NCBI RefSeq assembly: GCF_000799075.1
Contig: NZ_JTLI01000113.1
Coordinates: forward strand, 11,573 to 49,555
Reading direction: 5' to 3'
Source of the DNA: Cetobacterium sp. ZOR0034
Lineage (GTDB): Bacteria; Fusobacteriota; Fusobacteriia; Fusobacteriales; Fusobacteriaceae
DNA: 37,983 nt
The translations under genes and the position numbers were made by a program. The notes below the pieces were generated by a model. It saw only the letters and a program-made list of their open reading frames with translations. It was not told where the DNA came from and searched no databases. Shown piece by piece: positions 1-37,983 of the stretch (positions within the stretch are counted from its first letter, which is position 1; the number at the start of each line of letters is the position of its first letter).

Positions 1-66
1 TTAATAATACCACAATTAATACTTTATGTCAACAAGTTTTTTTGTTTTTTTTAATAAATGTCTTTA

Positions 67-95
67 TTGCTTTTTCTAAAGTTTAATGCTACTAT
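67..95 (+). promoter_or_regulatory. Predicted promoter of the ThrE-type exporter operon
   Basis: A -35-like TTGCTT (67-72) and a -10-like TACTAT (90-95) are separated by exactly 17 bases. They lie 40 bases before the first start codon, which has the ribosome binding site TAGGAG. No regulator site is recognised. Bases 1-66 are AT-rich with no gene visible. Confidence 0.5.
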
Positions 96-134
96 TAGAT
101 ATGTTTTAAATTTTTATAATTTATAGGAGATTTT

Positions 135-908
135 ATGCCAAAAAAACAACTAATTTCAGAACATCACGTTCTTCAACTAGCAACTTTCGCCGGAAAAATA
201 GTATTAACTAGCGGTGGAGAAGTTTACCGGGTTGAAGATATTATTTCTCGTATCGGTCAACATTTTAATTTAAAAATTGATTGCTTTGCTACTCTTACTT
301 GTATAATTGTTTCAGGAAAAAATAAAGATGGTGAAATTGTTTCTTTGGTAGAAAGAATCAATTCTAGGTCTTCAAATCTCGATAAAATTCATCAAGTTCA
401 TAAGATTATTAAAGAGATTGATTCATACACATTCCTTGAACTGAAAAGATCTTTAGAAGAGATTGACAAGATTAAAGCATATGGCTTTGGAATGAATTTA
501 GCTGCTTCGGCTTTAGGAGCCGCTAGTTTTGTTGTATCTTTTAAAGGTGGAGCAAACGATTTTGCCGCTGCCTTTGTCGCTGGTGCTGGTGTAGCTCTTT
601 TTTCATATATCGTTTCTGGGCTACAATTAAATAGCTTTTTTATAAATCTAATATCTGGAGCTATCTGTGCTCTAGTTTCAAATCTTTTTTATATAAATGG
701 GGTTATTTCTAGTCCATCAATTAGTATAATCTCCTCTTTAATGTTACTCGTTCCAGGAGTCGCTTTTATAAATTCTATTAGAGATATTATAGCAGGTGAT
801 TTAATCTCAGGTACATCTAGAGCAACAGAGGTTCTAATGACTGGAGGCGCTATCGCTATCGGAGCTGGACTTGTCACTAAATTATTCTATAACTTTGGAG
901 GGTTTTAA
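135..908 (+). CDS. ThrE-type threonine/serine exporter, large subunit (YjjP-like)
   Basis: 257 residues. The first ~115 residues are soluble and carry the conserved SGGEVYRVED stretch (about residues 26-35) typical of the ThrE/YjjP (DUF1212) family. The rest forms about five hydrophobic membrane segments. In split members of this family a large subunit with this cytosolic domain pairs with a small DUF3815-like subunit to export small amino acids or organic acids; the next gene is that small subunit. The stop TAA shares its last base with the ATG of the next gene (TAATG), which indicates translational coupling. The ATG follows TAGGAG at good spacing. The exported substrate cannot be read from sequence: threonine/serine is the family annotation, and a dicarboxylate such as succinate is possible for YjjPB-like pairs. 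Confidence 0.85.
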   Translation: MPKKQLISEHHVLQLATFAGKIVLTSGGEVYRVEDIISRIGQHFNLKIDCFATLTCIIVSGKNKDGEIVSLVERINSRSSNLDKIHQVHKIIKEIDSYTFLELKRSLEEIDKIKAYGFGMNLAASALGAASFVVSFKGGANDFAAAFVAGAGVALFSYIVSGLQLNSFFINLISGAICALVSNLFYINGVISSPSISIISSLMLLVPGVAFINSIRDIIAGDLISGTSRATEVLMTGGAIAIGAGLVTKLFYNFGGF

Positions 909-1336
909 TGTTTCTTATAGAGGTTATTTTTGCTTTTTTTATTACAGTTAGCTTTGCTATACTCTTCAACGTTAGAGGAAAATTAATCATGTACTCTGGC
1001 ATTGGAGGTGCTATCAGTTGGTTTTTCTATCTTTTTTTTACAGAGAAAGGTTATTCATATTCAACTTGCTACCTTCTAGCTACAGCTATAACGGCATTTT
1101 ATTCTGAAATGATGGCTAAAAAAGTGCAGACTACAGTCCCAACTCTACTTATAGCTGCACTTATTCCTATGGCACCTGGTGGTGGTGTATATTTTACTAT
1201 GTTACACCTTATACAAAACAGATATCAAGAGTTTATGTTAAAAGGAATGGAAACCTCAATAATTGCTGGTTCTATGGCCCTAGGAATCATCTTAGTTACT
1301 ACATGTTTTAGAATTTTCCACGTTACAAAGAAGTAA
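908..1336 (+). CDS. ThrE-type exporter, small membrane subunit (YjjB-like, DUF3815)
   Basis: 142 residues, almost entirely hydrophobic, with four to five predicted membrane segments and a glycine/proline-rich LIPMAPGGGVYF segment near residues 93-104 that is typical of the ThrE_2/YjjB family. It overlaps the preceding large subunit by one base, so the two are co-translated and presumably form one exporter in the inner membrane. Its last 45 bases overlap the 3' end of the convergent MocR-type gene on the other strand, and a strong hairpin lies just past its stop. Confidence 0.83.
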   Translation: MFLIEVIFAFFITVSFAILFNVRGKLIMYSGIGGAISWFFYLFFTEKGYSYSTCYLLATAITAFYSEMMAKKVQTTVPTLLIAALIPMAPGGGVYFTMLHLIQNRYQEFMLKGMETSIIAGSMALGIILVTTCFRIFHVTKK

Positions 1337-2737
1337 TACTTCTTTTAGTATCTTCATCCCTACACTTATTTCTTCTAGGGATGAAGATATGAAACTTAAT
1401 CTAATTTTACAAACATCTCTTTTATCCTTATAAAATATTGCTCCAGGCAAAAGTGCTACACCTTGCTCTTTACATTTTTGATATAACTTCTCTCCATCAA
1501 TATTATCTGAAAGTTTTATCCAAATAAAAAAACCACCCTCTGGAATATGCATAATCTCTAAATTTTCAAGATTCTCTAGCAATTTCAGTATAAACTTTTG
1601 CTTTTCTCCAAACTCTTTTCTTAATATCTTTAAATGCTCTGCCAATTTATTTTTAACGATAAATTTTTCAAGAATTTTTTGATTTACACCTGACGTTGTC
1701 GTATCCAACCCATACTTTATCAAGAGAACTCTCTGAGCAAGCTTTTCAGGAACTATCATAACAGCTAATCCTATCCCAGGCATAAGAATTTTGGAGTATG
1801 TTTTTATATATATGACTCTTTCACTTCCTAACTTGTCTAAACTTTTTAAACTTTTTGGTTTTTCATCAGAATAATAAAAATCTGAAAAACTATCATCCTC
1901 AACTATATAAAAACTATATTTTTCGGCTAATTTTAAAAGTTTTTTACGTTTTTCTATCGACCATTTAACTCCTGTGGGATTTTGAAAGTTTATACACTCA
2001 TATATAAAATCTATTTTTTCTTTTTTTAAAATTTCTTCAAACTCTTCTAAATCCCATCCATCATTTTTTATATCCAAAGTCCTTATATTACACCACCCTT
2101 TAAAAATATTTAAAGCGTTCGGATAAGTTGGATCTGACAATGCAACAATAGGTTTAGTTTCTTTTGAAAATAATTTTATTACAATATCTAATGCCTGCTG
2201 AGTTCCTGATGTAATTTGTATATTTTCCTTCTTAACAAAAATATCCTCTTTTTCAAACTCTTCAGATAAAAGCTCTCTCAAACTTTCAACTCCTTGAACA
2301 TTTTGATATTGAAAAATATCAGCGCCATACTCAGAAAAAACTTCCTCTAGAAACTTACGATATTCATCTAAAGGAAAATAATTCGAACTTGGTGTTCCGT
2401 TAGAAAAATTGATTTTTTTCTCTTTTAAACTTTGACCATATTTGAAACTATCTATTAAAGGCAACTCTTTTTTTTCTACTTTAAATTCACAAATCTCTTG
2501 TACATAGCATCCTTTTCCTGAAATTTTCTTTATCAATCCCTTCTCTTCTAGTAGATGATAACTTTGAATAACAGTATTTTGATTTACATCTAGTTTTATT
2601 GCAACCTGACGTATTGATGGTAATTTTTCTCCACTCGAAATTTCACCACTCAATATCTGTTTTTTTATGCATTGGTAAAGCTGAATATAAATACTTTCTT
2701 TTTTATTTTTATCTATTTTTATCTTTACTTTAGACAT
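1292..2737 (-). CDS. MocR-type transcriptional regulator (GntR HTH fused to PLP aminotransferase)
   Basis: 481 residues with the MocR/PdxR architecture. An N-terminal GntR winged helix (about 14-80, with SSGEKLPSIRQVA and VNQNTVIQSYHLL) is fused to a fold-type I aminotransferase domain (about 105-470). NPTG at 253-256 and the SK pair ending in Lys316 (TYSK) are the expected PLP-contact motif and PLP lysine. Such proteins usually act as transcription factors sensing PLP or an amino compound rather than as working transaminases. It is convergent with and overlaps the ThrE exporter, and is divergent from the tandem MATE genes, so either transporter unit could be its target; this is inference. 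The ATG at 2737 is the natural start of the winged helix domain. Confidence 0.88.
   Translation of the reverse strand: MSKVKIKIDKNKKESIYIQLYQCIKKQILSGEISSGEKLPSIRQVAIKLDVNQNTVIQSYHLLEEKGLIKKISGKGCYVQEICEFKVEKKELPLIDSFKYGQSLKEKKINFSNGTPSSNYFPLDEYRKFLEEVFSEYGADIFQYQNVQGVESLRELLSEEFEKEDIFVKKENIQITSGTQQALDIVIKLFSKETKPIVALSDPTYPNALNIFKGWCNIRTLDIKNDGWDLEEFEEILKKEKIDFIYECINFQNPTGVKWSIEKRKKLLKLAEKYSFYIVEDDSFSDFYYSDEKPKSLKSLDKLGSERVIYIKTYSKILMPGIGLAVMIVPEKLAQRVLLIKYGLDTTTSGVNQKILEKFIVKNKLAEHLKILRKEFGEKQKFILKLLENLENLEIMHIPEGGFFIWIKLSDNIDGEKLYQKCKEQGVALLPGAIFYKDKRDVCKIRLSFISSSLEEISVGMKILKEVLLLCNVENSKTCSN
1349..1389. other. Perfect 14-bp stem-loop inside the 3' end of the MocR-type gene
   Basis: Bases 1349-1362 are exactly complementary to 1376-1389, with a 13-base loop. 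The stem begins 12 bases after the stop of the ThrE small subunit. No T-run follows on the plus strand, so it is not a canonical intrinsic terminator. It may end or stabilise the exporter transcript while lying inside coding sequence of the opposite strand. Confidence 0.5.
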
Positions 2738-2824
2738 AGAAACCCCTCTAAATCTTTATTATGTTACATATATAATACAACTATTTTTCTAAGAATCCAA
2801 TCACTTATTTATATAGAGATAAAA

Positions 2825-2853
2825 TTGATTTTCTAAAATTTTTAAGCTATAAT
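2825..2853 (+). promoter_or_regulatory. Predicted promoter of the tandem MATE genes
   Basis: TTGATT (2825-2830) and TATAAT (2848-2853) are separated by 17 bases, 36 bases before the first MATE start codon. A TGGGGGAA ribosome binding site precedes that ATG. Confidence 0.65.
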
Positions 2854-2888
2854 TAAAGGATGAATTATATTTAAAATGGGGGAATTTT

Positions 2889-4301
2889 ATGAAAGAAAAA
2901 CACAAAGAGATGGGAGAGCAACCCATTGGAAAACTGCTCGTTAAATTTTCACTTCCAGCTATCATTGGAATGTTCGTCAACGCGTTATACAACATCGTCG
3001 ATAGAATTTATATCGGGAACATCCCTGAAATTGGCCCTTTAGCCATTGCTGGTGTTGGTGTAGTATTTCCAATTATGATTATTTCAATTGGATTTTGTCT
3101 TTTAATTGGTCTCGGTGGTGCTACTAACATCTCAATTGCATTAGGAAAAAAAAGAAAAGATTTAGCAGAAAAATATTTAGGAAATGCTACTTCACTTGCT
3201 GTTATCTTCGGTATTATTTTAACCTTTATAATAATATTTTCCATGGATTTATATATTGGTAAACTTGGTACTAGCCCTGCAACTGAACCTTTTGCTAGAG
3301 ACTACCTTACGATTGTAGCTCTAGGTTTTCCTTTTTTAACTGTTGGATATGCTACAAATGCTGCTGTTAGATCTGATGGTAATCCCAAAATTTCTATGAT
3401 TACTCTTCTTTTAGGAGCTATCACAAATATTATTCTTGATCCAATTTTTATATTTTGGTTAAATATGGGAGTTAAAGGAGCAGCTTTTGCTACTATAATT
3501 TCTCAAATTATTTCAGCTCTATGGACAGTTGGATACTTCACTTCTAAATACAGTGGAATAAAACTTCATTTAAATAATCTAATCTTAGATTGGAAAAGAG
3601 TGAAAGATATCTTTATTATAGGTGCTGGGCCATTTGTACTGCAAATTGGTTCTAGTGTTGTTAGCTTTGTTTTAAACAGTACACTTATGAAACATGGTGG
3701 AGATGTAGCTGTTGGTGCTATGACTATCGTAAATGCTGTAAATACATTTATTTTTATGCCAATTTTTGGTATAAATCAAGGAGTACAACCCATATTAGGT
3801 TTCAACTATGGAGCTAAGCTTTATCATAGAGTTAGGGAAGCCTTCATGCTTGCTGTTAAAGGTGCAGTCACAATATCAGTTATTGGATTTCTTGCAATTC
3901 AATTTCTATCTAAATATTTTATCGTTATATTTACTAGCAATCCCGAACTTTTAGATGCCGCTTCTAAAGGTCTTAGAGTTTTTACTCTTATGTTTCCTTT
4001 TATAGGATTCCAAATTATAGCTGCGATATATTTCCAAGCCACTGGAAAACCAAAAACTACAATGTTTTTAAGTTTATCAAGACAAGTACTTTTCCTAATA
4101 CCACTTGTACTTATCTTTTCAAATATATGGGGAGTAAAAGGTGTTTGGATGGCTGTTCCTTGCGCCGATATACTATCTGTTATTGTTACTTTTATTATGA
4201 CAAAAAAAGAGATGAAAACTCTTAAAATTTTAGAAAATGAAGAGGATATGAGAAAAAATGTCAATACAAACGAATCAATTAGAGAATCAAGCAATCAATA
4301 A
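2889..4301 (+). CDS. MATE family efflux transporter (first of an overlapping pair)
   Basis: 470 residues with 12 predicted membrane helices. N-terminal MGEQPIGKLLVKFSLPAIIG and the internally repeated pattern (NAxYNIVDRIYIG in the first half, FGINQGVQPILGFNYGA in the second) place it in the MATE (MepA/DinF-like) family. These are inner-membrane drug or metabolite exporters driven by Na+ or H+. The hydrophilic C-terminus (about 440-470) is read from the stretch that also encodes the start of the next MATE gene: the two ORFs overlap by 44 bases in different frames. Substrate unknown. Confidence 0.9.
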   Translation: MKEKHKEMGEQPIGKLLVKFSLPAIIGMFVNALYNIVDRIYIGNIPEIGPLAIAGVGVVFPIMIISIGFCLLIGLGGATNISIALGKKRKDLAEKYLGNATSLAVIFGIILTFIIIFSMDLYIGKLGTSPATEPFARDYLTIVALGFPFLTVGYATNAAVRSDGNPKISMITLLLGAITNIILDPIFIFWLNMGVKGAAFATIISQIISALWTVGYFTSKYSGIKLHLNNLILDWKRVKDIFIIGAGPFVLQIGSSVVSFVLNSTLMKHGGDVAVGAMTIVNAVNTFIFMPIFGINQGVQPILGFNYGAKLYHRVREAFMLAVKGAVTISVIGFLAIQFLSKYFIVIFTSNPELLDAASKGLRVFTLMFPFIGFQIIAAIYFQATGKPKTTMFLSLSRQVLFLIPLVLIFSNIWGVKGVWMAVPCADILSVIVTFIMTKKEMKTLKILENEEDMRKNVNTNESIRESSNQ

Positions 4302-5598
4302 ACTTTTTTATAAATTTGCTATTCCGGCATCTATTGGAATGCTTGTAAATTCACTTTATGTTGTTGCTGATGGAGTTTTTATCTCAAGAGGAATTGGAAG
4401 TGTCGGAATAGCCGCGGTTAATATAGGTTATCCTATAATTAATTTAACCGCCGCTTTAAGCTTAATGTTTGGAGCAGGAGGAGCTACTTTAATATCTCTA
4501 AAAAGCGATGACCAAACTTTTAAAAACAAATGCTTTACATATACAATTTTTTTAAATCTTATTTTTTATATACTTATAGCATCTTTAGTATTTATATTTC
4601 CTAATCAAATTATGAAGTCATTAGGAGCTACAGAATTATTGCTTCCTATGGTTAAAGGCTATATGTATCCTTGTATTATAGCTGCATTTTTCCTAATGTT
4701 ATCAATATCTTTAAATGCTATTGTTAGAAATGATAATGCTCCTAAAAAAGCCATGAATTCTCTTTTTATTGGAGCTATAACAAATATTGTATTAGATTAT
4801 ATATTTATATTTGTTTTAAAAATGGGGATTGAAGGTGGTGCTTACGCTACTGCAATCGGGCAAATTCTTTCTGCAGTTTACCTTTGTTTACACTTCCCTA
4901 ACTCAACTTTTAAATTGGATTTTAATCTAAAACATATTGAATGGAAGCTTATGGGTAAGATTTGCTCTCTTGGTTTTTCATCCTTTATTTTAGAGTTTGC
5001 AGTTATGGTTATAACAATACTTTTAAATATAACTCTTTCTAAATCTGAAGGGCAAATCGGAGTTGCTGCATACGGAATTATTTCATACTCATTTGTTATT
5101 TACAGAATGCTATTCACTGGTCTAGCTCAAGGAATTCAACCTTTAGTTAGTTTCAACTACGGAAGACGTAATTATAGAAGAGTTTTAAAAATATTTAGAT
5201 ATTCGCATAGATTCTGCTTTATTGCAGCTACCATCGCTTTGATTATTGTAAAAATATTTGCCTTAGATGTCGTTAAAATATTTACAACAGAATCTGATCT
5301 TTTTGAATATACAACAAAAGGGTTATTCCTATACTCAAGTGCTATTATATTTGTAGGAGCTAATTTCATGAATATATCTTATCTTCAAGCAATGGATAAA
5401 GCTCTACTCGCTAATATCATATCTGTTTGTAGAGGCGTTGTTTTCATGGGAATCGGAATTGCTATTCTTCCTAAATTTTTCGGAGTTAATGGAATATGGT
5501 TAACACTTCCATTTGCAGATGTTTTAACATTTATTTTAACTCTTATGATTTTCAAAGTTTTTGGAATTAACAAAACTTTAAAAAAATCTGGAATATAA
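4258..5598 (+). CDS. MATE family efflux transporter (second of an overlapping pair)
   Basis: 446 residues with 12 membrane segments. It carries the same MATE signatures as its upstream neighbour (NSLYVVADGVFISRG near the start, AQGIQPLVSFNYGRR in the middle), but the sequence is clearly divergent, so this is an old duplication or a heteromeric pair rather than a recent copy. The ATG at 4258 lies inside the upstream gene. The upstream GAAGAGGATATGAG stretch offers only a weak binding site, so translation may be coupled to the upstream gene. A strong terminator follows the stop immediately. Confidence 0.88.
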   Translation: MSIQTNQLENQAINKLFYKFAIPASIGMLVNSLYVVADGVFISRGIGSVGIAAVNIGYPIINLTAALSLMFGAGGATLISLKSDDQTFKNKCFTYTIFLNLIFYILIASLVFIFPNQIMKSLGATELLLPMVKGYMYPCIIAAFFLMLSISLNAIVRNDNAPKKAMNSLFIGAITNIVLDYIFIFVLKMGIEGGAYATAIGQILSAVYLCLHFPNSTFKLDFNLKHIEWKLMGKICSLGFSSFILEFAVMVITILLNITLSKSEGQIGVAAYGIISYSFVIYRMLFTGLAQGIQPLVSFNYGRRNYRRVLKIFRYSHRFCFIAATIALIIVKIFALDVVKIFTTESDLFEYTTKGLFLYSSAIIFVGANFMNISYLQAMDKALLANIISVCRGVVFMGIGIAILPKFFGVNGIWLTLPFADVLTFILTLMIFKVFGINKTLKKSGI

Positions 5599-5637
5599 AA
5601 AAACTCAGAGCTAATAATTAGCTCTGAGTTTTTTTTA
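5596..5637. terminator. Bidirectional intrinsic terminator between MATE and flavoprotein genes
   Basis: A perfect 13-bp stem, 5602-5614 with 5618-5630, has a 3-base loop, an A-run on the left and a T-run on the right. It can serve both convergent genes; the T-run includes the stop codon of the flavoprotein gene. Confidence 0.92.
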
Positions 5638-6273
5638 TCTTATGAAATGAGTATATTTTTTATTCTCTTTTTCAGGTGGTGCAATCTTATCTTTTGTATA
5701 ATCTACCATTTTCAATAACCATGCCATATTTTTTCCTAAAACTCTCATTATTTGAGTTCCTTCCTCATCCTGTTCAACTTCTCCAGGTCTTAAACCATGT
5801 ATTACACTCCAATAATTAGTCGTAGGCATTAGCATTTCTGAATAATTAAGATAATTATTTAACTGATCAAACGTTGGAACTCCACCAGAACGTCTTACTG
5901 CAACAACAGAAGCACCAACCTTGTGTCTAAATATTCCCCCATTAACTGACGCAACATAAAAAGCTCTATCTAAAAACGATTTCATTGTAGCACTCATTGC
6001 TGCAAAATGAACAGGTGATCCTAATAAAACCCCATCCGCTTCCTTTATTTTTTGAACCCACTCATTCACATATACATCATCTTGTAAAACACATTTTTCA
6101 TTTCTATTTTTTGCACATCCATTGCAACCTACACAACCTCTTATGTTCTTATTTCCTACATGAACTATTTCTACTTCTATCCCTTCATTTTGTAACTCTT
6201 CTGCAACCATTTTTAATGCAAAGTATGTATTTCCCTTCTCTCTTGGACTTCCATTAAACGCAACTACCTTCAT
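5635..6273 (-). CDS. Iron-sulfur flavoprotein / NAD(P)H-dependent FMN reductase family
   Basis: 212 residues with a flavodoxin-like fold. The FMN phosphate loop NGSPREKGNT is at residues 7-16, and GSPVHFAAMSATMKSFLDR (about 85-103) is the second FMN-contact segment. Four cysteines, C47, C50, C53 and C61, form the compact CX2CX2CX7C motif that in the Isf family binds a [4Fe-4S] cluster. Family role: electron transfer between reduced carriers and small acceptors in anaerobes. Cytoplasmic, with no signal peptide. It is a single-gene unit with its own AGGAGG-like site (complement of ACCTCCTTT upstream of 6273). Confidence 0.82.
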   Translation of the reverse strand: MKVVAFNGSPREKGNTYFALKMVAEELQNEGIEVEIVHVGNKNIRGCVGCNGCAKNRNEKCVLQDDVYVNEWVQKIKEADGVLLGSPVHFAAMSATMKSFLDRAFYVASVNGGIFRHKVGASVVAVRRSGGVPTFDQLNNYLNYSEMLMPTTNYWSVIHGLRPGEVEQDEEGTQIMRVLGKNMAWLLKMVDYTKDKIAPPEKENKKYTHFIR

Positions 6274-6391
6274 AAAGACCTCCTTTTTTTATTATAATCT
6301 TAATTATATAACAATTTCTATTTTTTTTCAGCTTAAAATAGTGTAATATATAAAAATAATGTAATTTTCTTTAATTCAGGAGGATAAATTT

Positions 6392-7570
6392 ATGAAAAAT
6401 ATTTTAATTGGTGTAACTGGTGGAATTGCTGCCTATAAATCAGCTAATATTATATCTATTTTAAGAAAAAAAGGATACAACGTTAAAGTCATTATGACTG
6501 AAAGCGCAACTAATATAATCACACCTCAAACTCTAGAAACTCTTTCTAGAAATAGAGTTGTAACTGACATGTGGGAGAGAAATCATCAAATTGAAGTAGA
6601 ACATATCTCTTTAGCTGATTGGGCTGACGTTTTTTTGATTGCCCCTGCAACATATAACATTGTTGGAAAAGTAGCCAATGGGATTGCTGACGATATGCTC
6701 TCTACAGTTATTTCAGCTTGCAGAAAGCCTGTATATTTTGCTTTAGCTATGAATGTAAACATGTATGAAAATCCCATTTTAAAAGCTAATATAAAAAAAC
6801 TAGAAAATCTAGGATATAAATTCATAGAATCTGACGAAGGATTTTTAGCTTGTAACGTTAATGCCAAAGGAAGATTAAAAAATGAATTAGAAATTGTTGA
6901 AATAATTGAAAATGATATTTTATCTCCACTACCTAAAGTTTTGAAAGGAAAAAAAGTTCTTATCACAGCTGGAAGAACAGAGGAAGCTTTAGATCCTATA
7001 AGATATTTTTCTAATAGATCTAGTGGACAAATGGGATACTCTTTAGCTAAAGTAGCTATAGAGTTAGGTGCCGATGTTACCTTAGTTTCTGGTCCTACCA
7101 ATCTTGAGATTCCACATGGTTTAAAAGAGTTTGTGAGGGTAAGAAGCGCAGTTAATATGTTTGATGCTGTTATGGAAAGATTTGATACTCAAGATATCGG
7201 AATAGCTTGTGCTGCTGTTGCTGATTATAGACCAAAAGATTATTCTGAACAAAAAATAAAAAAAGCAGATGGTGAATTAACAATTGTTCTAGAAAGAAAT
7301 CCTGATATTCTTTTTAATATGGGACAAAAAAAGAAAAATCAAATTCTTGTTGGATTTGCAGCAGAAACAGAAAATATAATTGAAAATGCAAATAAAAAGT
7401 TGATTAAAAAAAATCTAAATCTAATAGTTGCTAACAATGCTGAAAATATGCAAAAATCTACAAATAGTATTCAAATTATAAAAAAGAATGGTGAAAATAT
7501 AATTTTTGATGAACAGCCTAAAGCTGAAATTGCAAAACATATCTTTAATGAAATTCTTAAAGAGTTATAA
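6392..7570 (+). CDS. coaBC: Bifunctional phosphopantothenoylcysteine decarboxylase / phosphopantothenate-cysteine ligase
   Basis: 392 residues, the usual length for CoaBC. The N-terminal CoaC flavoprotein half (about 1-185) has GVTGGIAAYKSANI, the HISLADWAD segment and the AMNVNM substrate motif. The C-terminal CoaB half has the ITAGRTEEALDPIRYFSNRSSGQMG region, KKADGEL and the NPDIL motif. The enzyme couples cysteine to 4'-phosphopantothenate using CTP, then decarboxylates the product, which are steps two and three of coenzyme A synthesis. It is preceded by CAGGAGG. The TolC-like gene follows after 31 bases, but there is no functional link, so I consider this a stand-alone housekeeping gene. 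Confidence 0.95.
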   Translation: MKNILIGVTGGIAAYKSANIISILRKKGYNVKVIMTESATNIITPQTLETLSRNRVVTDMWERNHQIEVEHISLADWADVFLIAPATYNIVGKVANGIADDMLSTVISACRKPVYFALAMNVNMYENPILKANIKKLENLGYKFIESDEGFLACNVNAKGRLKNELEIVEIIENDILSPLPKVLKGKKVLITAGRTEEALDPIRYFSNRSSGQMGYSLAKVAIELGADVTLVSGPTNLEIPHGLKEFVRVRSAVNMFDAVMERFDTQDIGIACAAVADYRPKDYSEQKIKKADGELTIVLERNPDILFNMGQKKKNQILVGFAAETENIIENANKKLIKKNLNLIVANNAENMQKSTNSIQIIKKNGENIIFDEQPKAEIAKHIFNEILKEL

Positions 7571-7601
7571 TATTTAGTTTTTTAATTTGGGGGGATTTTT
7601 T

Positions 7602-9041
7602 ATGAAAAACTACATTTTCATATTTACATTAACTCTGACTTTAATTGGGTGTATCGGAATCCCAGAAATAAAAGAAAGTCAGATTAGAGATTTAAAGAAA
7701 GATAGTCTTAAAACTAATTCTCATGAAGTATTTTTCTCTAAAAAATGGTGGCTATATACTAATGATAATACTTTAATCCAACTAATAGATGAAGTTTTAT
7801 TAAAAAACTCTCAAATAAAAGTTGCAAAACTTAATGTAGAAAAAGCCTTATACACACTAAACTCTACAAAATTTTCAAATGTATCCCCAATTGCTATCAG
7901 CGGAAATTATAATAGAGCACGTCTAGATACATCAGTTTATACTGATCTTCCAATAAAAGATATTAAAAATAGTGAAACTATAGATACTGGTATTTTATCT
8001 TTAAATGCCGAATATATTTTCGATATTTGGGGAAAATTTGAAGCATTAAAAAATAGAGCTGAGTACTTTAAAGATGGAAATGAACTTCAACTCGATTGGA
8101 CCACTTTAACTCTTTCAACTTTTGTTAGTAATTTATACGCTAACTATATTTTGCTTTCAAAAGAAGAGCAAATTCTAAATGAAAGACTACTTATTGCCAA
8201 AGATTTTATATCTTTCGAAACAACTCTTTATTCTACCGGAGCCGCAAATAGATCCTCTATTTTAGAGTCCAAAAATTATCTAAATAATATCATTCAATCA
8301 CTAAATAGTACTGCTCAACAAAAAACAATTATACAAAATACTCTCTACTCTTTAGTTGGTGAAATAAAATCAGAAAAAATAGATATTGCTCTAAATACAA
8401 TTGAAAAAGAAGTATTTAATTTTCCATTTTTTATAACTACACCTGAATTTATTGATTCTGATGTGATTATCAATAGATCCGATGTTAAATATTACCTTAC
8501 TTTAATCTCTGGACAAAAAGAAAATTTAAAAGCTTTAACAGCTGATTTTTATCCTAGAATATCTATAAGTGGACAATATCAATATTATAGTCTCAATATA
8601 CAGGATTTATTAAAATCTGAAACCAATTTATGGAATATAGGTCCAAGTTTCTATCTTCCACTATTTAATAGAAGAATACTAAAAGAAAACTATAAGATTG
8701 CTGGAATTGATTTAAATATCTTCATCGAAAATTATAATAACAACGTTATCAGGGCTTATCAAGATATTAATAACAACTTGAATGACCTTAAGATTGCAAA
8801 TAATAATAACAACCTACAGAAAAAAAATTATAATAATTCAAAAACTAATTATGAGGATGCTAAATTACTTTTTAAAATTGGTCGTATGTCTAAATACGAA
8901 CTTCTCAAATGTGAAAACGATTTACTAAGTGCTAAGTTCAATTATATTTTGAACAGTTTCAATCTTTATCAAAGTCAAATAAAACTAGTAGAATCCTTAG
9001 GTGGTTACTATGAAAATAAAGGTGATATAAATGGAAATTAA
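7602..9041 (+). CDS. Outer-membrane efflux lipoprotein, TolC/NodT family
   Basis: 479 residues from the ATG at 7602, chosen because the run of six G (7589-7594) is the ribosome binding site; a longer TTG-initiated reading would place that site inside the gene. The signal peptide ends in lipobox LIGC with Cys17 as the lipid anchor. Two repeats of the outer-membrane efflux (OEP) domain are suggested by paired long helical stretches with the KTNYEDAKLLFKIGRMSKYELL-type pattern near the C-terminus. It is the outer-membrane channel of a tripartite exporter whose adaptor and pump follow directly; the next gene overlaps it by 11 bases. Confidence 0.88.
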   Translation: MKNYIFIFTLTLTLIGCIGIPEIKESQIRDLKKDSLKTNSHEVFFSKKWWLYTNDNTLIQLIDEVLLKNSQIKVAKLNVEKALYTLNSTKFSNVSPIAISGNYNRARLDTSVYTDLPIKDIKNSETIDTGILSLNAEYIFDIWGKFEALKNRAEYFKDGNELQLDWTTLTLSTFVSNLYANYILLSKEEQILNERLLIAKDFISFETTLYSTGAANRSSILESKNYLNNIIQSLNSTAQQKTIIQNTLYSLVGEIKSEKIDIALNTIEKEVFNFPFFITTPEFIDSDVIINRSDVKYYLTLISGQKENLKALTADFYPRISISGQYQYYSLNIQDLLKSETNLWNIGPSFYLPLFNRRILKENYKIAGIDLNIFIENYNNNVIRAYQDINNNLNDLKIANNNNNLQKKNYNNSKTNYEDAKLLFKIGRMSKYELLKCENDLLSAKFNYILNSFNLYQSQIKLVESLGGYYENKGDINGN

Positions 9042-10152
9042 AAATAATGTTAAAGCTTATAAAAAAATCTCACTTTTTCTTACGGCTATATTTTCTTTTA
9101 GTATTTTATATTTTATTTATTACTCTCTTTTTTTAAGAAACTATATAAAAACTGAGAATTCTTATATTGCAGGAAATCAAGTTACAGTTACTGCTCAAAT
9201 CCAAGGTATTATAAAGGAGATTTCCGCTGAGGAAACACAGCCTATAGTTTCTAACTCATCAATCATCAAGATAGATCCGATAGATTATCAGATTGCATTA
9301 AATAACTCAAAAGCTAATTTAGCTAATGCAGTAAGAGAATATTATAGTCTACAAAATAATATTGTATTAAAATCAGAAGCACTCAAAACAGCTGAAGCAA
9401 ATCTAAATATAGCATATAAAACTCTGCAGAGAGAAGAGATTTCTAACAAAGCTGGAATTACAAGTAAAGAGGATTTTGATTTAGCTGCTTTTAAATATAC
9501 AAGTAGTAAAAACAGCTACGAACAAAGTTTAATAAATTTGAATAATAGTAAACTTCAAGCTTTAAGCTCAAATATTTACTCTCATCCTAAAGTTATTATT
9601 GCTATTCAAGATTTAAAAAAGAGTTTCTATGACTTAAAAAAAACTAATATCTCATCACCTATTTCTGGAATTATAGCACAAAAGCAAGTAGAAATTGGAC
9701 AACAAGTCTCTGTAGGGCAACCTCTAGTTACTGTTATAAATCTAACTAAAACTTGGGTTACTGCAAACTTTAAAGAAACACAACTAGAAAATATAAAGTT
9801 AGGAAATAGCGTAGAGATAAAAAGTGATTTGAATGGAAAATTCTATAAAGGGGTAGTCACTGGAATTGCTCCTGGTTCTGGAAGTTCACTTTCTTTGATT
9901 CCCACTCAAAATGCTACTGGAAACTGGATTAAAGTGGTTCAAAGAGTTCCTGTGCGAATAGATTTTTATGAAAATTCACTGGAGGAAAATGGCCTACTAC
10001 CTATTGGAACTAGTTTAAATATAAAAATAGATACATCTAAAATAATTGACTTTGATCCTTTATTTTCAGATCAAAAATTATTGATTGAAGATGATCATTC
10101 TGAAGAGTTGGATACACTTATTAAAAAAATCATTGAAGAAAATAGTATCTAG
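9031..10152 (+). CDS. EmrA/HlyD-type membrane fusion protein
   Basis: 373 residues. A short cytoplasmic tail is followed by one membrane anchor (about 13-35) and a periplasmic adaptor. The adaptor has a split biotinyl-lipoyl-like domain (about 48-65 and 205-235, ISSPISGIIAQKQVEIGQQVSVG), a central coiled-coil hairpin (about 90-195) and a beta-barrel part (TWVTANFKETQLENIKLG). It bridges the inner-membrane pump to the outer-membrane channel. The gene overlaps the NodT-like gene by 11 bases and is followed after 9 bases by the EmrB-like pump. Confidence 0.92.
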   Translation: MEIKNNVKAYKKISLFLTAIFSFSILYFIYYSLFLRNYIKTENSYIAGNQVTVTAQIQGIIKEISAEETQPIVSNSSIIKIDPIDYQIALNNSKANLANAVREYYSLQNNIVLKSEALKTAEANLNIAYKTLQREEISNKAGITSKEDFDLAAFKYTSSKNSYEQSLINLNNSKLQALSSNIYSHPKVIIAIQDLKKSFYDLKKTNISSPISGIIAQKQVEIGQQVSVGQPLVTVINLTKTWVTANFKETQLENIKLGNSVEIKSDLNGKFYKGVVTGIAPGSGSSLSLIPTQNATGNWIKVVQRVPVRIDFYENSLEENGLLPIGTSLNIKIDTSKIIDFDPLFSDQKLLIEDDHSEELDTLIKKIIEENSI

Positions 10153-10161
10153 GAGGAACTC

Positions 10162-11634
10162 ATGAATGCATCTATCATTTTTGCTACTATTGCTTTAGCT
10201 ATAGGTTCCTTTATGAATGTACTTGATATGACTATAGTAAATGTTTCCTTAAGTCATATCGCTGGTGACTTTGGTGTAACAGCCACTCAAGGTACTTGGA
10301 TTATTACATCATATGCTGTAGCTGAAGCCATATTTTTACCACTTATTGGTTGGTTAACTAAACGATTTGGTATTATTAGACAATATATTACGGCAACACT
10401 TCTTTTTACTTTAGCTAGTATGCTTTGTGGTTTAAGTCTATCTCTGGACTTTCTTCTGATTATGAGAGTTTTTCAAGGAATTGTTGGCGCTAGCATGATT
10501 CCACTCTCTCAAACTCTTATGTTAAAATTATATCCTAAAGAAAAAAAAGGAATTGCTCTTGGTATATGGTCAATGACTATAGTTTTAGCTCCTGTTATTG
10601 GACCAGTCTTAGGAGGATGGGTTACTGATACTGCCTCTTGGAGATGGTGCTTTTATATAAATCTTCCCTTTGGAATTCTATCTAGCTTAATTGTCTACTA
10701 TATATTTAAAAATGAAATTCCAAAAGAAACCACTGCAAAGGAACCGGTTGATTTTATAGGATTTATCTTTTTAGCTTTTGGAGTTGGAGCACTACAACTG
10801 ATGCTAGACAAAGGGAATGATCTAGATTGGTTTTCAAGCCCGACAATTGTAATTCTTGCCTTACTCTCTTTTATTTGTCTAACTATTTTAATAATCTGGG
10901 AGTGGTATCATAAAAATCCAGTTGTTAATATTAAACTTTTTTTAGATAGAAATTTTTGTGTCGGATCATTTACATTGATGTTTTCTGTTCTAGCTTATTT
11001 TAGTGGAGTTGTTGTCATTCCTATATGGCTACAAAACTATATGGGATACACTGCTTTTATGAGTGGACGAACAACTTGTACTCTCGGTATTGCAATTCTT
11101 ATTGTTGCACCTATTTTAGGAAAAAAAATAGATTACCTTGATGCTAGAAAAACGGCTGCTTTTGGATTTTTAGTTTTAGGTCTCACAACTTTTTGGACTG
11201 CTAACTACTCACCTACGGTCACCTCAGAATATATCAGTTTTACTAGATTTTTAAATGGTTTTGGAGTTGGTATATTTTTTATCTCTCTAAACACGTTGAC
11301 TCTTTCGAATATAAGTAGTGAAAACCTTGCTAGTGCATCCGGTATTTATAATTTTATGAGGAATATTGGAAGTAGTTTAGGAACATCTCTTGTTATTCCT
11401 GCTTGGAATCACACGATGGCATTTCACCACAATATGATGGCTAGCTCAATAGTTTCTACAAATCCTAAGATAGATAAAAGTTTAATAAAATCTGCGGAAT
11501 ATTTAAGTAATATTAATAACGAAGTTCAATTTCAATCATCTATCATGGGAATTAATGATATTTTAATTGGAAGTGCAATTATAGCTATTGTCTTAATTCC
11601 TTTTGTATTTTTAGCAAAATCAACTAAAAAATAA
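10162..11634 (+). CDS. EmrB/QacA-type MFS drug efflux transporter (DHA2, 14 TM)
   Basis: 490 residues with 14 predicted membrane helices. Motif A (GWLTKRFG, about 60-67) and motif C (PVIGPVLGGWVTD region, about 144-157), plus the SWRWCFYINLPFG stretch, are characteristic of the DHA2 drug:H+ antiporters. The binding site AGGAGGA precedes the ATG. With the two upstream genes it completes a NodT-EmrA-EmrB tripartite system that would move substrate from the cytoplasm across both membranes. Substrates are unknown and no dedicated regulator is in the operon. Confidence 0.92.
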   Translation: MNASIIFATIALAIGSFMNVLDMTIVNVSLSHIAGDFGVTATQGTWIITSYAVAEAIFLPLIGWLTKRFGIIRQYITATLLFTLASMLCGLSLSLDFLLIMRVFQGIVGASMIPLSQTLMLKLYPKEKKGIALGIWSMTIVLAPVIGPVLGGWVTDTASWRWCFYINLPFGILSSLIVYYIFKNEIPKETTAKEPVDFIGFIFLAFGVGALQLMLDKGNDLDWFSSPTIVILALLSFICLTILIIWEWYHKNPVVNIKLFLDRNFCVGSFTLMFSVLAYFSGVVVIPIWLQNYMGYTAFMSGRTTCTLGIAILIVAPILGKKIDYLDARKTAAFGFLVLGLTTFWTANYSPTVTSEYISFTRFLNGFGVGIFFISLNTLTLSNISSENLASASGIYNFMRNIGSSLGTSLVIPAWNHTMAFHHNMMASSIVSTNPKIDKSLIKSAEYLSNINNEVQFQSSIMGINDILIGSAIIAIVLIPFVFLAKSTKK

Positions 11635-11640
11635 ATAGCA

Positions 11641-11672
11641 AAAGCACTAGAATTTTTTAATCCTAGTGCTTT
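11641..11672. terminator. Hairpin between emrB-like gene and S24 repressor gene
   Basis: Bases 11641-11650 pair exactly with 11663-11672 around a 12-base loop. The stem covers the stop codon of the minus-strand repressor gene. The minus-strand transcript then reads into a T-rich stretch, so it fits as a terminator for that gene; on the plus strand no T-run follows. Confidence 0.65.
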
Positions 11673-12358
11673 CTTCTACTCTCTATAACTGCTCCATGAC
11701 ATTTTAAATATTCTAAGTCTTCTCCTGATATAACTATATCAGAATATCTCTTTTTATCCAAATTGTCTGAAGTTAGCCTTATCTCATCTCTTTTTATTTT
11801 AACTCTTTTTATATATGTTTGGTCATGGTAATTTAAAACACAAACTTTCCCATCTATACTTTCTATCTCCTTCTTCAACGGATTAATAATTACTAAATCA
11901 CCATCCGAAAGTGTGGGAAACATCGAATCACCACTTACTTCTACCATAAAAGCATTCTTAGGAACACCTGTATTTGGAATAGAAGTTAGCAACTCCATTC
12001 TTGTGTTATCTTCGAAATTTGCATGTCCTAAACCTGCCGCAGCTTTTCCAAGGACAGGTAATGAGATTATCTGTGCTTTCTTTTCCTCTTTTAATACTAC
12101 AGATTCCTCTAATTTCTTTTTTATTAAATCTGGAGTTCTATCATAAGCAATAACATACCTTATCTCATCAGCCTCTTTTTCTGAAGATATAAATTTTTCT
12201 ATAAATCTCTCTATAAAATCATCCTTTGGAATCCTAATTCCTTTACGGTAATGTCCGACTACAGATAGAGAAGATTCCGTTTGCTTTGCTACATACTCTA
12301 AGGTATAATTATTTTTTATCATAAATTTTTCTAAATAAATACCGAATCTTGTCTTCAC
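11663..12358 (-). CDS. CI/LexA-like repressor: XRE helix-turn-helix plus S24 self-cleaving peptidase
   Basis: 231 residues. The N-terminal helix-turn-helix is about residues 6-45. The C-terminal S24 domain holds the expected autocleavage elements: Ala108-Gly109 in KAAAGLG as likely scissile bond, Ser145 in GDSMFPTL as nucleophile and Lys184 in YIKRVK as general base. Such repressors cleave themselves when RecA is activated by DNA damage. The gene is divergent from a 43-codon gene. The intergenic region holds three TACA-N4-TGTA sites, one over its own predicted -35, so autorepression is likely. No other phage genes are adjacent, so this could be a domesticated phage repressor or the host's LexA analogue. 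Confidence 0.9.
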   Translation of the reverse strand: MKTRFGIYLEKFMIKNNYTLEYVAKQTESSLSVVGHYRKGIRIPKDDFIERFIEKFISSEKEADEIRYVIAYDRTPDLIKKKLEESVVLKEEKKAQIISLPVLGKAAAGLGHANFEDNTRMELLTSIPNTGVPKNAFMVEVSGDSMFPTLSDGDLVIINPLKKEIESIDGKVCVLNYHDQTYIKRVKIKRDEIRLTSDNLDKKRYSDIVISGEDLEYLKCHGAVIESRRKH

Positions 12359-12385
12359 TTCTTCCTCCCATCGCTCTTTTTTATC

Positions 12386-12414
12386 ATTATACTATTTTTC
12401 TACAAAAATGTAAA
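12386..12414 (-). promoter_or_regulatory. Predicted promoter of the S24 repressor gene
   Basis: On the minus strand TTTACA (12409-12414) and TATAAT (12386-12391) are 17 bases apart. Operator-like site 1 (12401-12412) covers part of the -35 and the spacer, consistent with autorepression. Confidence 0.6.
12401..12412. promoter_or_regulatory. Operator-like site 1, TACAAAAATGTA
   Basis: Perfect TACA-N4-TGTA inverted repeat, with a C before the left half. It overlaps the predicted -35 of the repressor promoter. Confidence 0.55.
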
Positions 12415-12421
12415 AAAATAT

Positions 12422-12450
12422 TTGATTTTTTTTCTACATTAAAGTATAAT
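12422..12450 (+). promoter_or_regulatory. Predicted promoter of the 43-codon gene
   Basis: TTGATT (12422-12427) and TATAAT (12445-12450) are separated by exactly 17 bases. Operator-like site 2 lies between and partly over the -10, the position expected for repression by steric block. Confidence 0.65.
12435..12446. promoter_or_regulatory. Operator-like site 2, TACATTAAAGTA
   Basis: Matches TACA-N4-TGTA at seven of the eight half-site positions (A instead of T at the first base of the right half), also preceded by C. It sits in the spacer and -10 of the plus-strand promoter. Confidence 0.5.
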
Positions 12451-12489
12451 TCTATTAGATAATTTTTATATTTTTTTATTTTTCACTTG

Positions 12490-12501
12490 TACAATTATGT
12501 A
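12490..12501. promoter_or_regulatory. Operator-like site 3, TACAATTATGTA
   Basis: Perfect TACA-N4-TGTA inverted repeat, followed by G, so its complement also reads CTACA-N4-TGTA like sites 1 and 2. It lies in the leader of the 43-codon gene, 25 bases before the start codon. Confidence 0.5.
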
Positions 12502-12526
12502 GAAGAATCTAAGGAGGGGAATTTTA

Positions 12527-12658
12527 ATGAGATTTAAAAGAGTTTCTAATCACTTTTGGAGAGTTGAATCTAATGGTATTCTTATTGTTGGAACTTGGGA
12601 GCAATGTCAAAAAGAGCTTCATAATTTATGCTTAGATAAATATCTTTTAAAAAATTAA
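12527..12658 (+). CDS. Small protein (43 residues) divergent from the S24 repressor
   Basis: 43 codons from ATG to TAA. It has an excellent ribosome binding site, AAGGAGGGG at 12511-12519, and a consensus promoter with an operator-like site inside it. The start is MRFKRVSNHFWRVESNG, followed by a hydrophobic ILIVG and a charged, helical C-terminus with two cysteines (C27, C35). It has no signal peptide and no family I recognise. It occupies the cro position of a phage-type switch, but I see no clear helix-turn-helix. It could be an SOS- or damage-induced small protein controlled by the adjacent repressor; this is inference from position only. Confidence 0.75.
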   Translation: MRFKRVSNHFWRVESNGILIVGTWEQCQKELHNLCLDKYLLKN

Positions 12659-12732
12659 TATTCTTTATCTAGAGATTAAATAAACTTTGTTATATAATAT
12701 AAAGTAAACTAAATTTAATCTTGGAGGTTTTT

Positions 12733-13413
12733 ATGATTTTTGGTGAAAAAATTAAAATCAATTTTGAAAATATAGAGAACGGAACTAAGCTAACTATTTC
12801 AAATTTTCCAAAAGGAGTTACTATTACAGCTTTAGATTTTGGAAAAGATTTAGCTAAAAGGACTATGGAAGGATATTCTCCAAATCCACTTGAAGAGATT
12901 GATGTTATATCTGGTATAAGTGAAGAAACTACTACTGGTGAAGATATCACTTTCATATATACTCACGGAGATTTTATCTCTAGTATAATTCTTGTTGGAG
13001 CTCTTTGTAAAAAACTTCTTCAGTCTATTCCAACTGTCACTCCTCTTGAAATTGGCGGAATTTTCCATGGAGAAAAAAATGAAGCCTATATCAGAGTTGC
13101 TATTCAAAAGATGGTTATTACAAATGATGCACTTGGAAGCTCTCTTGAAATAAATCTTCCTTTCAATACAAACATGAATCTATTTAAAAATAGATTTTCT
13201 AATATAGCTTTCTCTTTAATTCCAGAAGTTCAAGCTATACAATTTGGACTTGGAACTGCAATATCTAAAAAAGCTAACTCTAATTTAGGTACAATCCCTA
13301 AAAGAGTAGAGGTTTCTTTTGCCCCTCATGAAGAAAGTAAAATTCCTGCTTTAGCTCTTGTTTACGATATAGTTTTTGAAAGTCTAGCAGTATTTACTTT
13401 AGTTAATTTATAA
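12733..13413 (+). CDS. Unrecognised cytoplasmic protein, 226 residues
   Basis: The start at ATG 12733 is chosen because GGAGG at 12723-12727 is its binding site; an upstream TTG would bury that site. No signal peptide or membrane helix is evident. The composition is mixed alpha/beta: an N-terminal beta-like part (GTKLTISNFPKGVTITALDFG), a central ISSIILVGALCKKLLQSIP helix, then alternating strands. I do not recognise a domain or catalytic motif. A TATATA with an upstream TG (12688-12696) may be its own extended -10. It lies between the repressor switch and glutaminase with no clear operon partner. Confidence 0.8.
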   Translation: MIFGEKIKINFENIENGTKLTISNFPKGVTITALDFGKDLAKRTMEGYSPNPLEEIDVISGISEETTTGEDITFIYTHGDFISSIILVGALCKKLLQSIPTVTPLEIGGIFHGEKNEAYIRVAIQKMVITNDALGSSLEINLPFNTNMNLFKNRFSNIAFSLIPEVQAIQFGLGTAISKKANSNLGTIPKRVEVSFAPHEESKIPALALVYDIVFESLAVFTLVNL

Positions 13414-13440
13414 ATATTTTATTATATAATAAACAAATTT

Positions 13441-13526
13441 TACTGTATTTTCATATTGAAAGAATATATTTTACTTCTTATTCATAATAAAGGTATTATA
13501 ATCATATATATCGTTAAAATACAGTA
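13441..13526. promoter_or_regulatory. Widely spaced 11-bp inverted repeat bracketing the glsA promoter region
   Basis: TACTGTATTTT (13441-13451) and its exact complement AAAATACAGTA (13516-13526) flank 64 bases. Those bases hold TTGAAA (13456-13461) and TATAAT (13497-13502) promoter-like elements that are not ideally spaced with each other. The right copy ends 16 bases before the glsA start. It could be a pair of regulator half-operators or a long-range RNA stem in the leader. Confidence 0.45.
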
Positions 13527-13541
13527 CTTTAGGAGGAAAAA

Positions 13542-14456
13542 ATGCAAAAACTTCTTAATGATTTAATTGAAAAACATAGAGTAATCACAGAACAAGGAAA
13601 AGTAGCAAGCTATATACCTGAATTAGAAAAATCTAACCCTAGGGATCTAGGAATATATGTCTTAGATAATGATGGGAATGAGTATTTTGCAGGTGATTAT
13701 AATGTTAAATTTACTGTTCAAAGCATATCTAAAGTTGTAGCTTTAATGTTAGCTATTTTAGATAATGGCGAGGAATATGTTTTCTCTAAAGTTGGAATGG
13801 ACCCTAGTGGTGATCCATTTAATTCGTTTAGAAAACTTGAGACTTCTAGTAGAAGAAAACCATATAATCCAATGATAAATGCTGGTGCTATCGTTGTTTC
13901 TTCTATGATAAAAGGTGATGATGCTAAGCACAGATTCAACAGGCTTCTTGAATTTTTTAAAAAAATAACGGAAGACCCAACTTTAGAATTAAATCCAAAA
14001 GTCTATTTAAGTGAAGCTGAAACGGGAAATAAAAATAGAGCTATGGGTTATTACTTAAAAGCTGAAGGAATAATCACTGGAAATGTTGAGGATGCTTTAG
14101 AAATATATTTCAAGCAATGCTCGATTGATGTTACAGCTAAAACAATTGCTAAATTAGGATTATTCTTAGCTAATGAAGGTAAACTATCTAATGGTGAACA
14201 AGTCGTTTCAGAGCGTGTAAGTAGAATAGTTAAAACTCTTATGGTTACATGTGGAATGTATGATAACTCTGGTGAGTTTGCCGTTAGAGTTGGATTGCCT
14301 TCTAAAAGTGGTGTTGGTGGTGGAATTGTATCAGTTGTTCCCCATAAAATGGGAATTGGAGTATATTCACCATCTCTAGATCAAAAAGGAAATCCTATAG
14401 CTGGAGTTTCTCTACTAGAAGAGCTTTGTTCTGAACTTAAATGTAGAATATTTTAA
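13542..14456 (+). CDS. glsA: Glutaminase
   Basis: 304 residues, standard length for the bacterial GlsA family, which has a serine beta-lactamase-like fold. The catalytic Ser61-X-X-Lys64 is in FTVQSISKV. Further family stretches are SRRKPYNPMINAGAI (about 103-117), a YLSEAETGNKNRAMGY region and the GVGGGIVSVVPHKMGIGVYSP segment near the C-terminus. It hydrolyses glutamine to glutamate and ammonia in the cytoplasm. TAGGAGGA precedes the ATG. It is a single-gene unit ended by a strong hairpin. A glutamate symporter gene lies about 17 kb away, but nothing else links the two. Confidence 0.96.
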   Translation: MQKLLNDLIEKHRVITEQGKVASYIPELEKSNPRDLGIYVLDNDGNEYFAGDYNVKFTVQSISKVVALMLAILDNGEEYVFSKVGMDPSGDPFNSFRKLETSSRRKPYNPMINAGAIVVSSMIKGDDAKHRFNRLLEFFKKITEDPTLELNPKVYLSEAETGNKNRAMGYYLKAEGIITGNVEDALEIYFKQCSIDVTAKTIAKLGLFLANEGKLSNGEQVVSERVSRIVKTLMVTCGMYDNSGEFAVRVGLPSKSGVGGGIVSVVPHKMGIGVYSPSLDQKGNPIAGVSLLEELCSELKCRIF

Positions 14457-14457
14457 A

Positions 14458-14489
14458 AAAATGGATGGACCATAGTGTCCATCCATTTT
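14458..14489. terminator. Bidirectional intrinsic terminator between glsA and the pectin operon
   Basis: A perfect 13-bp stem, 14458-14470 with 14477-14489, has a 6-base loop and A/T runs on both outer sides. It ends glsA and the convergent six-gene pectin operon, whose last stop codon lies in the stem. Confidence 0.9.
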
Positions 14490-15396
14490 AAATATCCCAG
14501 TCTTTAAATATACTTTTTTTACTATAACTTTCTAAATTTTTTTCTTCTAACAACCTTCTTTTAGAGTTTAAAATATTTCCTTCACCTCTGTTGTTATATT
14601 CAAAGAATCTTGCATCATCAGGAGAAAATCCAGACATCGAATCCCATCCTAAATCTCTTATATGACCTCCTAAGTTTGAGTTCATAACCACAGCACTTGG
14701 ATTATATCCCTCTCTTTTCCCAGGATGCCAAGGTCTTCCTATAAAAATAGTATTTTTTTCTCCATCACTTACAAAGTTACAATTATCAAATATATATCCA
14801 ATCTCTTCTGTTTCTAATGTTGAAGGTGCCATTACATACCCTACACCAGTTTCTCTAGGTATCGAATATATTTCACAATTTTCAAAGTAAGCATGTGCTC
14901 CTCCAAATATAAAATCAACATTTCCTTCTATATAGCTATCCCTATAATACTGTCTTCCCCTATTTGCATAAAGAGTATCTTGAAAACCTAAAAAATCACA
15001 CTCTTCAAAATAAGATTGATCTGCATCATTTTTTAGGGCTACTGCTTGCTTATTTTTTAAATCTGAATTTGGATAATCAAACTCATTTTTAAAAACTATT
15101 TTTTTAGCTGTGAATCCCTTTCCATTTTCAGTTATTGTCACAGATGCACTTCCTGTAGTTCCGTATGTTTTTTCTGGATTTTCCCTCATTATTGTTCCTG
15201 AAGCATCATCCCAAACCAAAATTACCTTTCCTCTTTCTTCACCAATCAAAGTAATATTTGGCTTATCAATAACAATTTTCTCTCTGTATATACCATTTTT
15301 TAAATATATTGTTGCTTGTTCTTGTTGAATGTTATTTATTACATTTTGAAGACTATAACTATCATCGATCTGTATTAACACTTTATCACATCCCAC
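14488..15396 (-). CDS. Pectinesterase (carbohydrate esterase family 8), cytoplasmic
   Basis: 302 residues. CE8 signatures are complete: Gln117 in the KQAVAL stretch, Asp140 in GFQDTLY, Asp161 in NVDFIFGGA and Arg221 in GRPWHPG. It would remove methyl esters from homogalacturonan oligomers. There is no signal peptide, so it should act in the cytoplasm on imported, still-methylated oligogalacturonides; plant and most bacterial pectinesterases are secreted. The GTG start at 15396 has a poor ribosome binding site and lies 9 bases after the uxaA stop, so translation is probably coupled. It is the last gene of the minus-strand pectin operon. Confidence 0.92.
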   Translation of the reverse strand: MGCDKVLIQIDDSYSLQNVINNIQQEQATIYLKNGIYREKIVIDKPNITLIGEERGKVILVWDDASGTIMRENPEKTYGTTGSASVTITENGKGFTAKKIVFKNEFDYPNSDLKNKQAVALKNDADQSYFEECDFLGFQDTLYANRGRQYYRDSYIEGNVDFIFGGAHAYFENCEIYSIPRETGVGYVMAPSTLETEEIGYIFDNCNFVSDGEKNTIFIGRPWHPGKREGYNPSAVVMNSNLGGHIRDLGWDSMSGFSPDDARFFEYNNRGEGNILNSKRRLLEEKNLESYSKKSIFKDWDI

Positions 15397-15405
15397 ATCT
15401 TTTAT

Positions 15406-16896
15406 TTAAAGAGTTACTCCATTTTTAAAAATAGCAATCTCTTTAAAATTATTTAATTCGTTATTAGTTTTTTTCCCCTCAACAACATCGACTATATAAT
15501 CTATAAACTCATCCGCTAGATTTTTCATAGTGACATCCTCATTTAGTAATTTTCCAGCATCAAAATCTATCCATTTTGGCTTCTTTTTAGCTAATTCACT
15601 ATTTGTTGATATTTTTACCGTTGGAATAAATCCACCATAAGGTGTTCCTCTTCCTGTTGTAAATAACACAATATGAGATCCTGCAGCTCCTAAAGCTGTA
15701 GTTGCTACTAAATCATTTCCTGGAGCCTCTAATAAAATAAGACCTCTTTCTTTTACAACTTCACCATATTTTAAAACATCTTGAACTTTTGAAATACCAG
15801 ATTTTTGAGTACACCCCAAAGATTTATCTTCTAGTGTTGTAATTCCGCCCTCTTTATTTCCTGGTGATGGATTCTCATAAATACATTGATCATATGATAT
15901 GAAATATTTTTTAAAATTGTTAACCATATCTACAGTTTTATTAAAAACATTCTCTGTCACACATCTTTCCATGAGTAAAGTCTCCGCTCCAAACATCTCT
16001 GGAACCTCTGTCAATATAGTAGTTCCATTATGTTCTACTAGATAATCTGAAAACTCTCCTACAAGAGGATTAGCTGTAATTCCAGAGAAACCATCAGACC
16101 CTCCACACTCAAGTCCAATCACTAGTTCTCCAAACTCTTTCTCAACTCTTTCCTCTGATAAAATATTATCATATAACTCTTTTAGCAATTTTATTCCATC
16201 TTCAATCTCATCTTCAACATCTTGAGCTATTAAAAATCTAACTCTAGTAGAATCATACTCTCCTAAAGTTTCTTTAAACTCCTTCACCTGGTTATTTTCA
16301 CATCCCAATCCAAGAACTAATACTCCTCCTGCATTTGGATGTTTGACTATATTTTGTAAAATTGTTCTAGTGTTGATGTGATCCTCCCCAAGTTGAGAAC
16401 AACCGTAATTATGTTTGAAAATATTTAAGCCATCAAGACTCGATATATCAAATTTTTTCTTAAACTCATTTATTATATTCTCTCCAACTCCATTCACACA
16501 ACCAACTGTTGGAACTATCCACAATTCATTTCTAATACCAATTTTATTATTTTTTCTTGAGTAAACCTTCACTTTTCTAGATTTATTTTTTTCTAAATCA
16601 AAATCATTTAAATTAGAATATGAGTATGTATCTAAATCACTCAGATTTGTTTTCAAATTATGAGTATGAATCCATTCACCAAGTTCTATTTTTTTTAAAC
16701 TGTGACCTATAGGCATCCCATATTTTATTATATTTTTTCCACTTTCAATAGTTTCTATCGAAAATTTATGACCTTTTTTTATGTCCTCTTTTATCTCTAT
16801 TTTTTTTCCATCTATCTCTACATTTTCGCCCTTAGAAATAAAACATAAGGCAACACCTACATTATCTTTTTTATTAATTTTTATATACTTTTTCAT
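15406..16896 (-). CDS. uxaA: Altronate dehydratase (UxaA family)
   Basis: 496 residues. The N-terminal SAF-like domain (about 1-85, including GEWIHTHN) is followed by the large catalytic domain, with VPTVGCVNG, KHNYGCSQLGEDH, LGLGCENNQ, GLECGGSDGFSG and the FTTGRGTPYG stretch near the C-terminus. The family dehydrates D-altronate to 2-keto-3-deoxygluconate in the galacturonate pathway. Galactarate dehydratases are close relatives, but the polygalacturonase neighbours favour altronate. The companion UxaB and UxaC genes are not in the window. Cytoplasmic; preceded by AGAGGGG. Confidence 0.92.
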   Translation of the reverse strand: MKKYIKINKKDNVGVALCFISKGENVEIDGKKIEIKEDIKKGHKFSIETIESGKNIIKYGMPIGHSLKKIELGEWIHTHNLKTNLSDLDTYSYSNLNDFDLEKNKSRKVKVYSRKNNKIGIRNELWIVPTVGCVNGVGENIINEFKKKFDISSLDGLNIFKHNYGCSQLGEDHINTRTILQNIVKHPNAGGVLVLGLGCENNQVKEFKETLGEYDSTRVRFLIAQDVEDEIEDGIKLLKELYDNILSEERVEKEFGELVIGLECGGSDGFSGITANPLVGEFSDYLVEHNGTTILTEVPEMFGAETLLMERCVTENVFNKTVDMVNNFKKYFISYDQCIYENPSPGNKEGGITTLEDKSLGCTQKSGISKVQDVLKYGEVVKERGLILLEAPGNDLVATTALGAAGSHIVLFTTGRGTPYGGFIPTVKISTNSELAKKKPKWIDFDAGKLLNEDVTMKNLADEFIDYIVDVVEGKKTNNELNNFKEIAIFKNGVTL

Positions 16897-16928
16897 ATTG
16901 CCCCTCTTTTAAAGCGTTTAATTTTATC

Positions 16929-18455
16929 TTAATCTCTTATTTTCTGTCCAGTATTACCTGTTATTTCCACATTTTCAAAAATTATATTTTCTGAATTCTT
17001 TATAATAAATCCTGCTTTAACCTCTTTTTCAATAAAAGACATCATAGCTGGATAATCCTCTTCAATTTCATCTTCTGTAAACTTGATATTGATATTTTTA
17101 AACTTTATATTCTCAATAGGTTTTTCCGGTAGTCCATATAAAAATCCGGCACAAACCTCTGTATTTTCACATTCAATATTTTCAAAAACTAAATTTTTTA
17201 TATGTGGAGTCCCTTTATCTATTGGTAATTTTTCCTTTGAATAAACATACTCCGTCTTTCCATCCGGATCACAAAAATAAAATGAATTAAATACAAACGG
17301 CACTTTCACTTTATCCATGTATACATCTCTCACTGTTATTCCATCAACTACCCCAGTTTCTCCTCTTCCTCTTCTAGTTTTCACCCTAATTCCTTTGTCA
17401 GTTTTATAAAAAATACATTTCTCAATCACTATATTTTTTACTCCTCCAGACATCTCGCTTCCTATTACAACTCCTCCATGTCCATATTTCATATGGCAGT
17501 GCTTTATTATAAAGTTCTCTGATGGAGTTTTCAATTTTTCACCTAAATATAATTTTCCAGATTTTATAGCTATACAGTCATCTCCTACAGAAAAATCTAT
17601 TCCTAGATATTCAACATTTTTACAAGATTCTGGATCTATTCCATCTGTATTTGGTGAATCAGCTGGATTTTCTATTTTTAAATTTATGAATCTTAAATTC
17701 TCACAAAAGAAAGGATGAACCGTCCATGAAGGCGAATTCTTTATTGTTATTCCCTCTAATACAACATCTTTACAGCTATTTAAAAATATTGATCTTGGTC
17801 TCCAAGCTCCTCTTCTAACTTTTGGATTTTCCCACCAATTCTCTTTAGAAGCTTGCCCATCAATAATACCTTCGCCCAATATTTTTACATTCTGAACATT
17901 GATTCCTGTTATTATAGAAGAGAAACTATCTAATGGATTTCCCTCCCAAGTTCCTAAATAGTATTCTTCATCTTTTTCATTTTCAATAAATCCTGGTAAA
18001 ATTCCAAAATTTTTTCTTACTGTGTCTCCTAAAATTTGAGCACCTCTAGCTAATTCTATAGTTATATCACTTTTTAAAAATAGAGATGTAACTAAATATT
18101 TTCCTGCAGGAATAAAAACTCTTCCATTTTTAGGACAAGACATAATTGCTGTTTGTAAAGGAAGAGTATCATTTGATACTCCATCCCCTTTAACACCAAA
18201 TTTTTTAACGTTAAGAGTAAAACTCTCAATCGCTGTTTTGAACTCTTTCGTTAGAACTTGATTATCTTCTTCAAAAATTTCTAAAATATAGTTCGTATCT
18301 GGTTCTAAATTGTAAATACTGTTTACCACTTTTTCAACTGTAAAGATTCTATCTCCAATTTTTGCAGTTAATTTTCTTTTTAAATAAAATTTATCCTCGT
18401 TATCTATTACAAATGTTATACTTCTTGAATTTATTAGAGCTATATTTATGTTCAT
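16929..18455 (-). CDS. Glycoside hydrolase family 28 exo-polygalacturonase, cytoplasmic
   Basis: 508 residues. A fibronectin III-like N-terminal domain (about 1-80) precedes a right-handed beta-helix of GH28, beginning FGVKGDGVSNDT. The catalytic set is present: Asp271 in PNTDGIDP, Asp292 and Asp293 in GDDCIAIKSG, His326 in GHGGVVIG, and Arg357/Lys359 in RVKTRRGRG. It would release galacturonate or digalacturonate from oligogalacturonides. The lack of a signal peptide and the ABC permease neighbours argue for an intracellular exo-acting enzyme. A good AAAGGGGAG site precedes the ATG. It lies 12 bases downstream of the MalG-type permease gene. Confidence 0.93.
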   Translation of the reverse strand: MNINIALINSRSITFVIDNEDKFYLKRKLTAKIGDRIFTVEKVVNSIYNLEPDTNYILEIFEEDNQVLTKEFKTAIESFTLNVKKFGVKGDGVSNDTLPLQTAIMSCPKNGRVFIPAGKYLVTSLFLKSDITIELARGAQILGDTVRKNFGILPGFIENEKDEEYYLGTWEGNPLDSFSSIITGINVQNVKILGEGIIDGQASKENWWENPKVRRGAWRPRSIFLNSCKDVVLEGITIKNSPSWTVHPFFCENLRFINLKIENPADSPNTDGIDPESCKNVEYLGIDFSVGDDCIAIKSGKLYLGEKLKTPSENFIIKHCHMKYGHGGVVIGSEMSGGVKNIVIEKCIFYKTDKGIRVKTRRGRGETGVVDGITVRDVYMDKVKVPFVFNSFYFCDPDGKTEYVYSKEKLPIDKGTPHIKNLVFENIECENTEVCAGFLYGLPEKPIENIKFKNINIKFTEDEIEEDYPAMMSFIEKEVKAGFIIKNSENIIFENVEITGNTGQKIRD

Positions 18456-18467
18456 ACTTCTCCCCTT

Positions 18468-19397
18468 TTATCCTTTTACTCCTCCAGCAGATATTCCATC
18501 AACAAAGTGTCTTTGTGCAGCAAAGAATACAAGCAATGAAGGTGTTAATCCTATTATTGACATAGCTAAAATCTGATTCCAGTTCACGTTACTACTTACA
18601 TCCATAGACATTTTTAGTGCAAGTGCTACTGGGTATTTCTCTACACTTGATAAATAGATTAAAGGTCCCATAAAATCATTCATCGTCCACATAAATTGGA
18701 ATAAAGCTACAGAGATTATTGCTGGTTTTAACATTGGAACCATAATATAAACCAATGTTTGTAAAGGGTTACATCCATCTACACAAGCAGCCTCTTCTAT
18801 CTCTTTAGGCAATCCTCTGATAAACTGTATAAGCATAAATACGAAGAATGTATCTGTTGCAAATGCTGCTGGTACAAATAGCGGTAAATATGTATCAAGC
18901 CATCCAAAGTTTTTATACATCAAAAATTGTGGAATTCTTAAAACAACATTTGGAAGCAATAGTGTTGAAATTAAAATTCCAAATAAAATCTTCTTTCCTG
19001 GAAACTTAAATCTTGCAAAACCATAGGCAGTCAAAACAGCTGAAATTATTGTTAAAACAACTTTTGGAATTACAATTTTAAATGTGTTTAAAAAATATGT
19101 TGCAAATGTATATTCCGTTGATGTTTTCCATCCGTTTACATATCCTGTGAAATCAAATTTAAAATCTTTTGGAATAAAACCTATGCTTGTAAATATATCC
19201 GCATTTGTTTTGAATGATGCTCCTAATAACCAAATTAAAGGATAAAGCATTGCAATTCCAACTACAGCTAATATTGTGTATCTCATCCCTAACTTCATTG
19301 TTGCTATAATTACTCTTTTCTTTGCTCTAGCCAAATTTTCTTTTCTTATCTCTTCTGTTATGCTTCCTGTTGATACATTTTTATTAATATTTTCCAT
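18468..19397 (-). CDS. Sugar ABC transporter permease, MalG type
   Basis: 309 residues with six membrane helices after a ~35-residue cytoplasmic N-terminus. The EAA loop reads EEAACVDGCNPLQTLVYIMVP (about 225-245), which contacts the ATPase. It pairs with the MalF-type permease encoded 3 bases upstream. In this operon it should import oligogalacturonides or unsaturated digalacturonate, fed by the binding proteins encoded in the plus-strand operon. No ATPase gene is present in the locus. Confidence 0.93.
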   Translation of the reverse strand: MENINKNVSTGSITEEIRKENLARAKKRVIIATMKLGMRYTILAVVGIAMLYPLIWLLGASFKTNADIFTSIGFIPKDFKFDFTGYVNGWKTSTEYTFATYFLNTFKIVIPKVVLTIISAVLTAYGFARFKFPGKKILFGILISTLLLPNVVLRIPQFLMYKNFGWLDTYLPLFVPAAFATDTFFVFMLIQFIRGLPKEIEEAACVDGCNPLQTLVYIMVPMLKPAIISVALFQFMWTMNDFMGPLIYLSSVEKYPVALALKMSMDVSSNVNWNQILAMSIIGLTPSLLVFFAAQRHFVDGISAGGVKG

Positions 19398-19400
19398 TTT

Positions 19401-20279
19401 TTACTCCTCCCCACTATCAGAGTAGTGTACCCAATATTTTTGACTTCTAAACGAAAATAGTGTAAACACCATAATTATCATAAATAATATCCACGATATA
19501 GCCGATGCATATCCCATTTGATAATAATTAAATGCATTGTCATATATTAATAGTGGTAATAGTTTAGTTGAATTTAGTGGTCCTCCTCCTGTTATTATGT
19601 ATGGCCCATTAAACTCTTGGAAGGCTTGAATTAATTGCATTATGAAGTTAAAGAATATAACTGGAGAAATCATAGGAATAGTTATGTGGAAGAACATCAT
19701 CGTTTTTGATGCCCCTTCAATTCTTGCAGATTCATATAACTCTTCTGGAATATTCTTCAATGCAGCTAAGAAAATTACCATTGCTGATCCAAATTGCCAA
19801 GCTCTTAAAAGACTAACTGTGAATAGAGCATACTTAGGATCCCCTAACCATGATATTGATTCAAATCCTAGTGATCCTATTATTATATTTATCAATCCTT
19901 GATCCGAAAATAGAAATCTCCACAAAACAGCAATTGCCACACTTCCACCTAAAATCGATGGAATATAGTAAGCTGTTCTAAAGAAATTTATCCCTTTTAA
20001 TTTATAGTTAAGTATATTTGCTATAAATAGTGCAAACGCAAGTTTTATTGGAACTGTTATAAATACATATTTCAATGTATTAGATAAAGTTTTTATAAAT
20101 AATGGATCATTGAAAAGCTTAATATAGTTTGAAAGCCCTATAAATTTTGGAGCACTTAATAGGTTATAATTAGTGAAACTTAACCATAATGAAGATATAA
20201 ATGGATAAGCTGTAAATACTAAAAATCCTATTATCCAAGGTGCTATAAATAAATATCCATTCATTTTTTTGCTTCTCAT
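19401..20279 (-). CDS. Sugar ABC transporter permease, MalF/UgpA type
   Basis: 292 residues with six membrane helices and the EAA loop EELYESARIEGASKTMMFFHITIP (about 175-198). It is a carbohydrate uptake (CUT1) inner-membrane permease. Its start codon shares one base with the stop of the GH105 gene (TAATG), which shows tight coupling between import and hydrolysis. The partner permease follows after 3 bases. Confidence 0.93.
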   Translation of the reverse strand: MRSKKMNGYLFIAPWIIGFLVFTAYPFISSLWLSFTNYNLLSAPKFIGLSNYIKLFNDPLFIKTLSNTLKYVFITVPIKLAFALFIANILNYKLKGINFFRTAYYIPSILGGSVAIAVLWRFLFSDQGLINIIIGSLGFESISWLGDPKYALFTVSLLRAWQFGSAMVIFLAALKNIPEELYESARIEGASKTMMFFHITIPMISPVIFFNFIMQLIQAFQEFNGPYIITGGGPLNSTKLLPLLIYDNAFNYYQMGYASAISWILFMIIMVFTLFSFRSQKYWVHYSDSGEE

Positions 20280-21406
20280 TATTCATCACATCCCTTTATT
20301 TTATCTAGGTATAAATATTCACTATATGCCATCAAGAATATTCCACTACCTTTAACATCATCTTTTACAACTGGCTCTGAAAGATAATATTCATAACTTC
20401 CATCTCTCTCTTCTCCTCCAAATCCACCTAGTCCTGCAACTAAACATATTCCACCTAATGTCAATTTACCATCATCTTTTTCCTCTAGATACTCTTTGCA
20501 AATTCCCTCAAAAGATTTTTTTCCTATTTCAGCATATTTTTCACTGATATACCCTAATCTTGCTCCCTTCATCATAGAATAAGCAATCATTAGACTTCCT
20601 GAAGTTTCCAAATAATTTCCTTTTTCAGTTTGCTTATCAACAACCTGATACCACATATCTTTTTCTAAATCTCTATATTGATCTATTCCTCTTATAGCTT
20701 CTTTAAATAGAATTTGAAGTCCTCTATATTCATTAAATATTTCTTCTGACATATATTCAAGAGTATCTACCATCGCCATTAAATGCCATCCAATTGCTCT
20801 CAACCAGAAATTTTTAGAAAGCCCTGTTTCCGGAACAATCCAACTACATTTTTTTGCAGTATCCCACCCATGATAATGAAGTTTTTTATTTTCATCAAAC
20901 ATATTTTCTCTAACATTTACAAAATGTTTAAATATATCTGAGTAATTTCTTTTTCCATTAAATTCCGTTTCATATCTTATATAAAATGGTTCAACCATAT
21001 ATAATCCATCTAACCAAACTTGATTTTCATATCTTTTTTTGTGCCAAAAATTTCCTTGAGCAACTCTTGGATGATCTAATATCTGATCATGAAGTTTCTC
21101 AATAGCCTTTCTATACTTTTCATCTCCTGTAAACTTATAAACATCAAATAAAACTTTCCCCGCATTTATATTATCTATATTAAATTCTGTTTTTTCATAA
21201 CCTTTTATAACTCCATTTTCCCCAATAAATACATTCAGATAGTTATAAATAAAATCTAAATATTTTTTATTCTCTGTAGCTTTATATAGTAACATTGCCC
21301 CCTGTAATAGACATCCGTCTTCATAACACCACTTCCCTTTATAGGGTTCATAGCTTTCTAAATAATCAGCAATGTACTTTTCTGACCTTGATTTTATACA
21401 ATCCAT
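20279..21406 (-). CDS. Unsaturated glucuronyl/galacturonyl hydrolase (GH105, YteR-like), cytoplasmic
   Basis: 375 residues from the ATG at 21406. A longer start at 21421 would contain the GGGAGG binding site, so I reject it. It has an (alpha/alpha)6 barrel of the YteR/GH105 family. Asp133 in QVWLDGLYM matches the catalytic aspartate region, and RAIGWHLMAMVDTLE is a second conserved segment. It removes the 4,5-unsaturated uronate left by lyases, releasing 5-keto-4-deoxyuronate. With a PL2 lyase in the locus and no oligogalacturonate lyase visible, its natural substrate is probably unsaturated digalacturonate rather than a rhamnogalacturonan disaccharide; that is inference. It is the first gene of the minus-strand operon. 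Confidence 0.88.
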   Translation of the reverse strand: MDCIKSRSEKYIADYLESYEPYKGKWCYEDGCLLQGAMLLYKATENKKYLDFIYNYLNVFIGENGVIKGYEKTEFNIDNINAGKVLFDVYKFTGDEKYRKAIEKLHDQILDHPRVAQGNFWHKKRYENQVWLDGLYMVEPFYIRYETEFNGKRNYSDIFKHFVNVRENMFDENKKLHYHGWDTAKKCSWIVPETGLSKNFWLRAIGWHLMAMVDTLEYMSEEIFNEYRGLQILFKEAIRGIDQYRDLEKDMWYQVVDKQTEKGNYLETSGSLMIAYSMMKGARLGYISEKYAEIGKKSFEGICKEYLEEKDDGKLTLGGICLVAGLGGFGGEERDGSYEYYLSEPVVKDDVKGSGIFLMAYSEYLYLDKIKGCDE

Positions 21407-21432
21407 TATGTTACCTCCCATAATTATTTTAC

Positions 21433-21446
21433 ACTAGTATCCTAGT
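21433..21446. promoter_or_regulatory. Operator-like site A, ACTAGTATCCTAGT
   Basis: Perfect inverted repeat ACTAG-TATC-CTAGT. It covers the predicted -10 of the minus-strand pectin operon, and a near copy (12 of 14 identical) lies at 23806-23819 before the plus-strand operon. The size and symmetry suit an FCD-type GntR dimer; the regulator gene starts 192 bases away. Confidence 0.65.
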
Positions 21447-21467
21447 AAACATTTTGAAAAAAGTCAA
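21439..21467 (-). promoter_or_regulatory. Predicted promoter of the minus-strand pectin operon
   Basis: Minus-strand TTGACT (21462-21467) and TAGGAT (21439-21444) are 17 bases apart. The -10 lies inside operator-like site A. Confidence 0.6.
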
Positions 21468-21573
21468 GACTTTTTTATTTTAAAAAAGGTTTTTTTGTTT
21501 TTATATGGAAACTTATGTCTCTTTAATGTAAAACATTCGTTGTAAACAGATTGTTTTTATGTTTATTAATATT

Positions 21574-21601
21574 TTGCACATTTTAATATTTCTGGTATAA
21601 T
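21574..21601 (+). promoter_or_regulatory. Predicted promoter of the GntR regulator gene
   Basis: TTGCAC (21574-21579), a 16-base spacer and TATAAT (21596-21601) with an extended -10 TGG immediately before it. The operator-like site A is over 120 bases upstream, so direct autorepression at this promoter is not indicated. Confidence 0.65.
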
Positions 21602-21637
21602 AAATTAGAATATAAAGGAATCTTCCGGAGGTGTGTT

Positions 21638-22330
21638 TTGAATTTATCAAAAGTTAATCGTCAATTTGGCGAAAATACAAAAAACTTTATATATAGAGTT
21701 TTAAAAACAAATATAATGATCCTTAATATAAAACCAGGAACTGGAATTAGTGAATCTGATATTGGTGAAACTCTAGGAGTTAGTCGAACTCCTATAAGAG
21801 AATCTGTTGTTAAACTTTCAGAAGAAAGACTTATGGATGTTTATCCTCAAAAAGGATCTTTTGTTTCTTACATAGATTTGAAGCTAGTTGAAGAAGCATT
21901 TTTTATGAGAAAAATTGTTGAAAGAGAGGTATTAAAATTAGCTACTCTCAATTTCTCTTCTCAAGCTATTAAAGAGCTCGAAAAAAATCTAAAATTTCAA
22001 AATATTATTGCTCAAATCGAAGAGGATCACACAGAACTATTCTTTTTAGATAATGAATTCCACAGAATTATCTATAAAGAGGTGGGAAAAGAAAGAGTTT
22101 GGGAAGCTGTTCAATCTTTGAGTACACACTACGATCGTGTTAGATTTTTAGATGCGATTGAAAAAACAAATCTTGTTCCTACGCTTGACCAACATAAAGA
22201 GATTATCAATATTATTAAAAATGGTGAAACTGATAAAGTTGATGCTATGATTGATAAACATCTCTCAAACTTTAAAAATAAAATTGGATATCTTATAGAA
22301 AAATATCCAGATTATTTTCTAAAAAATTAA
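21638..22330 (+). CDS. GntR-family regulator with FCD ligand-binding domain (FadR subfamily)
   Basis: 230 residues. The N-terminal winged helix (about 10-75) includes SDIGETLGVSRTPIRESVVKLSEERLMDVYPQKGSFV; an FCD helical domain follows, with conserved metal-site-like residues around DNEFHRIIYKE and a late QHKEIINII. FCD regulators of uronate pathways (ExuR/UxuR type) sense a sugar acid intermediate. The TTG start is decided by CCGGAGGTG at 21624-21632; the next in-frame ATG falls within the winged helix. It is divergent from the GH105 operon and the natural candidate to bind the paired sites at 21433 and 23806. Confidence 0.9.
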   Translation: MNLSKVNRQFGENTKNFIYRVLKTNIMILNIKPGTGISESDIGETLGVSRTPIRESVVKLSEERLMDVYPQKGSFVSYIDLKLVEEAFFMRKIVEREVLKLATLNFSSQAIKELEKNLKFQNIIAQIEEDHTELFFLDNEFHRIIYKEVGKERVWEAVQSLSTHYDRVRFLDAIEKTNLVPTLDQHKEIINIIKNGETDKVDAMIDKHLSNFKNKIGYLIEKYPDYFLKN

Positions 22331-22357
22331 AAAAATCCGCAAATTAAGCGGATTTTT
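22331..22357. terminator. Bidirectional intrinsic terminator after the GntR gene
   Basis: A 10-bp stem, AAAAATCCGC (22331-22340) with GCGGATTTTT (22348-22357), has a 7-base loop. It starts directly after the GntR stop codon and ends directly before the MATE stop codon of the opposite strand. Confidence 0.92.
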
Positions 22358-23692
22358 TTATATCTTTTTCTTCCAATCAACTTTTCTATAAAGAAGAAAC
22401 GCAAATATCAATGCAAATAAATTACTAAATAACATTGAATACCAAATTGAGAATTCATTTAATTTTAAAACTCTTTCAAAAAGTAAAATAAATGGAACTC
22501 TAAATAACCAAACTCTTCCAAAATGTGCATACATTCCAAATTTTGTGTGCCCAGTACCCTGAAATACAGCTGCTATCGATTGAAATATTGCCCACGGAAT
22601 AACACTCACTAGCATTATTTTAAGATAATTCATGGAGTGTCTTTTTATCTCCAAATCTCCTGTAAAAATATCTATCACCGGATTTAAAATTAAAAATAAT
22701 ATAATTATCGACACTGAACCTATCACCAAGCCTAAAATTATCCCTGCCTTTAAAACCGTTTTAGCCTTTCTTATATCACCAGCTCCAACATTCTGTCCAA
22801 CTAAAATTGCAACTGCAGTTCCTATACCATTGATTAAAACATATACAATATTATTTATTCTATTTCCAACTCCGTATGCCGCTAAAACCTCAGTTCCATA
22901 TTTAACAACAAATATATTTATAATTATAAAACTTAATGAATTTGTTATAGTTGTTAAGGAAGAGGGAACTCCTAATTTTACAATCCTAAAAAATATGTCT
23001 CTTTGAATTTTAAAAAATATTTTTCGAATCTCTTTTTTATAATTCAATTCATAAATACAATATAAACCTAATAATACATTTGCTATAAGAGTAGCTATTC
23101 CTATTCCATATAAACCCATTTTTAATCTGTTTACAAAAATGGAGTTTAAAATTATATTTACAATTGTTGATGCTGCTACTAGATATAGTGGGTAAATACT
23201 TTTTCCTTTTGAATTTTTTATGGTTATATAGGTTGAAATTATAAATGTAAAAGGGATAGTCAAGAATATAAATCTGATATAAATTCCACTTTTTTCTAAT
23301 AATTCCCCTTCTGCTCCTGACACTCTTAAAATTTGATTACAAAATATAAAAGATAAAATCATTATTATTATTGAGACAGCTATATTTATACTTAATAATT
23401 GGCTATTGATTTTGATAACATCTTTTTTTCTTCCTTTTCCAACCAATTGACTTATGATTATTCCTCCACCTATCGCAAATCCACTTCCAGCTCCTATTAT
23501 CATTTGAGTTATTGGACTTGTAAAAGAAGAGGTTGCTAATTCAACTCCACCTATTTTTCCCATATAATAGGAATCTGCTAAATTATATAAATTTTGTAAA
23601 AAATTGGATAGAATAATTGGTCCTGCTAAAAAAAATAATTTTTTATAATCACTCCATCTCACTTTGTAAACTCTCATAACTTCTTCGCTCAT
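22358..23692 (-). CDS. MATE family efflux transporter
   Basis: 444 residues from the ATG at 23692. The upstream ATG at 23716 is rejected because CGGAGGA, the binding site, lies between the two. It has 12 membrane helices and MATE signatures (ILSNFLQNLYNLADSYYMGKIG near the N-terminus, VGQNVGAGDIRKAKT in the middle). It sits between the GntR gene and the second pectin operon but is on the minus strand with its own start region. A role in exporting a pectin-derived or co-ingested compound is possible, but there is no sequence evidence for it. Confidence 0.9.
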   Translation of the reverse strand: MSEEVMRVYKVRWSDYKKLFFLAGPIILSNFLQNLYNLADSYYMGKIGGVELATSSFTSPITQMIIGAGSGFAIGGGIIISQLVGKGRKKDVIKINSQLLSINIAVSIIIMILSFIFCNQILRVSGAEGELLEKSGIYIRFIFLTIPFTFIISTYITIKNSKGKSIYPLYLVAASTIVNIILNSIFVNRLKMGLYGIGIATLIANVLLGLYCIYELNYKKEIRKIFFKIQRDIFFRIVKLGVPSSLTTITNSLSFIIINIFVVKYGTEVLAAYGVGNRINNIVYVLINGIGTAVAILVGQNVGAGDIRKAKTVLKAGIILGLVIGSVSIIILFLILNPVIDIFTGDLEIKRHSMNYLKIMLVSVIPWAIFQSIAAVFQGTGHTKFGMYAHFGRVWLFRVPFILLFERVLKLNEFSIWYSMLFSNLFALIFAFLLYRKVDWKKKI

Positions 23693-23756
23693 ATGATGTT
23701 CCTCCGATTGTTTCATACCGTTTTAGAACTGTTTTTCAAAAAAACATAATAAAAAT

Positions 23757-23785
23757 TTGACTTTTCCAATTTTTTGAGGTATGTT
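23757..23785 (+). promoter_or_regulatory. Predicted promoter of the plus-strand pectin operon
   Basis: TTGACT (23757-23762) and TATGTT (23780-23785) are separated by 17 bases, with the same -35 hexamer as the minus-strand operon. Transcription would start near 23792, about 14 bases before operator-like site B. Confidence 0.6.
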
Positions 23786-23805
23786 TTAAGTGTAAGCACA
23801 TTTAA

Positions 23806-23819
23806 ACTTGTATCCTAGA
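23806..23819. promoter_or_regulatory. Operator-like site B, ACTTGTATCCTAGA
   Basis: Identical to site A (21433-21446) at 12 of 14 positions and sharing its core GTATCCTAG. It lies just downstream of the predicted transcription start of the binding-protein operon, a classical roadblock or repression position. Confidence 0.6.
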
Positions 23820-23880
23820 ATGTTAACATACTACAAAGCAAGTTTCAATTATTTTTTTTATAATACGGGAGGTAAGGTTT

Positions 23881-25155
23881 ATGGATTTTAAAAAATTACT
23901 TTTATTAAGTTCTGTTGCGATAGGTATGGCCTATCCTACAATGACTTTAGCTAATTCTAAAGTTGTAAACTTAAAAATGTCTTGGTGGGGCGGAGACGAT
24001 AGACATAAGAGAACTTTAGAAGCACTAAAACTGTTTGAAGAAAAGCATCCTAATATTAAAGTTAGAGGGGAGTATGGTGGTTGGAGTGGTTGGCAAGAAA
24101 AAGTAACTACTCAAATTATTGGAAATACTGCTCCTGATGTTATGCAAATAAACTGGAACTGGATTGATCTTTTCTCAAAAGATGGAACTGGTTTCTATGA
24201 TTTAAATAAACTTTCAGATACTATCACACTTAGTAACTATAGTACTGATATTCTAGAACAATGTAGTGTTAATGGAAAACTAAATGCTATTCCTGTTGGA
24301 ATGACTGGAAAAGTATTTTATATCAATGAAACAACATATTCTAAAGCTGGTTTACCAGTTCCTAAAAACTTTGATGAGATGATCTCTTCTGCGAAAGTAA
24401 TTAGAGAAAAATTAGGAAATGACTACTATGCATTTGATACTGATGCATACGGTGCTCTTTTATTAATGCTTTATAAATTAGAGCAAGAAACTGGAAAGCC
24501 ATTCATAGTTGATAATAAAGTTGCTTACTCTGAAGCTGAAGTTATTGAAGCTGTTAAATTCTACAACAATCTTGTTGAACAAAATGTTTTACCTTCATTG
24601 AGAGTTAGAGCCGCTGCTGGATTTATTCCTTTAGATCAACACCCTAGCTGGATTCAAGGAAAATATGCTGGAACTTACGAGTGGGATAGTTCAGCTCAAA
24701 AATGGCAAGATGCTCTTGAAGGTAATCAAAAGCTTGTTCTTGCAGATTTCCCAACAGAGTTCGGACCTAACAAATCTGCATTTAACAAAGTATCTATGGC
24801 ATTCGCTATAAAAAAGAATACTAAACATCCTAAAGAGGCTGCAACTCTTATAGAATTCTTAACAACTGATCCTGAAGCAGTTAAAATTTTAGGAACATCT
24901 AGAGGAATTCCATCTAACAGTTCAGCTGTAGCTACTTTAGAAGCAAGTGGACAGCTTACAGGATTAGCTTTTGAGGCAAACAATGCCGTTAAAGAGTTTG
25001 CTGGTAAAGGAATTCATCCTCTATTTGAACATAAAAAATTAAATACAGATTTAAGAGGGGTTATTGAAAATCTTGGATATGGAAAATCATCAGTTGAACA
25101 AACAGCTAAAGATATAATCACAACAACTAATCAATTTTTATCAGAAAATCAATAA
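23881..25155 (+). CDS. Sugar ABC transporter substrate-binding protein, soluble periplasmic form
   Basis: 424 residues. An ordinary cleavable signal peptide (MDFKKLLLLSS to about Ala24, TMTLA) has no lipobox cysteine. The mature part is an extracellular solute-binding protein family 1 (CUT1) fold, beginning KMSWWGGDDRHKRTLEALKLFEEKHPNIK, with an aromatic-rich ligand region (NWNWI, HPSW). It is roughly two thirds identical by eye to the next gene product. The predicted ligand is an oligogalacturonide, because the operon contains a pectate lyase and porin and the permeases are in the divergent pectin operon. CGGGAGG precedes the ATG. Confidence 0.92.
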   Translation: MDFKKLLLLSSVAIGMAYPTMTLANSKVVNLKMSWWGGDDRHKRTLEALKLFEEKHPNIKVRGEYGGWSGWQEKVTTQIIGNTAPDVMQINWNWIDLFSKDGTGFYDLNKLSDTITLSNYSTDILEQCSVNGKLNAIPVGMTGKVFYINETTYSKAGLPVPKNFDEMISSAKVIREKLGNDYYAFDTDAYGALLLMLYKLEQETGKPFIVDNKVAYSEAEVIEAVKFYNNLVEQNVLPSLRVRAAAGFIPLDQHPSWIQGKYAGTYEWDSSAQKWQDALEGNQKLVLADFPTEFGPNKSAFNKVSMAFAIKKNTKHPKEAATLIEFLTTDPEAVKILGTSRGIPSNSSAVATLEASGQLTGLAFEANNAVKEFAGKGIHPLFEHKKLNTDLRGVIENLGYGKSSVEQTAKDIITTTNQFLSENQ

Positions 25156-25182
25156 GAAATTTCATTTATAAGGAGAATGTCT

Positions 25183-26481
25183 ATGAGTTATAAAAAAGCA
25201 ATTTTTCTATCATTAACAGCGTTATCAGTTTTTACCGCATGCAATAAAGATAAAGAAAATACTGCCTCTACTCCTGCTAACAATCAAGAAGTTACTTTAA
25301 GAGTTTCATGGTGGGGTGGAGACGATAGACACAAAAAAACTTTGGAAGCTTTAAAGCTATTCGAAGAGAAACATCCTAATATAAAAATAAAATCTGAATA
25401 TGGTGGATGGCAAGGCTGGCAAGAAAAAATAACTACCCAAATGGCCGGAAATATGGCTCCAGATCTTATGCAAATAAACTGGAACTGGATTAATATTTTC
25501 TCTAAAAATGGAGATGGTTTTTATAATTTAAACGACCTTAGTTCCACAATAGATTTAAATCAATATGATAAAAATATTTTAGAACAATGTATTGTAAACA
25601 ACAAACTAAATGCTATTCCTTATGGAGTTGCTGGAAGAGTATTCCTTTATAATAAAACTACATATGATAAGGCTGGTTTAGCTTTACCAAAAAGTTTCGA
25701 AGATATTATTAACTCAACAAAGGTTATGAAAGAAAAGTTAGGAAATGATTACTTTGGATTTGAAGTTGATTATTATGGTGCTCTTCTTTTAATGCTTTAT
25801 AAACTTGAACAAGAAACTGGAAAACCTTTTATTGTAGATAATGCTGTTGCATATACACCAGAACAGATAAAAAATGCAGCTGATTTCTATCTAAATCTAG
25901 TAAATACTAAAACTATACCTTCTTTAGAAGATAGAGCTGCAGCTGGAAATATTCAGCTTGATCAGCACCCTAGCTGGATTGTTGGAAAATTTGGCGGAAC
26001 TTACGAGTGGGATAGTGCCTCTCTTAAATGGAGAGATTCATTAGAAAAAGGGCAAGAGTTAGTCGTTGGAGAGTATCCAAAAGATTTCGGACCTTATAAA
26101 TCAGGCTTCTCTAAAGTTTCAATGGCATTAGCCATCAATAAAAATACTAAACACCCTAAAGAAACTGCTCAGTTATTAAACTTCTTAGTTTCTGATCCTG
26201 AAGCAGTTAAAATTCTTGATGTTTCTAGAGGGATTCCAGCTAACGCATCTGCTATCTCTACTTTAAAAGAAAATAACTTACTAGATCCATTTATACTAGA
26301 AGCTAACAATAAAGTTATTGAATTTGCTGGTAAAGGAATTCACCCTTTATTTGAGCATAGACAATTACATGCAGCTATTAAAGATATTGTTGATAAACTA
26401 GGTTATAAACAAATCTCATCAGATGAAGCTGCTAATCAATTAATTTCTGTAACAAATAATTTCTTAAAAGAAAATAATTAG
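25183..26481 (+). CDS. Sugar ABC transporter substrate-binding lipoprotein, paralogue of the upstream gene
   Basis: 432 residues from the second ATG (25183); AAGGAG lies 7 bases before it, while the ATG at 25177 is only one base from the site. The signal peptide ends in a lipobox (VFTAC), so Cys20 should be lipidated, unlike the upstream paralogue. A Ser/Thr/Asn-rich linker precedes the CUT1 binding domain, which again starts with the SWWGGDDRHKKTLEALK pattern. It is a tandem duplicate of the previous gene with divergence spread along the whole length. The two may differ in affinity, chain length preference or location (free versus membrane-anchored). Confidence 0.92.
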   Translation: MSYKKAIFLSLTALSVFTACNKDKENTASTPANNQEVTLRVSWWGGDDRHKKTLEALKLFEEKHPNIKIKSEYGGWQGWQEKITTQMAGNMAPDLMQINWNWINIFSKNGDGFYNLNDLSSTIDLNQYDKNILEQCIVNNKLNAIPYGVAGRVFLYNKTTYDKAGLALPKSFEDIINSTKVMKEKLGNDYFGFEVDYYGALLLMLYKLEQETGKPFIVDNAVAYTPEQIKNAADFYLNLVNTKTIPSLEDRAAAGNIQLDQHPSWIVGKFGGTYEWDSASLKWRDSLEKGQELVVGEYPKDFGPYKSGFSKVSMALAINKNTKHPKETAQLLNFLVSDPEAVKILDVSRGIPANASAISTLKENNLLDPFILEANNKVIEFAGKGIHPLFEHRQLHAAIKDIVDKLGYKQISSDEAANQLISVTNNFLKENN

Positions 26482-26495
26482 GAGGAAATTAAATC

Positions 26496-28196
26496 ATGAC
26501 AAAAGCTTTAAAGCTTTCAATTTTTCTGGGGCTATCAACTTTAGCCCTAGCAAAAGTTGAATACTCTCAAAATGATAAAACTAGATTAGACAGTGTTGAA
26601 ACATTTTATAACAACATTCTTAAAGACGGCAGAAGTAAAACAAATCCAACTCCATTAATTGCTGATGGAATAAATATTTTAACTAAAGAACCTGTTGAAT
26701 GGATATACCCTAATGGAGACAAAGTAAAAATATCAAATTTTGCAAATCAACAAAATTTTTTAAGAACACTCCTTATCTTATCTGAAGTTACTGGCGATTC
26801 AAAATATAAAGATACAGCAATCGATACTACAAAATATTTCTTAGCTAATTTTACTGATAAAAATGGCCTTTACTATTGGGGAGGTCATAGATTTGTAAAC
26901 TTAGATACTCTCAAATTAGAAGGACCTCAAGATAAAAATCAAGTTCATGAACTAAAAAATCACTTTCCTTATTATGATTTTTTATATGAAGTTGCCCCTC
27001 AAAATACAAAACAATATATTACTGCTTTTTGGAATGCTCATGTAGAGGATTGGGAAACTTTAGATATGGGAAGACATGGAAGTTATAGTAAAAATCTAGA
27101 TATGGAGATTTTTAAAAACAATACACCTAAAGATATTGTTGATCCCTCTAAGTTGCCTATCTTACCAGAAACAAAAGGATTAACATTTATTAATGCTGCA
27201 TCTGATTTAGTATATTCAGCTTATACCTTAAACAGTTTTGAAAATAATCCATATATGATTAATTGGGCAAAAACTCTTTTAAAACAATTTGAACTTGCTA
27301 AAAATCCTAAAACTGGTGCACCTGTCTATCAATTCTCTTCTCCAAAACAAAGAGAGTGGCCACCAAAATCTGATTCTGATACTAACTCTAAATTCGGAGA
27401 TAGAGCTTTCAGACAATTTGGTCCTGAATTTGGGGATATTGCCAAAGAGGGGAATGCACTTTTCAAAGGAAATGCAAAAGCTATTGTTGTTGACAACGCT
27501 TTAGTTTTAACTGAAATCTATAAAAAAACTGGGGATAAAGATCTATTAAATTGGTCTGTTGATACACTTAAAAACTTCTACAAAGTTGCTTTTGACTTTG
27601 AAACTGGAGAGATTAAGCCTATTTGGAATGACGGAACTGATTTAACTGATTATGTTTTAGTTAGAGATGGATACTATGGTAAAAAAGGTTCTAAGCTTAC
27701 TAGAACAAAGCCAACAACTGAAGAATATCCTTTAGCGCTTATTAGGTCTTATGAAGTTTCTAAAGATGGCGATCTTTGGAATTTCGCTAGAGGAATGGTC
27801 AATAAAACATTTAATTTAGGAGATATTGGAACCCCAGATGGAAAAAATATCAATCTTGATTTAAATACCAAAAATGCATCACCTTACGCTATTTTCTTAA
27901 TGACTGATCTTTACAATATCACAAAAAATGATAGCTATTTAAAAATAGCAAGAGTTATTGGAGATAATATCGTAAGTACTAAATTTAAAAATGGATATTT
28001 TGTTGAGAATGCAAACTATCTAAACTCTAGAGTTGATTCTCCTGAAGCACTAGCACTTGTTACTTTAGATGCTACTTTAAAGGGAAAAGAAAACTCTATT
28101 CCTAAATATATTACAAGTGGCGGATATATCCACGGTGAACATATTGAAGGAAACTCTGTATATGATAAAAATGTAATTTATAAAAAAACGATTTAG
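26496..28196 (+). CDS. Pectate disaccharide-lyase, polysaccharide lyase family 2, periplasmic
   Basis: 566 residues with a signal peptide cleaved after Ala19 (TLALA). The whole mature protein resembles PL2 exo/endo-pectate lyases of plant-associated enterobacteria. The catalytic set is visible: His131 (WGGHRF), Glu152 (HELKNH), Arg193 and His194 (MGRHGS). Their spacing equals that of His109, Glu130, Arg171 and His172 that I recall for the Yersinia PL2 enzyme YePL2A, with a constant offset of 22, close to the length of the signal peptide. PL2 cleaves polygalacturonate by beta-elimination to unsaturated digalacturonate using a transition metal. It is the third gene of the plus-strand operon, after AGGAGG. 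Confidence 0.9.
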   Translation: MTKALKLSIFLGLSTLALAKVEYSQNDKTRLDSVETFYNNILKDGRSKTNPTPLIADGINILTKEPVEWIYPNGDKVKISNFANQQNFLRTLLILSEVTGDSKYKDTAIDTTKYFLANFTDKNGLYYWGGHRFVNLDTLKLEGPQDKNQVHELKNHFPYYDFLYEVAPQNTKQYITAFWNAHVEDWETLDMGRHGSYSKNLDMEIFKNNTPKDIVDPSKLPILPETKGLTFINAASDLVYSAYTLNSFENNPYMINWAKTLLKQFELAKNPKTGAPVYQFSSPKQREWPPKSDSDTNSKFGDRAFRQFGPEFGDIAKEGNALFKGNAKAIVVDNALVLTEIYKKTGDKDLLNWSVDTLKNFYKVAFDFETGEIKPIWNDGTDLTDYVLVRDGYYGKKGSKLTRTKPTTEEYPLALIRSYEVSKDGDLWNFARGMVNKTFNLGDIGTPDGKNINLDLNTKNASPYAIFLMTDLYNITKNDSYLKIARVIGDNIVSTKFKNGYFVENANYLNSRVDSPEALALVTLDATLKGKENSIPKYITSGGYIHGEHIEGNSVYDKNVIYKKTI

Positions 28197-28207
28197 GAGA
28201 AATAATT

Positions 28208-29050
28208 ATGATGAAAGTGGGAATTAGAGCTCACGATATGGGAAACTACAATTTAGAGAATTTCTCATCGCTTTTAAAAAAAATAACATCACTTGATGGA
28301 CAATGTATGCAACTAGCTTTGGGGAAATCTTTTATTGATTTTAAAGTTTCAAAAGAAAATCTTAATACTGATTTAGCTGGTTTTTTAAAAAATAATCTAA
28401 CTGAAGAAAAAGTTAGACTTTCTGTTTTAGGCTGTTATATCAATATGGGAAATCCAGATAAGGAAAAAAGATATGCTGATATTGAAAAATTCAAATATCA
28501 TCTTGATTTTTCGAAAAATTTTGATAACTGTCTTGTTGGAACTGAAACTGGTTGTCTAACAACTGACTATACTTACACACCTTTAAATGACTCTGAGGAA
28601 GCTTTCAATACATTCTTAGATACTTTAAAAGAGATTGTTAGTTATGCCGAAAAAACTGGAACATTTGTTGGTATTGAAGGAGTTAAAAAAGATATTATAT
28701 GTACTCCTGAAAAAATGGATTTAGCTCTAAAGGCCGTTCCTTCTAAAAACCTAAAAGTTATATTTGATCCAACTAACTATTTAGATATTACAAATTTTCA
28801 AAACCAAAAAGAGATTATTGAGAAAGCTTTTGAGCTTTTCTCTGACAAAATAGAAATCATTCACCTGAAAGATTTCTTAGTAGAGGATAATCGTCTTAAA
28901 GTTGTTCCTATCGGTCATGGGAACTTCGATATTAAAACTCTTTTAGCTTGTATAAAGAAATATAATGTGGACGCTGATATTCTTCTTGAAAATTCAACTC
29001 CTGAAACAGCTAAAGAGTGTATTAAGTTTATAAACGAATCAAACATATAA
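28208..29050 (+). CDS. Sugar (phosphate) isomerase/epimerase, TIM-barrel xylose-isomerase-like
   Basis: 280 residues with the AP-endonuclease 2/xylose isomerase-like TIM barrel. Likely metal ligands are in the expected order: Glu157 (GIEGV), Asp187 (FDPTN), His219 (IIHLKD) and Glu261 (LLENS). There is no signal peptide, so it acts in the cytoplasm. It lies 11 bases after the PL2 gene. In the pectin pathway a ketose isomerase or epimerase step is needed on 5-keto-4-deoxyuronate (KduI) or on tagaturonate; this enzyme is from neither known family, so an analogous role is a hypothesis. D-tagatose 3-epimerase-like activity is another possibility. Confidence 0.82.
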   Translation: MMKVGIRAHDMGNYNLENFSSLLKKITSLDGQCMQLALGKSFIDFKVSKENLNTDLAGFLKNNLTEEKVRLSVLGCYINMGNPDKEKRYADIEKFKYHLDFSKNFDNCLVGTETGCLTTDYTYTPLNDSEEAFNTFLDTLKEIVSYAEKTGTFVGIEGVKKDIICTPEKMDLALKAVPSKNLKVIFDPTNYLDITNFQNQKEIIEKAFELFSDKIEIIHLKDFLVEDNRLKVVPIGHGNFDIKTLLACIKKYNVDADILLENSTPETAKECIKFINESNI

Positions 29051-29116
29051 ATAAAAAAGATTAAAACAAGATTAACTATTTAGTTTTCATTAAAATAAAA
29101 AAAGGGGGAGACTTAA

Positions 29117-30058
29117 ATGTCCAAAAAAATTATTTTATTATTAGCTAGTATTTTATCTGTTGGTGCTTTTGCACACACAATCGAGTTCGGTTTCGAAAAT
29201 GAGCAGTATGATAGTAAGTATAATACTTCCGATGTATTTATGCCTTACGTTAGTGGTAGTATTACTCCAGAAGGATCAGCTTTGAAAATTGATTTCAAGT
29301 ATCTGTATCAAGATCAATATGGAAAAGAAAGATCAACTACTCCTAGTTTTAAAACAAAAAGAGATAGATTTGAATTATTTGCAAGTGGGTATAAGTACAA
29401 CAACGGAAACTTCACTCTAACTCCTAAAGTTGGATTTAGATATGAGCAGTGGGCTATTGATGACACTAGTAACTCTAGTCAAGCAAAAAGATATTTAAAT
29501 CTAAGATTCTATCCTGATATGACATATAAATTGTCTGACTCTACAAATTTATATTTAAGTGGATTTACTGGTCCTGCTTTTGCTGAAGTAGACAAAAAAT
29601 CAAGATTAGGAGAAACTGGTTCTGAAACTTATTATGGTGACTGGTATCAAGAAGTTCAATTATTAGGAATCAGACATAGATTCTCTAACAAAGACTCTGT
29701 ATGGGCTTCTATTTATAATGAATATAAATATGTTGAACACTCTTCAGAATACATGCGTTGGCAACTTAGAGTTGGATACAACATGAATCTAACTGATAAA
29801 TTAGTTGTTGGTCCTTTCGGAAGATTTGACTTAGACTACGATGTAAAAGATAAATCTAAAACAAGTTCAACTTATAAAAATACAAAAGACAGTAGTGAAA
29901 CAAGAATCGGTACAACATTCAATTATAAAGTTGATTCTAGTTTAACTGTAGTTGGAGAAATTTATTGGCAAACTGCTACAGTTGAAAACTATAAAAAAGA
30001 ACCATCTCCAGATAAAGAAAGAATGTTCTACAAACTTGGTTTAAGAAAATCATTCTAG
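29117..30058 (+). CDS. KdgM-like oligogalacturonate porin, outer-membrane beta-barrel
   Basis: 313 residues. The signal peptide ends VGAFA (Ala19). The mature protein is made of alternating hydrophobic/polar strands with short turns and ends in phenylalanine (KSF), the C-terminal signal of outer-membrane barrels. The length and the abundance of basic and aromatic residues fit the monomeric KdgM/NanC family, which admits acidic oligosaccharides. It lies 66 bases after the isomerase gene and has a strong AAAGGGGGA site, and a hairpin terminator follows. The position at the end of a pectate lyase operon supports oligogalacturonate uptake. I cannot prove KdgM homology without a profile search. 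Confidence 0.8.
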   Translation: MSKKIILLLASILSVGAFAHTIEFGFENEQYDSKYNTSDVFMPYVSGSITPEGSALKIDFKYLYQDQYGKERSTTPSFKTKRDRFELFASGYKYNNGNFTLTPKVGFRYEQWAIDDTSNSSQAKRYLNLRFYPDMTYKLSDSTNLYLSGFTGPAFAEVDKKSRLGETGSETYYGDWYQEVQLLGIRHRFSNKDSVWASIYNEYKYVEHSSEYMRWQLRVGYNMNLTDKLVVGPFGRFDLDYDVKDKSKTSSTYKNTKDSSETRIGTTFNYKVDSSLTVVGEIYWQTATVENYKKEPSPDKERMFYKLGLRKSF

Positions 30059-30095
30059 TATAAATTTTCATAAAATTCCCGCCCTCAAAATAAAG

Positions 30096-30125
30096 AGATC
30101 CTCGTACTAAATAGTACGGGGATCT
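30096..30125 (+). terminator. Intrinsic terminator of the plus-strand pectin operon
   Basis: A stem of up to 14 pairs, 30096-30109 with 30112-30125 and one T:G wobble; the innermost pairs must open to form a loop. A T-rich stretch follows. It lies directly before the stop of the convergent 124-residue gene. Confidence 0.75.
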
Positions 30126-30130
30126 TAATT

Positions 30131-30505
30131 TTAATGAACTATTTTCTTTCCGTTTTCTTGCCCTTCTTTTCCTAAAAGATGCGTTTTTTTATTAACCGCC
30201 ATCTCTGCATATTTTGCTAAAATTGCTGGTAAATCTGAATTTTCTACTAAATCAACATATGCTGGATCATCCGCTAATTTTGCAGCTACTTTATATTTTT
30301 TTTCACTTTTTACATCTATTTCAAAATCACCACTGAACTCTCCATATATAGGATTTAGTTTTGGTTCAATCTCTTTTACTAGATCTGCTACAACCATAGA
30401 AAATATTTTCTTTACCTCTTCAACTCCCTGTGCTTTAGACATTCTAACCTTATACTCTCCCCAATATTTAGAATCTACCTCTGAAAATGATTTTTTGTAT
30501 CCCAT
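30131..30505 (-). CDS. Unrecognised small cytoplasmic protein, 124 residues
   Basis: The gene has a clear GAGGAGG site just before its ATG (complement of CCTCCTC at 30512-30518). The protein is charged, has no signal peptide or membrane segment and is probably alpha-helical at both ends with a beta-like centre (YGEFSGDFEIDVKSEKKYKVAAKL). I do not recognise a family. It is flanked by a terminator hairpin and by the divergent PP-loop gene, so it is a single-gene unit. No function is proposed. Confidence 0.78.
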   Translation of the reverse strand: MGYKKSFSEVDSKYWGEYKVRMSKAQGVEEVKKIFSMVVADLVKEIEPKLNPIYGEFSGDFEIDVKSEKKYKVAAKLADDPAYVDLVENSDLPAILAKYAEMAVNKKTHLLGKEGQENGKKIVH

Positions 30506-30602
30506 TTTTTACCTCCTCAACTCTAGTTTTTACAGGTTATCTATCCCTATGTACTCCATTTTTAAGTCACTTCCTTTTTTCTTTTATTTTTTTAAATTCC
30601 TC

Positions 30603-30631
30603 TTGTTTTTATACTCTCAATTATCTATAAT
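30603..30631 (+). promoter_or_regulatory. Predicted promoter of the Dph6-like gene
   Basis: TTGTTT (30603-30608), a 17-base spacer and TATAAT (30626-30631), 35 bases before the start codon. Confidence 0.6.
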
Positions 30632-30666
30632 ATTGTAATGATAGATTAAATTTTCCGGAGGATTTT

Positions 30667-31314
30667 ATGGGTATAAAAGTTGTAGTTTCTTTTAGCGGGG
30701 GTAAAGATAGTACACTGTCTTTACATAAAGCGATTTCACTTGGGTATGAACCCATCGCTCTCATGACAACAATAAATAAAAATAACGGTGAATCTTGGTT
30801 CCACGATATTTCAATAGAACTTTTGAAACAAGTTTCATCTTCTACAAGCATTCCTCTTTTGATTGTTGAATGTGAAGGTAATAACTATGAAGAAACATTT
30901 GAGAATGCATTAAAAAATATGAAAACATTGGGAGCTGAAGCTTGTATTTTTGGTGATATAGATATAAAACATCACAGAGAGTGGGGAGAACAAAGATGTA
31001 AAAATACTGAATTAGATGCTATTTTTCCTCTTTGGCAAAAAAATAGAGAAGAATTAGTTAAGGAATTTATAGATTTAGGTTATAAAGCTATTATCAAAAA
31101 AATAAATTTAAAAAATTTAAATACAGATTTTTTAGGAAAAACTCTTACACATGATCTTATTGAAGAAATTAAACTGACTGGTTCAGATGTTTGCGGAGAA
31201 AATGGTGAATATCACACTTTTGTTTACGATGGTCCAATCTTCTCCAAGAAAATTTTATTAAAAAATACAAAAAAAATTATAAATGAGAACACTCTATTTT
31301 TGGAGCTTTTTTAA
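30667..31314 (+). CDS. Dph6-like ATP-pyrophosphatase (PP-loop, adenine nucleotide alpha-hydrolase)
   Basis: 215 residues. The N-terminal PP-loop FSGGKDSTLS (about 9-18) binds ATP. GDIDIKHHREWGEQRC in the middle and GENGEYHTFVYDGP near the C-terminus are hallmarks of the Dph6/MJ0570-like family. The family name comes from diphthamide amidation in eukaryotes and archaea; bacteria lack diphthamide, so the bacterial substrate is unknown, probably an amidation or thiolation through an adenylated intermediate. CCGGAGG precedes the ATG. Single-gene unit ended by a hairpin. Confidence 0.9.
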   Translation: MGIKVVVSFSGGKDSTLSLHKAISLGYEPIALMTTINKNNGESWFHDISIELLKQVSSSTSIPLLIVECEGNNYEETFENALKNMKTLGAEACIFGDIDIKHHREWGEQRCKNTELDAIFPLWQKNREELVKEFIDLGYKAIIKKINLKNLNTDFLGKTLTHDLIEEIKLTGSDVCGENGEYHTFVYDGPIFSKKILLKNTKKIINENTLFLELF

Positions 31315-31360
31315 TTAACTATATATAAAATATATCAATTATACATTTCGTATATGACAA

Positions 31361-31392
31361 ATATACAGCATAAATATGCTGTATATTTTTTT
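31361..31392 (+). terminator. Intrinsic terminator after the Dph6-like gene
   Basis: A perfect 11-bp stem, 31361-31371 with 31376-31386, has loop AAAT, followed by a run of T. Confidence 0.88.
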
Positions 31393-31471
31393 TATATTTG
31401 TATACTTAACAATGTTTTTGTACAATAAATATAACAAAATGTTTCAAATAAATTCTTCAAGGAGGAAGTTT

Positions 31472-32668
31472 ATGTTCACACACACATTTAACATGGCAGA
31501 AACTTTGGCTATAGCAGTTTGTTTATTATTAATTGGAAGATGGATTAAAAATAAAATTTATTTCTTTGAAAAATTTTTTATTCCCGCTCCTGTTATAGGT
31601 GGAGTTATTTTTTCAATTTTTTCTTTAATAGGATATAACTCTCAACTCTTTGTTTTTAATTTTGATGGATCTTTAAAAGATCTTTTAATGGTTGCATTTT
31701 TTACTACAATTGGATTTTTAGCTAGTTTAAAAATGTTAAAAAAAGGAGGAGTACAAGTCTTTACCTTTTTATTAGTTGCAGTTATTCTTGTAATCATTCA
31801 AAATGTAGTTGGTGTATCTCTGGCTAAAGTTTTTAACTTAAATCCACTTATTGGTATTGCTGCTGGATCTGTTCCACTTACTGGTGGGCACGGTACATCA
31901 GGCGCTTTCGGACCTGTTTTAGAAGCTGCTGGAGCTACTGGTGCTATGTCAGTTTCTATTGCCTCTGCTACATTTGGTCTAGTTGCTGGATGCCTTATCG
32001 GTGGCCCTGTTGGTAAAAAATTAATGCTTAAACATAATCTTTCTTCTCCAAAAGAAGAGGAATTTATTCTTTCTGAAGATGAAGTTTTAAATGAAGACAA
32101 ACTTAATTTGAATGAAGATTTACTCTTTAAAGCTATTGTTTATATAGTTCTAGCTATGGGAATTGGTGGATTCGTAACTCCTTTAGCCAAAAATTTAGGA
32201 ATTGTTCTTCCTGTGTATATAGGTCCTATGATTATTGCTGCGATCCTTCGTAATATCACTGATGCTTATAAAGTTGAGATTCCTTTAAGCGCTATTAATA
32301 CTGTAGGAAATATCGCTCTTCAACTTTTCCTAGCAATGGCTCTTATGTCAATGAGATTGTGGGAATTAGCCGCTTTAGCTGTTCCTTTAGTAGCTATTCT
32401 TTTAGCTCAAAAAATAGTAATGGCTCTTTATGCATATTTTGTAACATTTAGAATGATGGGTAAAGACTATGATGCTGCGGTTATGGCTGTAGGTCATTGT
32501 GGTTTTGGAATGGGTGCAACACCTAATGCTATGGCCAATATGGAGTCTTTTACAGCTGCTAACGGTCCTTCTCCAACAGCTTTCTTTGCATTACCTCTTG
32601 TTGGATCTTTATTTATTGATTTTGTGAACGCTTCAATTATAACTATTTTTATTAATATGTTATCATAA
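31472..32668 (+). CDS. gltS: Sodium/glutamate symporter
   Basis: 398 residues from the ATG at 31472, chosen because AAGGAGGA (31459-31466) precedes it; an upstream extension of the frame to 31376 would run through the terminator and binding site. It has about 10 to 12 membrane helices in two inverted repeats. Family motifs are PAPVIGG (about 35-41), SVPLTGGHGTSGAFGP in the first half, and the matching GHCGFGMGATPNAMANM near the C-terminus. It imports glutamate with Na+ at the inner membrane. Fusobacteria often ferment glutamate, which would fit. Single-gene unit with a bidirectional terminator. Confidence 0.95.
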   Translation: MFTHTFNMAETLAIAVCLLLIGRWIKNKIYFFEKFFIPAPVIGGVIFSIFSLIGYNSQLFVFNFDGSLKDLLMVAFFTTIGFLASLKMLKKGGVQVFTFLLVAVILVIIQNVVGVSLAKVFNLNPLIGIAAGSVPLTGGHGTSGAFGPVLEAAGATGAMSVSIASATFGLVAGCLIGGPVGKKLMLKHNLSSPKEEEFILSEDEVLNEDKLNLNEDLLFKAIVYIVLAMGIGGFVTPLAKNLGIVLPVYIGPMIIAAILRNITDAYKVEIPLSAINTVGNIALQLFLAMALMSMRLWELAALAVPLVAILLAQKIVMALYAYFVTFRMMGKDYDAAVMAVGHCGFGMGATPNAMANMESFTAANGPSPTAFFALPLVGSLFIDFVNASIITIFINMLS

Positions 32669-32676
32669 ACAAACAT

Positions 32677-32711
32677 AATAAAAGGAGAGCTTATTAAACT
32701 CTCCTTTTATT
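32677..32711. terminator. Bidirectional intrinsic terminator after gltS
   Basis: A 13-bp stem, 32677-32689 with 32699-32711, has a 9-base loop. It serves gltS and the convergent secreted-protein gene. Confidence 0.9.
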
Positions 32712-32714
32712 GTT

Positions 32715-33122
32715 TTATTGATTTATTACTATTCTAGTTCCATCTGCCATCTCTAAAATTTGACTTCTTTGATCTGAATAGATAATTCTTGCTCCCGAAC
32801 CACCTCTAGAATTATATCCTTGATTATAATTTTGCTGAACAGGTCTTGGATTTTCATATAAATATCCTGGAGCACCCACATTTGAATACTTTCTATTCGC
32901 ATTCTCTATTACAGCCTGTCTTTCATATCCTCTACGAATCTGCGTGTCTAATTTTCTTAAATCTTGTTGATGTCTATATTCACTTTGGTTGTATTGCGAT
33001 CCTAGTATTAGAGCAGATCCAGTTACTATAGCAGCCCTTGTACCACCATCTAATCCTCCCCACCAGCTAGAATAGCTCAATGACGACATTAAAAGCAGTA
33101 ACGATAGTATAGCTTTCTTCAT
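32715..33122 (-). CDS. Small secreted or periplasmic protein of unknown function, 135 residues
   Basis: The start is the ATG at 33122: AAGGAG lies 8 bases upstream of it, whereas the in-frame GTG at 33131 overlaps that site. The signal peptide MKKAILSLLLLMSSLSYS is followed by SWWGGLDGG and a short hydrophobic glycine/alanine segment (RAAIVTGSALILG, perhaps a membrane dip). Then come a charged helix (about 45-75) and a low-complexity tail rich in Asn, Gln, Tyr and Gly, closing with ILEMADGTRIVINQ. It resembles small glycine-zipper envelope proteins in layout only. No family recognised. Confidence 0.82.
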   Translation of the reverse strand: MKKAILSLLLLMSSLSYSSWWGGLDGGTRAAIVTGSALILGSQYNQSEYRHQQDLRKLDTQIRRGYERQAVIENANRKYSNVGAPGYLYENPRPVQQNYNQGYNSRGGSGARIIYSDQRSQILEMADGTRIVINQ

Positions 33123-33151
33123 CTTTATCACTCCTTAAATTTTGATAACAT

Positions 33152-33180
33152 ATTATAAATCGTTTTACAGCAAAAAGCAA
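33152..33180 (-). promoter_or_regulatory. Predicted promoter of the secreted 135-residue protein
   Basis: On the minus strand TTGCTT (33175-33180) and a perfect TATAAT (33152-33157) are 17 bases apart, 29 bases before the start codon. Confidence 0.68.
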
Positions 33181-33355
33181 CTTTTGTATATTTTTTTCAC
33201 TACATACTATGATATAATCTAAATTATATTTTTTTTATTTTAAGTAACTAGACAACACATATGGACAATTATAAAATTTTTATTTTTGGCCATTATTGAT
33301 GTATAATTATTTAATCAATATCTTTGTCATACTTTATAATTCTAGAAAACATAAA

Positions 33356-33383
33356 CACTTCTATTATATATACAATAGAAGTG
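33356..33383. other. Stem-loop in the leader of the ybaK-like gene
   Basis: CACTTCTATT (33356-33365) pairs exactly with 33374-33383 around an 8-base loop, 35 bases before the start codon and 16 bases after a TATAAT at 33335-33340. There is no T-run, so it is not a terminator. The rest of the gap 33181-33418 is AT-rich with no gene visible. Confidence 0.45.
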
Positions 33384-33418
33384 GATAAAAAATAAATTTA
33401 AAACTAAAAGGAGTTAAG

Positions 33419-33898
33419 ATGGCCATAAAGAAAACAAATGCTATGAGAGAGCTTGACAAAGCTAAGATAAATTACGATATTATCGAATATGAAATTGATG
33501 AAAATGAATTAGGAGCAATCAACGTAGCATCAAAAACAGGAAATGATATAACAAAAGTTTTTAAGACATTAGCACTTACAAATGATAAAGATGATCTTTT
33601 TATAATATGCATCCCAGGTAGTGATGAGGTTGATTTAAAAAAGGTTGCTTCTATTGTAAATTCAAAAAAAGTTGAAATGCTTGAACTTGCTAAATTAAAA
33701 GAAAAAACTGGATATATTAGAGGTGGATGTTCTCCTATAGGCATAAAAAAGAGACATCTTTCTTTAATTCATCACAGTTGTATAAATAAGGATTTTATCT
33801 TTATCAGTGGAGGACAAAGAGGTTTACAAATAAAAATTAATCCAAATGATCTAATAAAATTTCTTAAAATGGAAGTTTCTAATCTTATAATAGAATAA
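33419..33898 (+). CDS. ybaK: Cys-tRNA(Pro)/Cys-tRNA(Cys) deacylase, YbaK/EbsC family
   Basis: 159 residues, the standard length. N-terminal TNAMRELDKAKINYDIIEYE is followed by KVFKTLALTND, with the conserved lysine of the YbaK active site in VFKTL, and by GYIRGGCSPIGIKKR and ISGGQRGLQIKINPNDL near the end, all typical of YbaK. It hydrolyses Cys mischarged on tRNA-Pro in trans. AAAGGAG precedes the ATG. The AEC transporter gene follows after 19 bases and may be co-transcribed. Confidence 0.94.
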   Translation: MAIKKTNAMRELDKAKINYDIIEYEIDENELGAINVASKTGNDITKVFKTLALTNDKDDLFIICIPGSDEVDLKKVASIVNSKKVEMLELAKLKEKTGYIRGGCSPIGIKKRHLSLIHHSCINKDFIFISGGQRGLQIKINPNDLIKFLKMEVSNLIIE

Positions 33899-33917
33899 AT
33901 AACAGGAGTGAAAATCA

Positions 33918-34946
33918 ATGAATACAACAAACATACTTATATCTATACTATCAGATCAAAATATAATTGGAGTTATGTCTTCTTCAATCTCTATTATGGT
34001 TTTAGGTTTTTATTTAGGAAAAACAGAAAAAATTAAAAGTTATTTTTCTATACCTTTAGGAGAAATAATATTATCTCTTTCTATTCCTGCATTATCATTC
34101 AATGCTTTTATGAAAGATTTTGATAAAACTACATTTACAAATGGCTTAAATATTTTAATCTGGAGTATCCTTATTCATTTAACTCTAATTTTAACGGGAA
34201 AATACTTCTTCAAAAATTTAAATTCTGAAAAGCAACTTACATTAAAAATGATGACAGTTTTTGGTGGGATAACTGTATTTGGAATCCCTATTGTGCAAGC
34301 TCTTTATGGAGATTTGGGAATAATTTACTCCTCAATTTTTTCTATTCCATACAGAGTTTTGCTATATTCATATGGATTTATTAAAATGTCCGGTATTAAA
34401 ATGGATAATAAAAATATAAAATCTATGCTATTAAATCCAGTTATTTTAGCTACTTTTATGGGGTTGTTCATATGGATCTTTCAAGAGTATCTTCCTCAAG
34501 TAAACATAAGTGGACAAAAATATGCTTTTTTGAGAATTGACAAAACTGCATTTTGGATATATAAACCACTAAGTTTCCTCGCAGGCTTATGCTCTCCGTT
34601 GTCTTGGTTAGCAGCTGGACTTAAATTATCTGAATTATCAATCAAAGAATCATTTAAAAACTCTATCGCTTGGCAATTTTCAATTATAAAAACAATATTT
34701 ATTCCTATTCTTACTTTGGTTGTTGTCTATATTTGTAATTTATTCGGTATCTTATCTCTTTCTAAAGAAAGTTTAGGTGTTATCATTGTTATGATGGGGA
34801 CACCCACAGCTTCAGTTATTATAGCCTATTCTTTAAAATATAATCGTGAACCTCTTGTTACATCAAGCTGTTCTCTTTTATCTACAATATTTAGCTTAAT
34901 AACAATACCTACGTTAGTAGCCTTCTTAAACTTTCTAAAATTCTAA
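33918..34946 (+). CDS. AEC (auxin efflux carrier) family transporter
   Basis: 342 residues with about 10 membrane helices arranged as two halves. IILSLSIPALSFNAFMKDF in the first half and GVIIVMMGTPTASVIIAYSLKYN in the second are the discontinuous-helix signatures of the AEC family. Bacterial members transport malate, malonate or similar organic acids; the direction and substrate are not readable here. It is 19 bases downstream of ybaK with its own AGGAGTG site. Confidence 0.9.
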   Translation: MNTTNILISILSDQNIIGVMSSSISIMVLGFYLGKTEKIKSYFSIPLGEIILSLSIPALSFNAFMKDFDKTTFTNGLNILIWSILIHLTLILTGKYFFKNLNSEKQLTLKMMTVFGGITVFGIPIVQALYGDLGIIYSSIFSIPYRVLLYSYGFIKMSGIKMDNKNIKSMLLNPVILATFMGLFIWIFQEYLPQVNISGQKYAFLRIDKTAFWIYKPLSFLAGLCSPLSWLAAGLKLSELSIKESFKNSIAWQFSIIKTIFIPILTLVVVYICNLFGILSLSKESLGVIIVMMGTPTASVIIAYSLKYNREPLVTSSCSLLSTIFSLITIPTLVAFLNFLKF

Positions 34947-34951
34947 AGCGT

Positions 34952-34982
34952 TGTCCTCTATTATATTAGAGGACATTTTTTT
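34952..34982 (+). terminator. Intrinsic terminator after the AEC transporter gene
   Basis: TGTCCTCTA (34952-34960) pairs with TAGAGGACA (34967-34975) around a 6-base loop, followed by eight T. Confidence 0.93.
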
Positions 34983-35090
34983 TATACCCCTTTCTATTGT
35001 ATAGATCATTTTATATAAATATGACCACTTATGCTGTAAAAAAAATAAAAATAATGCTAAAATATCTTTAAATATTTATAGGAGGTTATC

Positions 35091-35840
35091 ATGATTTTTT
35101 TTAAGTTCTTATCTCATTTTATTATTCTTTGCTCTTTTATTCTTTATAAACAAAAATTTCCGTCATCATTTTTTATAAATATATTGTTCTTTATATATCT
35201 ACTAAGTTGTTTCTATTTTTATTTCATTTCAAAACAAACCAAATTTATAAGAAATTTTGTGAAATTAAGCGCTCTTATCTTTACAGGAGTCTTTTTATTT
35301 ACTTTAGGAATAATTATCTCTGATATAAACAATTCTAAATATAGCGAACTTAAAAATGAATATGTTATAATTTTAGGCGCTGGTTTGCGTGGGACTCAGC
35401 CTAAAAATATCTTAAAATATCGATTAGATGCCGCTATAAAGTATCACCAAAAATATCCAAATACAATATTTATAGTATCTGGTGGACAAGGTAAAGATGA
35501 GATTATAGCAGAAAGTGAAGCAATGAAAAAATATCTTTTAAAGCATTCTATCTCTAGTAAAAATATTATTGAAGAGAACAAATCAAGCACAACTCTAGAA
35601 AATCTTTTATTTTCTAAAAAACTGATTCCTCAAAACTCTACATCAATAGGAGTAATTAGCAATGATTTCCACATGTATCGTGTTAAATTTTTTGCTAAAA
35701 ATATAGACTTTAAATTAAACCCAATCTATGCAAATACACCTAACAGAAGTAAGGTCAGCATGTTTCTTCGAGAAACCCTTGCTGTAATATATCATAAAGT
35801 AAAAATGACCATTTCAAAATGGTCATTTATCTTATTATAA
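35091..35840 (+). CDS. YdcF/ElyC-like protein (DUF218) with N-terminal membrane segments
   Basis: 249 residues. Three hydrophobic segments (about 5-20, 25-47 and 58-80) precede a DUF218 domain: VIILGAGLRG (about 92-101), FIVSGGQGKDE, the SEAMKKYLL helix, SSTTLENL and VISNDFHMYRVKFFAK. This is the YdcF/SanA/ElyC group, whose members are linked to envelope and undecaprenyl-phosphate or peptidoglycan precursor homeostasis, although the biochemical activity is poorly known. TAGGAGG precedes the ATG. The last 14 bases overlap the 3' end of the convergent M15 peptidase gene. Confidence 0.88.
   Translation: MIFFKFLSHFIILCSFILYKQKFPSSFFINILFFIYLLSCFYFYFISKQTKFIRNFVKLSALIFTGVFLFTLGIIISDINNSKYSELKNEYVIILGAGLRGTQPKNILKYRLDAAIKYHQKYPNTIFIVSGGQGKDEIIAESEAMKKYLLKHSISSKNIIEENKSSTTLENLLFSKKLIPQNSTSIGVISNDFHMYRVKFFAKNIDFKLNPIYANTPNRSKVSMFLRETLAVIYHKVKMTISKWSFILL
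35803..35828. terminator. Terminator hairpin inside the 3' end of the YdcF-like gene
   Basis: AAATGACCAT (35803-35812) pairs with 35819-35828, extendable inward, within the last codons of the gene. A-rich on the left and T-rich on the right, so it may serve both convergent genes. Confidence 0.65.
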
Positions 35841-36303
35841 AATATTGTTTTCGTTCTTGACGTTTAGATTTTTTGAAACTTATATGAACTCTATTTTGCC
35901 TAGGATAAAAAATAAGTTGATCATAACTCACTTTTGCTCTGTCTAATTTTCTTTTAATATCTTTAGCATTTCCATTTATTTTAAAATCAACTGCTAAACC
36001 TTTTTGATGATATGAATTTCCACTTCCTTTTACTCTTTTATTCAATTTTTTATTTCTATACCAACTTGTAACATAAACTCTAGTTCTTAAGGCTTTTCTA
36101 ACTTCATCCATTCTTTGGGCTGTATAAACTATATTTTTGTATTCAGAATTATTTGGAGTATTTTTAATCCCATATTTTCTAGCTATAGCACTATCAGTTG
36201 CTTCTTTGAATGTAAAATACTTTGAAATCTTGGAGTCTCTCCTAGATGTAGATGAGCACCCCATACACAATAACAAAATAAATAAAACCATTATTTTTTT
36301 CAT
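35827..36303 (-). CDS. M15-family peptidase lipoprotein (D-Ala-D-Ala carboxypeptidase-like)
   Basis: 158 residues. A lipoprotein signal peptide (FILLLCMGC, Cys16) is followed by a peptidase M15A domain. Zinc-ligand pattern: His99 and Asp106 in SYHQKGLAVDF (H-x6-D) and His140 in RVHISF. TSWYRNKKLNKRV and FTFKEAT are further family stretches. Members cleave peptidoglycan stem peptides, and this one would be anchored in the envelope. It has its own promoter-like elements and an AGGAGAA site. Its 3' end overlaps the YdcF-like gene by 14 bases. Confidence 0.88.
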   Translation of the reverse strand: MKKIMVLFILLLCMGCSSTSRRDSKISKYFTFKEATDSAIARKYGIKNTPNNSEYKNIVYTAQRMDEVRKALRTRVYVTSWYRNKKLNKRVKGSGNSYHQKGLAVDFKINGNAKDIKRKLDRAKVSYDQLIFYPRQNRVHISFKKSKRQERKQYFIIR

Positions 36304-36347
36304 ATTTTTCTCCTGCTGTATATTTATTTTAGTAACACTTATCTTAA

Positions 36348-36377
36348 GTTATAACAGGTATTTTTATATTTTTTCAA
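36348..36377 (-). promoter_or_regulatory. Predicted promoter of the M15 peptidase gene
   Basis: On the minus strand TTGAAA (36372-36377) and TATAAC (36348-36353) are 18 bases apart, about 45 bases before the start codon. A perfect 12-bp palindrome AACAATATTGTT lies further upstream at 36395-36406, next to the EAL remnant stop; its role is unclear. Confidence 0.5.
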
Positions 36378-36408
36378 GTTTTTTCTATTAATTTAACAAT
36401 ATTGTTTG

Positions 36409-36540
36409 TTATAATATAAACTTTTCTATCAAATCTGGTTTTCCAATTAAATAACCTTGGGCATGATTAATATTTTGTTTTTTTAAAAATTCTAATTGGG
36501 ATTCTGTTTCAACACCTTCAGCAACTATACCAGTTTTAAA
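36409..36540 (-). pseudogene. C-terminal remnant of an EAL-domain (c-di-GMP phosphodiesterase) gene
   Basis: 43 codons plus a stop on the minus strand encode the end of an EAL domain: IVAEGVETESQLEFLKK followed by AQGYLIGKP, both highly conserved in this family. Upstream of the fragment the frame meets a TAG at once (36541-36543) and the sequence changes character to a K/E-rich plus-strand ORF. An EAL domain is about 240 residues, so at least 200 are missing here. I read this as a host gene cut by integration of the recombinase-bearing element; the N-terminal part should lie beyond the right edge of the window if the element is intact. Confidence 0.85.
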
Positions 36541-36541
36541 C

Positions 36542-36718
36542 TATACAAACTTAAATAAATCTATAAAAAAAATTAGATCTGCTTCTCCAGAAGAATTAAA
36601 TAAGATTCAAAAAGAAGTCAAAGATTTAAGAAAATATCTAGCTGAACTGGAAAAAGAAATAAACTTAAAAAATGAACAAGAAATAAATAAAGATAACTTA
36701 GAATTATTTGAAAAATAA
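36542..36718 (+). CDS. Small K/E-rich helical ORF without a start codon at the element edge
   Basis: 58 codons to the TAA at 36716-36718. The sequence has coding character (KKIRSASPEELNKIQKEVKD, then a long charged helix LRKYLAELEKEI) and would form a coiled coil. No ATG, GTG or TTG occurs in this frame after the junction, so its 5' part is missing. In the excised circular form the other end of the element could supply the start, or the gene was simply truncated. The next small ORF begins after an AAGGAGG site that overlaps this stop. Confidence 0.55.
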   Translation, partial: YTNLNKSIKKIRSASPEELNKIQKEVKDLRKYLAELEKEINLKNEQEINKDNLELFEK

Positions 36719-36728
36719 GGAGGATCTT

Positions 36729-36806
36729 ATGAAAAAAGAAAATATCAAAGCTGCCATATTAAAAATTAAGGAATTAAAAGCAAAATGTAAAAAAGGAGCT
36801 AAATAA
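36729..36806 (+). CDS. 25-codon basic peptide ORF directly before the recombinase
   Basis: MKKENIKAAILKIKELKAK plus six more residues; strongly basic, with one cysteine. It has a consensus AAGGAGG (36717-36723) at ideal spacing, and its TAA is immediately followed by the recombinase ATG (TAAATG). The recombinase binding site AAAAAGGAG lies inside this ORF. It could be a leader peptide that couples recombinase translation, or a tiny accessory protein. Confidence 0.55.
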   Translation: MKKENIKAAILKIKELKAKCKKGAK

Positions 36807-37931
36807 ATGAAAGTTGTTACATACCTTAGAGTTTCTACAGAAATGCAAAAAGATAGAGGTTCTCTTGAAACACAAAGAGAATCTCTAAATGAATACTGTA
36901 AAAAAAATAATCTTAATATAATTGATAGCTTTGAAGATGTTATGTCTGGAGGTATAGCCGATAGAGATGGTATCTTAAAAATAATGGCTATGTTACCTTT
37001 GAAAAAGTTTGAAGGTGTTGTTGTTCAAAACTCTGATAGAATATCACGAGACTTTAAAGATGTAACTCTTTTCTTCAACGATTTTAGAAAACATAATGTT
37101 AGATTAATTTCAGTTATGGAAGGCCCTTTGGATTTTAGAGACGATAATACAGATGCAATGGCTAAAATAAGACTTATCTTCTCTGAAATGGAAAGAAGAA
37201 AAATGAGGATAAGAACTAAAGTTTCTATGGCAGCCTTAGCTAATACAGATAGGTATCTTGGTGGTGGTCTTCTACCACATTTTAAAGTTAAAATTATTAA
37301 TAAAGAGAAAAAAATTGTTAAAAATGAAGAAACCTGGGATTTAGAAAGACAAAAGTATTTAGATATTTTAAAATATAGAAGTTTTAAAAAAGTTGCAGAG
37401 CTTTACTGCATTAATTATTCTACCTTTTTAGAGCAAGTAAGAAAAGTTGAATTAATCGGACACCGAATGTTCGGGGAGTTTATTAAAGACCCTTATACAC
37501 TAAAAAAGGTTAAAAATAAAGATCCTTTTATCTCCAGTAAAAAAGTTTTACCTGCTCTACTTACTGATGAGGAATTTAATCTCATAAATGCTTTGTTAAA
37601 AGATAATAGGAAAAAATTTAAAAACCCTAAAAGAAAATATTTATTTTCTGGGCTTCTCTACTGTAGTTGTGGAAAGAAATTTGCAGGAAATATTGTTAGT
37701 AAAAAAACTAAAAGTTATTACTATTATAGGTGTGAAGGATGTAAAGTTTTCTATAATGTTGATAAATTGGAAATTAATATAAAGAATGCTATTCTGTCTC
37801 ATCCTCATCTAAAATTGCTCAATGATACAACTTTTAGACTCCAGGATCTGCAAGATAAAATTGAACTTGAAAATAAAAAGTTAGAAGATTTAATGAAAAG
37901 ACAAAGAGATGTTTATTGTAAAATAAAATAG
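36807..37931 (+). CDS. Serine recombinase of the large (integrase) type, short C-terminus
   Basis: 374 residues. The N-terminal resolvase domain (about 1-145) begins YLRVSTE with nucleophile Ser10 and Arg8, and includes QNSDRISRD and the SEMERRKMRIRTK helix. A recombinase (PF07508-like) domain follows (about 150-260). A zinc ribbon has Cys pairs CSC and CEGC around 289-318. A short coiled coil (about 345-370) ends the protein. Large serine integrases usually continue for 80 or more residues past this coil (450-600 total), so the C-terminus may be truncated or this is a compact family. It probably catalysed integration into the EAL gene. Confidence 0.9.
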   Translation: MKVVTYLRVSTEMQKDRGSLETQRESLNEYCKKNNLNIIDSFEDVMSGGIADRDGILKIMAMLPLKKFEGVVVQNSDRISRDFKDVTLFFNDFRKHNVRLISVMEGPLDFRDDNTDAMAKIRLIFSEMERRKMRIRTKVSMAALANTDRYLGGGLLPHFKVKIINKEKKIVKNEETWDLERQKYLDILKYRSFKKVAELYCINYSTFLEQVRKVELIGHRMFGEFIKDPYTLKKVKNKDPFISSKKVLPALLTDEEFNLINALLKDNRKKFKNPKRKYLFSGLLYCSCGKKFAGNIVSKKTKSYYYYRCEGCKVFYNVDKLEINIKNAILSHPHLKLLNDTTFRLQDLQDKIELENKKLEDLMKRQRDVYCKIK

Positions 37932-37938
37932 GATGTTA

Positions 37939-37971
37939 TTGCAAAGCAAATTTCCCTGTATTTGCAAAGCA
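37939..37971. repeat. Two direct copies of TTGCAAAGCA after the recombinase gene
   Basis: Exact 10-base copies at 37939-37948 and 37962-37971, with a 23-base period, begin 7 bases after the recombinase stop. They may be the start of a longer array or a binding region that continues past the window edge; 37972-37983 is A-rich. Confidence 0.5.
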
Positions 37972-37983
37972 GAAAAAATAAAA

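Follow-up and report, generated by a model that had tools for sequence, protein, structure and literature searches.

Why would a bacterial genome keep a self-cleaving, phage-type repressor that faces a single very small gene across an array of operators, when no other phage gene stands beside it? Such a locus lies in the stretch of DNA analysed here (the window, 37,983 nucleotides of Cetobacterium sp. ZOR0034), and a sequence-only reading had offered two answers: a domesticated, damage-inducible switch with a new small effector, or the lineage's substitute for LexA. Judged from comparative sequence evidence, the locus is real, conserved and phage-derived, and our results favor the first answer over the second.

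The repressor gene (11663..12358, minus strand, GTG start) encodes a 231-residue CI/LexA-like protein with a predicted N-terminal helix-turn-helix (HTH) and an S24 autoprotease. The Pfam S24 peptidase domain (PF00717) was matched at E=4e-19, over the cut-off. The HTH_3 match at the N-terminus was weak (E=0.004, below the Pfam gathering score); the PHROG transcriptional repressor family phrog_4, however, matches residues 1–230 and, like the prophage alignments described below, covers the N-terminal HTH region. A profile of the repressor aligns with the LexA and UmuD structures over the second half of the protein. The predicted cleavage site (Ala108-Gly109) and catalytic residues (Ser145 and Lys184) are invariant across 10 repressor homologues, down to 37% identity. 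The S24 domain and these residues together place the protein, as far as prediction goes, in the S24 self-cleaving (CI/LexA-like) type, as the sequence-only reading had supposed. RefSeq names it “LexA family transcriptional regulator” in two complete C. somerae genomes. Against the curated LexA model TIGR00498 it scored 38 bits, below the cut-off of 110.95.

The small gene (12527..12658, plus strand), preceded by the Shine-Dalgarno sequence AAGGAGGGG at 12511..12519 on the same strand, encodes 43 residues. It had been described as unlisted, which is true of the gene list from which that description was made; in C. somerae, RefSeq annotates it as the hypothetical protein WP_023052390.1. In all ten repressor-bearing genomes the ORF adjoins the repressor divergently, with a length of 36–43 residues, and every species pair shows more synonymous than non-synonymous change, in most cases 3- to 10-fold more or beyond. 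Kept in 10 species with so marked a deficit of non-synonymous change, the small ORF is a real coding gene under purifying selection.

An AlphaFold (AF2) model of the small protein is a compact beta-beta-beta-alpha fold (pLDDT 84). Searches of Pfam, curated families and PHROG gave neither a family match nor an HTH match, a fold search of the PDB and viral folds gave no significant match, and the best VIA-align rows (COMM domain, PUR repeat and PC4) had Z values of 2–3, too weak to use. In phage records the protein found no match, or only matches at chance level, and a first alignment found nothing in IMG/VR; an alignment of the prophage type found two contigs there. The prophage homologues share 18–30% identity with the protein in the window, with Lys4, Trp11, Gly17, Gly22 and Cys27 invariant. 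The small protein thus appears to be a member of a new family that is also present in prophages, in keeping with the earlier description of it as new and without an obvious HTH.

The two genes are separated by 168 bp containing two back-to-back promoters of consensus type, each with a 17-bp spacer, which bears out the layout first proposed. The repressor promoter (12386..12414, minus strand; −35 TTTACA at 12414–12409, −10 TATAAT at 12391–12386) is nearly invariant in nine species, and the small-gene promoter, which is PL-like (12422..12450, plus strand; −35 TTGATT at 12422–12427, −10 TATAAT at 12445–12450), is invariant or near-invariant in nine. Three putative operators lie across them where the sequence-only reading had placed them: O1 (TTCTACAAAAATGTAAAA, 12398..12415), which is conserved and covers the repressor −35; O2 (TTCTACATTAAAGTATAA, 12432..12449), which overlaps the small-gene promoter across its spacer and the larger part of its −10 and is invariant in nine species; and O3 (TTGTACAATTATGTAGAA, 12487..12504), which lies in the small-gene leader and is recognizable in most species but missing in one (G005). 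All three fit the motif TTNTAC-N6-GTANAA without mismatch, and the prophage operators fit it too. From one −10 element to the other, O1 included, the sequence is almost invariant in nine species, while the flanks vary. The basic description, an S24 repressor facing a coding 43-codon gene across three motif-matching sites, is thereby confirmed, and several putative operators spread across divergent promoters are what a CI/Cro-type switch displays.

The window is AT-rich, and the motif as first formulated is common there on its own (14 matches with at most one mismatch in the whole window, against 8.6 expected); a cluster of three such sites in 168 bp arose in 0 of 3000 order-1 random versions. 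TTNTAC-N6-GTANAA has three matches in the window, all in this intergenic region, against 0.18 expected, and never more than one site in 20,000 order-1 random intergenic versions, figures that are somewhat favorable since the motif was widened after the window and prophage sites had been viewed together. For that reason, the comparison with prophages is better support for the operators than the motif statistics.

Repressor orthologues with 55–90% identity are present in 10 of 12 Cetobacterium genomes (the window's own counted), and in these 10 species the repressor, the operator core and the small gene are kept together; the 43-codon ORF was accordingly found beside the repressor, as its divergent neighbor, in 10 of the 12. 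Since two species (G001 and G008) lack the switch, the genus can do without it. In the draft genome G011 the repressor is broken into two matches separated by a gap, perhaps by an insertion. The locus lies on a 664–705 kb secondary replicon in two complete C. somerae genomes. A serine site-specific recombinase is resembled by an ORF at 36807–37931 of the window, ∼24 kb from the switch.

In all 10 genomes the small gene lies between the repressor gene and a gene for 226 residues; outside this trio the genes differ. This third gene (12733..13413, plus strand), the next downstream of the small gene, encodes a chorismate-synthase-like protein (Foldseek match to chorismate synthase at E=1e-12, TM up to 0.79, ∼15% identity) and is missing in the same two species that lack the switch. 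The 74-bp gap between it and the small gene holds a conserved TATAAT, its own −10. The gene may also be transcribed by read-through from the small gene, and so is only a possible further output of the switch. The protein reaches only about two-thirds of AroC's length, and relatives possess a full-length AroC-like frame in addition; the family of the shorter protein is found in several Fusobacteriaceae genera.

The origin of the locus is indicated by prophages of related bacteria. The closest phage repressor found, in prophage IMGVR_UViG_649633056_000003 (L179), shares 55% identity with the window repressor over residues 1–76 and 29% beyond. Its divergent region contains three operators of the TTNTAC-N6-GTANAA motif, one with a single mismatch, and the 34-bp spacing of the pair closest to the repressor matches exactly that of O1 and O2 in the window. 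This region fronts a leftward early operon comprising a 65-residue ORF, a YqaJ exonuclease, RecT, xis and int. The contig probably comes from Ilyobacter polytropus, since the operator coordinates of its sister contig 000002 are the same as those of the Ilyobacter pILYOP01 prophage, which has three exact motif matches with the same 34-bp spacing. In pILYOP01 (L183, 8343–8598), further operators flank a rightward HTH gene, an arrangement consistent with an OR region.

A related repressor type and operator array thus stand before a leftward recombination operon in genuine prophages. Given this related repressor and three-operator region, with its 34-bp spacing, in front of the Ilyobacter leftward operon, the locus in the window is best read as an orphan left-immunity region (CI, OL/PL and one leftward early gene) of a temperate Fusobacteriaceae phage. 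Neither a rightward half nor any other phage gene adjoins it and it is kept in 10 of 12 species, which agrees with the proposal that it is domesticated. The CI/Cro geometry proposed earlier holds insofar as this is a phage-type CI switch, but the prophages place the small gene at the left operator region and not at the position of Cro. A Cro identity for the small gene was considered and rejected: the protein has no HTH and a beta-beta-beta-alpha model, and its family goes with other operators.

The 43-residue family is the first leftward gene before YqaJ, RecT, xis and int in two Cetobacterium prophages (L081 and L082) and in the two IMG/VR contigs (L098 and L099). Its partner repressors there are of other types, all of them S24 proteins. 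The switch regions of L081 and L082 lack the TAC-N6-GTA motif and have other palindromes instead, and our prophage and IMG/VR searches found no Cetobacterium phage with the TAC-N6-GTA operator type. In these sequences, then, the family goes with the leftward early operon rather than with any single repressor or operator. That pattern speaks against both a Cro and an antirepressor specific to one repressor, and is still compatible with binding to the S24 domain that all partners share. In all four elements the operon continues after the small gene with a ∼25-residue hydrophobic ORF and then a 77-residue protein with cysteine pairs, both conserved between prophages. L081 and L082 are inserted directly beside dinB (DNA polymerase IV).

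Sequence comparison establishes the parts of the switch, how they are conserved, and that prophages share the architecture. By analogy with the established biochemistry of CI and LexA, a repressor dimer would bind O1–O3; occupied O2, over the −10, and O3, in the leader, would hold the small-gene promoter off, and occupancy of O1 would limit the repressor's own synthesis. RecA filaments formed upon DNA damage would trigger self-cleavage of the repressor at Ala108-Gly109 and release a burst of small protein, with repression returning as the repressor recovers. Induction of the small gene by damage is proposed on the strength of this analogy, and the residues that it needs are invariant. The small protein may, somewhat more speculatively, be the dedicated output, acting on a host or general target and not on these operators. 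The most likely explanation is therefore a domesticated RecA-triggered switch whose beta-beta-beta-alpha product would either be an effector or modulate S24 repressors. Our first choice for its role is an early host-modulating function, for example one that briefly slows growth, division or nuclease activity. To the reading as a whole, a domesticated orphan left-immunity region with a RecA-triggered repressor and the small protein as its dedicated output on a host or general target, we assign a probability of roughly 0.6. We advance more tentatively, as something that may well prove otherwise, the broader idea that the members of the 43-residue family are early phage proteins induced by damage and directed at a host target (or modulators of S24 repressors in general), and that Cetobacterium has turned one copy, together with a phage left operator, into its single-output DNA-damage circuit.

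A role as the lineage's LexA substitute, commanding a wide DNA-damage regulon, would suit a repressor with LexA-type cleavage residues in a genus where none of 12 genomes has a LexA above the curated cut-off. Matching sites, however, are absent upstream of recA in all 12 genomes and upstream of uvrB (the uvrA upstream region was left out), no DNA-repair promoter is among the motif matches of the host genome, and no intergenic match precedes any polymerase gene there, error-prone polymerases included; the sequence-only reading had suggested looking for sites at recA, uvr and umu-like genes. The motif occurs at 10 places in the host genome versus 14 for a control pattern, with clustering only at this locus, and matches elsewhere lie inside genes except for one at nrdD and one intergenic match without a nearby downstream gene start. 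These scans detect only sites close to the motif, and weaker operators may escape them. The nrdD promoter (L065 2749–2766; G000 C44:79247) carries a conserved dyad, TTTTACAN4TGTAGAA, over its probable −35, with NrdR-box-like repeats further upstream, and was at first promising as a second target. The dyad is conserved in most species, but it is kept in the repressor-less G008 and its left half is broken in the repressor-bearing G003 and G005; since its presence does not follow that of the repressor, it is better read as promoter conservation, and we judged nrdD a promoter coincidence. With matches at chance outside the locus, and the switch itself absent from two species, we reject a LexA-like regulon as highly improbable; the predicted regulon is local to this locus.

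The main rival concerns the small protein, which might be a partner of the repressor: a corepressor or, like the phage smORFs, an antirepressor, adjusting repression or cleavage through contact with the S24 domain. In each of the 10 loci, as in the prophages that carry a homologue, its gene diverges from that of an S24 repressor, and a partner that is always S24 would fit binding to a shared domain. Precedents exist in DdrR, a genus-specific small protein divergent from the S24 repressor UmuDAb in a LexA-less genus (PMC11332147), and in gp7, a small phage protein that binds LexA (PMC4551915). The family nevertheless follows the leftward operon across different partner types and operators, L179 has the same operators with an unrelated 65-residue ORF as its first leftward gene and no family member, and a pair that tuned only itself would have no output, given the lack of a wider regulon. 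We consider this rival unlikely, although it is the one to be taken most seriously. Retention for immunity, in which the repressor silences incoming phages with TAC-N6-GTA operators and the small gene is incidental, would explain why the repressor and operators persist with no other regulon, and phages of related bacteria with such operators do exist. It leaves the purifying selection on the small ORF unexplained, however, the phages with this operator type that were found are not from Cetobacterium, and the DNA-binding domains of the window and phage repressors differ by 45%; we hold it to be distinctly improbable. The disappearance of all other phage genes from the neighborhood could also point to a decaying remnant without function, but the locus is intact in 10 species, the small gene is under strong purifying selection, and the operators hardly vary and the catalytic residues not at all, which leaves that reading with very little probability.

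On the preferred reading of a domesticated switch, the left-hand half of the controls of a virus switch has become part of the ordinary gene set of Cetobacterium, whose members live in fish guts. The locus documents a minimal piece of such a switch (repressor, left operator and one tiny gene) retained by a bacterial genus, and offers, within the Fusobacteriota, a damage-response candidate that can be tested in a genus whose genomes yielded no canonical LexA. Because one phage early small protein stands here apart from its operon, what it does can be examined in isolation.

A literature search on LexA in Fusobacterium and prophages in Cetobacterium found nothing on this locus, but several known systems resemble parts of it. 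The left immunity region of the Ilyobacter prophages has a related repressor, three operators of the same motif, the 34-bp spacing and a leftward operon, although these are full prophages and their first leftward gene is not of the 43-residue family. Phage TF-smORF pairs likewise have a small protein divergent from a regulator, in phages with a self-cleaving CI, but there each smORF is turned on by its own transcription factor and goes on to inactivate CI, whereas here the divergent regulator is the repressor (PMC10432266). The gp7 protein of phage GIL01 is similar by description and not by sequence: it is small, phage-encoded and devoid of any known DNA-binding domain, and belongs to a switch controlled by an S24 repressor; it differs in binding and acting on the host LexA (PMC4551915). 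In Acinetobacter, UmuDAb and the small divergent corepressor DdrR also combine an S24 repressor with a genus-specific small protein, divergently arranged around a common control region in a genus that lacks LexA, but the pair controls error-prone polymerases genome-wide, and no other targets were found here (PMC11332147). DicA and the dicB promoter of the Qin cryptic prophage of E. coli, an orphan lambdoid locus controlling the small division inhibitor DicB (PMC10448788), differ in three respects: DicA lacks the Ala-Gly cleavage site and the repressor here has the cleavage residues; Qin keeps the Cro-like DicC and this locus has no Cro; and DicA drives a longer operon with an sRNA, while the small protein here matched no family searched. 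The two nonetheless share an orphan immunity locus kept in a bacterial genome, with a repressor acting on a PL-like promoter, three operators and a small protein, which in the case of DicB acts on the host (PMC10448788).
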